A DNA stretch of 45,932 bases from a virus, in the IMG/VR virus record IMGVR_UViG_3300049259_000309, positions 1 to 45,932 of that record; one strand, given 5' to 3'. Shown here in pieces: positions 1-45,932 of the stretch (the stretch's first letter is position 1; every line of letters begins with the position of its first letter). The notes under the pieces are model-generated. The model searched no databases, had not been told where the DNA came from, and was given only the letters and a program-made list of their open reading frames with translations. Position numbers and translations under genes: made by a program.

Positions 1-127
1 ATTGGCCAGTTGCTTAAACGGCCCGCTGACGATGCCCGAGAGGCCGCCCGCGACAGTTCCTATGACGCCTGACGCGCTATCCTGGGCCGAAATCAGGATA
101 CGGAGGTAGAGATCAGTTCCGGCCATT
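1..127. repeat. Terminal overlap, left copy
   Basis: These 127 bases are identical to the last 127 bases of the window (45806-45932). A perfect odd-length overlap of this size is what a de Bruijn assembler leaves when it closes a circle, so the molecule is most simply a 45,805-bp circle or a circularly permuted linear genome. A real 127-bp terminal repeat cannot be excluded from sequence alone. The copy holds the first 42 codons of the tape measure gene, read leftward from 126. Confidence 0.95.
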
Positions 128-320
128 AGCGCCCCCTGGCCGAGATGCGGGCGTTGCGGTCGCGCTCGCGTTCGGCATCTTCCAGTTTGCGCTGTTGTTC
201 AAGGCTCTGCTCATACTCATACCTGTTCTGCTCTTGTAAGTACAGCGTGACGCGCCGTACTTTGCGCGCGGGCGGTGGCTCGCCGTAGATGTCCAGGTAG
301 CCCGCAAACGCGTTCCACAC
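126..320 (-). CDS. Tail assembly chaperone, T part (frameshift product)
   Basis: This open frame lies directly between the G-like chaperone (ends at 329) and the tape measure, the place of lambda T. It is in the -1 frame relative to G, and that frame stays open back into the G gene, so it is probably made as a G-T fusion by ribosomal frameshifting. Read alone it would need the GTG at 318-320, which has no good ribosome binding site. The protein is charged and Arg/Glu/Gln-rich in its second half (about 64 residues), as T domains often are. Its TAA overlaps the tape measure ATG (TAATG). Chaperones of this type coat the tape measure during tail assembly. Position carries this call; the sequence itself is not diagnostic. 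Confidence 0.6.
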   Translation of the reverse strand: MWNAFAGYLDIYGEPPPARKVRRVTLYLQEQNRYEYEQSLEQQRKLEDAERERDRNARISARGR

Positions 321-328
321 CTGGATCT

Positions 329-754
329 CTAAGGCTTCAAGGGGACCAGTTTCTCCGGGTGCGAGCTGGTTGTTGAAGAACCGTTCGCACCTCCCGGAAA
401 ATCCTCGTCTGACTCTTCCTCCTCGGGGTTCAGCTCGTCGATGATCTTGTTGACATACGCACTGATGCGGCGCGGCATGCCCTCAATGGCCTGTTCACAG
501 AGCGGGATGGGCACTTGCTGCCCGCTATTCTCGTCCTCCGTGGTCAGATTCCAGGACACAATCATGCGCTTGAGTGTCGCGAGCTTAATATCCCCGAGGG
601 TGAGGTTCACCTCCGGCTTTTTCTTCGTGCCGCCGATGGTCGCGCTATGGTTGGTGATCCACGCTTCATCCCCAGCGTTCATTTCGCGCTTGACCACAAT
701 ATATTCGTGGGGCCTCAGCGGCTTGCCGGTGATGGTAAAGGTATTGGCACTCAT
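329..754 (-). CDS. Tail assembly chaperone, G part
   Basis: A 141-residue protein starting at the ATG at 754, with AAAGGA nine bases upstream; an in-frame codon at 781 is less likely. It sits between the major tail protein (across an inserted endonuclease gene) and the tape measure. It ends in an acidic, flexible tail with a Glu/Asp run and a Ser/Thr/Pro-rich end, typical of lambda gpG-like chaperones. It would act in the cytoplasm on the tape measure during tail tube assembly. The frame downstream (126-320) is probably reached by -1 frameshifting near the 3' end of this gene. Family assignment rests on gene order and composition. Confidence 0.65.
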   Translation of the reverse strand: MSANTFTITGKPLRPHEYIVVKREMNAGDEAWITNHSATIGGTKKKPEVNLTLGDIKLATLKRMIVSWNLTTEDENSGQQVPIPLCEQAIEGMPRRISAYVNKIIDELNPEEEESDEDFPGGANGSSTTSSHPEKLVPLKP

Positions 755-785
755 GGAAACGTCCTTTCTATAACAGGGCATGGAG

Positions 786-814
786 TTGCTTGTGGAGCGG
801 GTTTATGGTATACT
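786..814 (+). promoter_or_regulatory. Promoter of the GIY-YIG gene
   Basis: TTGCTT (786-791), a 17-bp spacer and TATACT (809-814), with a TGN extended -10 (806-808). It points rightward into the endonuclease gene, against the surrounding late operon. The promoter at 20553-20581 has the same build (TTGCTT, 17 bp, TGG extended -10). Confidence 0.65.
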
Positions 815-885
815 GTAGGGGTAATACATGAAGACGCCCCGCGCTGCTGATAACAGCCGGAGCCGGACAAGGAGTGACCCTTATC

Positions 886-1521
886 ATGAGCATGATACCC
901 CAGGATACCCCGCAAGGCAACCTCGTGCCGAAAACTACCTTCATTTATGTGTTGATTGACCCTGAAACCCAGGAAATCCGCTATGTTGGTAAGGCAAATA
1001 ACCTTCGTGGGCGCTTGAGTAAACACCTTCGACAAACCGACGATACCTACAAGCAGCGTTGGATTCATGATCTTCAAAGCCGTGGACTGAAACCCGTCAT
1101 ACAGGCTATTGAAGAGGTTTCTATTGGCTTGTGGCCAGAGCGAGAACGCTACTGGATTGACTACTATCGTGCTCAAGGTTGCCACCTCACTAACACCGCT
1201 CGTGGAGGACTAGGAGGAGGACCATCGCCAGAAGGAAGAGCCAAGCTAGTAGCGATCAATACTGGCAAAAAACATACTCCTGAGGCAAGGGCTAAAATAC
1301 AAGCCATAGCCGATACAAGGCGAGGTATCAAACGCCCGCCAGAAGTAGGAGCAAAAGTCTCAGCAGCGAGAACTGGCATGAAACGTAAACCCTTCCATCG
1401 AGACAATGGATGGACAGGCAGGAAAAAGAAGCCTGAATCCATTGCCTTAATGATTGCTACTAGAAAGCGAACTCTTGCCATGAAAAAGTATCCTCCTGAT
1501 GCTCCTGGCCTATGGTCATGA
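886..1521 (+). CDS. Free-standing GIY-YIG homing endonuclease with NUMOD3 repeats
   Basis: The N-terminal half has the GIY-YIG fold in variant form: FIYVLIDP (the GIY strand), then RYVGKANNLRGRLSKH (the YIG strand and following Arg), with a conserved Glu later (WPERERYW). The C-terminal half carries NUMOD3-type DNA-binding repeats (KHTPEARAKI; KRPPEVGAKVSAARTG). This nicking or cutting enzyme normally spreads its own gene into homologous sites. I start it at the ATG at 886 (AAGGAG upstream); an in-frame GTG lies at 874. It has its own promoter and runs opposite to the late operon, wedged between the tail tube and chaperone genes. Its last codons overlap the end of the tail protein gene by 6 bp, which suggests insertion at the 3' edge of that gene. 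Confidence 0.85.
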   Translation: MSMIPQDTPQGNLVPKTTFIYVLIDPETQEIRYVGKANNLRGRLSKHLRQTDDTYKQRWIHDLQSRGLKPVIQAIEEVSIGLWPERERYWIDYYRAQGCHLTNTARGGLGGGPSPEGRAKLVAINTGKKHTPEARAKIQAIADTRRGIKRPPEVGAKVSAARTGMKRKPFHRDNGWTGRKKKPESIALMIATRKRTLAMKKYPPDAPGLWS

Positions 1522-3186
1522 AGTGTACGTGGGCGGTAACTGGCAGGTCATCGACACTTTATAGCCGTAACCTAAACCGAAATCATACTCGGCCATGATC
1601 TTGAGCGCGCCCTCCACCGGGTTCTTGCTCATTTCAGGCTTGAAGGTGTCGATTTTGGCCGGAAACGTCCAGGTCATGTTTTCGTAGTAACTGACCCCGG
1701 CAATATTACCAAGTAAGCTGCCCTGGAAGCTCGCCCCCATCACCAACTTGGCGTTGGGCTTGAAGTAGTTGACATAATACTGGTAATTCTGGAACACGAG
1801 CGTCGCGTCAATCAGAAAATCGGGCTCGCTCGCCCGGGTTACCTGTGACCAGCGCTGCATGCCGTCGCCCGTGTAGTAGGGCTTGAGGCCAGTGTTGATC
1901 GTCGCCTTAAAGGCCACCAGCGAGCCATCCTGTGTGGCAAGCGGTACCCCTCCTGGCAGCGGATCAATGAAGAACGTGCCAGGCCAGGCGATTACCGGCA
2001 TGCTCACCGGTTGTGCCAGCGTCGCAAACGGGTTGATACCTGATGGGTACGAGGTTGGGTTGGGATCGCCAATCACCAGATAATCCTGCGCCACGCCCTT
2101 GGCCGTGAACATGACCTCTTTTTCTTTTTGCCAGTCGAACACGCCATCGGTAAAGATGGTAAAGGGCAGCTTCACGCCCATCACGCCATCGAAGATTTCT
2201 ATACTGGCAGAGGAGGTGGTGGTATTGGTCAACCCGTCCCAGGTGCAGGTGTACGTCCAGGCGTAGACGCCGGTGACGGCAAGCGTGGCGGCAGCCGATA
2301 AGCCGGTGGTGGCGAACTGGCTGGTCCCCGGCACGTTCAGCGAACTGTAGCGCTTGGTGCTGTAGACGACATTGTTGTTGGCGCCGATGTTGATGGTTTC
2401 TGACTGCGCGTTGCCGTAGATGTCTTTACCGTTCAGCACGACGGTCCCGGTGACTGAGTTAGCGGCGGGCGTGATAATGAAGAACATGCCAGGGGCTGTT
2501 GGCGCGGTCGTGAGTGTCATGGTGGCCGCTTTGGTGGTGGCCGCGAGTAGCGTCACGGGTACGGCAGGCACGGTCGTCACCACTGGGTTGTTGTTGACGA
2601 GCAGGTACAGCATCCACAGGCTATCGGGATAGAGCACGCAGTCGAACTTGTCGAGGGTAGCGCCCTTCACGGTCTGCATGACGCGGATATTCTTGAACAA
2701 AATGCCGCGCTTATCGGTGGGGGCAAACTTGCCGATCTTCTCCTCTGCGTCAGCCGTAATGGGCACCAGGAACTTACCCGCCGGGCTACCGCAAATCATG
2801 ATCTGACAGGGCAGCATGCCTGCGGAAAGCGTGATATTGGAAGCGGTGACCGTCGCAAAGACTTCACTTGTGGTGAACTCGCTATAGCCCTGGTTGTTGA
2901 GCGGCGCCGGGTTGATGTGGTAGGTTTGCGAGACCACAGCATTACCGGAGATGGGCGCGGTACCCGTAAAGGTCATGGTGCCAGCGCCGCTATTGCCGAT
3001 CACGTAGACGTGCAGCTGCATGCCGGTCGTAAGCGCCCCTGCCGCGTTGGGCTGCACGTTGAGGCTCATGGTGGCGGCGCCTGCCGTCTGTGGTAACAGC
3101 CATTGCTCGCCGGGGGTATTTTCAATACACACCCGGACTTGTTGCGAGAGTCCGGTAAGGCCGGTCACAACGGGTGGAACTGGCAT
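1516..3186 (-). CDS. Major tail tube protein, with probable Ig-like insert
   Basis: A 556-residue protein rich in Thr, Ala, Val and Gly with short beta-strand patterns throughout. It lies after the tail terminator and head-completion genes and before the tail chaperones and tape measure, the usual place of the siphophage tail tube subunit. It is about twice the length of a simple tube protein; the middle (about 200-330, Thr/Ala/Val repeats) looks like an inserted Ig-like or similar beta domain displayed on the tail. Its start is preceded by a strong AGGAG site and by a conserved leader (3196-3252) also found before the capsid and fibre genes, which fits a high expression level. A tail-sheath role is unlikely because no contractile-tail genes are present. 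Confidence 0.7.
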   Translation of the reverse strand: MPVPPVVTGLTGLSQQVRVCIENTPGEQWLLPQTAGAATMSLNVQPNAAGALTTGMQLHVYVIGNSGAGTMTFTGTAPISGNAVVSQTYHINPAPLNNQGYSEFTTSEVFATVTASNITLSAGMLPCQIMICGSPAGKFLVPITADAEEKIGKFAPTDKRGILFKNIRVMQTVKGATLDKFDCVLYPDSLWMLYLLVNNNPVVTTVPAVPVTLLAATTKAATMTLTTAPTAPGMFFIITPAANSVTGTVVLNGKDIYGNAQSETINIGANNNVVYSTKRYSSLNVPGTSQFATTGLSAAATLAVTGVYAWTYTCTWDGLTNTTTSSASIEIFDGVMGVKLPFTIFTDGVFDWQKEKEVMFTAKGVAQDYLVIGDPNPTSYPSGINPFATLAQPVSMPVIAWPGTFFIDPLPGGVPLATQDGSLVAFKATINTGLKPYYTGDGMQRWSQVTRASEPDFLIDATLVFQNYQYYVNYFKPNAKLVMGASFQGSLLGNIAGVSYYENMTWTFPAKIDTFKPEMSKNPVEGALKIMAEYDFGLGYGYKVSMTCQLPPTYTS

Positions 3187-3195
3187 GATGTATAA

Positions 3196-3252
3196 CTCCT
3201 ATCATCCTCACCGCAACGTCTCTCAAAAGGCGCTGGGGTCAAGATACAAGAC
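3196..3252 (-). promoter_or_regulatory. Conserved late leader/promoter, copy A (tail tube)
   Basis: On the minus strand this reads TTGTATCT, seven bases, AGCGCCTTTTGAGAG, then GATGATAGGAG, the ribosome binding site. The same blocks with nearly identical spacing precede the major capsid gene (7385-7443) and a fibre gene (37825-37880). TGTATCT sits where a -10 box would be if transcription starts at the A of AGCGCC. Confidence 0.5.
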
Positions 3253-3262
3253 ATGTGTTCAA

Positions 3263-3451
3263 CTAGGGCGCGGGTTGCTCTTCATCGACGTTCACTACCG
3301 GATCAACGACATCATTCTCTGGCACCGCTGTGGGTGGATAGGGCACGATGGTACGTGCCGCAAAGTCCACCAGGAACGTACCCGGTCCATGCGACTCGCC
3401 CGGAATGCCGGGAATCGGCCCCGGTGCGTACAAGGTCAGAATATCGGCCAT
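3263..3451 (-). CDS. Small acidic Pro-rich protein in the tail operon
   Basis: A 62-residue protein with a very strong ribosome binding site (AAGGAGG, 7 bases from the ATG). It starts MADILTLYAPGPIP and ends in an acidic Val/Asp/Glu/Pro tail. Similar small proteins, often unnamed, occur between head-completion and tail tube genes. I do not recognise the family. Its upstream side is separated from the tail terminator gene by the oppositely oriented tRNA cluster. Confidence 0.7.
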   Translation of the reverse strand: MADILTLYAPGPIPGIPGESHGPGTFLVDFAARTIVPYPPTAVPENDVVDPVVNVDEEQPAP

Positions 3452-3464
3452 ACGTGCCTCCTTG

Positions 3465-3473
3465 TGCTATACT
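3465..3473 (+). promoter_or_regulatory. Extended -10 promoter of the tRNA cluster
   Basis: TGCTATACT: a TATACT -10 with TGN extension, 10 bases before the first tRNA base. No good -35 is visible, which extended -10 promoters can tolerate. It would start the transcript within a few bases of tRNA-Asn. Confidence 0.45.
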
Positions 3474-3483
3474 TGCCCTGTAT

Positions 3484-3555
3484 TCCCAGTTAGCCTAACG
3501 GTAAGGCACGAAACTGTTAATTTCGGGTATAGTGGTTCGAGTCCACTACTGGGAG
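3484..3555 (+). tRNA. tRNA-Asn (GTT)
   Basis: Folds as a full cloverleaf: acceptor TCCCAGT/ACTGGGA, D arm GCC/GGC with AACGGTAA loop, anticodon arm CGAAA-CTGTTAA-TTTCG, T arm AGTGG-TTCGAGT-CCACT, discriminator G. The anticodon GTT reads AAC and AAU. No encoded CCA follows. Confidence 0.93.
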
Positions 3556-3649
3556 CTGCCCTATGCTGGGTAGCCCGACGGGACTACTTCAGCTTAGGGG
3601 GCGGACTGGACAAGCGGGAAACGACGGTTTCCCTGCCCCAGTCTGCTAG
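3556..3649 (+). other. Structured spacer between tRNAs
   Basis: This 94-base spacer is not a canonical tRNA (no T-arm) but is highly structured. GTAGCCC/GGG-A-CTAC forms one hairpin (about 3575-3592). GCGGACTGG (3601-3609) pairs with CCAGTCTGC (3638-3646) around a perfect inner hairpin GGGAAAC-GACG-GTTTCCC. It could be a processing signal, a decayed tRNA or an unrecognised small RNA. Confidence 0.5.
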
Positions 3650-3723
3650 AGCCTTGAAGCTCATGTGGTTAAGAGCATCGATCTTATAAATCGAAGGCAT
3701 TGGTTCAACTCCAATCAGGGCTA
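3650..3723 (+). tRNA. tRNA-Ile (TAT)
   Basis: Cloverleaf: acceptor AGCCTTG/CAGGGCT with one G-U pair, D stem GCTC/GAGC, anticodon arm TCGAT-CTTATAA-ATCGA, T arm ATTGG-TTCAACT-CCAAT, discriminator A. The anticodon UAU would read AUA directly. This is less common in bacteria than the CAU/lysidine route and would help the phage use AUA codons. Confidence 0.88.
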
Positions 3724-3724
3724 T

Positions 3725-3797
3725 GGGCCAGTAACTCATCGGTTAGAGTGTCATCCTGATAAGGTGGAAGCAGATAGTTCGACTCTATCCTGGCCCA
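3725..3797 (+). tRNA. tRNA-Ile (GAT)
   Basis: Cloverleaf: acceptor GGGCCAG/CTGGCCC, D stem ACTC/GAGT, anticodon arm TCATC-CTGATAA-GGTGG with two wobble pairs, T arm GATAG-TTCGACT-CTATC, discriminator A. It reads AUC/AUU. One base separates it from the preceding tRNA, so the two are probably cut from one transcript. Confidence 0.9.
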
Positions 3798-3804
3798 CTT
3801 CCTT

Positions 3805-4308
3805 TCAAACCAGCGTCACATTATATTGTTGCCGGACACAGCAGTAGACATGCCAGAGCAGGTATACGTGCCCCGTCGGCATGCGCACCGGAATGGCGCG
3901 GTCTGGTTGCTCTTCCAGGACGCTATACACGCTGGCAATCCCTTGCGCCGGGTTACCCGGACTCGGAATGACTACGTGACTGTGTAGGATGGGCAAGAGC
4001 ACGTCCATGGCGATCAGCGCATTGGTCATGGCTGCCGTACTGTCCACTTCATAATCCCAGCCGGAAACGACCGAAAATGTCACCTCGTCGGCGATGCGCC
4101 AGCCGATCTGATTCCCACCTGAGCCTGCCGGGCCACTCTTGCCTTCGAAAAAGGCCACTTCCGCCCAGCTCGCGAAGTTCTGCATGGCGTTACTGAAATA
4201 CGCGCCCAGCTTCACATCCTGGTACAGCACGAGCCCCGTGGCCGGGTTGGTCACCCCCTGCAAGAGCAGCTGCATGCCTTGCGCAATCGCTAAGCGGCTA
4301 CTGTTCAT
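3805..4308 (-). CDS. Tail terminator protein (probable)
   Basis: A 167-residue protein overlapping the preceding connector gene by 4 bp (ATGA-type coupling). It has an alpha/beta pattern with an N-terminal helix carrying the polar face SRLAIAQGMQLLLQGV and later beta strands. Its place after the HK97 gp10-like gene and before the tail tube is that of the tail terminator or head-tail joining protein, which caps the tail tube and docks it to the head. Assignment is positional. Confidence 0.5.
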   Translation of the reverse strand: MNSSRLAIAQGMQLLLQGVTNPATGLVLYQDVKLGAYFSNAMQNFASWAEVAFFEGKSGPAGSGGNQIGWRIADEVTFSVVSGWDYEVDSTAAMTNALIAMDVLLPILHSHVVIPSPGNPAQGIASVYSVLEEQPDRAIPVRMPTGHVYLLWHVYCCVRQQYNVTLV

Positions 4309-4724
4309 CCGACAGCCACCCTTCCGAGAGCCGTATCGGTGGCTGTTTCCATCAGCTGCAGCACCGCCGGCCCTTGCTCTTGCATCGTCGGCTCCAGGTA
4401 CGGTTTGGCCGGGTCGTACGGATAGAAGCGCCCCAGTGCATCGGTCATGCCGGAAAAGCCTTTCTCTCGACGCCTGCCATACGGTGAACCGACGGCCAGC
4501 GCTACTTCCTTGGGACTGATCACGTAGAAGTAGATGGTGCTGGCCAGTCGCCCGGTTGGGTTCGCGAACACTTCCCAGGTTTTTGCTTGCGCTGCCGCCA
4601 CAAGTAACGTCCCTGAGGCCACCAACCCGCCCGCGATTTCCGGGATAAGCAGTGCTTCAAAGCCTGCTAAGCGTACAATCTCTGCCAGTGATTCCGGGTC
4701 CATGCTCGCGTGAAAATCAATCAT
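4305..4724 (-). CDS. HK97 gp10-like neck or head-tail protein
   Basis: A 139-residue protein with an N-terminal helical region (DPESLAEIVRLAGFEALLIPEIAGG), a hydrophobic middle segment (residues about 35-50), then a Gly/Pro-rich section YPYDPAKPYLEP. Gene order (connector, head-closure, this, terminator) suggests an HK97 gp10-type neck protein. It starts two bases after the preceding stop and overlaps the next gene by 4 bp, so translation is coupled. Confidence 0.45.
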   Translation of the reverse strand: MIDFHASMDPESLAEIVRLAGFEALLIPEIAGGLVASGTLLVAAAQAKTWEVFANPTGRLASTIYFYVISPKEVALAVGSPYGRRREKGFSGMTDALGRFYPYDPAKPYLEPTMQEQGPAVLQLMETATDTALGRVAVG

Positions 4725-4726
4725 GG

Positions 4727-5104
4727 CTACTCCGCTGCCAGGACGCTGGTGAGCGCCGCATACGAACGCGGGGTCAAGCGCTTGATCACGGATAACGTCT
4801 GCACGGTGCCATCTTTGCCCGTGATCACCAGGCGGTCAAGTTCCTGCACATCGGTCCCAAACGGGAAGCAAATATGCCAGATAGCCAGGTCCCCCACCAT
4901 GTACTCGTAATTGGCCAACTGCCCGCCGGATGGCTCCGTCATGCCCGCTTTCAGTCCAGGTGGTGACACCACATTCCAGGCGGTCGTATAGCCACCGGCA
5001 CCCAGCGTGTTTTGTGCCCGCTCAATCACGCATGGCAGGTCACAGGCAGCGGAGGCCGCATCGGCCTGGATTTGCGCAAGTTCAGCAGCATCAAGCATGA
5101 GCAC
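4727..5104 (-). CDS. Head-closure/connector protein (probable)
   Basis: A 125-residue protein with an N-terminal helix (LDAAELAQIQADAASAACDLPCVIER) followed by beta strands, a pattern seen in SPP1 gp16-like head-closure proteins. It follows the gp15-like adaptor gene and carries a good AGGAGG site before its ATG. It would plug the portal-adaptor complex after DNA packaging. No catalytic motif is present. Confidence 0.5.
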   Translation of the reverse strand: MLMLDAAELAQIQADAASAACDLPCVIERAQNTLGAGGYTTAWNVVSPPGLKAGMTEPSGGQLANYEYMVGDLAIWHICFPFGTDVQELDRLVITGKDGTVQTLSVIKRLTPRSYAALTSVLAAE

Positions 5105-5113
5105 GTCCTCCTG

Positions 5114-5710
5114 TTACCCTGACGCCATACGATCGATCTCTTGCGGCCCCAGCGCGGTTGCAAGCTGGTCAGCCTTGCCCCCAAGATCAGAGCGCATCAT
5201 GCTAATCGTGCCTGCACGCTGCTTCTTGCGGTAGGTGGTGGCGAGCGTCTGCAAACCGCGTTGCACCTGATTCCGCTGCAACCCTTGCCCATCGACGTTC
5301 ACGTTGTAGCGCAGCACCCATTTGGCCGCCCAACGCTCTAAGAGATCAGCGGCCGCGCGGTACACATCGTAGAGCTTGCCTGAGATGAACACCGGCGGGA
5401 AGGTCGATGCCGCAAACTGGAAATGCCCTGCAATCGGCTCGACGAGCGAGGGCGTAACCAGCACCGTCAGGTATTGCTTTAAGAGCATGCCATCTTCCCA
5501 GCCGCCAAGTTCCGTAAAGTAGTCCAGAAACAGGATCGTTGTACCGCTGTACGTTGGCTGGTAACGCATCGTGCCGTTGAGCACATCCACGCGGCTCTCG
5601 TCGAGCACATCCTGGATATCTTGATCGAAAAACACCGGCGGCGATTGCGTGTCATTAATGAGCAAACGCACCCGCAAGATCAATGCGGTCATTGTCGAGC
5701 GTACAGCCAT
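5114..5710 (-). CDS. Head-tail adaptor protein (gp6/gp15-like)
   Basis: A 198-residue, mainly helical protein. Its N-terminus (LRVRLLINDTQSPPVFFDQDIQDVLDESR) matches the pattern of phage connector proteins that start with a short helix, an 'F-D-D-x-I' turn and a second helix. The middle contains DVYRAAADLLERWAAKW, also usual for this family. It would form the ring below the portal. It lies between a capsid-associated protein and the head-closure gene, consistent with this role. Confidence 0.65.
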   Translation of the reverse strand: MAVRSTMTALILRVRLLINDTQSPPVFFDQDIQDVLDESRVDVLNGTMRYQPTYSGTTILFLDYFTELGGWEDGMLLKQYLTVLVTPSLVEPIAGHFQFAASTFPPVFISGKLYDVYRAAADLLERWAAKWVLRYNVNVDGQGLQRNQVQRGLQTLATTYRKKQRAGTISMMRSDLGGKADQLATALGPQEIDRMASG

Positions 5711-5732
5711 TGCGGGTGCATCCTTTCACAAA

Positions 5733-6137
5733 CTAAGGCCTGGACAGCATCAGATCTACCAGGTATGTGATGGTGGGCGAAACGCCCGCCCCGGCAAACG
5801 TTGCCGTACTGCGTATTTGTGGCGGCGTGTAGACGCCTGACACAAAGGTGCGGTTCACCTCAAACGGGATGAAGATCTCACCTTGTTGTACGGTGGTCGA
5901 CAGGTTAATCAGCGGCGCTACAAAATCGACGTTCCACAAGGTCGGCACACCGTCATAGCACACGTCCACGGAAAAGGCGACGGAGTTCGCGCCGGAGGCG
6001 TTACTGGCCGCGCTATAGAGTACGCGTGCCCACAGGCCGTACGTAGGGGTGCCACCACCGAGAATGAGCGGTGCGCCCGAAAAGGTCGCGACTTTGGTCA
6101 CACTGGCTTGCAGTTGGAGAAGCGCATCAGTTGCCAC
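5733..6137 (-). CDS. Structural beta protein, possible head decoration
   Basis: A 134-residue, Thr/Ser/Val/Gly-rich beta protein beginning with GTG (MATDALLQLQASVTKVATF). It lies just after the capsid gene and a 59-residue protein. Size, composition and place fit a head decoration or stabilising protein, but a minor structural protein is equally possible. The start overlaps the previous gene by 11 bp and no strong ribosome binding site is visible, so coupling is likely. Confidence 0.5.
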   Translation of the reverse strand: MATDALLQLQASVTKVATFSGAPLILGGGTPTYGLWARVLYSAASNASGANSVAFSVDVCYDGVPTLWNVDFVAPLINLSTTVQQGEIFIPFEVNRTFVSGVYTPPQIRSTATFAGAGVSPTITYLVDLMLSRP

Positions 6138-6306
6138 GAGCTTGCTCGCTTTCTACCGGGGCCGCAAATTCCGGCGCGGGTTGTTCTACACGTGCGAATC
6201 CTGGCAGGTAGGAGATGATCCTGTGCAGCACGCGGCCCAGATGCACGTCTTGCTGCGAAATGGCGGAAACCGCGTCAAACAGTTCCTGACTCTCTTCTGG
6301 TGTCAT
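6127..6306 (-). CDS. Small protein downstream of capsid
   Basis: 59 residues from the ATG at 6306, 4 bases after the capsid stop; an alternative ATG at 6330 overlaps the capsid gene. The N-terminal half is helical (MTPEESQELFDAVSAISQQD) and the C-terminus is Pro/Glu/Ala-rich. I do not recognise it. Tight spacing implies coupled expression with the capsid. Confidence 0.55.
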   Translation of the reverse strand: MTPEESQELFDAVSAISQQDVHLGRVLHRIISYLPGFARVEQPAPEFAAPVESEQARGN

Positions 6307-6310
6307 CGCT

Positions 6311-7375
6311 TTATCCGATCTTGATGTCATAGAGGCGCCCGAGTGAGCGCGTGGACTGATTCATGAGGCCAACCGCCCAATCGATCAGGGTACGGTAGAT
6401 GGCGCCGTTATTGATCAGACCCATATCGTTGACATCGGGGCCGTCGGTAAACTGCCAGCCAAAGAAGTGATCAGTCCCGTAGTTGACGGCGTAGATGCTG
6501 GCAAAGTTGGCAGAGGCGCCCGTGGAATCGAGTCCGGCGGCTGTTTCCCCCACCGAGCCTGAGCCTGCCGCAATGGCGTTACCGGCCAGAATACGGGTCG
6601 ATTGATCGGCTTTGACGCCAGGATCACGAATGACCGCATTTCTGTAGAGCGCGACCGAGCGATCAAACTGGTCTTTGGTGATGTCAAAGCCACCACTGGT
6701 GCCCATAAACTTGATGACCGAGTTGACGCGCCGTCTGACATAATCGTTCATGTAGAGCACGACGCCTACCCCATCAGGGGAATCGACCGACCACAAGAGG
6801 AGATCCAGCATTTCAAAGAAAGCCGCGCCCGTCTTGGCGGTCATGCCGGTCTGGGAGAGGTCAGCTGCCGCGCCGCCGCAGTCGATCTTGTTTTCTGGAC
6901 GCACCCCGTAGTTAGAGGGGTTATCGATGCGGTAGCGGATACCGACCGGCGCGTTGGCGTCACCGCCGCTGCCGGGCACATGATCATTCTTGAAAAACTT
7001 GAAATTAATGTCATAGGTGAGGGCTTTGAGGACCAACGCCGCCTGCGAGGCACGGGGGTCGGTGATCTGGTTTTGGTCCAGGACGATGTACTTGTCGACA
7101 TCCACGTATTCACGCATGATGTAGACCTGTTCCTGGTAGGGCGTGGGCTGGCCGTGGACGGAGACCCCCTCGGCGTTCAGTGGCACCCAGTTGATGGCGG
7201 GGAGATTGCCCTCAAAACGCACGCCAGCCTGGATCAGGCTTTGTTTGGTCACCATCGGCACGTCTTGGATGACGTTACCGTAATCAATGAGGGACATGGT
7301 AATGGCCTGGACTTTGGGCTCAGTGCTGTAGAGCGCGTAGTCGGCCAGGGTAAATGTCCCCGCTGCAATGGTCAT
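6311..7375 (-). CDS. Major capsid protein (HK97-like)
   Basis: A 354-residue protein after the scaffold gene and before the connector genes. It shows the usual order of this family: a short N-arm, an alpha/beta P-domain (KQSLIQAG, INWVPLNAEG), a region with YVDVDKYIVLDQNQITDPRA, and a C-terminal part with the A-domain pattern (FASIYAVNYGTDHFFGWQF). It is in the size range of capsid proteins that use a separate scaffold, and no protease gene is seen. The conserved late leader precedes it (7385-7443), with a strong GATAGGAG ribosome binding site. It forms the icosahedral shell. Confidence 0.85.
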   Translation of the reverse strand: MTIAAGTFTLADYALYSTEPKVQAITMSLIDYGNVIQDVPMVTKQSLIQAGVRFEGNLPAINWVPLNAEGVSVHGQPTPYQEQVYIMREYVDVDKYIVLDQNQITDPRASQAALVLKALTYDINFKFFKNDHVPGSGGDANAPVGIRYRIDNPSNYGVRPENKIDCGGAAADLSQTGMTAKTGAAFFEMLDLLLWSVDSPDGVGVVLYMNDYVRRRVNSVIKFMGTSGGFDITKDQFDRSVALYRNAVIRDPGVKADQSTRILAGNAIAAGSGSVGETAAGLDSTGASANFASIYAVNYGTDHFFGWQFTDGPDVNDMGLINNGAIYRTLIDWAVGLMNQSTRSLGRLYDIKIG

Positions 7376-7384
7376 AGGACCTTG

Positions 7385-7443
7385 CTCCTATCACCCCTAC
7401 CTCAATGCCTCTCAAAAGGCGCTCAAGTAGAGATATAAAAGAC
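7385..7443 (-). promoter_or_regulatory. Conserved late leader/promoter, copy B (capsid)
   Basis: Minus-strand order: TTTTATATCT, seven bases, AGCGCCTTTTGAGAGGC, then GTGATAGGAG. It shares AGCGCCTTTTGAGAG exactly with copy A and the TTTATATCT block with copy C; the distance from the TATATCT block to the ribosome binding site is constant within 1 bp. See copies at 3196 and 37825. Confidence 0.55.
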
Positions 7444-7457
7444 GATGTAGGTTGTTG

Positions 7458-8072
7458 TTAGCGTTTCCACTCAATGTCAGAGAGAGTGGGGATCTTGCCA
7501 GGAATCCGTGCCCCCGGCGCCTGGATCGATGAGCGCCCTGGATTCATGCCAGGAATGGCGGGCGCGGTACGCTGCTGCTCAGTTGCGTCTTTCACGATAC
7601 CAGGCTCAGCTTTTGCCAGTTTCTCTAACAGCTTTTCGATGTTGGTGGGTTCGCCCGTTGCGTCGTCAAACTCAATCGCGTCCCAGTCGTGCAGCAGGAA
7701 ATTGGCCACCGTTTTTGCTGAGACTCTGAAATTGAATTTGTCTACCTTGTCGGCCACGTCCTGACGCACATTGGACTCTAAGAGTTTGGCGGCCATGGTA
7801 TCGTGCTGCTCTTGCAAATCGGAGGCGGCCTTTTGCGCCTTTTCCAGTTCGCTCATTTGGGCTTGCAAACGCAGCGCCTCCGCCTCTTCAAAGCTTTTCA
7901 GTTTGGTGCGATGGCCCGCATTCTCATGACGCAGTTCAGCAAGCATGCGCTCATAGTCGTCTGGTGTTTTTCCTGCGCCCGCCTGGGGTGTAGGTGTAGT
8001 GGCCGCCGGGGCCGTTGGTGGGCTAGTTTCACCCGCCGGGGGTGTCACTGGCGTTGGTGGTGTCTGTGTCAT
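7458..8072 (-). CDS. Scaffolding protein
   Basis: A 204-residue protein directly upstream of the capsid gene. It has a Pro/Thr/Ala-rich disordered N-terminus (about 1-38), a charged coiled coil (about 40-105, with repeated Glu/Lys/Gln/Leu) and a Lys/Arg-containing C-terminal segment (IPTLSDIEWKR), which fits the capsid-binding end of scaffolds. Similar phage proteins are annotated as capsid assembly scaffolds and are lost from the mature head. No protease motif is present. Confidence 0.8.
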   Translation of the reverse strand: MTQTPPTPVTPPAGETSPPTAPAATTPTPQAGAGKTPDDYERMLAELRHENAGHRTKLKSFEEAEALRLQAQMSELEKAQKAASDLQEQHDTMAAKLLESNVRQDVADKVDKFNFRVSAKTVANFLLHDWDAIEFDDATGEPTNIEKLLEKLAKAEPGIVKDATEQQRTAPAIPGMNPGRSSIQAPGARIPGKIPTLSDIEWKR

Positions 8073-8112
8073 AAGTGTACGTTATCTTTCTGCTAAAGTC
8101 AATGAGCACTAG

Positions 8113-8370
8113 TTATTCATTCCTGGCAATGGCAGCGTTGGCAATCATCACCGCTTGCTCAAGGTACGTAAATGCTAAGGATTGCTCGCGGGAATAGGGC
8201 GTCAGATCTGCGATGAGGAGGGCAAACTCTTTTGCCTTCTCGCGTAGTTGCGCGTAGCGTTGTACCTGATCGCCTTTGGGCGCATGATACGTAAAATCAC
8301 GTTCGATACGCTGCCTGAGTGCGACTTCCCGCATTGCCGCTGTGTCTGCTGTTTCACGTTCTGGTTGCAT
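8113..8370 (-). CDS. Acb2/Tad1-hairpin-like protein (candidate cyclic-nucleotide sponge)
   Basis: An 85-residue protein from the ATG at 8370. From about residue 22 it reads RIERDFTYHAPKGDQ, then QRYAQLREKAKEFALLI, then SREQSLAFTYLEQAVMIANA with the end AIARNE. This order (TYHxPKGDQ, Arg-Tyr helix, SRExSLAxTxLExAVMxANAAIARNE) matches my memory of the small helical-hairpin family containing the anti-CBASS protein Acb2. Acb2 binds cyclic di- and trinucleotides and so blocks CBASS effectors; related Tad1 proteins block Thoeris. The assignment comes from motif recall without a search. It lies in the late operon between a 54-residue basic protein and the scaffold, a common place for this family. 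Confidence 0.7.
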   Translation of the reverse strand: MQPERETADTAAMREVALRQRIERDFTYHAPKGDQVQRYAQLREKAKEFALLIADLTPYSREQSLAFTYLEQAVMIANAAIARNE

Positions 8371-8377
8371 TGTCTCG

Positions 8378-8542
8378 TTACCCTTTCTTCTTGGGGACAT
8401 TTTTAAGCCGTGGGTTCTTGCGTTTGGCTGCTGCTGAGGCGTTGCGGGTAGATTTTGCCACAACAGCAGCAGCCGCCGCCTTGCTAATCCCCTGTTTGGC
8501 GGCTATCGATGAGGCCACCGCTTTGAATCCGGGATGATTCAT
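8378..8542 (-). CDS. Small basic Ala/Lys-rich protein
   Basis: A 54-residue protein, ATG at 8542, with a very strong ribosome binding site (GGAGGTGA, 4 bases from the ATG). It begins MNHPGFKAVASSIAAKQG, contains GISKAAAAAVVAKSTRNAS and ends RLKNVPKKKG. Proteins of this form (small, basic, starting MxHPGFK) recur in siphophage genomes with unknown function; nucleic-acid binding is plausible from charge. It sits directly upstream of the Acb2-like gene. Confidence 0.8.
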   Translation of the reverse strand: MNHPGFKAVASSIAAKQGISKAAAAAVVAKSTRNASAAAKRKNPRLKNVPKKKG

Positions 8543-8545
8543 AAC

Positions 8546-8890
8546 TCACCTCCATACGTGAAAATCGCTCAGGCGTGGCTTGCCATCTGCTGTGACTTCG
8601 TAGACAGCCATGAGCGTCGGTAGCAGCATGTTTGCTTCAGGCAGGGGAATATCCGCGCTCTCTACGATAATCACCCATTGATACATCACGGCTTCAAAGT
8701 AGACCCCGAGAATGCTGTAGGACGCGGGTAAGAGCAAGAAGCTCGCGAACAGGTCAAAGAGCTCTTTGACCTCCATCTCGCCCCAGTAGATTTGACCGCC
8801 TTTCGGCTTCTCTATTTTGACTGATGCGTGCTGTACCAGCTCGTCGGAGAGATAGATACGCGCACGGCCCTTGATTTGTTCTTCTGGCAT
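8546..8890 (-). CDS. Hypothetical protein
   Basis: 114 residues from the ATG at 8890 (GAGGAA six bases upstream); a GTG at 8908 is in frame. It opens with a Lys/Arg-rich stretch (IKGRARIYLSDELVQ) and contains a hydrophobic alternation typical of a globular alpha/beta protein. No motif is recognised. It lies in a set of short genes between portal and scaffold. Confidence 0.65.
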   Translation of the reverse strand: MPEEQIKGRARIYLSDELVQHASVKIEKPKGGQIYWGEMEVKELFDLFASFLLLPASYSILGVYFEAVMYQWVIIVESADIPLPEANMLLPTLMAVYEVTADGKPRLSDFHVWR

Positions 8891-8932
8891 AGGTTTCCTC
8901 ACTTTCACAATAGCAAACTTATCATTTACGTA

Positions 8933-9151
8933 TCATCTCTTCGTTCTCATCGCATCGGCCACGAGTGCCTGCTCCTTCATGAGCGCCTTACGGCTTTCCA
9001 GCCACATCTTGCAGATTTGTTGCATGGCTTCAGCATTAAGCTCCTGTCGCAGCGACAGGCCGCTTCCCAGGTTGAAACTAAAGATCGCACTCTCGGGCGT
9101 GATCTGGAAGCCAATCGTCGCTTGTGCTGGTTGTGCTTGTTCTTCTGGCAT
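8933..9151 (-). CDS. Hypothetical protein
   Basis: 72 residues, beginning MPEEQAQPAQATIGFQIT and ending with a helix (EAMQQICKMWLESRKALMKEQA). Its ATG overlaps the stop of the upstream gene at 9151 and an AAGGAG lies nearby. No family is recognised. Confidence 0.65.
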   Translation of the reverse strand: MPEEQAQPAQATIGFQITPESAIFSFNLGSGLSLRQELNAEAMQQICKMWLESRKALMKEQALVADAMRTKR

Positions 9152-9339
9152 TATTGCTCCTTGACTCTCAGTAAGTTGGTTGCACGCGTCAGGTGATCTT
9201 CTTCATCCCCTTCAGACCAGTGGACGCGCTCATAGGCATCAATCTCCGTGATCTTCATCGGCTCTGCCTCCTTGTCGTCTTCCCATACCACAAGATCGCC
9301 CACTGCCCAGTCGTCGTACTGGCTATCGAATGCTCTCAT
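9151..9339 (-). CDS. Hypothetical acidic protein
   Basis: 62 residues, Asp/Glu/Trp-rich (WAVGDLVVWEDDKEAEPMKI). The pattern VGDLVVW...ITEI resembles small SH3-like beta folds, but this is inference. It overlaps both neighbours by one to four bases, so it is part of a coupled operon. Confidence 0.65.
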   Translation of the reverse strand: MRAFDSQYDDWAVGDLVVWEDDKEAEPMKITEIDAYERVHWSEGDEEDHLTRATNLLRVKEQ

Positions 9340-9548
9340 GCGCCCTCCATTTCTTTCACTTCATAGCACCGGGGTACACTCAGTGGCAGCACCTCAAAGA
9401 TGCGCCGTTTCGGGATGGGCGCCACCTGCACCGTCCCCAGGCGAAAATGGTCCTCTCCCAGTTCCCGTCCATACACTTCAGGGGCCACCGTGAACGGCTG
9501 TCGCACGAGCCACCAGGCCAGGGCGTTGGCGGCATCTTCAAGGCTCAT
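9336..9548 (-). CDS. Hypothetical protein
   Basis: 70 residues starting MSLEDAANALAWWLVRQPF. A short amphipathic helix precedes beta-like segments (IPKRRIFEVLPLSVPRCYEV). It overlaps the upstream gene by 11 bp and the downstream gene by 4 bp. No family is recognised. Confidence 0.65.
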   Translation of the reverse strand: MSLEDAANALAWWLVRQPFTVAPEVYGRELGEDHFRLGTVQVAPIPKRRIFEVLPLSVPRCYEVKEMEGA

Positions 9549-9759
9549 GTTTCTCTTCCTTTGCCAATCGCTCTAACTCTTCTCGTTCCTGCTGTAGCCA
9601 GGTGAGCAAGGCAAGCGCCTGGGAGGGATAGAGCCATACCTCGTCGTGTGAGACCTCGTCATGCCCGATGCGCACATTGGCGAGTCCCGGCCAGCCGACG
9701 AGCATATACTCGACGTTGTAGGCATTCTTCCCAGGTAGCACTGTTTTCTTCTTGCTCAT
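9538..9759 (-). CDS. Hypothetical protein
   Basis: 73 residues. The N-terminal half is beta-like (YNVEYMLVGWPGLANVRIGHDEV), the C-terminal half a charged helix (LLTWLQQEREELERLAKEE). ATGA-type overlap with the upstream gene. Function unknown. Confidence 0.65.
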   Translation of the reverse strand: MSKKKTVLPGKNAYNVEYMLVGWPGLANVRIGHDEVSHDEVWLYPSQALALLTWLQQEREELERLAKEEKHEP

Positions 9760-9989
9760 GGGCTCAACTCCTCACCCTCAAATGCATCCTGAAAGGCCTG
9801 GGGTACACTGCTCAGCTTTGGAAGCTGTGATTCGAATGACCCATAGCCAGGTACGCTAAGCACCGATGCAGTCGTTGGGTTCGTCGTCAACTGAAGCGTA
9901 TAGGCTGTGCCACAAAGGCACCGTACAGGCTGGTTCGCAGAGAGCAGAATGGACCTCTGGCAATACGAACAGGTAATCTCCATTCTCAT
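9756..9989 (-). CDS. Small zinc-ribbon protein
   Basis: 77 residues from the ATG at 9989, overlapping the previous stop (ATGA) with GAGGGGA upstream. It has a CSYC pair, then a CLC pair about 16 residues later, spacing typical of a zinc ribbon (MRMEITCSYCQRSILL ... VRCLCG). The C-terminus is Ser/Pro-rich. Nucleic-acid or protein binding is possible; no specific role can be given. Confidence 0.65.
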   Translation of the reverse strand: MRMEITCSYCQRSILLSANQPVRCLCGTAYTLQLTTNPTTASVLSVPGYGSFESQLPKLSSVPQAFQDAFEGEELSP

Positions 9990-10240
9990 GGCTTCCCCTC
10001 GTAGCGTGAGGCAGAGAGGACCGATCCATCCTCCTCCCATACCGTGAATTTCTTGACCTGCCCGGCACGGATGGCACTGAATAAGACTTTGATCACGTCC
10101 AGGTTTGAGCCGTCGCGCGCGATGTCAATCTCAAACGCACACGGGCCTGTTTGGGTCGATGTTCCGCCGCGGTCAAACTCTGTGAGCAAGGGCCGAAGCA
10201 ACAGATACTGCTCTTCTGTGGTCTCCACGAGATACTTCAT
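9986..10240 (-). CDS. Hypothetical protein
   Basis: 84 residues, directly after the portal gene and overlapping it by 4 bp (ATGA). It starts MKYLVETTEEQYLLLRPLL and mixes alpha and beta segments. No motif is recognised. Confidence 0.65.
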   Translation of the reverse strand: MKYLVETTEEQYLLLRPLLTEFDRGGTSTQTGPCAFEIDIARDGSNLDVIKVLFSAIRAGQVKKFTVWEEDGSVLSASRYEGKP

Positions 10241-11772
10241 GCTGGTTTTCCTCCTATCGCGGTCGGGGGAGTTCCTGCTCCTGGCGCGACAGGCGGTGCT
10301 GGCGGTGGCTGGTTAGGCAAGGGCGGCGCCCCTGGTAGCCCCGGCGGAAGTGCGTCCTGGGCGGCCTGTAGCAGCTGCGCTTTCTGTTTCATCTCATCCA
10401 GCTTGATTTTAAACTCTTCTTCCGGGTCATAGCCCTGTTCGCGCTGGATGGTGGTTTCAGAAATGCCGATCTCTTTTTTGGAAATGCCTGCCTGTACCGA
10501 TGGTAAATCATCGTGCGGCAACGGATTCTGCCAACCCAGCGTAATCTCAATGTCGCCACTCTTGCCACCCAGGACGAGCAAGGCGACAGACACATCGATA
10601 ATCAGCTCGCCATAGGTGCAGCGCTTCTCCTCCGTCTTCATGAGCTCTGGTTGAAAGAGCAGTTCAATGGCGATGCCAGAGAGGTTGCCGCGCGGCATGG
10701 TGGAAATACGGCCCGTAGCGACCCCCGGCGTGCGCGTCAGTTCGTCCATATCGGAACGCAGATCACCGGCAAACGCGAGCGCGTTGGCGACATCGGAGGC
10801 GATATGCACCGCTTCAATCTTACTGGTCGAGAGCGGCAGTTTAATGATTTTCCCCGGTTCATGCACGATGGTGCCATCACCGGTGTCTGTGGCATAAAGG
10901 ACGGGGCCGCCGTAAATCTTCTCCGTGCGGTTGATGTCAGAGAGATCCAAATTCAGCGCGTTGTTCATGCCGATCAGATCAGGCGTCACGTCCGGCTCGC
11001 CCCAGGGGTCATTGGGCAGAATCATATTCTGACAGTGAAAGAGCGGTGGAAAGGGATAGTTCCACACAATCGGCGGACCCTCGGCACGCCAGCCGGTCAG
11101 TTTCGGCTCCGCGCCTTTGGCGGATATCTGCGTCCAGTGCTGAATGCTCCAGGTATCGTCGTCGTCTGGTTGCCCACGCGAGGCGTTGCCATCGGGGTCG
11201 ATGCGCTGGATCTCCTCGCGATAGTAGACTGCTTTGGGCACACCGTTGATCTTTTCCATTGTGGAATACTGAAGGCAGTAGAGGAGTACGGTGTCACAAT
11301 CCTGCGGCGCGGTTTTCATGGAAACGATAGCCGGGTCAACCGGAATGAGGCGGTACTTCGTGTTCCTACGTATCTTGCTGGTTGAGGGCGTGATGCGTAA
11401 GAATGCGCATCCAGCCATCGCGCCGTTCATGGCCAGCTTCTGCAACAGCGGGATGCGCGTTTCCTTTTTGCCCCACACCTTATCCAGGAACGTTTGTGCT
11501 TCCTTGGGCGCGCCCTTATCGACGCTGATCTCGAGCTCCTTGCCAAAGAGAAAGCCTTTACCCGACTGTACCGGCGGTTTGACGCGGTTAGAGAGCACAT
11601 TATCGTCGGGCGAGTTCTCCATCTTTTTGAGCGGCGGGTCGAGCTCACCATGGTAGGCTATCCACGCCTGGGCAATCTTCTTTTGCCGGGCGCGATCTTC
11701 TTCGGTGATCTCGTAGGTGGGTTGTGCCAGGCTCTGTACAGGCATTTTAGAGAGAGTGGGCGCTTGCGTCAT
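10237..11772 (-). CDS. Portal protein (SPP1 gp6-like)
   Basis: 511 residues from the ATG at 11772 (GGGAG upstream, overlapping the previous stop); an earlier in-frame ATG at 11799 is less likely. It has the portal pattern: basic N-terminus, LLQKLAMNGAMAGCAFLRI near residue 100, a long mixed region with the wing domain, and the helical stem/crown with IDVSVALLVL. The C-terminus is a disordered Pro-rich tail (PPGLPGAPPLPNQPPPAPP). It follows the terminase genes and precedes the scaffold and capsid, as expected. It forms the dodecameric DNA channel at one capsid vertex. Confidence 0.85.
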   Translation of the reverse strand: MTQAPTLSKMPVQSLAQPTYEITEEDRARQKKIAQAWIAYHGELDPPLKKMENSPDDNVLSNRVKPPVQSGKGFLFGKELEISVDKGAPKEAQTFLDKVWGKKETRIPLLQKLAMNGAMAGCAFLRITPSTSKIRRNTKYRLIPVDPAIVSMKTAPQDCDTVLLYCLQYSTMEKINGVPKAVYYREEIQRIDPDGNASRGQPDDDDTWSIQHWTQISAKGAEPKLTGWRAEGPPIVWNYPFPPLFHCQNMILPNDPWGEPDVTPDLIGMNNALNLDLSDINRTEKIYGGPVLYATDTGDGTIVHEPGKIIKLPLSTSKIEAVHIASDVANALAFAGDLRSDMDELTRTPGVATGRISTMPRGNLSGIAIELLFQPELMKTEEKRCTYGELIIDVSVALLVLGGKSGDIEITLGWQNPLPHDDLPSVQAGISKKEIGISETTIQREQGYDPEEEFKIKLDEMKQKAQLLQAAQDALPPGLPGAPPLPNQPPPAPPVAPGAGTPPTAIGGKPA

Positions 11773-11975
11773 GATGTTGGCTCCCGAATAGCTACCCATT
11801 CATCTACAAATAGATGTGCCGTGTAAGGACTTTCGAGCTTCCATGCCATCCCACAATCAGGGCAGAAACGTATCACAATCCAATCCGATACGACGACATC
11901 ATATTCATGCTGATGCGTCTTCTTTGGTGGCTCGCTGAGTTGTTTGTAACGCGGCGCTTCCGTGTCCATACGCAC
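11769..11975 (-). CDS. Small CxxC protein
   Basis: 68 residues, beginning MRMDTEAPRYKQLSEPPKK. It has His and Cys residues (HQHEYDVVV, FCPDCGMAW) that could bind one metal ion. It overlaps the portal start by 4 bp. No family is recognised. Confidence 0.6.
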   Translation of the reverse strand: MRMDTEAPRYKQLSEPPKKTHQHEYDVVVSDWIVIRFCPDCGMAWKLESPYTAHLFVDEWVAIREPTS

Positions 11976-11978
11976 CTC

Positions 11979-12257
11979 CTAATAGACCCTCTGGCTATAG
12001 CTAATCCGTGCTGCTCGCTGCTGATCAGGATGAATACCGACCGATAAGGCCGCTCGACCAATGATGGCCGCTGAGACATCCATACGAGTAACGGTCTCTC
12101 TATCCACGTGCAGCGCGGCATTGCAAAACTTGTAGGCTTCGTAGAGCGCATCTTCTATCGAGACGCCGTTGCGATGCAGCTTCTCAAGAAATCGCTCGGT
12201 GATCTCAAGTGCGGCATTCTGCTCTTCGGTTAATCCGTTCTCTTGGGTAACATCCAT
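11979..12257 (-). CDS. Hypothetical helical protein
   Basis: 92 residues, Glu/Ala-rich and helical (TEEQNAALEITERFLEKLHRNG, then SIEDALYEAYKFCNAALHV). No motif is recognised. It lies among small genes between the terminase and portal. Confidence 0.65.
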   Translation of the reverse strand: MDVTQENGLTEEQNAALEITERFLEKLHRNGVSIEDALYEAYKFCNAALHVDRETVTRMDVSAAIIGRAALSVGIHPDQQRAARISYSQRVY

Positions 12258-12260
12258 CGA

Positions 12261-12413
12261 TTATTCTCCCAACATGTCCAGTATCTTCAAAAGCAAACGC
12301 GCTATATCGCGTACAACGACATGCCATAAAGCCATCCATGCGTCGCGCACTTCTCGCCTTGCCCCATTGAACGTATGCTTGCGTAGATACGCTTCCAACT
12401 CTTCCTCGTTCAT
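12261..12413 (-). CDS. Small basic hypothetical protein
   Basis: 50 residues from the ATG at 12413 (MNEEELEAYLRKHTFNGARR), with a hydrophobic helix near the C-terminus (RDIARLLLKILDMLGE). It fills the gap between the terminase nuclease gene (ends 12416) and the next gene. There is no strong ribosome binding site; coupling from the terminase gene is likely. It is short, so the call is moderate. Confidence 0.55.
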   Translation of the reverse strand: MNEEELEAYLRKHTFNGARREVRDAWMALWHVVVRDIARLLLKILDMLGE

Positions 12414-12415
12414 CG

Positions 12416-13180
12416 CTAATACACTCGCGCGCTATATGTCACCCGCTCGCTAAACGGGTCTTCTAAACACGCCAAACCCGTTGCCGTGGCCAGGTCGTCA
12501 TGTTTGCCTACCTGGAATGCCCCATATTGATCTTTGCCGTCATCGGTCAGCTTGATCTCGTAGACTTTCAACTCCTCCAGCATCGCTCTGACCTCTGCTG
12601 TGTCAGGGGCATGCACGCGCTCGCCTTGTAGCAGGCTCTGTAGCCGCGAGACCAGGAATGCCTTCGCCAGCACGCCAGTAGAACGGTTGTACTTTTCCCC
12701 GTGGCTGAAGGTGATGGGCTTGACCACTATCTTCTCAAAGCCTTTTCCGATCTGAAATGCTCCATTAATAAAGAGTCCATACCCCTTGCGCAATTCAATT
12801 TCTTTTACGAGATCGTCATAGACCGGTCTACCAACGCCGGTGACATCAATCAGGCACCGTACGTCACGATGGGCAAACATGGGGTTACAGAGCATATCGG
12901 CAAGGTGGACAGCAACCGCAGGGTAGCTAGTCCCCAGCTTCAGGCGCGTGATATGCCGAATGGTGTACTCGCTTCTCAGCACCGGGTCGGCATCGACGGC
13001 TTTGTGGAAGAGCAGCTGCTCATCGACATGGGCCGGAACCAGAAACTCCTTGCCGTAACGAAACTTGCCCGTATGCACCTGGCGTACTTCAGCCACCGCA
13101 AGTGCAGTAGGGTCGTGTATCTGACCGACATCCACACCGACGCACACAGGATTCAGTTCATTTGTGGTTACGGTAACCAT
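12416..13180 (-). CDS. Terminase large subunit, nuclease part (separate gene)
   Basis: 254 residues with the RNase H/RuvC-like terminase nuclease pattern: VGVDVGQIHDPTALAV (first acidic residues), CLIDVTGVGRPVYDDL (second Asp strand) and KHDDLATATGLA (third acidic pair). It cuts concatemeric DNA at the start and end of packaging. No Walker motifs are present; they are in the ATPase gene at 13445. In most tailed phages both domains are one protein of 400-600 residues. Here 271 + 254 residues are encoded separately with an 88-codon gene between, so the packaging motor probably assembles from two polypeptides. Confidence 0.85.
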   Translation of the reverse strand: MVTVTTNELNPVCVGVDVGQIHDPTALAVAEVRQVHTGKFRYGKEFLVPAHVDEQLLFHKAVDADPVLRSEYTIRHITRLKLGTSYPAVAVHLADMLCNPMFAHRDVRCLIDVTGVGRPVYDDLVKEIELRKGYGLFINGAFQIGKGFEKIVVKPITFSHGEKYNRSTGVLAKAFLVSRLQSLLQGERVHAPDTAEVRAMLEELKVYEIKLTDDGKDQYGAFQVGKHDDLATATGLACLEDPFSERVTYSARVY

Positions 13181-13181
13181 A

Positions 13182-13448
13182 TTATGATCCCATGGATGCT
13201 AGCAGTGCCTTGCCCTCATCGCTCTCCCAGTAGGATTTCCAGATGGGTGAATCGGCATTGTTGTAGTCGGTGAAAATGCGCTCCAATAGAGCGTACATCA
13301 ATCCCGCTGAAGCGCCGCTATGTCCCTGGCTTGCCACAAGTTCGACGACTTGCATAACGCACTCACCCAACCAGCCCTCATAAGCGCTATCCTTATCGAA
13401 GAGCCCTTCCTTTTCAAGCCATGCTTTTGCAAAGGTCCGAGAGTTCAT
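13182..13448 (-). CDS. Small protein between the two terminase halves
   Basis: 88 residues from the ATG at 13448, coupled to the ATPase gene by an ATGA overlap. It is helical (MNSRTFAKAWLEKEGLF... GWLGECVMQVVELVASQG) and has no endonuclease or intein motif. Its place inside the split terminase suggests a structural or bridging role, or a later insertion; sequence alone cannot decide. Confidence 0.65.
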   Translation of the reverse strand: MNSRTFAKAWLEKEGLFDKDSAYEGWLGECVMQVVELVASQGHSGASAGLMYALLERIFTDYNNADSPIWKSYWESDEGKALLASMGS

Positions 13449-14260
13449 AGTTCCCATGTTTCGATATCCCTCTTCACGATCTTTTCGATATCTTCCGATC
13501 GGAACGCCGCTGATTGCGCGTCCATAAACTTGTTATGGTACTCCTGTTCAAACCACCACTCGCCCATGGTTTCCTTTTCTTCGGCTAAGAACTCGGGCGT
13601 AATGCGCGGGCACTGCTCAGCAGGCACTTCAACATACAGCCAACGCCCAGACTCGCCATCGAAGAGAATATTCATCTTGTGATCAAGGATGCGTTTGTAC
13701 TCTTCCCAGTAGAAGCCGCGCGTGCCGAAGGGCGTGGACATCACAATCACCTTGGCGCGCGGTTTGGTGGCAATCATGGGACGCACGGCAAAGTACGATT
13801 CATCGGGCACCCGCGACGCCTCTTCAATCAAGAGATAATCAATGCCAGACAGGCCACGCGCGGTCGCCTCCGTCCCTGGCAGCACAATCACGCGTGAGTC
13901 GTTTACCAGTTCCAACTCGAATTGCGTCTCCGTGCGCGCCTTGATCGGTTTACCGGCACGTACATAGGCCCAGTGGACTTTGCGGTAGAGTTCCCGCCCT
14001 TGACGTAGTCCTGGCGCCAGAATAGCCGTCTGTGATCCATCCTGGTAGACCGCAATGTGCGTCGAAAGCGTCCCGGCGGTCGTACTTTTGCCCGATTGCC
14101 GCGAGCAATTGAGCAGGATACGCGACGCCTCAGAGCGCATGAGCTCACTTTGCCAGTCATCGGGCTCAATACCAATCTCACGCGAGAAGGCCACCGGGTC
14201 CAGGGCGAGCTGGAAGTCTTTGATCAGGCCAGGGCCGGTGATGTTAGGCAATGCGATCAT
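13445..14260 (-). CDS. Terminase large subunit, ATPase part (separate gene)
   Basis: 271 residues from the ATG at 14260 (GGAGG upstream; the longer frame to 14323 lies within the small subunit gene). It has the TerL ATPase motifs in order: adenine-binding DDWQSELM, Walker A SRQSGKST, Walker B IDYLLIEEASRVP and coupling motif VIVMSTPFGTRGFYW. It stops soon after the ATPase fold (KFMDAQSAAFRSEDIEKI) with no nuclease domain. It would power DNA translocation into the prohead through the portal together with the nuclease protein at 12416. Confidence 0.88.
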   Translation of the reverse strand: MIALPNITGPGLIKDFQLALDPVAFSREIGIEPDDWQSELMRSEASRILLNCSRQSGKSTTAGTLSTHIAVYQDGSQTAILAPGLRQGRELYRKVHWAYVRAGKPIKARTETQFELELVNDSRVIVLPGTEATARGLSGIDYLLIEEASRVPDESYFAVRPMIATKPRAKVIVMSTPFGTRGFYWEEYKRILDHKMNILFDGESGRWLYVEVPAEQCPRITPEFLAEEKETMGEWWFEQEYHNKFMDAQSAAFRSEDIEKIVKRDIETWEL

Positions 14261-14744
14261 GATCGTACGCCTCCAGTGCCCGGATGACGGCCAGCTTGGC
14301 TTGCGGGTGCAGGCGTAACGCATCTAAGAGCAGCGCACGCAACTCGCGCCACTCGGGAATGCTCGTGATGGTGATGGAATGCTCGTCGAGCTCACCCTCC
14401 AGCTTTGCCCGCAGTTCCACCTGGCGACGTAGTTCTGCCAGGGCTTTGAGTGCCAGTTCCGGCACTTTTTGCTTCTTCTCCTCATTCCAGTACTCATCCA
14501 GAATCGCATCGACAATGCCCTCGCCACGTGCCATACGCTCAAGTGCGATAGAGCCGGATTGGAGGTCCTGCTCCTGCTTTGCTACCTTGATCGCCTGAAT
14601 GAGATGGTTGGTCGCATGCCGTTCGATAGCCATGCGCCCAACGCTAAATGTGCTCGTTATTTCACGATTGGAGGTACCTGCAACAATGGCAGCCTCGATA
14701 GAAGCGCGCTGTTTATGTGAGCAAATCGTGCAGGTGCGACTCAT
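14244..14744 (-). CDS. Terminase small subunit
   Basis: 166 residues upstream of the terminase ATPase and overlapping it by 17 bp. It begins with a Cys-Cys pair (CTICSHKQRASIEAAIVAG) and a helix-turn-helix-like segment (SNREITSTFSVGRMAIERH), followed by helices for oligomerisation (VPELALKALAELRRQVELRAKL). This matches small terminases, which bind the pac or cos site and hand DNA to the large subunit. The recognition site cannot be seen directly. Confidence 0.75.
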   Translation of the reverse strand: MSRTCTICSHKQRASIEAAIVAGTSNREITSTFSVGRMAIERHATNHLIQAIKVAKQEQDLQSGSIALERMARGEGIVDAILDEYWNEEKKQKVPELALKALAELRRQVELRAKLEGELDEHSITITSIPEWRELRALLLDALRLHPQAKLAVIRALEAYDHDRIA

Positions 14745-14987
14745 CTAGCCACCTCGCGGATGAGAGTACTGCCGACGACGCGCGCGCTCTATCCCCTGGG
14801 CGAGCATCTTCTGTGTCCTGATGTCCTCATAGCCGATCTGTCCGTAGGGCGTGCTGATCGAGTGCGGCGTGCGGCGCATACGGGCGTGCTGAGAATGCCG
14901 CCGGATCAACACCGCACCCGCAAGGAGAAATGAAGAGAGAAGGACGAAAAGCGTGATGAGTGTATAGGCCCAGGTCCAGTGATGCAT
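14745..14987 (-). CDS. Small single-span membrane protein
   Basis: 80 residues with one N-terminal hydrophobic helix (about 7-29, YTLITLFVLLSSFLLAGAVL) followed by a basic, Arg-rich cytoplasmic tail. AAAGGAG precedes the ATG and overlaps the stop of the upstream mini-gene. It lies at the head of the late operon. It could be a membrane anchor or holin-like protein, but the lysis genes at 32.9-34.6 kb are better candidates for lysis. Confidence 0.7.
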   Translation of the reverse strand: MHHWTWAYTLITLFVLLSSFLLAGAVLIRRHSQHARMRRTPHSISTPYGQIGYEDIRTQKMLAQGIERARRRQYSHPRGG

Positions 14988-14996
14988 GGCACTCCT

Positions 14997-15101
14997 TTAC
15001 GGCATACCCGGTGTGTGGGCAATCAGCAAGAGATAGGTGAGCAGTAGAGCGCCTGCGAGCACGAGCGCCCACGAGCAGACCGTTCTAATCGTATGGAACA
15101 T
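14997..15101 (-). CDS. 34-residue membrane mini-protein
   Basis: A short frame with AGGGGGAA before its ATG and a hydrophobic helix (SWALVLAGALLLTYLLLIA). Its TAA overlaps the ribosome binding site of the next membrane protein gene (TAAAGGAG), so the two are translated in series. It is the first gene after the terminator at 15138 and so the likely first gene of the late operon. It is too short for homology calling. Confidence 0.65.
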   Translation of the reverse strand: MFHTIRTVCSWALVLAGALLLTYLLLIAHTPGMP

Positions 15102-15137
15102 CCGGCGTTTCCCCCTGTTCTTGTGTAGCCTACGGGT

Positions 15138-15176
15138 AAAGAAAAAGGCACTCCACGTTTTGCAACGTAGAGCACC
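15138..15176 (-). terminator. Rho-independent terminator
   Basis: On the minus strand a 12-bp stem (GGTGCTCTACGT pairing with ACGTGGAGTGCC, three wobble pairs), loop TGCAAA, then TTTTTCTTT. It ends the transcript of the 73-residue gene and separates it from the late operon. Confidence 0.85.
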
Positions 15177-15205
15177 TGCGTTAGCCCTGCGGCTGCTATC
15201 AGTGC

Positions 15206-15427
15206 TTAATCAACGGTCCTCAGCTTCGTCAGAATCTCCACGACCGACATGCGGATAGAGGCGACCCAGCCATGTTGTACCCGCAGCGTGATTTCGCCCT
15301 CTTCTTTAATGGCCTTGATTTTTGATTCCAACTTTTCGCAGAGATGAAAGACCTCATCGTCTGCATGCTTCATCGGTGTTTTGCCCGAGCGTATGGCGGG
15401 CAATTCGTCGGTGTCACAGTACCACAT
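15206..15427 (-). CDS. Hypothetical 73-residue protein
   Basis: Starts MWYCDTDELPAIRSG. The C-terminal half alternates hydrophobic and charged residues (EEGEITLRVQHGWVASIRMS). AGGGA lies upstream of the ATG. It has its own promoter (15460-15488) and terminator (15138-15176), so it is a single-gene unit. No family is recognised. Confidence 0.65.
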   Translation of the reverse strand: MWYCDTDELPAIRSGKTPMKHADDEVFHLCEKLESKIKAIKEEGEITLRVQHGWVASIRMSVVEILTKLRTVD

Positions 15428-15459
15428 TCTGCCGTTCCCTTACACGTGTAGATGCAGTA

Positions 15460-15488
15460 AGTATAGACGGATTCGAGCGGATATACAA
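15460..15488 (-). promoter_or_regulatory. Promoter of the 15427 gene
   Basis: Minus strand: TTGTAT (15488-15483), 17-bp spacer, TATACT (15465-15460). It reads into the 73-residue gene, 33 bases upstream of its ATG. Confidence 0.6.
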
Positions 15489-15496
15489 GGGGACAG

Positions 15497-15617
15497 GAAA
15501 AAGCCCCGGCTGGTGCTGTGTTTGAGCCGGGGCTACTGCTCCCATTACAGGAGCCAACTCATAGCCTACCCCTCCACTGTACTTTCACGATGAAAAGTCG
15601 AGCTACAAGATGCTACA
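15497..15617 (-). ncRNA. Candidate small RNA with five-codon ORF
   Basis: A complete unit of about 120 nt on the minus strand. The promoter at 15624-15652 would start it near 15617; a strong terminator ends it at 15497-15534. Inside is GGAGG, eight bases before ATG AGT TGG CTC CTG TAA (15545-15562; M-S-W-L-L). The end of that mini-ORF forms its own hairpin, GCTCC/GGAGC (15538-15554). The RNA could be a small regulatory RNA or a leader with a short peptide. The next gene has its own promoter, which argues for an independent RNA. I find no similarity to a known RNA family. Confidence 0.5.
15498..15534 (-). terminator. Terminator of the small-RNA unit
   Basis: AGCCCCGGCT pairs perfectly with AGCCGGGGCT (10 bp, 15502-15511 and 15525-15534) with a 13-base loop, followed on the minus strand by TTTTTCC. 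Confidence 0.85.
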
Positions 15618-15623
15618 GAGCAA

Positions 15624-15652
15624 AGTATACCGTATTTTAGGACGCGTGAAAA
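15624..15652 (-). promoter_or_regulatory. Promoter of the small-RNA unit
   Basis: Minus strand: TTTTCA (15652-15647), 17-bp spacer, TATACT (15629-15624). Its -35 box overlaps the U-tract of the upstream terminator, a compact arrangement typical of stand-alone small transcripts. Confidence 0.55.
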
Positions 15653-15691
15653 GAGAAGACCCATCAGCGCTGCAGGGGTTGACGGGTCTTC
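15649..15691 (-). terminator. Terminator after the HAD phosphatase gene
   Basis: A 12-bp stem (GAAGACCCGTCA/TGATGGGTCTTC, one wobble), 13-base loop and TCTTTTC tail on the minus strand. It ends the leftward early transcript. The interval 15692-15822 holds two further short hairpins (CTATATCC/GGGTATAG near 15762-15783; CCAAC/GTTGG) and no gene. Confidence 0.8.
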
Positions 15692-15822
15692 TCCAAGGAT
15701 CGTTCAGCCTATTCAGTTGTACCGTTTCAATCCTCACCCAACCCGAAAGTTGGATGCAATGGGCTATATCCGGTATCGGGTATAGGCACCACCACCTTTC
15801 TCAGGTATGATAGCGCATTGTA

Positions 15823-16410
15823 TCACTTCCCAAAGAACATATGCGCCCAGGCGAAATCAACCCCGGCGGATTCCGCTGCGTAGTTATCATCTAGCAAATC
15901 ACCGACATACAGCGTCTCACGTGGCTCCATCCCATAATGTCGCATGGTCTCGAGGAGCATTCCAGGCTCTGGTTTGCGCCACGCTTTCTCAGCGCCAGCA
16001 CGCATCAATGCAGAATTGAACCCCTTTTCTGTCTCTTTCTGCAAATCTTTCAGCACGTCCTCGGGAGCAATGAGGCGCTGCTGCTCGTACTGAGATTTGA
16101 GGAGAGCCATTGCACGCGAGTCATAGAGCGAGATGAGCCACAGATCATGCTCCATAGCAAGTTCGCGCTTCATCTTAGAAAGTTCGTTTACCACTTGCGA
16201 CACATACGGAAATTGTGGCTTGCCGGTGGCTATGTACCAGAGTGGACCCGCTTGATTAGTAGCTACAGCAAGCTTTACCGCATGGAGGCGTAGGAAAGCC
16301 ATCTTTGCAATTCTACCTGGCAGGATGTGAAGCGGTTGCTTGTCCACCCAGGGCGTGTTGACTAACGTCCCATTGTAGTCAAAGATAATCAAACTGTACT
16401 GTTTGTCCAT
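15823..16410 (-). CDS. HAD-superfamily phosphatase (PNKP/histidinol-P-like)
   Basis: 195 residues with the HAD motifs in order: motif I FDYNGTLV (Asp11 nucleophile), motif II AVATNQAG, motif III in WRKPEPGML and motif IV YVGDLLDDNYAAESAGV. The ATNQxG and KPxPGM forms are typical of the class III group (histidinol-phosphatase, heptose bisphosphatase, DNA 3'-phosphatase). In phages such proteins often trim 3'-phosphates on nucleic acid, which fits the nearby annealing protein, but sugar or nucleotide substrates are possible. The second motif I acid is Asn (DYN, usually DxD), which may lower phosphatase activity. AAAGGAG precedes the ATG. Confidence 0.8.
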   Translation of the reverse strand: MDKQYSLIIFDYNGTLVNTPWVDKQPLHILPGRIAKMAFLRLHAVKLAVATNQAGPLWYIATGKPQFPYVSQVVNELSKMKRELAMEHDLWLISLYDSRAMALLKSQYEQQRLIAPEDVLKDLQKETEKGFNSALMRAGAEKAWRKPEPGMLLETMRHYGMEPRETLYVGDLLDDNYAAESAGVDFAWAHMFFGK

Positions 16411-16452
16411 GCTACTCCTTTGCCTGGAGCGTGCCAGGCCACACTAGTCGTA

Positions 16453-17211
16453 CTAATTCGCGCCTGTCATCGTTGCGCCCGCTTCAATCGCGTTGTCGAT
16501 CTCTACCAGTTCCTTTTGGGTAAGCGTGCGTACATTCTGCTGGGTGACTTTCTTACCCAGGATCGCGCTGATTTCCTGGTAGAAGGTCTCTTTGGTCCAA
16601 CGACCGGCAGCGATGCCACGATCAAACACATCCATCACTTTGAGCACGACTACCGGGCTGCCATCGGCATTATGGAGCGGTTGTGCCACACTTCCCTCGA
16701 CGAACGGCTTGCGCTCGCGGTAGGACTTCTTGTCATCCTCAGATCGTTCGACGGGCGCATCCACGATACGATGCTCCTCATTCAGTTCCGGGGCAAACTG
16801 GGTGCCATACCCGAGGGCTGCCAGAGCGCGACCTATCGCGCCGGTTTCGGCTTTCTCCACGAAATCAGGGAAGTCCACGCCGCGCTCGGTTTTGGTGGCA
16901 GTTGCCCGCCCACCACGGCCATCGGTTACGATAGCGCGGAAACGGGCGTAACCAGGGGCGCGCTTCAGGGTCTTCTCGCTGCGTCTGGTATCTGCATTCC
17001 ACACGTACGCCTCTGCCTCAAACTCTTTATCCAGGTCCACCACGATCTCTTCTGTGTCAATCGTGCCTTGTGGACACTTTTCACGGAACCACACCAGCCG
17101 CCATTGTACTGGCAGGTAATCATTGGAGCCTTTACCGCTCTTGATCTGCATGATGTGCTCGCCAGGATTAAAAGGTTGGCTCTCTTGATAGGGCTGTAAT
17201 TCTGTCGCCAT
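16453..17211 (-). CDS. Rad52/Erf-like single-strand annealing protein (probable)
   Basis: 252 residues from the ATG at 17211 (AAGGAG upstream). The central segment KAETGAIGRALAALGYGTQF is the sequence phage Rad52/Erf-type annealing proteins and their relatives carry (ETxAIGRALAxxGxG). It follows a beta-rich core (YLPVQWRLVWFREKCP, ARFRAIVTDGRGGRATATKTER). The C-terminal part is charged and may bind partners. It would pair single-stranded DNA during recombination and replication of the circularised genome. Closely related non-annealing families share the motif, so the role is moderate confidence. Confidence 0.55.
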   Translation of the reverse strand: MATELQPYQESQPFNPGEHIMQIKSGKGSNDYLPVQWRLVWFREKCPQGTIDTEEIVVDLDKEFEAEAYVWNADTRRSEKTLKRAPGYARFRAIVTDGRGGRATATKTERGVDFPDFVEKAETGAIGRALAALGYGTQFAPELNEEHRIVDAPVERSEDDKKSYRERKPFVEGSVAQPLHNADGSPVVVLKVMDVFDRGIAAGRWTKETFYQEISAILGKKVTQQNVRTLTQKELVEIDNAIEAGATMTGAN

Positions 17212-17222
17212 GATAGTCTCCT

Positions 17223-17507
17223 TCAGATGTTCTCGCCCCACCGGAGCGCATTAGCTTCACTAAACGTCATCAATCCGTCCATGAACGGGGTCAATATACA
17301 CTCACCATAGTTGAACATATCCTCATGACAGGGGCACGACTCATCGTCACAATAGGGCTGCAGGTCGGTATGCCGTATGGCTGCATACCGGAGTCGACTC
17401 TGATCATAATCAATAATCACCGCCAATCCCTCTTCCATCAACTCGCACTCTGCCAGGTGTTTTGCCGCAAAATCGCGGGCCGCCTGGGTTACCCACTCCT
17501 GGTTCAT
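17223..17507 (-). CDS. Hypothetical protein with Cys cluster
   Basis: 94 residues with CDDESCPCHEDMFNYGEC (four Cys, one His), a possible metal site. The N-terminus is helical (WVTQAARDFAAKHLAECEL). ATG overlaps the upstream stop by 4 bp. No family is recognised. Confidence 0.65.
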   Translation of the reverse strand: MNQEWVTQAARDFAAKHLAECELMEEGLAVIIDYDQSRLRYAAIRHTDLQPYCDDESCPCHEDMFNYGECILTPFMDGLMTFSEANALRWGENI

Positions 17508-17821
17508 TGTCCCTTATCCCCCTCAGATAAGATTTGGAGCTCGCTTGCCCAAAAGTAGATGATGTGCTCGTGTCCCACGGTCTCCAGCGTCTCTTCCGCA
17601 CTCGGAAACGAGACACCAAACGCGTCGCCATCATCAGCGAGTGGGTTGATATCTGTGATCTTGCCGATCTGTCCATCATACATCTTCTCGTCATCGACGC
17701 CGGTATGGGGCTTCACGCGAACGATTGTCCCGATTGTCAGTTTTGCCATGTCTCTCAATCCTTCCTGGATGAAGAAAAGATCACGCTCTTCTTCATCCCT
17801 AATCCAACTCATGCTATCCAT
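17504..17821 (-). CDS. Hypothetical SH3-like small protein
   Basis: 105 residues if started at 17821 (TAATG coupling to the previous gene) or 81 from the ATG at 17749. The second half has IGTIVRVKPHTGVDDEKMYDGQ with beta strands after it, reminiscent of small KOW/SH3-like folds. The true start is uncertain because neither site has an obvious ribosome binding site. Confidence 0.6.
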   Translation of the reverse strand: MDSMSWIRDEEERDLFFIQEGLRDMAKLTIGTIVRVKPHTGVDDEKMYDGQIGKITDINPLADDGDAFGVSFPSAEETLETVGHEHIIYFWASELQILSEGDKGQ

Positions 17822-18024
17822 TATGATAAAATCGCTACGATATCACGATCTGCGACAAGATGCTTCCGGTCATTCCACTCTACGATCACATACCCCGCAA
17901 TAGAGGCTTCACCAAGGTACTCGCCTTGCTCCTGATGCTCAGGAATGGTGATTTCCTTGCCATTGTCGTTGTAGACGGTTTCCGGTTCAATCCACCGGTA
18001 GATGATCTTTTCCTTCTTTGCCAT
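17821..18024 (-). CDS. Hypothetical protein
   Basis: 67 residues, MAKKEKIIYRWIEPETVYND, mainly beta with a final GYVIVEWNDRKHLVAD. It has an AAGGAG-type site just before the ATG. No family is recognised; it is the second gene of the leftward early operon. Confidence 0.65.
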   Translation of the reverse strand: MAKKEKIIYRWIEPETVYNDNGKEITIPEHQEQGEYLGEASIAGYVIVEWNDRKHLVADRDIVAILS

Positions 18025-18036
18025 GCTCTTGCTCCT

Positions 18037-18315
18037 TTAGTTATAAATTCCAAATTCCTCAACATAGGCCGCGCGGTTCTTCGCTTCCAGGAACCAGTTC
18101 CCGGCCACCGTATGGCAGCACTGGCTTGTGCGTGCATCGCAGGGGCAATGTGTGACGTGGTGACCATCGTGGGAGAGCACATACGCTTTGTGGGCGTCGC
18201 TGCCGCTTGGGATGGTCAGTTTGCCAGGCTCACTGGTTTCAAATACACTCAGCAAACGAGCCTTTTCGGTGATCGTCATCTGAACTTTGCGTCCACTGAT
18301 GGTTCCTGTCGTCAT
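18037..18315 (-). CDS. Hypothetical Cys/His-rich protein (zinc-binding candidate)
   Basis: 92 residues from the ATG at 18315 (GAGGAG upstream); the frame reaches 18393 but that part covers the promoter. The middle has GHHVTHCPCDARTSQCCH, then a helix (WFLEAKNRAAYVEEF). This CxC...CCH arrangement resembles a SWIM zinc finger (CxC...CxH), which would suggest nucleic-acid binding; this is inference. First gene after the leftward promoter. Confidence 0.65.
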   Translation of the reverse strand: MTTGTISGRKVQMTITEKARLLSVFETSEPGKLTIPSGSDAHKAYVLSHDGHHVTHCPCDARTSQCCHTVAGNWFLEAKNRAAYVEEFGIYN

Positions 18316-18364
18316 GTCCGTTCTCCTCGTTTTGTTCTCCGTACCTCGTTCTTGGTACATTCTT

Positions 18365-18393
18365 AGTATACGATATTTGTCACGGTTTGTCAA
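18365..18393 (-). promoter_or_regulatory. Leftward early promoter
   Basis: Minus strand: TTGACA (18393-18388), 17-bp spacer, TATACT (18370-18365), close to consensus. It serves the operon 18315-15823. It is divergent to the promoter at 18431. Confidence 0.85.
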
Positions 18394-18438
18394 GTATTTA
18401 GCACGTGAATTTGACAGATTTGTACATATCTTGACAAA
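18386..18438. promoter_or_regulatory. Operator candidate: 9-bp inverted repeat between divergent promoters
   Basis: TTTGTCAAG (18386-18394) and CTTGACAAA (18430-18438) are a perfect inverted repeat. Each arm includes one of the two -35 boxes, so a dimer or looped tetramer there would control both promoters. Further TGTCA/TGACA copies lie at 18378-18382 and 18411-18416. The HTH protein encoded at 18496 or the Xre protein at 20654 is a possible ligand. Confidence 0.55.
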
Positions 18439-18459
18439 CTCGTTATAATCTGGTATAAA
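18431..18459 (+). promoter_or_regulatory. Rightward promoter of the HTH gene
   Basis: TTGACA (18431-18436), 17-bp spacer, TATAAA (18454-18459) with a TGG extended -10. It drives the HTH gene at 18496. Confidence 0.85.
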
Positions 18460-18495
18460 ATATACAGGTCAAGACAAATATGGACAGGAGGATAT

Positions 18496-18726
18496 ATGCC
18501 AGAAACCTTATTGACCATTGAACAGGTTGCTGAGCAGCTGCAAGTGAGCACAAGAACGGTGCGACGTATCATGAAGACAGACGAGCTAAAGGGCTTTATG
18601 ATAGGGAAGCGATGGCGTTTTACGCAATCAGAAGTGAATGCATACTTGAAGCGACAGCAAGAAGTAGCTAATGAGGATACCGCGAAACGTCCAGCGGTGA
18701 AGAAACCTGAGAAAGACGCTGCTTAG
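18496..18726 (+). CDS. MerR/excisionase-type HTH protein
   Basis: 76 residues: a helix-turn-helix of the 'excisionase family DNA-binding' type (LTIEQVAEQLQVSTRTVRRI, then a wing region with GFMIGKRWRFTQSEVNAYL), followed by a Lys/Glu tail. AGGAGG-like site before ATG. Such small proteins act as recombination directionality factors or transcription regulators. Because it lies next to the integrase and to a divergent promoter region with inverted repeats, both roles are possible. Confidence 0.75.
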   Translation: MPETLLTIEQVAEQLQVSTRTVRRIMKTDELKGFMIGKRWRFTQSEVNAYLKRQQEVANEDTAKRPAVKKPEKDAA

Positions 18727-18730
18727 CCCA

Positions 18731-18774
18731 GGGCGCACGGTGACACCAGTTTCCAGCTATAGTACCGTGCGCCC
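18731..18774. repeat. Inverted repeat after the HTH gene
   Basis: GGGCGCACGGT (18731-18741) and ACCGTGCGCCC (18764-18774) are perfect 11-bp inverted repeats with a 22-base loop. No U-tract follows on either strand, so it is unlikely to be a simple terminator and may be a regulatory or protein-binding site. Confidence 0.6.
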
Positions 18775-18775
18775 A

Positions 18776-18817
18776 AAAAGCCTGCTTTTATTATAGCATA
18801 GAGAAAGGCAGGCTTTT
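18776..18817 (-). terminator. Terminator of the integrase transcript
   Basis: AAAAGCCTGC and GCAGGCTTTT form a 10-bp perfect stem with a 22-base loop. On the minus strand it is followed by TTTTTG, so it ends leftward transcription from the integrase. On the plus strand the stem also holds the ribosome binding site of the gene starting at 18819, which could limit its translation. Confidence 0.65.
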
Positions 18818-18818
18818 C

Positions 18819-19079
18819 ATGACAGAGCTTATAAAAGCACGCTGCGGCCAGGGCTGGCTCATTCTGACCGAAGAGTCCATTATCGTGCAGCGTCCGGGCA
18901 TATCGCACAGTATCGCCCGCGCATCATTTACCGGGCTTGATATGAAGGTAACGATGTGGGCTGGACCCTGGAGCGCCTACACGCTCATCTTTCATGGCGC
19001 AGGGGTCGAACGCTTGAAAGCCAGTATAGTGAAAGCGAAAGACGCCAAAGCCATCAAGGCGCTACTGACGGGGCGCTAA
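18819..19079 (+). CDS. Small PH-like/beta protein, unknown
   Basis: 86 residues, MTELIKARCGQGWLILTEES, with alternating strands (SIIVQRPGISHSIARASFTG) that resemble a bacterial PH-like fold, then a Lys/Ala helix (VKAKDAKAIKALL). It is preceded by the hairpin at 18776-18817 and convergent to the integrase. Function unknown. Confidence 0.65.
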   Translation: MTELIKARCGQGWLILTEESIIVQRPGISHSIARASFTGLDMKVTMWAGPWSAYTLIFHGAGVERLKASIVKAKDAKAIKALLTGR

Positions 19080-19105
19080 TAATAAGACGCGCCAACATCG
19101 CACTT

Positions 19106-20149
19106 TTAAAATTTAGAGAGGTGTCCAAAACGCTTTTCCAGGACCGGAAGTGCGGGATCGGCGGTACCCCGCAGGCTCTCCAGGTACAAATCGGTGGTCG
19201 AGCTGGACGCGTGGCGTAGCAGGTGCTGCGTGGCGCGGATATCAGGATTGGCGAGATAGTGCATCTGTGCGGAACTGTGCCGCAGCGCGTGAAGATGCAC
19301 GCGTGCCGGGTCAAGTCCTGCCGCTCTCGCGTACACTTTCAGGTTATCTGCAATCACATCAGCGGAGAGCGCCGTCTGACGGCGGGGGCGGCCACCTCCG
19401 AGCCGGGGACCGATAGGCAGGAAGAGCGGCTCGTCGGCGGTGATGGTCTCCATGCGCCCGCTCGCCACTAAATAGCGGTCAATGGCGGCTTTTGCCGGGG
19501 CAGGCAGCTCCGCCGTGTCAATCTCCTGGCTATGGCCCTTGCCGGTGAAATGGTAGAGCCAGCCCTCGCGTTGGTTGCCGTGCTCATCGAGGATGGTGCC
19601 CTCAAAGATGTCGCCCCACCGGAGGCGGGCGATTTCCATGCGGCGCCTGGCCGTCCAGAAATAGAGCAGGTAGATGGCGCGGTCTCTCAGGCCCTGCACG
19701 GTATTGGTCGGAATAGCTGCAAAGAGGCGGTCTAACTCCTTGGCGGTGAGAGCGCGGGCGTTGCGTACCGCTTTGCCACGCCTGATGCCGGCAGTCGGTG
19801 GGGGCGTGCGTAAGAGCGGTGTGAGGATGCCTGTACTGTCAGGGAGCATAAACGTACCGGCGTACTTGTAGAAGGCGGAGAGCGCGGTGAGGCGACTGTT
19901 ACGGGTATTGGTGGACACCTGCCCACGGCCGGAAAAGGAAGTCCCGATGAAGAGTTCCACCTGCTGGCGCGTGACACGTTCAGGGGCGGTGTAGACGGCA
20001 AAGAAATGGGTAAAAATACTGAGGTAGGTTTTGATGGTGCCCTGTGAGCGCGAACGCTCGTACACCTGGCGCAAGAACAACAAGAGGCATTGTTGCCACG
20101 CGGGGGCGAGCACACGAATGCCAGGCAGCGTGACTAGATCGTCGTCCAT
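19106..20149 (-). CDS. int: Tyrosine integrase
   Basis: 347 residues from the ATG at 20149 (GGGAG upstream). The N-terminal half is a SAM-like core-binding domain (SQGTIKTYLSIFTHFFAVY). The catalytic domain holds Arg in TARRRMEIARLRW, Lys in FTGKGHSQE, HLHALRHSSA (His-x-x-Arg), LLRHASSSTTDLYL (His and the Tyr nucleophile). All catalytic residues are present, so it should be active. It would integrate the phage at a host attB, presumably with a directionality factor such as the 18496 protein. The arm-binding region at the N-terminus is short. Confidence 0.92.
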   Translation of the reverse strand: MDDDLVTLPGIRVLAPAWQQCLLLFLRQVYERSRSQGTIKTYLSIFTHFFAVYTAPERVTRQQVELFIGTSFSGRGQVSTNTRNSRLTALSAFYKYAGTFMLPDSTGILTPLLRTPPPTAGIRRGKAVRNARALTAKELDRLFAAIPTNTVQGLRDRAIYLLYFWTARRRMEIARLRWGDIFEGTILDEHGNQREGWLYHFTGKGHSQEIDTAELPAPAKAAIDRYLVASGRMETITADEPLFLPIGPRLGGGRPRRQTALSADVIADNLKVYARAAGLDPARVHLHALRHSSAQMHYLANPDIRATQHLLRHASSSTTDLYLESLRGTADPALPVLEKRFGHLSKF

Positions 20150-20164
20150 AATTGCAGCTCCCAA

Positions 20165-20552
20165 CCTACAATATGGGGGATCACGTATACAGGAAAGAGC
20201 GTACGCGTACGTGGTTATGAGGCTAGCTATGAAGTACGCGGTACGTGGTGAGAATTCCCCTCAACTCTACTGTTACAGGTATACCATAGTTTCTTGCAGA
20301 ATGGAAGGAATGTGAACAGGTTGTAATGAAGTTGGGAAGTGGCTATCTGTGGCTGCAATGAGGGGCAGCCGGGCGTAGTGTCATAGCATTGAAGGGAAGA
20401 AGATAGCCACCAGGGGTAGTATACCACGAACAAAAAGCGACAAACGTACGTACATTTGTACTGCAATGTGTAGACAATGTCCATGGAATGTCTGAGAAAA
20501 GTTACAGATTCTTCATTTTCCATCCTACGTAAAAATATCTACGTAAAACTAC
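20165..20552. other. Noncoding repeat-rich region, candidate attP
   Basis: About 390 bp upstream of the integrase with no convincing gene. It has two near-identical blocks GTACGCGTACGTGGT (20201-20215) and GTACGCGGTACGTGGT (20234-20249), 33 bp apart (about three helical turns). Further TACGT copies are at 20446, 20526 and 20540 (the last two in CTACGTAAAA). A perfect 10-bp inverted repeat GTGGCTATCT/AGATAGCCAC spans 20339-20410 and encloses GGCTGC/GCAGCC. A leftward extended -10 (TGGTATACT) is at 20426-20418. Repeats of this kind beside int are typical of integrase arm and core sites; the crossover core is not identified. Confidence 0.45.
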
Positions 20553-20581
20553 TTGCTTTTTGAGAAGCGGTATGGTATTCT
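20553..20581 (+). promoter_or_regulatory. Promoter of the Xre regulator
   Basis: TTGCTT (20553-20558), 17-bp spacer, TATTCT (20576-20581), extended TGG. Same build as the promoter of the GIY-YIG gene at 786. Confidence 0.6.
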
Positions 20582-20653
20582 TCCTAGTGCGTCCCATCGT
20601 AGCCTATTTTACAAGGTAAAAGCGGGAGCGAGTCAACAGACAAGGATAAACAC

Positions 20654-20902
20654 ATGGGAGACAAGAGAGTGGCACAACGAATGCGGGTGGCCGATGCCCG
20701 GGCGGAACTGCGTGTCACGCAGGGCGTCATCGTGAAGGCAACCGGCTTATCCAAGCAAGTGATCACGAATGCGGAGAAGGGGGACCCCATTCAACGCACG
20801 AGTGCACACGCTATTCTCCGTGCGCTCAATGACATCCGTAGAGAACGGGGTATGGAAACGCTCTCTATCGATGATCTGGACTTTAAAATAGTAGGGGAGT
20901 AG
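20654..20902 (+). CDS. Xre-family HTH regulator
   Basis: 82 residues with a helix-turn-helix of the Cro/C1 type: VADARAELRVTQGVIVKATG (helix 1-2), LSKQVITNAEKGDPI (recognition helix), then HAILRALNDIRRERG. It lacks the C-terminal cleavable domain of lambda CI, so it is closer to Cro-like or short repressors. It lies between the integrase and the early genes, in the usual place for a lysogeny or lytic switch protein. Target sites are not proven; the 18386 and 21031 regions are candidates. Confidence 0.75.
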   Translation: MGDKRVAQRMRVADARAELRVTQGVIVKATGLSKQVITNAEKGDPIQRTSAHAILRALNDIRRERGMETLSIDDLDFKIVGE

Positions 20903-21030
20903 AGGCGTCGGGTAAGCGCCCCACCTGACTTGGGAGACTCGGGAGGCACTTACCCCACCGGCTGAAGCGGTTATAATACGGACAGGGAACGTTTGTTACC
21001 CTGCCATAAAACACTGCCTCAGTTGCCTTT

Positions 21031-21059
21031 AGTATACGGCAACACAGGTACATTGTCAA
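21031..21059 (-). promoter_or_regulatory. Leftward consensus promoter
   Basis: Minus strand: TTGACA (21059-21054), 17-bp spacer, TATACT (21036-21031). It starts at about 21024 and would run antisense through the Xre gene toward the integrase. The -10 lies in a GTTGCC/GGCAAC inverted repeat (21022-21041), a possible operator. Confidence 0.7.
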
Positions 21060-21086
21060 TAGAATGAGGGGTAAAACGTACCCAGA

Positions 21087-21204
21087 ATTATTTAATTTTG
21101 GGTGTCGCAATCCCTCTACTCATAGTAACATTGTCTCCCATGAATACGCCTGCGAAGGCGGTCGAGAAATGTAGAACGCGAGTACAGGGATTATTTAATT
21201 TTGG
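21087..21204. repeat. 15-bp direct repeat ATTATTTAATTTTGG
   Basis: Identical copies lie at 21087-21101 and 21190-21204, 103 bp apart, just upstream of the zinc-finger/HTH gene. They are AT-rich in a GC-richer genome. They could be operators, or the target-site duplication of an inserted 88-103 bp piece. Confidence 0.7.
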
Positions 21205-21258
21205 TTACACGTTGCACGTGTGAACATTGCACAAAAACGCCTCGAGGAGGGAGGGCGT

Positions 21259-22182
21259 ATGAGCATTGCATACGAGAAATCAACTGAATGCGCGGCATGT
21301 GGAATTTCTTTCACGCATCATGGGCACGGGAGATTCCGAGACTTTTGTAGTGAGGAATGCCGAAAAATGGGAAGGGCTTTTTGTAAGGGGTGCAATGAGC
21401 CTTTATCTCAAGAGGGATTGCATCGCAAGAGAGACTTTCATAAGGCACTGTGTAGGGAAAGATATTATCGCGTTGGTCCGGTAAGCAGTTCTTATCTAGA
21501 AGAACGGAATAGATCAGTCTGCAAGTGTGGCTGTGGAATGCCTATAACTCAGCCGAAACACGGCATAAGGATGTTTTATGATAAGCGTCACAGCGAGAGA
21601 TATCATAGAACAGGCAATAGACAGAGTACTTTGGAGAAATGGGGTCAGTTTGGTCCGGAAACGCGAAGAGCTATTCGCAATGTAGAGGATATGTTGGGTG
21701 TGCAAGCAGCACAGCAAGTGGCAACCGCCATTGATCGTGAATACGTGCTCAGACGAACACAGCGTGAGATTAAGAGTAACAGAAAACTCACTGATAAACA
21801 AGCTGAGGAGATACGCGCCCTCTATACGACTGGCCTTTACTCCACATACGATCTTGCAAAAAAGTACGGTATTGGCCCTTCTGCTATTTGGCGCATCGTC
21901 ACATATGAACATTATAATCCTGAACGCGGTCTAAGACATAAGGACTTGGGTAAAGACTATTCCTCTCAATATGAGATATCTAGGAGGCGGGCAAAGCTTA
22001 CACAGGAGAAAGCCGATGAGATACGACGCCTTCATGAGACTGAACATCTAACACATCGTGAGCTTGGGGAAAGGTATGGCGTTACCCATACTCATATTGG
22101 GTATATCGTCAGGGGTAAATGCTGGAAACCTGAGCATGACCCACGACAAAAGGAGGTGAAGACGCCCGCCAAAAACAAATAA
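21259..22182 (+). CDS. Zinc-finger and double-HTH DNA-binding protein (homing-enzyme-like)
   Basis: 307 residues from the ATG at 21259 (GGAGGGAGGG upstream). The N-terminal ~110 residues hold Cys-rich modules: CAACGISF...FCSEEC, FCKGCNEPL...C, and CKCGCGMPI with a following His. The C-terminal half has two similar helix-turn-helix modules (KLTDKQAEEIRALY... and KLTQEKADEIRRLH...GERYGVTHTHIGYIVRG), as found in HNH homing endonucleases. No HNH, GIY-YIG or other nuclease motif is clear, so it may be a nuclease-free relic, a regulator or a divergent nuclease. Its codons are more AT-rich than neighbours and it has its own terminator, which suggests acquisition. Confidence 0.7.
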   Translation: MSIAYEKSTECAACGISFTHHGHGRFRDFCSEECRKMGRAFCKGCNEPLSQEGLHRKRDFHKALCRERYYRVGPVSSSYLEERNRSVCKCGCGMPITQPKHGIRMFYDKRHSERYHRTGNRQSTLEKWGQFGPETRRAIRNVEDMLGVQAAQQVATAIDREYVLRRTQREIKSNRKLTDKQAEEIRALYTTGLYSTYDLAKKYGIGPSAIWRIVTYEHYNPERGLRHKDLGKDYSSQYEISRRRAKLTQEKADEIRRLHETEHLTHRELGERYGVTHTHIGYIVRGKCWKPEHDPRQKEVKTPAKNK

Positions 22183-22206
22183 GGACTGTTCTGAGCAGTC
22201 CTTATT
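22178..22206 (+). terminator. Terminator after the zinc-finger/HTH gene
   Basis: AATAAGGACTG and CAGTCCTTATT form a perfect 11-bp stem with a 7-base loop (22178-22188, 22196-22206). The stem includes the stop codon region and has A/T ends on both sides, so it may act in both directions. Confidence 0.8.
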
Positions 22207-22264
22207 GTGTCGTACCCCATTTTCAGTTAGCAGACCAAAGCAATGAAGCAACCATCAACTCTAG

Positions 22265-22328
22265 ACCCGCCCCTGTGTTACTTGCATTGTAGCAGAACAG
22301 AGCCACAAGTGCAAGGGGAGAAGCGGGT
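22265..22328 (+). other. Structured leader before the early operon
   Basis: ACCCGC/GCGGGT (outer), CCC/GGG and CTTGCA/TGCAAG (inner) form a long interrupted hairpin about 57 bases before the ATG at 22385. The rest of the gap 22207-22384 shows no gene and no clear -35/-10 pair. It may be an operator or an RNA leader. Confidence 0.4.
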
Positions 22329-22384
22329 AGAAAGGGATTCTGTTTGATTATGAAGATTTATTCACCTTTGGGGGAAATAAATAG

Positions 22385-22735
22385 ATGAACAGCAATGGAA
22401 GAGCGCCGGGGATTATCGAGACAAAGCCGCGTGCGGCGTCGCTGCCTCTGCCCCGGCATACAGAGATAGTACTCAAAGAGCGCGAGACGGCAGAGAAGTG
22501 GCTGATCTTCGAGCACACGGTCTACTGTATCGGGGAGATGTATGCCAGTGACTATCAGAAATTCGTGCAGTCCCACGCCACGAGCGAGTACCTGGCGCAT
22601 ATCCTGCTCGACAACATCGGCATTTGGGATCTCACAGCCAGATGGTACACGGCTTTGGAGCTTTTGAAGCGGGGCAAGATCAGGCTGTACGGCAGCCGGG
22701 AAGAGGCAGAGCGAGCACGGGAGGTGGCCGCATGA
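22385..22735 (+). CDS. Hypothetical helical protein
   Basis: 116 residues, with a basic N-terminus and amphipathic helices (IVLKERETAEKWLIFEHTVY, YLAHILLDNIGIWDLTARWY) ending SREEAERAREVAA. GGGGGAAA lies upstream. It overlaps the methyltransferase gene by 4 bp (ATGA) and so is co-translated with it. Function unknown. Confidence 0.7.
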   Translation: MNSNGRAPGIIETKPRAASLPLPRHTEIVLKERETAEKWLIFEHTVYCIGEMYASDYQKFVQSHATSEYLAHILLDNIGIWDLTARWYTALELLKRGKIRLYGSREEAERAREVAA

Positions 22736-23403
22736 TACAGCTTCTCAATACCATCACCACGGGGGATGCCAGGGAACTGAGCTCGAGTATTCCCGATAAC
22801 TCGATAGACCTGATTTTTACCGATCCGCCTTACATCAAGAAGCACATACATCTCTATGGCTGGCTTGCAGAAGAGGGAGCTCGAGTACTGAAACCTGGCG
22901 GATTCCTCCTCTGCTATGTCGGTACCTACTGGAAATATGAGGTGCTACAGGACCTGGGACGGCATTTAGATTTCTTTTGGGACTTCATTGCACTGAATCG
23001 AGGTAGCCGTCCAGTAATGTGGCAACGGCACATATTAGCGGGGTACAAGTCCATCCTGGCTTTTACGAAGGGGAAGCCTGATTGCCCCTATGGCAACGGC
23101 AATATCCTGGATGTGTGGGTTGGATCAGGCGAGGATAAGCGCTACCACACATGGGGGCAAGATGAGAGTACAGCCCGCTATTATATTGCCTGCTTTTCTC
23201 AGCCGGGGGCCATGGTCCTTGATCCATTTGTTGGAGGTGGGACCACAGCGGTTCTTGCTAAGCAATTGAACCGTAACTTCATCGCCTTTGAGATTGACCC
23301 GGACACAGCCAACATCGCCAGCAAACGCTTAGAGATGACGCAACCCATGCTTATGCCTGAAACAGCCTATCAGTTGCCGCTAGAAAGTGCGGGTGTGGCA
23401 TGA
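22732..23403 (+). CDS. Beta-class DNA adenine methyltransferase
   Basis: 223 residues from the ATG at 22732 (GGGAGGT upstream, ATGA overlap). The catalytic motif IV TDPPYIKK comes first (residues 30-37) and the SAM-binding motif VLDPFVGGGTT follows near residue 160, with FIAFEIDPD after it. That order is the beta class. DPPY points to N6-adenine rather than N4-cytosine. No restriction partner is adjacent; the neighbour is a junction-type nuclease. It probably modifies phage DNA against host restriction or marks replicated DNA. The recognition domain is short, so the target cannot be read. Confidence 0.88.
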   Translation: MIQLLNTITTGDARELSSSIPDNSIDLIFTDPPYIKKHIHLYGWLAEEGARVLKPGGFLLCYVGTYWKYEVLQDLGRHLDFFWDFIALNRGSRPVMWQRHILAGYKSILAFTKGKPDCPYGNGNILDVWVGSGEDKRYHTWGQDESTARYYIACFSQPGAMVLDPFVGGGTTAVLAKQLNRNFIAFEIDPDTANIASKRLEMTQPMLMPETAYQLPLESAGVA

Positions 23404-23789
23404 GCAATGAATATCGCCGTCATGGGTTGATGGGAAATGCAAAGCGCCGCGTGTTTGATACTTTATTTCAGACACAGCAAGGGAGATGCGCCATCTGCAG
23501 TGTAAGCCAGGAAGAACTTGATGCAAAGTACCCAGGGCATGCGCCCGTCTACCGAAGATTCATCATTGATCATTGCCACTCTACTGGAAAGATCAGGGGC
23601 TTGCTTTGTAACCCCTGCAATAATCTTCTCGGGGCAGCGGAAAATTCTGGACTGTTTCGCTATCTTTCTACTCCAGAGTTTACGTACAAATATGAGCCAG
23701 AATTGTATTGGTATCCCGGCCTGGCAAGTTGGATAGAAAGACATAGAAGCACTGTCCTTTTGTATACGCAAGAGGAGGTACCAGGATGA
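23400..23789 (+). CDS. Endonuclease VII-like HNH nuclease
   Basis: 129 residues with two zinc pairs and the His-Me finger typical of phage recombination endonuclease VII: CAIC (30-33), IIDHCHSTGKIRGLLC (catalytic Asp/His near 57-60) and CNPCNNLLG. T4 endonuclease VII resolves branched DNA before packaging; small relatives cut mismatches or junctions. It overlaps the methyltransferase gene by 4 bp and the next gene by 4 bp, so it belongs to the early replication-recombination operon. Confidence 0.85.
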   Translation: MSNEYRRHGLMGNAKRRVFDTLFQTQQGRCAICSVSQEELDAKYPGHAPVYRRFIIDHCHSTGKIRGLLCNPCNNLLGAAENSGLFRYLSTPEFTYKYEPELYWYPGLASWIERHRSTVLLYTQEEVPG

Positions 23790-25186
23790 GCAATCAGAAA
23801 CCCCGCAATCCTGATGTAGATTTCGGATTCCATGCACAGATACCGCGCCTTGTACGCACAGGTTATAGAGACCTGACCCCTGTACAGAAGTGGCTCTACG
23901 CCTGCCTGAAGGACTTATGCGGCGATCATGGCACCTGCTACCGCACTGTCAAAGTGCTTGCCGAAGAAACCGGCATTTCAACTGGGATGATTTCAGAATC
24001 TATTCCAGTACTCCACAGTCATGGGCTTATCCACGGGGAAAAGAAGAAACGACACACGGGCGGCAAGGAAGTATGGCATATCACGATTGTCGATATCTGG
24101 CCAGCCAACGCGAAGGCGCATCCAACAAAACGTTCACTCGGTGAACAAACTGTAGCAGCAAACATTCACTCAGCGAATGTAAACGTTCATTCTGTGAATG
24201 ATCTCCCCCTAAAACGTTCAGCAGGTGAATATACACGTTCACTGTGTGAAACAGAAGGATTACCAGGAAGCAATAAGAGTAATGAAGGATTACCAGTTGA
24301 AGAGAGAGCGGGGGATTTTCAATCCCCGCACGCGCTCGGTTTTACTGAGGATGATTATCATTTTTATGGGACGCAGCAGCAACACCTGATCTGGAATTGC
24401 CACAACTGGTGTGCAGGTAATCATGGTACTTGTGCTGACTATGTAGCGGCTATTGCAAACGGCTGGCGAGAGGCAGAGACAGGCAAGCAACCAGCCGTGC
24501 AGATTGGAGCAACCGATGCTACTTCTACTCATCCTGGCCTTCCTGCTACTAGCGATGCCAGTAGGGCTGGTGGAGTACCTGGCGCTGTGATGGGCAGTGG
24601 ACCTGGCAAGCGAGCTACTGCACAGGAAGTCCGGGCCCCCGAAACCGACAGACTAGCGATTGCCAGCACACCGGGCAGCGCGGTATCCCCCCCTACCGCG
24701 GCGGCCCGGCAATCGCAGACACCTTTCTCACGGGGACCGCAAGACGGCGCGGCTGCTGAGGAGGACAGTGAGCCGCGCGCGTCGGGCAGGGTACGCCTTT
24801 CAGAGCGAGAGCGTAGCCTCAAGGCGTGGCTGGAAGAGTTGCGCGGCATTGAACTCGACCTGTCCAGACGCGATGTCACAGCGATCAGGAGTCTGTCCGC
24901 GAAAAAAGGCAGCGATGACAAAGAAATGTTTCTGAACATCGTGGCTGTGCTTGATAGTGACCCCTGGTTTGAAGAGCACAGCGTCGCCGTGGACTTCTAC
25001 TGGATTGACTACCACTGGAATAACAAATACCTGTTTTTGCAACGTAAGAAACCGAAAGCCGCCCTGGATGATGGTGAACGCCGCTCTGATTTTGATGCCT
25101 ATGTGGGTAATGGCCCGGAAGAGCGCAAACGCTGGCGCGAAAAGAGTGCCGAGATGAAAGCACAGGGTTTTAGCCCGGATTTATGA
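23786..25186 (+). CDS. Replication initiator (lambda O-like) with internal iterons
   Basis: 466 residues. The N-terminal ~110 residues form a winged helix (LTPVQKWLYACLKDL, TVKVLAEETGISTGMISESI, HGLIHGEKKK), like phage replication initiators. The middle (about 115-175) is encoded by five iterons; 245-345 is Pro/Ser/Ala-rich and disordered. The C-terminal ~110 residues contain SERERSLKAWLEELRGIEL and a conserved acidic/aromatic part, likely the loader-binding end. It is followed by a DnaC-like loader, so the pair resembles lambda O and P. It would bind its own gene to open the origin. Confidence 0.75.
   Translation: MSNQKPRNPDVDFGFHAQIPRLVRTGYRDLTPVQKWLYACLKDLCGDHGTCYRTVKVLAEETGISTGMISESIPVLHSHGLIHGEKKKRHTGGKEVWHITIVDIWPANAKAHPTKRSLGEQTVAANIHSANVNVHSVNDLPLKRSAGEYTRSLCETEGLPGSNKSNEGLPVEERAGDFQSPHALGFTEDDYHFYGTQQQHLIWNCHNWCAGNHGTCADYVAAIANGWREAETGKQPAVQIGATDATSTHPGLPATSDASRAGGVPGAVMGSGPGKRATAQEVRAPETDRLAIASTPGSAVSPPTAAARQSQTPFSRGPQDGAAAEEDSEPRASGRVRLSERERSLKAWLEELRGIELDLSRRDVTAIRSLSAKKGSDDKEMFLNIVAVLDSDPWFEEHSVAVDFYWIDYHWNNKYLFLQRKKPKAALDDGERRSDFDAYVGNGPEERKRWREKSAEMKAQGFSPDL
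24133..24250. repeat. Replication origin candidate: five iterons
   Basis: Five copies of TTCA-N5-(T/C)GAA, each within a longer imperfect palindrome (aACGTTCACTCGGTGAAc type), start at 24133, 24165, 24186, 24217 and 24238. The steps are 32, 21, 31 and 21 bp, i.e. close to three and two helical turns, so all sites face the same side. Two GAAGGATTACCAG repeats follow at 24254 and 24284 (30 bp), then an AT-rich stretch (24335-24368). All lie inside the initiator gene, as in lambda ori. Confidence 0.8.
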
Positions 25187-25199
25187 GAGGGGTACGATT

Positions 25200-26102
25200 A
25201 TGGATGAGAATATTGTGAGTTTACCAGAAAAGCGGCTACAGAAGCGCTTTGCCCTACCACAGCCGCCCAAGCCTGAGCCGGTGTGCCCCAGGTGCAAATG
25301 CCCGCTTACCGACACCTCGCATGGCTGGGTACGCGAAGACCGGTGGCATGAGCACAATGAAAAGTGCATACGTCTCTCTGGCTATTGCCAGATCCCGTGT
25401 CCGCTGTGTTCCGGCGGTGTGGAAGCCAAACGCCAGGCGCAATTGATCAATGAGCTCTTCGGGGATGCCCATATTCCGTGGTACGCCAGGGATTGGAATT
25501 TTGACACCTACCCGGCCCATGGTGATCAGAACGCTTTGGAAGAGGTCAAGGCGTTCGTGCGCTTTAGCCTTGCCGGCACGGGCGAGAAGCGTGGTCTCTA
25601 TCTTTCAGGGGCTAATGGCCTTTGTAAAACGAGTCTCGCCATTAGCGCGCTTCAGCACGTCATCCGTAAGGGCAAACCCGGGTGCTTTATCACCACCAAA
25701 GAACTCTTCGCGCTCGCAAAAGAGGCTATCGGGGCAGAGAGACGCATCATGGAGGGCGACGCCGCGTACGAGGACCGCTACACTGCCAGCCGGGGCGCGA
25801 AACTCTACCGCATGCTGAAGGCGGTCGAATGGGTAGTCCTGGATGACCTGGGCGTCGAATGTGGCACGAAATACGAGATTGGCGAATTGTACCTGATCAT
25901 TGAAGCACGGCGTAGTCAGGGGCTGTACACGCTCTTTACGAGCAACCGCGATGCCAAAGACTTGCACCTGTACTGGCGACATGCGAGAGAGGGCGTGTAT
26001 GAGGACAGCCACCGCGTCATCGACAGACTTGGAGAAATGTGCTTTGTGATCCCGGTTACAGGCGTGAATCACCGGTTACAACAGAAAGGCGGACACGGAT
26101 GA
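25200..26102 (+). CDS. DnaC/IstB-like helicase loader (AAA+ ATPase)
   Basis: 300 residues. An N-terminal zinc module (CPRCKCPL at 29-36, C56, CQIPCPLC 63-70) precedes an AAA+ core with Walker A GANGLCKT (137-144), Walker B VVLDDLG (about 212-218), and sensor LFTSNRDA. This layout matches phage DnaC-type loaders that bring host DnaB to the origin. The Walker A has Cys at the usual Gly before the Lys (GLCKT), unusual for the family. It lies 13 bases after the initiator gene. Confidence 0.82.
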   Translation: MDENIVSLPEKRLQKRFALPQPPKPEPVCPRCKCPLTDTSHGWVREDRWHEHNEKCIRLSGYCQIPCPLCSGGVEAKRQAQLINELFGDAHIPWYARDWNFDTYPAHGDQNALEEVKAFVRFSLAGTGEKRGLYLSGANGLCKTSLAISALQHVIRKGKPGCFITTKELFALAKEAIGAERRIMEGDAAYEDRYTASRGAKLYRMLKAVEWVVLDDLGVECGTKYEIGELYLIIEARRSQGLYTLFTSNRDAKDLHLYWRHAREGVYEDSHRVIDRLGEMCFVIPVTGVNHRLQQKGGHG

Positions 26103-26302
26103 ACGAACTCTTGTTCAGTGACGGCGACTTAGACGAACTGATCCTTATCCTGCAAATGTCCTTATACGATGCTGACACGGCCATCAACCAATCGCATGAT
26201 GTTGAAGAGGTTGACGCGCTCAGGATGCACAAGAGGACAGCAAATAAATGGCTGAAGCGCTTCGAGCAACTCAAAAAGAGCCAGGCGAAAGGCGGGAAAT
26301 GA
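26099..26302 (+). CDS. Hypothetical acidic helical protein
   Basis: 67 residues from the ATG at 26099 (ATGA overlap with the loader gene). Acidic N-terminus (NELLFSDGDLDELILIL), basic C-terminal helix (KRFEQLKKSQAKGGK). It could assist the loader, but no family is recognised. Confidence 0.6.
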   Translation: MNELLFSDGDLDELILILQMSLYDADTAINQSHDVEEVDALRMHKRTANKWLKRFEQLKKSQAKGGK

Positions 26303-26305
26303 GCG

Positions 26306-26671
26306 ATGAGTGAGCGTATCCCTACCACTGAACGTCTGGCACGGGCGTTGGAAGAGGCAAAAGCGCCCCAACATATGATTGAGCGGGCACGTAAGGGCTA
26401 CTACGATGATTACAAGTCACAGCATGCTACCCCCATTGCGCTACTTGTGCAGCATTGCACGCAATATGACCTCACGGCTATAGCGGATCGCGCCATTGAT
26501 GGCGAATTTGATGGCACCAAAGAAGATGCTGACGAGTGGGCAAAGTCACCCGAGGGCCAGGAGGTGATGAGTGCGTTTGGCCTTGTGCCTGGTAACTCTC
26601 CTGTGAACCTGGGTAATGTTTCTGGCCCTGGCCCGGCGCTTTCGTTTTCACGGAAACGGAGGAAACACTAA
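26306..26671 (+). CDS. Hypothetical protein
   Basis: 121 residues, MSERIPTTERLARALEEAKA, mostly helical with a Pro/Ser/Arg-rich end. The segment RARKGYYDDYKSQHATPIALLVQHC is a pattern seen in unnamed phage proteins. Short gap after the previous gene, overlap with the next. Confidence 0.65.
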   Translation: MSERIPTTERLARALEEAKAPQHMIERARKGYYDDYKSQHATPIALLVQHCTQYDLTAIADRAIDGEFDGTKEDADEWAKSPEGQEVMSAFGLVPGNSPVNLGNVSGPGPALSFSRKRRKH

Positions 26672-27033
26672 TGGAAGAAGATCAGCCCATCATCATTGAT
26701 ATCGTGATTGCAAAGAAGTCCAGGATGCCCAACTTTTACCAGGATTTTGGCGGGCCTTTACGCTGGCAAGACGATGTCACTGGCGAGTTGCCCGCCGCGG
26801 TAATGGCGTTCTTTGGCCATCGTCAGGAAATCACCCCTGATCAACTCGAGTTGGTACGCCAGTATTGCGAGTACTATATGCTGGCCCCTTGTTGGGACAT
26901 GAATCCCCATCATGATGAAGAAACTCGCGAGGAGTTGCGTCAGGCACGTAAAGATATCAAGAACGTGAAAACTCGCGAGGAACTGAATAGCTGGATTCAC
27001 CAATGCCTGGAGATGGGGATTGACCCGCTGTAG
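26671..27033 (+). CDS. Hypothetical protein
   Basis: 120 residues, mixed fold with a His-rich patch (NPHHDEETREELRQARK). The C-terminal helix (TREELNSWIHQCLEMG) is amphipathic. Overlaps the previous gene by one base. Function unknown. Confidence 0.65.
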   Translation: MEEDQPIIIDIVIAKKSRMPNFYQDFGGPLRWQDDVTGELPAAVMAFFGHRQEITPDQLELVRQYCEYYMLAPCWDMNPHHDEETREELRQARKDIKNVKTREELNSWIHQCLEMGIDPL

Positions 27034-27047
27034 AAAGGACGTGAGCA

Positions 27048-27431
27048 ATGCCCGCACGAACAACGGCCCGAGTCGGTACCTGCCTGGATTGTGGCAGTTC
27101 CTATCTCCAGGCTGAACGATATGCGTACTGTGAGTCATGCCGGCAAGAGCATAGCGCGAAGTGGAAAGCAGAGCATACCCGGCACGGCCCAGACGACAAA
27201 CGTACAGGTTGGTTGATTGGCGACCTGTGCCGGGTGAAGTTGGGCAAGGTGGAGTACGACGGCAAAATTCTGGATATGTCTGACGTGAGCCGCCGTGAAA
27301 GCAATTACGACCTGGTCAAACTGGAACTGACCAGGACACTGAAAGGCTTTAGCGATGAGCCAATCACGAATACCTGGATACATCCTGAGCCAGTACAGAC
27401 CTATAAACTGAGAAAGAGGTACATCGCCTGA
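27048..27431 (+). CDS. Zinc-ribbon hypothetical protein
   Basis: 127 residues. The N-terminal CLDCGSSYLQAERYAYCESC is a CxxC...CxxC zinc ribbon; the rest is beta-like (GDLCRVKLGKVEYDGKIL). AAAGGAC lies upstream. It may bind nucleic acid; unrecognised. Confidence 0.7.
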   Translation: MPARTTARVGTCLDCGSSYLQAERYAYCESCRQEHSAKWKAEHTRHGPDDKRTGWLIGDLCRVKLGKVEYDGKILDMSDVSRRESNYDLVKLELTRTLKGFSDEPITNTWIHPEPVQTYKLRKRYIA

Positions 27432-27649
27432 TGCTGGACACTTTGAACGAAAGCCGCGACTTGACCACACAGATGGCCTGCCAGGACGAACTGGACGGGG
27501 TGCTGTCCAAGCTGGTACGCGTGGTCATGCTCTCGCGGTTAGAGGCGTCGGACCAACTCGAATTGATCGAGGGCATTGCCCACATCCGCGGGCACATCCA
27601 TGCCGAAACGCACGCGATACGCGCCGAAATGCTGTTACGGCACAATTAG
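27431..27649 (+). CDS. Hypothetical helical protein
   Basis: 72 residues, almost wholly helical (MLDTLNESRDLTTQMACQ, then LELIEGIAHIRGHIHAETHA). Overlaps the previous stop by one base (TGATG). Unrecognised. Confidence 0.65.
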   Translation: MLDTLNESRDLTTQMACQDELDGVLSKLVRVVMLSRLEASDQLELIEGIAHIRGHIHAETHAIRAEMLLRHN

Positions 27650-27674
27650 AATTTCTGAGGAGGACAGAAAACCG

Positions 27675-28031
27675 ATGTCTGATCAATTGACACAAAAATG
27701 CTACGCGGCACTCAACAAAATCACGAAATGGCGTTCCGTCTTTGCCGGCTGGCAGTTGGGGACGCGTGCGAAAGGCGACCCGGAATCTGACGCGGTGCGA
27801 GACCACCGCGAAGTCACGATCTTGCTGCGCGTCGAGTCCTCGGCCCTGGTGAAGTTGCTGACGGACAAGGGCGTGTTCACGGTGCAGGACTGGCAGCAGG
27901 CGGTTATCGATGAAGCGGAACTGCTGGATAAGGACTATGAACAGAAGTTCCCGGGTATCCGCTCAACCGACATTGGCATGAACTTTGATGTCAGTAGAGC
28001 CAGGGAAACGATGAAGCACTGGCGACCGTGA
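27675..28031 (+). CDS. Hypothetical protein
   Basis: 118 residues from the ATG at 27675 (GAGGAGGA upstream); the open frame reaches 27576 but covers the previous gene. Begins MSDQLTQKCYAALNKITKWR and has mixed alpha/beta pattern with VTILLRVESSALVKLLTDKG. No motif is recognised. Confidence 0.7.
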   Translation: MSDQLTQKCYAALNKITKWRSVFAGWQLGTRAKGDPESDAVRDHREVTILLRVESSALVKLLTDKGVFTVQDWQQAVIDEAELLDKDYEQKFPGIRSTDIGMNFDVSRARETMKHWRP

Positions 28032-28045
28032 GGGAGGGCAACGCT

Positions 28046-28270
28046 ATGAGTCTATGGGGCATCGGAACGGCCCTCATCGGCGTGACGTGCTACTGTATCG
28101 GCCTGGTGCATGGCCTTATTTGTGGCCGGTTACATCACACCATCAAGCCACAGGAGCTACGGCACATGGAGCCGGTGACACGACCCATGGAGGCAGTCGA
28201 GCGGCCGGTACCGCAATGGGAGCGCGAAATGGATGAGACGGCAGACCAGGCATGGAGGAACTGGGCGTAA
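28046..28270 (+). CDS. Small membrane protein
   Basis: 74 residues from the ATG at 28046 (GGGAGGG upstream). One hydrophobic helix at the N-terminus (GIGTALIGVTCYCIGLVHG), then a charged, Pro/Glu-rich tail. Probably membrane-anchored with the tail in the cytoplasm. Role unknown. Confidence 0.65.
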   Translation: MSLWGIGTALIGVTCYCIGLVHGLICGRLHHTIKPQELRHMEPVTRPMEAVERPVPQWEREMDETADQAWRNWA

Positions 28271-28286
28271 GAGAAAGGAGATTCGC

Positions 28287-28484
28287 GTGAGAGAACCGAC
28301 CTTTAGCAACGATATCATGACCCTGAAAGGCCCGGTGTGCGATTGCAGCACAGCCGATTTGCTGATGTACTGCGATGCACAGTGCGCGGAACAGGGCTAT
28401 GCGACAGAAGATGCGCTCTTTGAAACTAACCCCGAGCCTGGGGATGTGTGCGCATTTTGCGGAAAGCCACTGGTAGATGCGTGA
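28287..28484 (+). CDS. Small Cys-rich protein (GTG start)
   Basis: 65 residues from GTG at 28287, with AAAGGAG six bases upstream. It has CDC, CDAQC and a final CAFCGKPL, enough Cys to bind one or two metals. Unrecognised. Confidence 0.65.
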   Translation: MREPTFSNDIMTLKGPVCDCSTADLLMYCDAQCAEQGYATEDALFETNPEPGDVCAFCGKPLVDA

Positions 28485-28566
28485 CGGCTGGCTTGACTAC
28501 GTGATTCTGCCATGCGTGCTGGTCGTGGCGGTCGTTGTCGTGCTGATCGTGACACGAATGATGTAA
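28477..28566 (+). CDS. 29-residue membrane mini-protein
   Basis: ATG at 28477, overlapping the previous gene by 8 bp. The peptide MRDGWLDYVILPCVLVVAVV, continuing VVLIVTRMM, is a single transmembrane helix. No strong ribosome binding site; coupling is likely. Short, so the call is tentative. Confidence 0.5.
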   Translation: MRDGWLDYVILPCVLVVAVVVVLIVTRMM

Positions 28567-28666
28567 AGCGAACAACAAAGGAGCCTGGGCCGCGCTCCGA
28601 GAACCATTGGCGGCCACATACCCCCTGTATGTTTAACGGACAGGGGCGCAAGAAAGGGGTTCCGAA

Positions 28667-29488
28667 TTGAGAAAAGTTTTAGGGATTTTCCACAACGACT
28701 CGATAGCCACCATCCTTGTGGTGGGATTTATCCTGCTCGTGCATGCGGTATTTGCCTTTGGCGGCTACTACTTTGGCTTGTTTCTGGCCGAGCTTATTCT
28801 CTACGATCAACCCGGACTCCAGCATGGCGCGGCAATCCTCTACGCTGTGCTCGTCTTTGGCGGCGCGATGTGGCGCTTTGTCTACATGCCCTACACGAAA
28901 AGACATGTCAAAGCCTATGACCGTGAGAGTGGCGAGCATGTGGGCGTCTATCTCTGGCTGGTCGGTATCCTGATTTGGGTGCTGGAAATTGCGCATCTCG
29001 CTTTTCGTGTGGCACATGTGCCACCTGAGCATCAGTTTGTGATCGCTGCAGCTGGTCTGCTGCTCCTGGGGATTGCTTACTGCTTAGGAAAGATTTTGTT
29101 TGCCGTTGTCAACCGACCAATGGAAGCCTACGTAGGATCAGCGCGGCGTTGGGCTACACGTGCATTAGGCAGAGACTTTACCAACAACGCGCCAAAGCTC
29201 AACATCGAACAGAAAGAACGGCTAGCCGCAGGCGACATGAAGGTTATGCGCGAGGTCAAAGACATTCGTAATGACGAGCAATTGCAGGCAGAGCAAAAGA
29301 GCCAGGCGAAGCAGACGAAGAAAGAGCAAAAGCGTACGGAGAAAGAGCAGCGACGACAGCGCGAAGACCGCGAATTTACGACTGATAAGGCGTTGACCGA
29401 TGAGTATCTCGGTCGGACTTCCGACCCTTTCCAGGAGGCTCAGAGCAACCAGGCCGAGACCCTGAGCCAGAACGGACGCCGGAGCTAG
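28667..29488 (+). CDS. Four-helix membrane protein with charged tail (frameshift parent)
   Basis: 273 residues, starting with TTG at 28667 (AAAGGGG seven bases upstream). Four hydrophobic segments lie at about 12-45, 54-74, 92-115 and 124-148. A long charged coiled coil follows (about 180-236, Glu/Lys/Gln/Arg-rich: KQTKKEQKRTEKEQRRQRED). The last 18 codons after codon 255 differ from the frameshifted product, because a -1 slippery site with stem-loop lies at 29425-29468. Membrane and coiled-coil layout suggests an anchor or scaffold on the inner membrane; no family is recognised. The hairpin 28612-28640 (CCCCTG/CAGGGG) lies just upstream. Confidence 0.75.
   Translation: MRKVLGIFHNDSIATILVVGFILLVHAVFAFGGYYFGLFLAELILYDQPGLQHGAAILYAVLVFGGAMWRFVYMPYTKRHVKAYDRESGEHVGVYLWLVGILIWVLEIAHLAFRVAHVPPEHQFVIAAAGLLLLGIAYCLGKILFAVVNRPMEAYVGSARRWATRALGRDFTNNAPKLNIEQKERLAAGDMKVMREVKDIRNDEQLQAEQKSQAKQTKKEQKRTEKEQRRQREDREFTTDKALTDEYLGRTSDPFQEAQSNQAETLSQNGRRS
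29425..29468 (+). promoter_or_regulatory. Programmed -1 ribosomal frameshift signal
   Basis: Slippery heptamer C CCT TTC (29425-29431) in the correct phase: zero-frame codons CCT and TTC re-pair as CCC and TTT. A 5-base spacer (29432-29436) is followed by GGCTCAG (29437-29443), an 18-base loop, and CTGAGCC (29462-29468), a perfect 7-bp stem. All three parts match the standard model of -1 frameshift signals. AGGAGG lies in the spacer/stem with no start codon downstream at usable distance. Confidence 0.75.
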
Positions 29489-30063
29489 CACCAAATCGGG
29501 AGTCACCAGCACGGCCTGTCAGCGACTCCCCTACCGATACACCGGAACGCGAAAAAACAGATGTTCCAATACGGCCTGAACCGCTGCCGCTGCGCAAGCC
29601 AGAACCGACTCTCGATGCAGCGGTTCGCATACCAGAATCGAGGCAACCAGAGGCGCCAAAACCATTAACGTCGGGGCCTAAAAAAGAATTAACGCCTGTT
29701 AAAACAGTGGAACCTGAAAAAATTAACGAAAAATTAACGAATCCACCTCAAAACGATAAAAAAACGTTAATTTTTTCGCCAGCGCCAACGGCCAAAAAAC
29801 TGCCGAAAAAGATGCAGTTCAAAGGCAGAAAGGGGAGACAGCGCACAGAGGCAGAAGTGCGAGATTTATTAACGTTTGTTCAGACAAGAAATGGAGCATG
29901 GCCCAATGACAACTACGTCTCAGAACAAATGCGACGATACTACCGGCGAGAATACCCGGAATACTTCCGCAAAGCCCGCAAAAAAGGGAACACCGGGAAA
30001 GTACCAGTTGTTAGACCTGCACCGATTGACATTCAAGCTCGAAGGAGTGGAACAGGCGTTTGA
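29431..30063 (+). CDS. -1 frame extension of the membrane protein
   Basis: 210 codons in the -1 frame, open from the slippery site to TGA at 30061-30063, without an early ATG; a GTG at 29707 is the first standard start. The fusion would be 255 + 210 = 465 residues. The first ~110 residues are Pro/Glu/Arg-rich and disordered (PEPLPLRKPEPTLD, PKPLTSGPKKEL). The last ~75 are Lys/Arg-rich with a helical, possibly DNA-binding segment (RTEAEVRDLLTFVQTRNG, then QMRRYYRREYPEYFRKARKK). It overlaps the next gene from 29906. A membrane anchor joined to a basic module suggests tethering of DNA or a DNA-protein complex to the membrane; this is inference. Confidence 0.65.
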   Translation, partial: PGGSEQPGRDPEPERTPELAPNRESPARPVSDSPTDTPEREKTDVPIRPEPLPLRKPEPTLDAAVRIPESRQPEAPKPLTSGPKKELTPVKTVEPEKINEKLTNPPQNDKKTLIFSPAPTAKKLPKKMQFKGRKGRQRTEAEVRDLLTFVQTRNGAWPNDNYVSEQMRRYYRREYPEYFRKARKKGNTGKVPVVRPAPIDIQARRSGTGV

Positions 30064-30223
30064 CGTGGAAACCTGTTCTGCTGAAGCATTTGACGCGTTT
30101 GCCGATGCGGTCTCAGACATCGAAGACGTGGAAAGACACATCTGGCCGCTCGAAGTCAGGCGTGATTTGATTAACGAATTGTGGCAGTTTTGCGAGGCAG
30201 AGGGTTACGAGTTTCCATTAACG
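29664..30223. repeat. ATTAACG heptamer cluster (8 copies)
   Basis: ATTAACG occurs at 29664, 29688, 29722, 29733, 29878, 30170 and 30217, and as CGTTAAT at 29765. That is eight exact copies in 560 bp, where about 0.07 would be expected by chance on both strands. They lie across two overlapping or adjacent genes and force TTA ACG and ATT AAC codons, uncommon choices in this GC-rich genome. They look like sites for a DNA-binding protein. Confidence 0.75.
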
Positions 30224-30262
30224 GAGGTACCCGCTGAAGCCGCCCAAGAGGAGGGAGCATAG
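29906..30262 (+). CDS. Hypothetical protein overlapping the frameshift extension
   Basis: 118 residues from the ATG at 29906 (GGAG ten bases upstream), in a different frame from the extension for 29906-30063, so this DNA is dual-coding. The N-terminus is Thr/Lys-rich; the rest is a compact alpha/beta part (YQLLDLHRLTFKLEGVEQAF, acidic SDIEDVERHIW). It resembles phage tail-chaperone-like acidic proteins in composition only. Function unknown. Confidence 0.65.
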   Translation: MTTTSQNKCDDTTGENTRNTSAKPAKKGTPGKYQLLDLHRLTFKLEGVEQAFDVETCSAEAFDAFADAVSDIEDVERHIWPLEVRRDLINELWQFCEAEGYEFPLTEVPAEAAQEEGA

Positions 30263-30264
30263 GC

Positions 30265-30468
30265 ATGAACACACAAAAAACCGTAGACACGCTGCGACTC
30301 CGCTATCTGGAAGAGTCGCGGCAGAATGTGATTCTGCGTACCCTGGTACGTGAGGCACGCGCGTGTATCTGGTGCGTGGAAAGCGGCACGTCGGAACTCT
30401 CACCGCGCTGGCGTGCCGATTGGATGAGACGGGCAAACGCACTGCTCGATCAGGAGGCACCAAAATGA
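30265..30468 (+). CDS. Hypothetical protein
   Basis: 67 residues, helical, Arg-rich (RLRYLEESRQNVILRTLVRE) with one Cys-x-x-Cys-like pair (ACIWCVES). Overlaps the next gene by 4 bp. Unrecognised. Confidence 0.6.
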   Translation: MNTQKTVDTLRLRYLEESRQNVILRTLVREARACIWCVESGTSELSPRWRADWMRRANALLDQEAPK

Positions 30469-30908
30469 CGATACCGATCAAGAATGCCAGATCCGAGATG
30501 TCCATACCCAAAATATTCGATGTGATCACCAAAACGCTGGTCAGTCACAAGGCGAAGCATATCACGTTTTCCTACGATGAGCATGGCAGGATCGACGCTA
30601 TAGAGTTTGTGCTGGCTATCCGTGAGCAGGAATACCCATTTCGACTTCCCGCCCGTGTGAAAGCCGTTGAGCAGATTCTCTACTCCAATGTGTTCCTCAG
30701 TAAAACACAAAAAGAGCAGGCATACCGCGTGGCCTGGGCCAATATCCGTGATTGGATTGGTGCGCAATGCGCCCTCATCGATACCCAGATGGTACGCCCT
30801 GAAGAAGTCTTCCTGCCCTACATGATCGCCCACGATGGACGCACCTTCTACGAAGTCATGACCGAACGCCAGTTCTTACTTCCTGGTAGAAGTGAGGCGA
30901 GCGAATGA
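30465..30908 (+). CDS. Hypothetical protein
   Basis: 147 residues from the ATG at 30465 (AGGAGG seven bases upstream; ATGA overlap). Mixed alpha/beta with KHITFSYDEHGRIDAIEFVL, then a helical region (KTQKEQAYRVAWANIRDWIG) common in phage single-strand DNA or nucleotide-related small proteins. The pattern is reminiscent of unnamed proteins in early regions. Function unknown. Confidence 0.7.
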   Translation: MTIPIKNARSEMSIPKIFDVITKTLVSHKAKHITFSYDEHGRIDAIEFVLAIREQEYPFRLPARVKAVEQILYSNVFLSKTQKEQAYRVAWANIRDWIGAQCALIDTQMVRPEEVFLPYMIAHDGRTFYEVMTERQFLLPGRSEASE

Positions 30909-30930
30909 GCCATTACGACGGGAGAAACAC

Positions 30931-31317
30931 ATGAGCACAGAGAAGATCGAGGTAGAGAAGATCGCCACTGACCGTTACCGGTTGCGCTTCCGTGAGCACC
31001 TCATGACCGTGGACGCTCAGGGGCTCCTAGACCTGATGGATTATGGCCTGCGTTATGCGCGCACGTTGGAGCAGGAAAGCGAGGCCAGGAACGCTGCATG
31101 CCGCTGCGCACAAGAGCAAGCTGCGCATGATTTGCCCTATGCCTTTGTGGGCGAGGCGAGGCTCTTTCAATACCACGAGACGAGCGACCGTTGGTATATC
31201 GAAGTGGATGTCAAGCACCATGACCCGGACCAGGGCGCGGCCGTTGTGCTCTACCGCGTGTGGCACTCACCCGGCGGGCTGGCAGCGTTCAAGGTAGACA
31301 TCCGAGAAAGTGAGTAA
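30931..31317 (+). CDS. Hypothetical protein
   Basis: 128 residues from the ATG at 30931 (GGGAG upstream). Beta strands at both ends flank a helix (LLDLMDYGLRYARTLEQESE). Ends just before a membrane protein gene. Unrecognised. Confidence 0.7.
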   Translation: MSTEKIEVEKIATDRYRLRFREHLMTVDAQGLLDLMDYGLRYARTLEQESEARNAACRCAQEQAAHDLPYAFVGEARLFQYHETSDRWYIEVDVKHHDPDQGAAVVLYRVWHSPGGLAAFKVDIRESE

Positions 31318-31320
31318 GCC

Positions 31321-31719
31321 ATGAATGGATGGATACTTGCCGGGTTGGTGCTGGTGTTTCTGGCAATTATCGCCAGTATCGCCTTATGGGCACGTGATAA
31401 ATTCAGCCAGCTCGAAGCCGAGAAAGCTGGATTCAAGCAGGCCGCCGATAGAGCAGAGCAGGCATTGGAGGATCTCGTAGCACAGCGTGATGAAGCGATG
31501 CGCCTGTTCGATGGCGTGCAACCGAAACTTGACGGAATGGCCATGGCCATACGTGATCAGGCACAACGTAACGCACAGGTAGTGACAGAACGTGACGCCC
31601 TCCGTTTGCAACTCGAGGAGGCGCTGCGTCCCAAGCTGCCCCCGTCTGATGGAGCTGTCAAGAAACCGCGTGTTCCCCGGACAAGACCGACCAGTTTAGA
31701 GCCACCCAGTCAGGCATAG
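31321..31719 (+). CDS. Membrane-anchored coiled-coil protein
   Basis: 132 residues with one N-terminal membrane helix (WILAGLVLVFLAIIASIALW) and a coiled coil (about 30-105, Glu/Ala/Gln/Leu heptads), then a Pro/Arg/Lys-rich end. The layout resembles spanin or Rz-type proteins but lies in the early operon, so a membrane scaffold is equally likely. Confidence 0.65.
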   Translation: MNGWILAGLVLVFLAIIASIALWARDKFSQLEAEKAGFKQAADRAEQALEDLVAQRDEAMRLFDGVQPKLDGMAMAIRDQAQRNAQVVTERDALRLQLEEALRPKLPPSDGAVKKPRVPRTRPTSLEPPSQA

Positions 31720-31728
31720 GAGGTTACT

Positions 31729-31980
31729 ATGAGCGGATACACCATACTTGATGTACGCTGGTTTGCCAACATTGATGGGCAAATCGGGGTTGTCGCCATA
31801 CGCACAGGACGGCATGACCCGCAATCGGCAGAATGGAAAGCCTATATCGGCATCGGTGAGGGGCTGGATGTAGAAGCTGACGAGCAGCATATAGCAGCGC
31901 TCGGCAGTCCACTTTTGCCAGAAGAGGCGCACGGGCTCTTTCCCTACCTGGATATCGACAAGTATAAGCGAGATGAGTAG
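31729..31980 (+). CDS. Hypothetical protein
   Basis: 83 residues, starts MSGYTILDVRWFANIDGQIG with beta strands, then DPQSAEWKAYIGIGEGLDVEAD and an acidic end. AGGAGG-type site before ATG. Unrecognised. Confidence 0.7.
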   Translation: MSGYTILDVRWFANIDGQIGVVAIRTGRHDPQSAEWKAYIGIGEGLDVEADEQHIAALGSPLLPEEAHGLFPYLDIDKYKRDE

Positions 31981-31991
31981 GAGGTGCGCTG

Positions 31992-32306
31992 ATGCCCCGA
32001 TGGCTTACCCGTCTGCTTATCTTCTACGGGCTCAAAGATGCCCCTAAGCACCATGAGGGTTTTGTGTGGCACCGTTACCCTGATCCGCCCGTAGTGCCAG
32101 CACATCCACCGCTCGTCTCGGCTCGAGAGCGGGCACAGAAGCGGCTACGCTTCCGCCGCGTGGAACTGCTGCCTGATGACTCCTGGCTCACTGCCGACGC
32201 GCATACCGGCCCGTTTGACCAGCGCATCTTTGAACGTGATACCGACACGGTGAAAGTCCCGGCAGCGGTCAACCGGCAGCTGCACCCGAAAAGAGAGACA
32301 GGTTAG
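31992..32306 (+). CDS. Hypothetical Pro/Arg-rich protein
   Basis: 104 residues, MPRWLTRLLIFYGLKDAPKH with a Pro-rich middle (YPDPPVVPAHPPLVS) and basic helix (RERAQKRLRFRRVELL). Unrecognised; gap of two bases to the next gene. Confidence 0.65.
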   Translation: MPRWLTRLLIFYGLKDAPKHHEGFVWHRYPDPPVVPAHPPLVSARERAQKRLRFRRVELLPDDSWLTADAHTGPFDQRIFERDTDTVKVPAAVNRQLHPKRETG

Positions 32307-32308
32307 TA

Positions 32309-32836
32309 ATGGATATAGCGGCAATCGTCAAGCAAGTAAAGCGAGACATGCTCAAATATGGGCGTCACAACCCGACACTCATGATCGAGGATACCAAAGG
32401 CACCTATCTCAAGAGGCTTGATTTCTTACCTGGTACCACGCTCGAAAAGGGGAAACTGCTCTTTGAACTGGGGCACGATCTGGCAATGGAGCATGATATC
32501 GAAGCAAAGGAGGTCCGGCAACTGGTGTGGATATGTGAGGCGTGGTTTTCAACAGCCGGGAGCGTAGAAGAGATGAACCGCGCTCCCTCTCCTTCCAAAG
32601 ATCCCAACCGGCAAGAGGGATTAATCGTGCTCATTCTCACCATAGCAGAAAAGAACGTGACGCAAACGCTGCAAATGGTAGAGGTGCTTCGACATGGAGG
32701 TATCCTTGATCTGTTACCCTATGGCGAGATGGAAGAGGTACGTAGTCCACTCCTCACGTCCTGCCTTGCCGGTATCATGGCCGCATCGCTTTCAGAGAGC
32801 GAATTATCCGAGATCATCAAGAAAGCGACGGAATAG
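32309..32836 (+). CDS. Hypothetical helical protein, last of the early operon
   Basis: 175 residues, MDIAAIVKQVKRDMLKYGRH, mostly helices with a Cys in a central helix (LVWICEAWFSTAGSVEEM) and a C-terminal helix (LTSCLAGIMAASLSE). The gene ends at the convergent terminator. Unrecognised. Confidence 0.7.
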   Translation: MDIAAIVKQVKRDMLKYGRHNPTLMIEDTKGTYLKRLDFLPGTTLEKGKLLFELGHDLAMEHDIEAKEVRQLVWICEAWFSTAGSVEEMNRAPSPSKDPNRQEGLIVLILTIAEKNVTQTLQMVEVLRHGGILDLLPYGEMEEVRSPLLTSCLAGIMAASLSESELSEIIKKATE

Positions 32837-32861
32837 GGCTTCGATTCCCCCGCGAAGCCCT
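32835..32861. terminator. Bidirectional terminator between early and late blocks
   Basis: AGGGCTTCG and CGAAGCCCT form a perfect 9-bp stem with a 9-base loop, exactly between the rightward early operon (stop at 32834-32836) and the leftward holin gene (stop 32875). U-tracts are weak on both sides. Confidence 0.65.
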
Positions 32862-32874
32862 GATAGTTCCATTC

Positions 32875-33339
32875 CTACTGCTGCACTCTTGCCACCGGTA
32901 TCTCAAACGTGTCCTGCTTTGCCGGGAATGGCTGTTGTGGCACTGGTGGCAGACCTGCAAACGGTGCGGACGCTTGTGGACGATCCGTCATTGGTGGCAC
33001 GGGTTGCGGTGCCTGTGCTGGCTGTGGTTGTGGTACGATCTTCTGTGCTTCCATGATAGCGACATCGGTTGCCTGGGTAGCGAGACTGGCGGTAGGTAAC
33101 GGTAAATCGGATTGTGCCGCTAGATATTTCTTAAATGCGAGTAACGCCGAGAGCAAGGCCGCGCCACCCGCTGAGCGCAAGATGAACGCATAATCGGCAT
33201 TGCCACTCATGAGTAGCTGATAGACAATAGCTGAGCCTGCTAGAAGAGCGGTAATCAGCCAGCCCTCCGCAAGCTTCACAAAGGCACGCTCTCCTGGGGA
33301 GAGGTTCAGACCTTGCCAGGAACGAGCAAAGATGTTCAT
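32875..33339 (-). CDS. Probable holin
   Basis: 154 residues with two membrane helices (about 27-44 LITALLAGSAIVYQLLM; 52-72 ILRSAGGAALLSALLAF) and a basic KKYL end, followed by a long Pro/Gln-rich tail (about 85-154). It lies next to the endolysin. Two-helix holins with a hydrophilic tail are common; the Pro-rich tail is unusually long. AAGGAG precedes the ATG. It would form membrane lesions at the end of the lytic cycle. Confidence 0.6.
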   Translation of the reverse strand: MNIFARSWQGLNLSPGERAFVKLAEGWLITALLAGSAIVYQLLMSGNADYAFILRSAGGAALLSALLAFKKYLAAQSDLPLPTASLATQATDVAIMEAQKIVPQPQPAQAPQPVPPMTDRPQASAPFAGLPPVPQQPFPAKQDTFEIPVARVQQ

Positions 33340-33390
33340 GGTAGAATACTCCTTATATTATGAGTAACTAAAGGACAAACGTGAGTAATT

Positions 33391-33681
33391 ATGGCCGAAA
33401 ATGAGAAATCCGAACGTGATACACACTTTCAAGGCTATGCTGAGTTGTTCTATCCAGAACTCTCTCGACTCTTTTATGCCCTGCATGCCTATCGTGTCTT
33501 GCGTGAATATGAGAAAGCTGATCTGGTTGAACAAGAGATCAAGGAATATCTTGCCCAGCGTGCCTATGATCTGGCGTACCATTTCGTCTGGGAAGCAATG
33601 GGCGGTACTCCAAACGCAATTAAAATCATTGTTGCCGATGTACCAGACCTCACCGCATGGCCTAATACTCCCTCCTTATAA
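33391..33681 (+). CDS. Hypothetical helical protein in the lysis region
   Basis: 96 residues on the plus strand between the leftward endolysin and holin genes, overlapping the end of the endolysin gene by 6 bp. Helical, Glu/Tyr-rich (FYPELSRLFYALHAYRVLREYE). No strong ribosome binding site or promoter is visible (the TATATT at 33352-33357 is a weak candidate). An antisense or moron-like gene is possible. Confidence 0.5.
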   Translation: MAENEKSERDTHFQGYAELFYPELSRLFYALHAYRVLREYEKADLVEQEIKEYLAQRAYDLAYHFVWEAMGGTPNAIKIIVADVPDLTAWPNTPSL

Positions 33682-34599
33682 GGATGATAGGGTACGAATC
33701 TGCCCAAGCCGATTCGTATAGTCAGCGACCCTGGGATCAGGCACCTGCCCGGCTTTCAACTTCTGGTACTCTGTATACAGCGACATGGCATACTTACGCA
33801 GGTAGTCCAGTTCAACCCCGACATATTCTTCAAACACATGATCGGTATACCCGAGCATGCTCTTTTTGAAGAGTTGCTGGGTGCCACCGCCCAAAGAAGG
33901 GTTGCTCGCCTCTAACTTTGCCATACCCGCTTCAGGCGAGAGCGGCCAGTTATCCTGCTCCCAGGCGTGACTCAGCACGTAGGCGCGAAATCCGAGTACC
34001 ACCGGCACGTTGTTGGGCGCCCGTAGCGTTGTGCCATCATCAGACCAGCCTTGCGGAACGGTACTCATGGGAATCCTTTCTACGGTCCAGACCTGATTGG
34101 CACGCAAGAGACTCGCCCAGGTGCCATCAGACTTATAGACGGGTTGTGCGATAAATGGGTCCATGGCGGTGAGTCCTGCCCCGTCACCCGCAAACCAGGC
34201 GCAGACATGCGTCCAGCCACTATATTGCGGAAGCGACGTATCCACATACGGGTCAAGCTCGGTAAAGATGACCGGCTTCTGCTGCAAGAGCAGTTGGCGG
34301 GCGAGCGCAATGGTACTCCCCGGGTCAGTGGTGTCGATGCTAGCAAGCGTAAAGCCCATCGCTTTGCAGATAGCGACATAGTTCGACGCGGATGTGCCGC
34401 CCGTGTAGCTCTCGCCATAGGCCGCGTCTTTCAATTTGTCAGGATTGATCGCGTCATCCCAGGCTGATTTACCTGAAAGCCACAGCATGATGGCCCCGAT
34501 GCTGGCAGGAACGCAATCATACAGTGCGTTCTCGCTTGGCCTGCCGTCTGATGTGACGGTCGATCTCTGACTGACCATAGGAAAGTTTGTGATGGTCAT
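33676..34599 (-). CDS. Endolysin, C39/papain-like cysteine peptidase
   Basis: 307 residues from the ATG at 34599 (AAAGGAGG upstream). Cys29 in NALYDCVPASI, His131 in GWTHVCAW and Asp147 in AMDPF give the Cys-His-Asp order of C39-like/papain-like peptidases. The C-terminal ~80 residues (FKKSMLGYTDHVFEEYVGVEL..., Tyr/Lys/Leu helices) may bind the wall. In a lysis region beside a holin, it is most simply the cell wall hydrolase that cuts peptide cross-bridges. The exact bond is not known. Confidence 0.7.
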   Translation of the reverse strand: MTITNFPMVSQRSTVTSDGRPSENALYDCVPASIGAIMLWLSGKSAWDDAINPDKLKDAAYGESYTGGTSASNYVAICKAMGFTLASIDTTDPGSTIALARQLLLQQKPVIFTELDPYVDTSLPQYSGWTHVCAWFAGDGAGLTAMDPFIAQPVYKSDGTWASLLRANQVWTVERIPMSTVPQGWSDDGTTLRAPNNVPVVLGFRAYVLSHAWEQDNWPLSPEAGMAKLEASNPSLGGGTQQLFKKSMLGYTDHVFEEYVGVELDYLRKYAMSLYTEYQKLKAGQVPDPRVADYTNRLGQIRTLSSL

Positions 34600-34616
34600 A
34601 CACACCTCCTTTCAAA

Positions 34617-34955
34617 TTAAGGCAAACTCACCACCTGGATAAGCTGACTATCCATCGGTACCGGAATGCCAGAAAGCGTCACCACCGGGTAGATTTTGTA
34701 TAGTCCAGGTTTGCCGAGTGGATTGGCGGCCAGCTCATCAGCCGGTGAGGGCGTAAAATCGGCCAGCCCTCCTGCACCACTCGTGACGTTCCATGTGCCC
34801 GTACACACATAGAGCGCGTTATTGCTATTAACATCTTCCAGGTGCATCGCAATGGAAGAATTTCCTACACCAACCAGGGAGAATATCCCTGAGTCAGTGG
34901 TAAACGTCCAGTGCTGCGGCCTGCCATCCCCTGCGCCTAGCGGACTGATTGGCAT
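34617..34955 (-). CDS. BppU-like tail protein, N-terminal-type beta domain
   Basis: 112 residues, beta-rich, with TDSGIFSLVGVGNSSIAMHL and TGTWNVTSGAGGLADF typical of baseplate upper-protein (BppU) N-domains, though short. It lies between fibres and the lysin. It may be a stand-alone adaptor for receptor-binding protein. Confidence 0.55.
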   Translation of the reverse strand: MPISPLGAGDGRPQHWTFTTDSGIFSLVGVGNSSIAMHLEDVNSNNALYVCTGTWNVTSGAGGLADFTPSPADELAANPLGKPGLYKIYPVVTLSGIPVPMDSQLIQVVSLP

Positions 34956-34957
34956 AG

Positions 34958-36640
34958 TTACCCCCTTGTTTTTGCGGTTGCCCGCTCATCTCGAGCGGAA
35001 GCTGTCACCTGCATGTCTCTTGCGCGCCCGATCACCTCCGAGTCACGGGTCGTCGCTCGTGCCTGCATATCCCGTGTTTTTGCGGTGGCCTGCATATCGC
35101 GGGTCGTGCAGGTCGCGCTCAGATAGAGCAGCGCCGCCGCGGCCGCACTGACCATACTGGACACGTCGCCTGCCTGCAAGGCTTCCGTCCAGAAGACGCC
35201 ATCGGTCACAAGCAGGCGATCAGCAGCGCTGAGCCCATCGAGTGCTCCATAGATGGAGAGCGCCAGAAAGCTATCTGATGCGACTAAGGCGGCGATCCCC
35301 CACCGCTGCACGCTGCCCATATCAGTCACTGCTAGCGCATCCATGGGCACATACATGCCAGTCCCTGTCAGGCTATCAACGACTGCGAGCGCCTCGCGCG
35401 GCTGGTAGGTGTCGGTGGAAAGCCACGCATCTGTGACGACGAGTACCTCAACGATCAGTGCCGTATCCATCGCCAGAAAGCTATCGGAAACGGAAAGCTG
35501 GTCAGTGGATGCCATGGTATTGTTGGTGACGCCTGCGCCAGTGCTGAACGTGTCAGCCACCGGAATCTGCTCAACAGGGAGATAGCTATCGGTGGCCAGG
35601 AAACTGTCTCCCGCCGAGAGTGCCTCAGTAGACAGCACGGTCTCTTGTGCAAGCAGGCGATCACTCGCGCTGAGTCCGTCCACTGGCCAGCGCTGCAAGC
35701 TCCCACCCACATCGCTCACGATGAGTGACTCAACCTCCAGCGCGGTATCCGTTTGTAAGAAGCTATCGGTTGCTGCAAGACTTTCGCTGGCTTGCGCCGT
35801 GTCGGTAGCGAGCAGGCTATCGGTCGCTGGTATTGTATCGATGGGCCAGCGCTGGAGACTTCCACCCAGGTCAGAGACGGAAGCCGCATCTGACGGCAGC
35901 GCGGTATCGGTTGCAAGCAGGCGATCAGCAGCGCTGAGCCCATCGACCGGGAGCGCGGTAGCGGTGTACAGGATGCTCTCTGTGATGGTAAGCGCCTCTG
36001 CTGGCCAGCTTTGCAGCGCCGGACCGAGATCCGAAACAACCAGCGCATCAGTGGATGCCATGGTGTTATTGGTGATGCCCCCAGCCGTAAACGTGCTCGT
36101 CGTGACCTGCAGATCAGAGGCCACGCCAGCAGTAGAGGACGTGGACTCATAAATCGTGGCACTTTCACCACCCGCGCCGGTATTATCCTGGTACCAGAGA
36201 TCAAAATAGATGCCATCTGAGGCCCCAGTGGTGACCGCTGGCATGGAAACCGCCGTAGGAGAGTACGTCGTTTTAGCCGTGGCCGTCGCGGTGAAGAGGA
36301 TCGTCCCGATAGCGGTATAGACCCCACCTGAAAGCTTGTAGGCACGAAACGTTTGGTTGCCCTGGTTATTGGCAAAGGCCGCGTAGGTCAGCACAAGCGC
36401 CCAGTTGCCCGCTGCAAATGTCCCGGCCCCTGGGTAATAAACCCATCCGTGGCCTGTTGGGGCCGGGATGGATGATACAGCAGCGACACCAGCGGTTCCC
36501 TTTGACCACACTTCTCCAAAGTTACCGGTACCAGTGTAGTTGCTGACTTTGCTCGTCTCCACGCCGCCTGAGGCCGTTGCCATCAGGCAGGCGGTGGTGA
36601 GCGTGGTATCAGCGACTGCTGAGCCATAGAGAACGGTCAT
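34958..36640 (-). CDS. Repetitive tail fibre protein
   Basis: 560 residues. The N-terminal ~190 form a beta domain (GTGNFGEVWSKG, WVYYPGAGTFAAGNWALVL). Residues ~190-480 are repeats of 16-18 residues of the form 'L-x-x-x-D-x-x-L-x-x-D-T-A-L', e.g. LSAADRLLATDTAL and IPATDSLLATDTAQ, alternating with SDLGGSLQRWPI blocks. Residues ~505-560 are a short 9-10 residue repeat (TRDMQATAK, TRDMQARAT, ARDMQVTAS). Such regular repeats suggest a shaft. The fibre would reach the cell surface. Its 5' and 3' neighbours are other tail proteins. Confidence 0.7.
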   Translation of the reverse strand: MTVLYGSAVADTTLTTACLMATASGGVETSKVSNYTGTGNFGEVWSKGTAGVAAVSSIPAPTGHGWVYYPGAGTFAAGNWALVLTYAAFANNQGNQTFRAYKLSGGVYTAIGTILFTATATAKTTYSPTAVSMPAVTTGASDGIYFDLWYQDNTGAGGESATIYESTSSTAGVASDLQVTTSTFTAGGITNNTMASTDALVVSDLGPALQSWPAEALTITESILYTATALPVDGLSAADRLLATDTALPSDAASVSDLGGSLQRWPIDTIPATDSLLATDTAQASESLAATDSFLQTDTALEVESLIVSDVGGSLQRWPVDGLSASDRLLAQETVLSTEALSAGDSFLATDSYLPVEQIPVADTFSTGAGVTNNTMASTDQLSVSDSFLAMDTALIVEVLVVTDAWLSTDTYQPREALAVVDSLTGTGMYVPMDALAVTDMGSVQRWGIAALVASDSFLALSIYGALDGLSAADRLLVTDGVFWTEALQAGDVSSMVSAAAAALLYLSATCTTRDMQATAKTRDMQARATTRDSEVIGRARDMQVTASARDERATAKTRG

Positions 36641-36653
36641 AAGCGCCTAATCC

Positions 36654-36950
36654 TTACAGTACGCCTAGAATATCGCGCAACGCAAATCCCATATCGGACT
36701 GAGTAGCTGCTTGATTACTGGAGATGAGCCGTATGGTGTTCAAAGCGCCAATAAAGGCCGTTACCCTGTTTTGATCTGATGGACTCCCAGTTGAGTTAAT
36801 GCCAGCAGTGGTCATCTGTGCGGCTGTGCTGCAATTCTGGTTCCAGGCATTGTAGCGATCATTGACCCAGTCAAGAAATGTCCGTAATTGTTGTGCGTCA
36901 TTTTGTAGCATCAACTGTACATGTGCGCTATCAGTAGGAATAACTGACAT
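36654..36950 (-). CDS. Small tail-operon protein
   Basis: 98 residues, helical with an NxCSTAAQMTTAGINSTG segment. It sits between two fibre genes. No family is recognised; it may be a fibre accessory or structural protein. Confidence 0.6.
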   Translation of the reverse strand: MSVIPTDSAHVQLMLQNDAQQLRTFLDWVNDRYNAWNQNCSTAAQMTTAGINSTGSPSDQNRVTAFIGALNTIRLISSNQAATQSDMGFALRDILGVL

Positions 36951-36964
36951 GAAATCTATCCTTT

Positions 36965-37819
36965 CTATATCTTGATGGTGATGGTCGCGGTCACGTTATT
37001 TGAGTTATCCACGCGCATGGGCGTATTGATCTCGTGTGCCACGTAGTTGCCCACAAAGAGCCCTGATGTCGTATTAGCTGCGCCCGAGGCCACATTCACC
37101 AGCCACGCGTCGGTATAGTTGCCGATAGCGGTAGAGCCACCGTTGGTCGCCGTCTTGAAGACGAAGGTCACGACCACGTTGCGATTGCCTGCCCCGGTGG
37201 TGGCTGTGTAGGTAAAGGCCCCGGCAGAGAGCGCGCCGCTGTACTGCGAAAGTGGGGTCGTGGCATTAAAGGTCAGGTTGGCGTTGGTTGGATTATCGGT
37301 CACGCTCGGGACGGGTACCACCGCTGTGCCAATTGGGAAGTTGATAGACGGCGTAAAGGACGGCACCGTCAGCGTCGTTGCGCCCTGTGCCGTGACGCCC
37401 GTCGGTCCGGGAATGTTTTGCGTGGTACCGCCACCATAGCCGATCTGGATGGTGGTATTGGCTGGCAGCGCCGCCGGCAGCGCGGCCACTGAGAGACTGG
37501 TAATCGCCACGGTGCCAGAGGCCACCGTCAGCGTCGTGGAGGCGCTGTTGTTGGTGATCAAGATATCATTCCAGGGGTTGGCGTTGGATGCCGCCGCAAT
37601 GGCCGAGGCCAGAATGTTGATCGCCCCATTGTCGGTGACCACGTTCTTGTTCCACAGGCGCGAGCGCACCTTGCCAGTCTTTGGATTCCACTGCACCAGC
37701 TCCCAGATGCCGGTGATTTTGCCCTGTGTGTCCACCATCTCGCAAAAAGCCGCAAAGCCGCGTGGCTTCACCGCACTTTTGTGATAAGGCGGATAGTTGA
37801 CGACGAGTAATTCGCTCAT
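36965..37819 (-). CDS. Tail fibre/receptor-binding protein candidate
   Basis: 284 residues from the ATG at 37819 (GATAGGAG upstream, after the late leader at 37825). The N-terminal ~60 residues (YPPYHKSAVKPRGFAAF, WELVQWNPKTGKV) are followed by a Thr/Ala/Asn-rich beta part (AIAAASNANPWNDILITNN, TVASGTVAITSLSVA). The gene at 39759 has a comparable N-terminal mixed domain and a similar beta C-terminus, so both may be tip or fibre parts. Strong leader suggests high copy. Confidence 0.6.
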   Translation of the reverse strand: MSELLVVNYPPYHKSAVKPRGFAAFCEMVDTQGKITGIWELVQWNPKTGKVRSRLWNKNVVTDNGAINILASAIAAASNANPWNDILITNNSASTTLTVASGTVAITSLSVAALPAALPANTTIQIGYGGGTTQNIPGPTGVTAQGATTLTVPSFTPSINFPIGTAVVPVPSVTDNPTNANLTFNATTPLSQYSGALSAGAFTYTATTGAGNRNVVVTFVFKTATNGGSTAIGNYTDAWLVNVASGAANTTSGLFVGNYVAHEINTPMRVDNSNNVTATITIKI

Positions 37820-37824
37820 ACTAA

Positions 37825-37880
37825 CTCCTATCATCCCCTCCTCACTGTCTGCTGACCAGGCACTGGGGACGAGATATAAA
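37825..37880 (-). promoter_or_regulatory. Conserved late leader/promoter, copy C (fibre)
   Basis: Minus strand: TTTATATCT, seven bases, AGTGCCTGGTCAGCAG, then GATGATAGGAG. It shares the TTTATATCT block with copy B and the overall spacing with copies A and B; the central block is diverged. Confidence 0.5.
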
Positions 37881-37888
37881 CTGGAGGA

Positions 37889-38221
37889 TCAGCCCTCCTT
37901 GGTGGTGCCGTTTTTCACGTTATCCTCGATACTGACCGTCATGATGCGCGTGCGTTTGGGTTTCTGCTCATCAATCAGGATGACTTCATTGCCATCAATC
38001 TCTATTTCAATCCCCAGGTGCTTGAGCGCCGCCCGCATGGCCGCCACCTCGCGCCTGAGGCGCTTGATTTCCTTTTCTTGTGCTTCGATGAGCCGCTCCT
38101 GAATCTCTCCGAGTTGCTTCGTGTTGAATCTGCGGTACGCGACGACCCCCAGTATGCCAATAACGAGCGCAATGATGGCGCCTGGCACCGCATTGGTGAT
38201 GAATTCAGGCATGCCGCTCAT
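37889..38221 (-). CDS. Membrane-anchored coiled-coil protein (spanin/holin-like)
   Basis: 110 residues: one membrane helix (GAIIALVIGILGVVAY), then a coiled coil (about 36-65, EIQERLIEAQEKEIKRLRRE) and a charged C-terminal end. It overlaps the following membrane protein gene by 17 bp. Position in the tail-to-lysis part and this layout fit a spanin, a second holin, or a phage signal-anchor protein. Confidence 0.6.
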   Translation of the reverse strand: MSGMPEFITNAVPGAIIALVIGILGVVAYRRFNTKQLGEIQERLIEAQEKEIKRLRREVAAMRAALKHLGIEIEIDGNEVILIDEQKPKRTRIMTVSIEDNVKNGTTKEG

Positions 38222-38444
38222 GCTCCAGCAGGGCTACCGCTCGGCCTGTCGCCTCCGCGGCCTTGTGCGCTGCCTCTGCCGACTTCATGGCCGCCTCCGC
38301 ACTCCGCTGCGCATTCTCATTGAGCATCGTTTGCAGGCGGTGGACGTGCGCGTTGCTGCCTGAGGCGAGTTTCCACAGCAGATAGGCCATCAGAAACAGC
38401 CACACGTAAAAGATCAGCGTCAGCACGAGTTGTAGGATGGCCAT
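38205..38444 (-). CDS. Membrane-anchored coiled-coil protein
   Basis: 79 residues: an N-terminal membrane helix (LQLVLTLIFYVWLFLMAYLLW), then Ala/Glu-rich helix (RSAEAAMKSAEAAHKAAEAT). It overlaps both neighbours. With the previous gene it could form a two-component lysis or membrane complex; unproven. Confidence 0.6.
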   Translation of the reverse strand: MAILQLVLTLIFYVWLFLMAYLLWKLASGSNAHVHRLQTMLNENAQRSAEAAMKSAEAAHKAAEATGRAVALLEHERHA

Positions 38445-38944
38445 GGTTGTCCCCCTTTCAAGAGCTCAAGCTCACGCACCGCGCCAATGGCGGTGAGGTG
38501 CGCCCGCGCCACAGCAAAGCCGAACCACAGGCTATGCGTCATCTCCAGGTTGCCGATCATGGTATGTGGTGGTGGAAGCGACAAGAGCGGCGCGATAGGC
38601 GCCAGGCCACGTTCATAGAGCAGCCAGTGCGCCCACAGGTTCCGCGCATGGGCAAGTGTGAGCACATAGGCCCACACGACGCCCTGCTCGTTTTTCACCG
38701 TGAGCGTATTTTTCCACAACTCTTTTAAGGAGTAGTCCGCCTTGAGAAACATCTGTGCCCCACATGTGCAGCGCGGCAGCGCCATCACCGCGCCTTTGCC
38801 CAGGCTTTCGGTAAGAGGCGCTTCCCTATACTGCGCCTGGTCCACCTGGCACGCTGATCGCTTGCCACAACTCACCAGGTCGCCATCCTCATCGAAGATG
38901 ACACAGTGCCAGGAAAGGAGTCCCCCTTCTACTCGTATCAGCAT
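38420..38944 (-). CDS. Hypothetical Cys-containing protein
   Basis: 174 residues. N-terminal beta part with WHCVIFDEDGDLVSC, a zinc-like pair CTCG near residue 60, and helical C-terminal half (HARNLWAHWLLYERG). In the tail operon but without clear structural-protein features. Unrecognised. Confidence 0.6.
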   Translation of the reverse strand: MLIRVEGGLLSWHCVIFDEDGDLVSCGKRSACQVDQAQYREAPLTESLGKGAVMALPRCTCGAQMFLKADYSLKELWKNTLTVKNEQGVVWAYVLTLAHARNLWAHWLLYERGLAPIAPLLSLPPPHTMIGNLEMTHSLWFGFAVARAHLTAIGAVRELELLKGGQPWPSYNSC

Positions 38945-38953
38945 ATTCCCTCC

Positions 38954-39397
38954 TTAGAACTTGATCGCCAGCCCGACAAATGGATTTGTTCCATCTGCCG
39001 TGATTTTGACCTGAGAGCTACTCATCGATCCGTAATCGGCCCACACGCTATGTGCCGTGTTTGAGGTGCCGTCTAGTTGCAGCAATACGATATCTGGAAC
39101 AGCCCCCAACCCGTGGTTGAAGAATGTTGAGGTCGTGGTAGCCGTCCCAGTAAATTTGGACCAGCGTGTGACCTGCCCCAAAGCAAACTGGATCGTATTG
39201 CCGTTGAGCGTGCCAGGAACATTCAGCGTGCCGTTGACGGTCACATCATGGGCCGCCGTGAGACTGGTCGGCGAGCCATTGGCGGTTACCAGTCCGCTAA
39301 AGGTGTGGCTCGTGTCCAGGGCATTCACGCCATCGACGATGCCATTGATATCGGCAGCCATCACCTGATCGCCCGCGTTCACATGTGAGAGTGTCAT
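38954..39397 (-). CDS. Short tail fibre-like protein
   Basis: 147 residues from the ATG at 39397 (AAGGGGGA upstream). The N-terminus MTLSHVNAGDQVMAADINGI shares GxxxxAADIN with the next gene. The C-terminal part is Thr/Ser/Asn-rich beta, as in small receptor-binding or tip proteins. No trimer motif is certain. Confidence 0.6.
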   Translation of the reverse strand: MTLSHVNAGDQVMAADINGIVDGVNALDTSHTFSGLVTANGSPTSLTAAHDVTVNGTLNVPGTLNGNTIQFALGQVTRWSKFTGTATTTSTFFNHGLGAVPDIVLLQLDGTSNTAHSVWADYGSMSSSQVKITADGTNPFVGLAIKF

Positions 39398-39410
39398 CGT
39401 TCCCCCTTGC

Positions 39411-39749
39411 TCAGTATGAGATCGTAAAGCCGCCACCGGCCAGGACGCTTACCGCAGTGCCGGTAGAGGTCACCACCACCCGAAAGCCGCTCGATGTCAG
39501 GTGATCGGTTGTGGGGGTGCCACAATTGCTTGGTGCCTGGTCCAGCGTATCGATACTGACACTGACGGGCGTGGCCGTACGTGAAATCGAGTTGACATAA
39601 TCCCCGATGACGGCCCCCGTCGCATAGCTGGAATCCGTCAGGAAATACTTCCCCGACTCCTGAGAGCCCGATGGCCTTTGCAGGATGACGGCCAGTTGGT
39701 TGATGTCAGCGGCGTTGATCGTTTGCCCGGTCCCTACCTGATACGGCAT
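39411..39749 (-). CDS. Short tail fibre-like protein
   Basis: 112 residues with N-terminus MPYQVGTGQTINAADINQLA, similar to the neighbour's AADIN segment, then beta strands (SISRTATPVSVSIDTLDQ, FRVVVTSTGTAVSVLAGG). Likely a related tip or adaptor protein. AGGAGG overlaps its start. Confidence 0.6.
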   Translation of the reverse strand: MPYQVGTGQTINAADINQLAVILQRPSGSQESGKYFLTDSSYATGAVIGDYVNSISRTATPVSVSIDTLDQAPSNCGTPTTDHLTSSGFRVVVTSTGTAVSVLAGGGFTISY

Positions 39750-39758
39750 GTCGCCCTC

Positions 39759-40358
39759 CTATAAAAGATTGACCAGGTAGTCAATCGCTATCGTCCAGGC
39801 CCCCTTGACATAACTGAAGAGCGCGTGTGTTTCTAATGTGCCAGAATTGAGCGTGGCGGTGGCCGCAGCCCCGTATAGTCCAGCGTTGGTCATGGTCACA
39901 TTGGCATCACCGGATAAGAGCGCGAAGTTGATGTCCACCTGTGTGCCCTGGACGGTGAAGCCTGCCTGCAACTTGCGAAACACTTCGGTTGCCAGACTCG
40001 TATCGGCAGGCCCCGGTGCCAGGATGGCGCCTGTGCCGATGGCCAGGTACTTGCCAAAGGCCACCGTGCTGCCGGCAGTGCCGCCAATGTAGGTGAGGAC
40101 CTGTGTGCGCCCGGCGGTCATGATCAGGTTAGGAAAGACATCCGTGGTATAGCTGTCCTTTTCCCGTTCCCCCATACGTGGTAGCCTGAGCAAGCGCCCC
40201 GCGCTATCGCGTTCAGGTAGCCACCAGTAGCGGTATTCGTCCTCTGTCCAGTCGTCAGGCAGGCGGCGTACGCGAATGATGCCCTCGGCAAACTGATGAG
40301 GCTTGCCCGGCGGCGGCGTGAAACCCAGCGTGTCGGTACATGCTGCTTGTATGCTCAT
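39759..40358 (-). CDS. Tail tip or fibre protein
   Basis: 199 residues. The N-terminal half has FAEGIIRVRRLPDDWTEDEY and WWLPERDSAGRLLRLPRMG; the C-terminal half is beta-rich (YLAIGTGAILAPGPADTSLA, NAGLYGAAATATLNSG). It follows the large LamG tail protein. Probably a receptor or tip component. Confidence 0.6.
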   Translation of the reverse strand: MSIQAACTDTLGFTPPPGKPHQFAEGIIRVRRLPDDWTEDEYRYWWLPERDSAGRLLRLPRMGEREKDSYTTDVFPNLIMTAGRTQVLTYIGGTAGSTVAFGKYLAIGTGAILAPGPADTSLATEVFRKLQAGFTVQGTQVDINFALLSGDANVTMTNAGLYGAAATATLNSGTLETHALFSYVKGAWTIAIDYLVNLL

Positions 40359-40366
40359 GTCTCCCC

Positions 40367-42934
40367 CTATCCATACCCGACTAAGCTATTGCCATACGTC
40401 GCGGCGGCTCCCCCGTACTGGGTCGTAGGTATGCCTGCAATCGTGGCCGTTGAAGTCACCGTGACCTGCACCGTATCGCGAAAGCCCATCTGTTCAGTCG
40501 CCATCACCCCGATGGGCGCGGTGACTGCCGGAATGGGTCCGTAGTAGGCTGGGCCTGCCGTGTTGGTGGCGGCATTCTGGCGACGCAAGACTTTCCCCAG
40601 CACATTCGTCAAATCAGGATTGAACGCCCCCAAATCGCACTGGCACTCGTAGACCGCCTGAAACAGCGACTTGAAGCCGTACAGGATCAGCGTGGCCTTT
40701 TGCACCAGAAACACTGCCAGCGAGTAGCCATCCGTGGCGCTGGTAAATAAGACCGTGTAGCCCGGAATCATAAATTGATTCGTACTCAAGTGGACAATGG
40801 GCCGCGCGTAGTTGAACTGGGTGGTCTCCCCGATGGCGCGACTCTGCGCGGCAGCGTTACTGGCAATAGCCGAATCACTCACCGCCCGCCAGTACATGCC
40901 AGAGCCCCCTGTCTTGATGGCGTAGGTGGCAATCGATTGCGCGTCATACTCCAGCCAGGCTACCCCTGTGGCGCCGGTCACATACGTGATATTGGCCAGC
41001 TGCGTGGCGTCAAAATCCCGTGAGTAGGCGTAGTATTCGAAGGAGGTGAGTTCGTCTGGCGAGTCCGAAAGCGCGAAGGCCAGCGTCGCATAGCCCGGTG
41101 GCTGGTACCAGATCGTGCGATAGGCGTCGATGTAGTAGATGAAGTTGGAATTGGCCGCTACCGCATCGAAGGCGTCTCTGGCTGTGCCGTTGTAGGCATA
41201 GGCCAGGGTGTTGGAATACTGCGCCCCCGTGGCCACCTGCGCGGTCGAGAAGACCCCGGCGAAATACTTGGTCACAATCCCGGAGAGGATCACACTATCA
41301 TTCTGCGCTGTCCAGGAGTCATTGAGGAGTTGTTTTTGTAGCAACCAGGCGTAGCCCGAAACCGTCACGTTCCAGCGCCGGTTGAGGCCCACATGCTCGC
41401 CTGCGATCGCCTTGGTGATGTAGCCCCCAAACAACCGCAGTTGACGTACGGTGGTGCCGTCCGGCAAAACAAAGCAGTTCAGTTGCCCACTGGCAGCCCA
41501 GGGCGTGGGATAGCTGAGCTGGTAGTTGCCGCCGGTAAAGCACATGGGCTCTAACTGCGCCTGCGTAAAGGTGATGGTGCCGCTATTGGTCGCGCTGGTG
41601 GTCTGGTAGCTGAGCTGCATCTGCGCGGTGGCGACCCCTGGCGGCACGGTGAACGAAAGCTGATACTGTGTGAGGGTCGTACTGACCGGCAGTGCCCCAA
41701 AGTTGGAGACCGTACTGGCAAGCGCGCCAAAGCCATCATAGAGATTGACCTGCAGCACGGCCTTGATATTGGTGGGTGTGGCGCCCCCCTGCACCTGGAT
41801 GCTCGCCATATAGGACTGACCGGGCGAGACGTCCCCGCTCTGCGTGCTCTGCTGCAAGACGGCATTGGTGGCAATGGCCGCGTTCGCAAAGGCGAGGATG
41901 AGCCCGCCACCGGTATTCTGGGAGGGCGTGACACCTGCGCGTGAGGTGTACGTCCATTTGGTCGTGTACGGGTTCATGGCCGGGTTGGACAGCAGGTTAT
42001 GCGTGGGGTTCGGGATTTGCCCGGCGTCGATGAAGACCACTTCCATCAGTTCGGAGAGCGGAATATGCGACGGGTCGTCCTGGATGTCCAGCGTAAACGT
42101 CGGGATGGGATCAGAGGCCGTCCTATCGATATGGACGCTTTCCTGCCGGATGGTCGGATACCACACGTCATTAATGAGCAAGAGCACGTTCCCGGGGGCG
42201 TTGGTGATGAAACTCGGTTGTGGCTGTGTGGGGGCCAGTTGCGCCACGGCCGTCGCATAGTGCGTGGAGAGACGGGCGGCCGATAACCCGTGGCTATAGA
42301 GGGCGGGCTCGTCGAGCGTCCCGGGGAAGTAGTCGCTGCCCGCTTGCGGATCTTGCCCGATGGCCGGGTGAAAGCCCGTATCATCCAAAGAGCCGGAGAG
42401 CGAGCCAGTAGAACCGTTCAGCACGCCGTTGACGTAGACCTTAACCACGCTGCCGTTCCACACCCCCGCCACGTGATACCAGACCCCGGCGGTAAAGGTC
42501 TGGGAGAAAATGGCCTGCGCCCACTGGTTGCCGGTGACGCCCACGGCAAAGCCGCCATTGGTGCCGTTATTGCCAATCCAGAACTTCATGCCGTCGCCAC
42601 TGTTGGTGGGAGTCGTCCCCGTAGCCCAAATGGTCGCTTTATTCCCAAACGAGTTGCTCGTGAGCTTCACCCAGGCCTCAACGGTGATGGCGCCCCAGCC
42701 CACAATATTCACACCGGAGGGCGTGGTGATCTTGCCCGCTGCGCCATCGAAGAGCAACGCCGTGTTGGCGTCCCCGTTGATGGCCCCCGCCTGACTGTAG
42801 GTGATGCCAGCGCCAGAGATGGTGGCTGTAGAGGTGTTGCCGGAGCTATCAGCGGCAGAGGTGCCACTCGCTTCACCTAAGCGGTAGTACGCCACAGGGC
42901 TATCGGCCAGGACGGTCGCCAGATATGTTGCCAT
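40367..42934 (-). CDS. Tail-tip protein with LamG (ConA-like) domain
   Basis: 855 residues after the tape measure. The N-terminal ~225 residues are a LamG/concanavalin-like fold (AYYRLGEASGTSAADSSGN, then TVEAWVKL, WYHVAGVWNGSVVKVYVNG, GTLDEPALYSHGLSAARL), a glycan-binding module. The rest (about 235-855) has long beta and helical parts typical of distal tail or hub proteins (VLLLINDVWYPTIRQESVH). This place is usual for Dit/Tal-like tip proteins. The LamG part may bind surface sugars or substitute a carbohydrate module of the Dit protein. Confidence 0.7.
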   Translation of the reverse strand: MATYLATVLADSPVAYYRLGEASGTSAADSSGNTSTATISGAGITYSQAGAINGDANTALLFDGAAGKITTPSGVNIVGWGAITVEAWVKLTSNSFGNKATIWATGTTPTNSGDGMKFWIGNNGTNGGFAVGVTGNQWAQAIFSQTFTAGVWYHVAGVWNGSVVKVYVNGVLNGSTGSLSGSLDDTGFHPAIGQDPQAGSDYFPGTLDEPALYSHGLSAARLSTHYATAVAQLAPTQPQPSFITNAPGNVLLLINDVWYPTIRQESVHIDRTASDPIPTFTLDIQDDPSHIPLSELMEVVFIDAGQIPNPTHNLLSNPAMNPYTTKWTYTSRAGVTPSQNTGGGLILAFANAAIATNAVLQQSTQSGDVSPGQSYMASIQVQGGATPTNIKAVLQVNLYDGFGALASTVSNFGALPVSTTLTQYQLSFTVPPGVATAQMQLSYQTTSATNSGTITFTQAQLEPMCFTGGNYQLSYPTPWAASGQLNCFVLPDGTTVRQLRLFGGYITKAIAGEHVGLNRRWNVTVSGYAWLLQKQLLNDSWTAQNDSVILSGIVTKYFAGVFSTAQVATGAQYSNTLAYAYNGTARDAFDAVAANSNFIYYIDAYRTIWYQPPGYATLAFALSDSPDELTSFEYYAYSRDFDATQLANITYVTGATGVAWLEYDAQSIATYAIKTGGSGMYWRAVSDSAIASNAAAQSRAIGETTQFNYARPIVHLSTNQFMIPGYTVLFTSATDGYSLAVFLVQKATLILYGFKSLFQAVYECQCDLGAFNPDLTNVLGKVLRRQNAATNTAGPAYYGPIPAVTAPIGVMATEQMGFRDTVQVTVTSTATIAGIPTTQYGGAAATYGNSLVGYG

Positions 42935-42946
42935 ACGACCGCCTTT

Positions 42947-45931
42947 CTACACGTTACCGAGCTGTGCGCGTAACTTATCGGCCATATACGCGATAAGGCG
43001 GTCCGCCTCCCGCGGGTCTAACTGCTGCGTCGTGACCGTGAGATTGACGGTGACTGGCCCGCGGCTTTGTATCGGGGCGCTGGCCGTAGATCGTTGAGGA
43101 AGCGTAGACGGCCCAGGCGTAACCCCGGTAAGCGTGCTTTTGACCGGCGCCACAAGCGCACCCAGGGCGCTCTGCATTTGAGGGATACCGGCTAGCAGCC
43201 CGCCGGTCAGACCCTTGACGAGCGCTGGCATCCACTTGTCGGCATCTTTGCCGGCCCCCTCTGGCGGCACACCAAAAACAGAAGAGTGGAAACCCAGGAA
43301 GTTGCCGATGGCCCCCGCGACATTGCCCATCATATTCTTGAGGTCCTGTAGTTTCTGACCGATGCCACCAATCAGTCCCTGAATGAGATCGATTCCCCAC
43401 TGTGCAGCCTTGGATGGCCAGCCAGAGGCGAAACTGACGAGGGAGTTCCAGGCGTCCACCAGTTTCTGGTGCATGAGCGTGCCGAGTTGAGAGAATATGT
43501 TGCCCACCGCGTTCTTGAGGTCGGTCACTTTTTGCGAAACCAGGCTACCCATGGTCGAAAATATCGAGCCCGCGTCATTTTTGGCAGCGGTCAGTTTATC
43601 GTGAATGAAGGTCCCGATGGCGCTAAATATCGTCCCAACGAGATTCTTGATCCAGGTCAGTTTATCGCTGATAAACGTCCCGATGGCGGAGAAGATCGAA
43701 CCAACGGTCTGCTGAATCCAGACGAGCTTGTCATGGATGAAGGTCCCGATGGCTGAGAAGATCGCCCCCACGACGTTTTTTGTGGCCGTCAGCACATCAT
43801 GCACGTGTGTTCCTACCCAGTCGAAGGCCACCCCCACGTTGTTTTTCAGCCAGGTCAGAAAATTCTGGATGGTCGTGCCGATGGCGGAGAAGATCGAACC
43901 GATGAGGTTTTTCAGATTGGTCAAATCGAGCTTGATCGCATCTACCGCCGCCTTGACATAATAGTTATGGTCATAGAACCACTTGAAAGGGGCCAGCAGG
44001 ATACCGCCGAGCGTCGCCAGGGCAGAGAGAATTTTTCCTGGCAGCTGCTTGAAGAAGTTCTGGATGTCCTGCACTTTTTGGTACACAAACGTGGCCGCGG
44101 CCGTCAGCTTATCATGGATAAATGTTCCTATTGCTGAGAATACGCCACCCACAAACGAGCCGATTCCGGATAGCACCGCATGGATTTTTGAGCCGATGGC
44201 GTCAAATATGCCCCCAACGGTCTGCTGAATCCAGACGAGCTTGTCATGGATGAATGTTCCTATTGCCGAGAAGACACCCCCGATAAAGGCGCCCATCGCG
44301 GAAAACACGGCATGGGCAAGTGAGCCCAGCCAGGAAAAGATGCCCCCGAGCCAGGACATAATCTGGCCCCAGTGCGTGATCACCAGGATAATGCCCGTAA
44401 TTACGGCAATGATGGCGATCACAATCCAGGTAATGGGATTAGCGAGGAGCGCGATGGTAAACCCCCACACGGCAACGGCGGCGGCCACAAAGGCTGCCAC
44501 CAGAACCACGCCGACCACGATCGCAACGAGAATCAGGGTCGCCTTCAGCGCGTCCATCGCCACTTCATTGCTTTGGAAGAAATGGACGATGCCCCCCACG
44601 ATGGTGCCTAGCACCATGAAGGCCGTACCCACGACCCGGACAACGTTCTCTACCGCATGACTCTGGACGACCCACTGCGTAAAACCAGTGATAATGGGCA
44701 CAACCGCCGCCACGATGTTGGTGAGTGCCGGGAGTAACCCTTGCCCAATGGTGATCAGGAGCGCCTGACCAGCGGCTTTGGCCTGATCAAGCTTAAAATT
44801 AAAGTTCCCCTGGACGGCGGCCCAGCCCATGATGGATGATCCACCGGCTTTGACATCACCGGCCATGGTTTTGACGATAGCGGCGAAATCTTTGGCATGG
44901 GTACCACTGAGTTCCAAAAAGCCCATCATCTGACGCGAGCCGCCTGCAATATCGCGGATCGCCTTGTTGTAGGCAGCGCTGCCCTCGGGGAATTTCTTGC
45001 CAACCGCATCAGTCACCATCTGGATAGCGCCTGGCAGGCTCTTTTTCATCTCATCGGAGATTTGCTGTGCTGATAAGCCGACCGACTTCATAGCTGCTGC
45101 ACCGATCTTGGACGGGGACTCTAAGGCCAGGATCATCTGGCGCAAGTGGGTAGCGGCTGAACTGGCGTTATCCCCTTGCTTGGTCATCTCAGCTATCGCG
45201 CCGGTGGTGTCGATCAGGGAAATATGGAAGCGTGCGGTCGCGGGCAGCACGTTAGAGACCGCCCCGGCCAGGTCATTGAGAGTCATGTGCCCTTGTGACA
45301 CGGCGGCAATCAACGTATTCATGGCACCGGCGGTCGTGAGCCCGGTACCCGTGTAGGCGTTAAGCGTGGAGACGAGCGTTTTGACGACCAGGTTCAGATC
45401 AGAATTTTCCGCCTTCGCCCCCATGGCGGCAATTCTGAGCACATCGAGACCAGCCTTGCCATGGAAGCCGCCGCTCTCCACAAAATACATGGCCTGAGCC
45501 AGGGTCTGCGCGCCGGTACCGACCTCGGTGGACATGGTAAGCATGCCCTGCCCGACCATCGAAAGGTTTGCTTGCGTCTCACCGGCGGTTGTGTACAGGC
45601 GGGTTAAGGCCGATTGATAGTCACCGGCTGCCCTGACGGCGATGACCCCGATGGCGATCGCGACGACGGCCGCGACCAGTCCAACGGTGGTTGCGATTTT
45701 CCACAGCGCGTTTCCTGCCTGTACAGCGCCCTGGCTGAGCGCATCCATGCCGATGGTCCCGGCCGTCCCCAGGTTGCGCAGGCCAAAGGAGAGGTTTCCC
45801 ATCCCATTGGCCAGTTGCTTAAACGGCCCGCTGACGATGCCCGAGAGGCCGCCCGCGACAGTTCCTATGACGCCTGACGCGCTATCCTGGGCCGAAATCA
45901 GGATACGGAGGTAGAGATCAGTTCCGGCCAT
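42947..45931 (-). CDS. Tape measure protein
   Basis: 994 residues, starting at the ATG at 45929-45931, which overlaps the T-part stop (TAATG) across the contig join. Residues ~85-330 match the TP901-type tape measure core (ALTRLYTTAGETQANLSMVG, MYFVESGGFHGKAGLDVL). Hydrophobic helices follow at ~455-515 (LVAIVVGVVLVAAFVAAAVA, ITWIVIAIIAVITGIILVI), then about ten 22-residue repeats (IFSAIGTFIHDKL type) at ~530-810. It sets tail length (994 residues predicts roughly 150 nm) and is ejected with DNA. Confidence 0.9.
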   Translation of the reverse strand: MAGTDLYLRILISAQDSASGVIGTVAGGLSGIVSGPFKQLANGMGNLSFGLRNLGTAGTIGMDALSQGAVQAGNALWKIATTVGLVAAVVAIAIGVIAVRAAGDYQSALTRLYTTAGETQANLSMVGQGMLTMSTEVGTGAQTLAQAMYFVESGGFHGKAGLDVLRIAAMGAKAENSDLNLVVKTLVSTLNAYTGTGLTTAGAMNTLIAAVSQGHMTLNDLAGAVSNVLPATARFHISLIDTTGAIAEMTKQGDNASSAATHLRQMILALESPSKIGAAAMKSVGLSAQQISDEMKKSLPGAIQMVTDAVGKKFPEGSAAYNKAIRDIAGGSRQMMGFLELSGTHAKDFAAIVKTMAGDVKAGGSSIMGWAAVQGNFNFKLDQAKAAGQALLITIGQGLLPALTNIVAAVVPIITGFTQWVVQSHAVENVVRVVGTAFMVLGTIVGGIVHFFQSNEVAMDALKATLILVAIVVGVVLVAAFVAAAVAVWGFTIALLANPITWIVIAIIAVITGIILVITHWGQIMSWLGGIFSWLGSLAHAVFSAMGAFIGGVFSAIGTFIHDKLVWIQQTVGGIFDAIGSKIHAVLSGIGSFVGGVFSAIGTFIHDKLTAAATFVYQKVQDIQNFFKQLPGKILSALATLGGILLAPFKWFYDHNYYVKAAVDAIKLDLTNLKNLIGSIFSAIGTTIQNFLTWLKNNVGVAFDWVGTHVHDVLTATKNVVGAIFSAIGTFIHDKLVWIQQTVGSIFSAIGTFISDKLTWIKNLVGTIFSAIGTFIHDKLTAAKNDAGSIFSTMGSLVSQKVTDLKNAVGNIFSQLGTLMHQKLVDAWNSLVSFASGWPSKAAQWGIDLIQGLIGGIGQKLQDLKNMMGNVAGAIGNFLGFHSSVFGVPPEGAGKDADKWMPALVKGLTGGLLAGIPQMQSALGALVAPVKSTLTGVTPGPSTLPQRSTASAPIQSRGPVTVNLTVTTQQLDPREADRLIAYMADKLRAQLGNV
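43480..44330 (-). repeat. 22-residue repeats in the tape measure gene
   Basis: About ten 66-bp-type repeats encode IFSAIGTFIHDKL and variants. Copies are unequal, so the array is old but may still vary in number by recombination. Confidence 0.7.
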
Positions 45932-45932
45932 T
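45806..45932. repeat. Terminal overlap, right copy
   Basis: Exact copy of 1-127; see that entry. The tape measure start and its coupling to the T-part stop can be read only across this join. Confidence 0.95.

Follow-up and report, generated by a model that had tools for sequence, protein, structure and literature searches.

The window, i.e. the whole stretch of DNA that was analysed, is a linear IMG/VR virus record of 45,932 bases (IMGVR_UViG_3300049259_000309) that stems from a soil virus. The genome is temperate and siphovirus-like, and its genes for the tape measure, the SPP1-type portal, the capsid and the terminase lie on the strand opposite to the locus described here. The locus follows genes for a replication initiator and a DnaC loader on the same strand and comprises these features:

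28580-28615, + strand: possible H-type pseudoknot in the 5' UTR (stem 1 28580-28584/28594-28598, stem 2 28588-28593/28610-28615), read by eye and weak
28633-28638, + strand: one more TTAACG, shortly ahead of the start of the membrane protein gene
28667-29488, + strand: 0-frame ORF, short form, 273 aa, with four hydrophobic helices that are followed by a long, charged one (residues 192-247 of the model)
29425-29431, + strand: slippery heptamer C CCT TTC, in phase (GAC CCT TTC)
29431-30063, + strand: -1 frame extension, 210 aa
29431-29796, + strand: Pro/Glu/Lys-rich linker of the extension
29437-29468, + strand: stem-loop with a perfect 7-bp stem (GGCTCAG 29437-29443, CTGAGCC 29462-29468) and a loop of 18 nt
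29664-30223, + strand unless stated: cluster of eight ATTAACG words (29664, 29688, 29722, 29733, 29868, 30170, 30217; minus strand 29765-29771), the only eight in the record
29797-30060, + strand: conserved basic C-terminal domain, probably DNA-binding (no binding data), KLPKKMQFKG...MRRYYRREYPEYFRKARKK, followed by a short tail
29906-30262, + strand: next gene, encoding an acidic protein of 118 aa; it overlaps the extension at the 3' end of the latter, and the true start of this gene may be later

The frameshift signal and the two reading frames

The 0-frame ORF starts with a TTG at 28667 that is preceded by AAAGGGG, and its N-terminus agrees with those of its relatives. The -1 frame contains no stop from 29404 to 30063, it continues for 210 codons past the slip site, and there is no ATG ahead of the conserved domain. 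A shift at the heptamer, which is separated from the stem by 5 nt, would yield a long form of 255+210=465 residues. A sequence-only reading of this stretch had described the in-phase heptamer with its five-base spacer and stem, the open -1 frame without an early ATG and two forms of 273 and 465 residues; the signal held to the base, as did the open frame and both lengths, while the existence of the long form remains an inference. Its assignment of a four-helix membrane protein is supported by hydropathy analysis, which by the same method gives three to five segments in the relatives. The loop charges of the membrane part suggest that both ends are inside, and AlphaFold predicts the long helix 192-247 ahead of the shift point with a mean pLDDT of 69.

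Combinations of this kind are not found by chance in the other genes of the window. Among 6338 codon positions in 17 such genes, there are seven with an in-phase X XXY YYZ (with YYY being AAA or TTT) and 81 that are followed at a distance of 3-9 nt by a 7-bp helix, and the two occur together at none (0/6338). Taken alone, the stem region of the window is of ordinary stability (MFE z -0.24 relative to shuffled sequence), and a perfect helix of this length is rare in shuffles (p 0.01). The strength of the stem evidence derives from its conservation across relatives. A conserved upstream Shine-Dalgarno stimulator of the frameshift was looked for by eye and not found.

Conservation of the -1 layout in related phages

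In seven further phage contigs, a Pro-rich linker and a small basic domain come after a membrane ORF, and in every case they are encoded in the -1 frame. With the extension as query, three viral contigs were obtained (L002, L003, L004), the membrane part as query led to three more (L008, L009, L011), and the C-terminal domain of L009 led to an eighth phage (L039). For the membrane part, a single-protein search found nothing, and it was profile searches that gave relatives. The layout can thus be reached from either half of the protein, which supports the explanation that is favoured below. The C-terminal domain is 75-93% identical in L002-L004, the membrane part being much more diverged (26-34% identity). 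In case of L039, the membrane part is only remotely similar (profile comparison, hhalign 94% probability), yet the layout is kept and therefore outlasts the sequence; the C-terminal domain of this phage is 78% identical to that of L009. The end of the L008 extension is not clearly the same domain, and a mixed-domain profile was too diverse to scan viral sequences. No named family or relative was found in Pfam, PHROGs, INPHARED, PLSDB or GTDB genome contigs, and the earlier statement that no named family is known thus held in every library searched. Weak Pfam and PHROGs matches of window proteins were set aside as chance. No host was identified.

In-phase slippery sites are present at all eight loci, as a heptamer at six and as the T_TTT tetramer only at two. 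The heptamers are CCCTTTC in the window, CCCAAAA in L002 and L004, where it is positioned immediately 5' of TAG, GGATTTT in L003, TTTTTTC in L009 and CCCTTTA in L039, whereas L008 and L011 have xCT TTT CTx, to which only the tetramer fits, without the two-tRNA heptamer. G_GAU_UUU is the slip site of pea enation mosaic virus, and Z_ZZN is the minimal motif (PMC5009743). The two frames overlap by 10-232 nt. The overlap of 10 nt is that of L004, and it consists of CCCAAAA plus the stop TAG (CCCAAAATAG) and nothing else, so that in this phage a shift is possible nowhere else.

The stem starts 3-6 nt past the slip codon at all eight loci. It is formed by GGCTCAG/CTGAGCC in the window, L002 and L004, GCTCAG/CTGAGC in L003, GCCGTCCCG/CGGGACGGC in L008 and, bulged, in L009, GCTTCCCTGAT/ATCAGGGAAGC in L011, and GCCGTTC/GAGCGGC in L039. 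The letters thus differ between groups with pairing retained, and in the first seven loci 6/7 pairs are altered on both sides. In the alignment of these seven stems, which was registered by hand with the L009 bulge removed, 96% of the cells pair, and sliding of the partner destroys the pairing; the stem-region energies give a combined shuffle p of 1.6e-7. The covariation of the stem, like the -1 layout itself, is hence shown by sequence comparison.

The -1 protein is likewise shown to be under selection. Over the first 36 codons of the C-terminal domain, i.e. the part 5' of the overlap with the next gene, dN/dS is 0.05-0.13 for the five computable pairs among the window, L002, L003 and L004, the pair of window and L004 being saturated at synonymous sites, and L009 and L039 give 0.12 over 123 codons. 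According to the sequence-only reading, homologues without slippery site or stem, or a -1 frame without purifying selection, would have refuted the frameshift. The selection is evident, and 7/7 relatives retain both the -1 phase break and a stem that follows, with a heptamer of known type in 5/7 and T_TTT only in 2/7. That reading had included neither the covarying stems nor the TTAACG cluster nor the overlapping partner gene. Transcriptional slippage was ruled out, as sites such as CCCTTTC and CCCAAAA contain no long A or T runs, and an assembly error was ruled out by the same layout on eight separate contigs. Because of the -1 layout, the slip sites, the covarying stems, the L004 overlap and the purifying selection, programmed -1 frameshifting at this locus is very likely, while the fusion product and the slip efficiency are inferred without experiment.

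Word clusters and the C-terminal domain

Each extension region contains one outstanding cluster of a short DNA word, and this word differs by the type of the C-terminal domain: it is TTAACG in the window and L002-L004, and ATTGAG, AACAATT/AATTC or CGGAAG with the other domain types (arrays of AACAATTC in L009 and AATTGAG in L008). In the window, ATTAACG is the strongest local word cluster (1e-20, as compared to 1e-10 for the next). The four phages whose C-terminal domains are near-identical all show clustering of TTAACG (p 2e-12 to 6e-8), and the word is absent from the extension regions of the other three phages tested; this test was fixed in advance by the window for L002-L004. Ranked by hexamers, the most clustered word of the contig lies in the extension region in five cases (G000, G001, G003, G004, G006); in G005 the extension region shares the first rank, and in G002 it is second to a simple repeat. 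In the L039 phage the 5-letter core AATTC is top and the 6- and 7-letter words rank sixth, so that the cluster is top or near-top in 8/8 contigs. Word lengths of 5, 6, 7 and 8 were tried, and the ranks thus carry some selection; by hexamer, the L009 and L039 words are the weakest clusters.

Part of the shared words is inherited along with conserved coding DNA. The sites do turn over: across the four TTAACG phages they occupy 16 positions, and just two of these are common to all, which matches the expectation for binding sites. In the extension, TTA accounts for 6/11 Leu codons, as compared to 48/634 elsewhere. The window initiator was matched in L004 only and the DnaC loader in L011 only, in a search that may miss remote relatives. 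The comparison of the sequences shows the word clusters and also that the word follows the C-terminal domain and not the replication initiator. A repeat array adjoining the gene of a putative binding protein is a criterion for partition or anchoring loci, and this criterion is met. The densest array seen is in L008, where seventeen ATTGAG lie within 375 bp (5938-6312), covering the end of the extension and the next gene. Counterparts of the next gene of the window are conserved in L002-L004, with weak matches in L009 and L011.

The proposal that the basic end of the protein may bind DNA is strengthened by these clusters and not shown by them; in the absence of binding data, sequence-specific binding by the C-terminal domain can be regarded as a likely inference. 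The domain has no match to any known DNA-binding family, searches of the PDB by sequence and by fold yielded no usable match, and the structural model of two helices is of low confidence (pLDDT 60), so that the fold is undetermined. In a small local set, the domain is weakly similar (E 2e-4) to the C-terminal part of a GIY-YIG nuclease of L008 (6414-7148), and GIY-YIG genes are also located after the frameshift unit in L002 and L003.

A putative membrane anchor for phage DNA and its alternatives

We propose that the gene encodes a frameshift-made membrane anchor for phage DNA. Most ribosomes would produce the short form of 273 residues, an inner-membrane protein that has four helices, its two ends predicted to be inside and the long charged cytoplasmic helix last, while a fraction would slip -1 at C_CCT_TTC, aided by the stem 5 nt downstream, and produce the 465-residue form, which would thereby gain a disordered Pro-rich arm and the small basic domain. 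This domain would bind the clustered ATTAACG in and just past its own gene. Short and long forms probably would mix in one oligomer, and this may keep the phage genome attached to the membrane, either early in infection or once it has excised, near the replication genes. We lean towards this combined picture of a DNA-binding membrane anchor by a modest margin, and as to whether the function is to tether phage DNA to the membrane, the arguments for and against are nearly balanced; the oligomer, the tethering and a use in replication are all inferred, without any experiment. In a bolder reading, which we regard as slightly more doubtful than plausible, this is a new class of phage DNA anchor that combines anchor, frameshift dose signal and binding sites in one gene, and domain and word change together between phages, so that the unit is modular.

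What alternatives exist for such an anchor? The protein could be a membrane-bound transcription regulator of its own early operon, in one-component style, with tethering as a by-product. The words occupy the gene and the DNA directly behind it, with one TTAACG 34 bp ahead of the start codon, but most words are within coding sequence and far from any promoter position, 6-17 copies are many for an operator, and the L008 array extends through the next gene, which makes a regulator unlikely. It is also unlikely that the words are iterons of a replication origin that are bound by a separate initiator, with the extension merely containing the origin. Origins can be located in coding DNA of the replication module, as in lambda O, and in the window the frameshift gene is downstream of initiator and DnaC loader. 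However, the TTAACG phages share the C-terminal domain and not a detectable initiator (window versus L002 and L003), and near their initiator or DnaC genes L004 and L011 possess distinct word clusters (CGAGCTC and ACGGGTC).

Two further possibilities appear very unlikely. The membrane form might catch incoming phage DNA with the same words and thus serve superinfection exclusion or a block of DNA entry, for which the membrane location, the word specificity and the integrase in the window and three relatives could be cited, but the gene is situated among replication genes, and there is no direct support. The extension might also be a gene of its own that ribosomes reach by reinitiation or through an internal start, the overlap then reflecting tight gene packing. 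There is indeed a GTG at 29707 in the window and an in-frame ATG in the L002 linker. Against this, no start is conserved, the frame is -1 in 8/8 loci, the L004 overlap is only slip site and stop, and the stems are kept by covariation; translation solely from GTG 29707, which would have refuted the sequence-only reading, is disfavoured, also as this start is within the linker.

The preferred anchor can be compared with several known systems. Tailed-phage -1 cassettes comprise the lambda G/GT tail chaperones and also capsid and major tail extensions (PMC5009743), which refines the earlier view that, outside tail chaperones, a fusion of this kind in an early phage operon is unusual. They share with the window gene the heptamer or tetramer slip site, the short spacer, the stem and a low-abundance C-terminal -1 extension, whereas the window gene is non-structural and encodes an early-region membrane protein with a probable DNA-binding extension. 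It does not meet the G/GT criterion of a structural module beside the tape measure, as the tape measure (42947-45931, opposite strand) is distant. The phi29 proteins p16.7 and p1 reside in the membrane and there organise the replication of phage DNA, and p16.7 binds DNA (PMC4974454). The window protein has four hydrophobic helices, and its DNA binding is inferred from word clusters only; unlike in p16.7, the putative DNA-binding part would be added by frameshifting and appears to be word-specific; homology to p16.7 was not detected (no Pfam/PHROGs family above cut-off, no INPHARED tblastn match). In the AlpA/AlpC system of the Corynebacterium prophage CGP3, a DNA-binding adaptor and 24 alpS repeats bring phage DNA to the membrane (PMC4446434). 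The repeat array adjoins its own genes there as well, but AlpA acts with an actin-like filament, its repeats belong to the promoter region, and the system works without a frameshift. In IS3-family OrfA/OrfAB, a -1 fusion joins a DNA-binding part to another function (PMC5009743); in the window the order is reversed, and a membrane anchor takes the place of the transposase.

In phages, there is little documentation of conserved frameshifting apart from structural genes and transposons. Provided that the domain does bind its word, the system would offer a compact setting in which to test the direct attachment of DNA to the membrane, an old idea of the replicon model; ribosomal slippage would set the dose of DNA-binding anchors, and the natural domain/word pairs would allow specificity tests.

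Some observations lie outside this core claim. The 5' UTR pseudoknot is possible on weak evidence; it has no Rfam match, and its layout is also seen in L002 (near 3847) and L004 (near 4046), with the stem-2 letters changed but complementary. The CGAGCTC cluster (5/5) is at 12001-13000 of the L004 contig and the ACGGGTC cluster (6/7) at 26501-27500 of the L011 contig, and both are possible candidates for origin iterons. The second strongest word cluster of the window, AGCGCTG (8/18), is at 35001-36000 in a family-less ORF (34958-36640), and Rfam identifies three tRNA genes at 3484-3797 on the plus strand.
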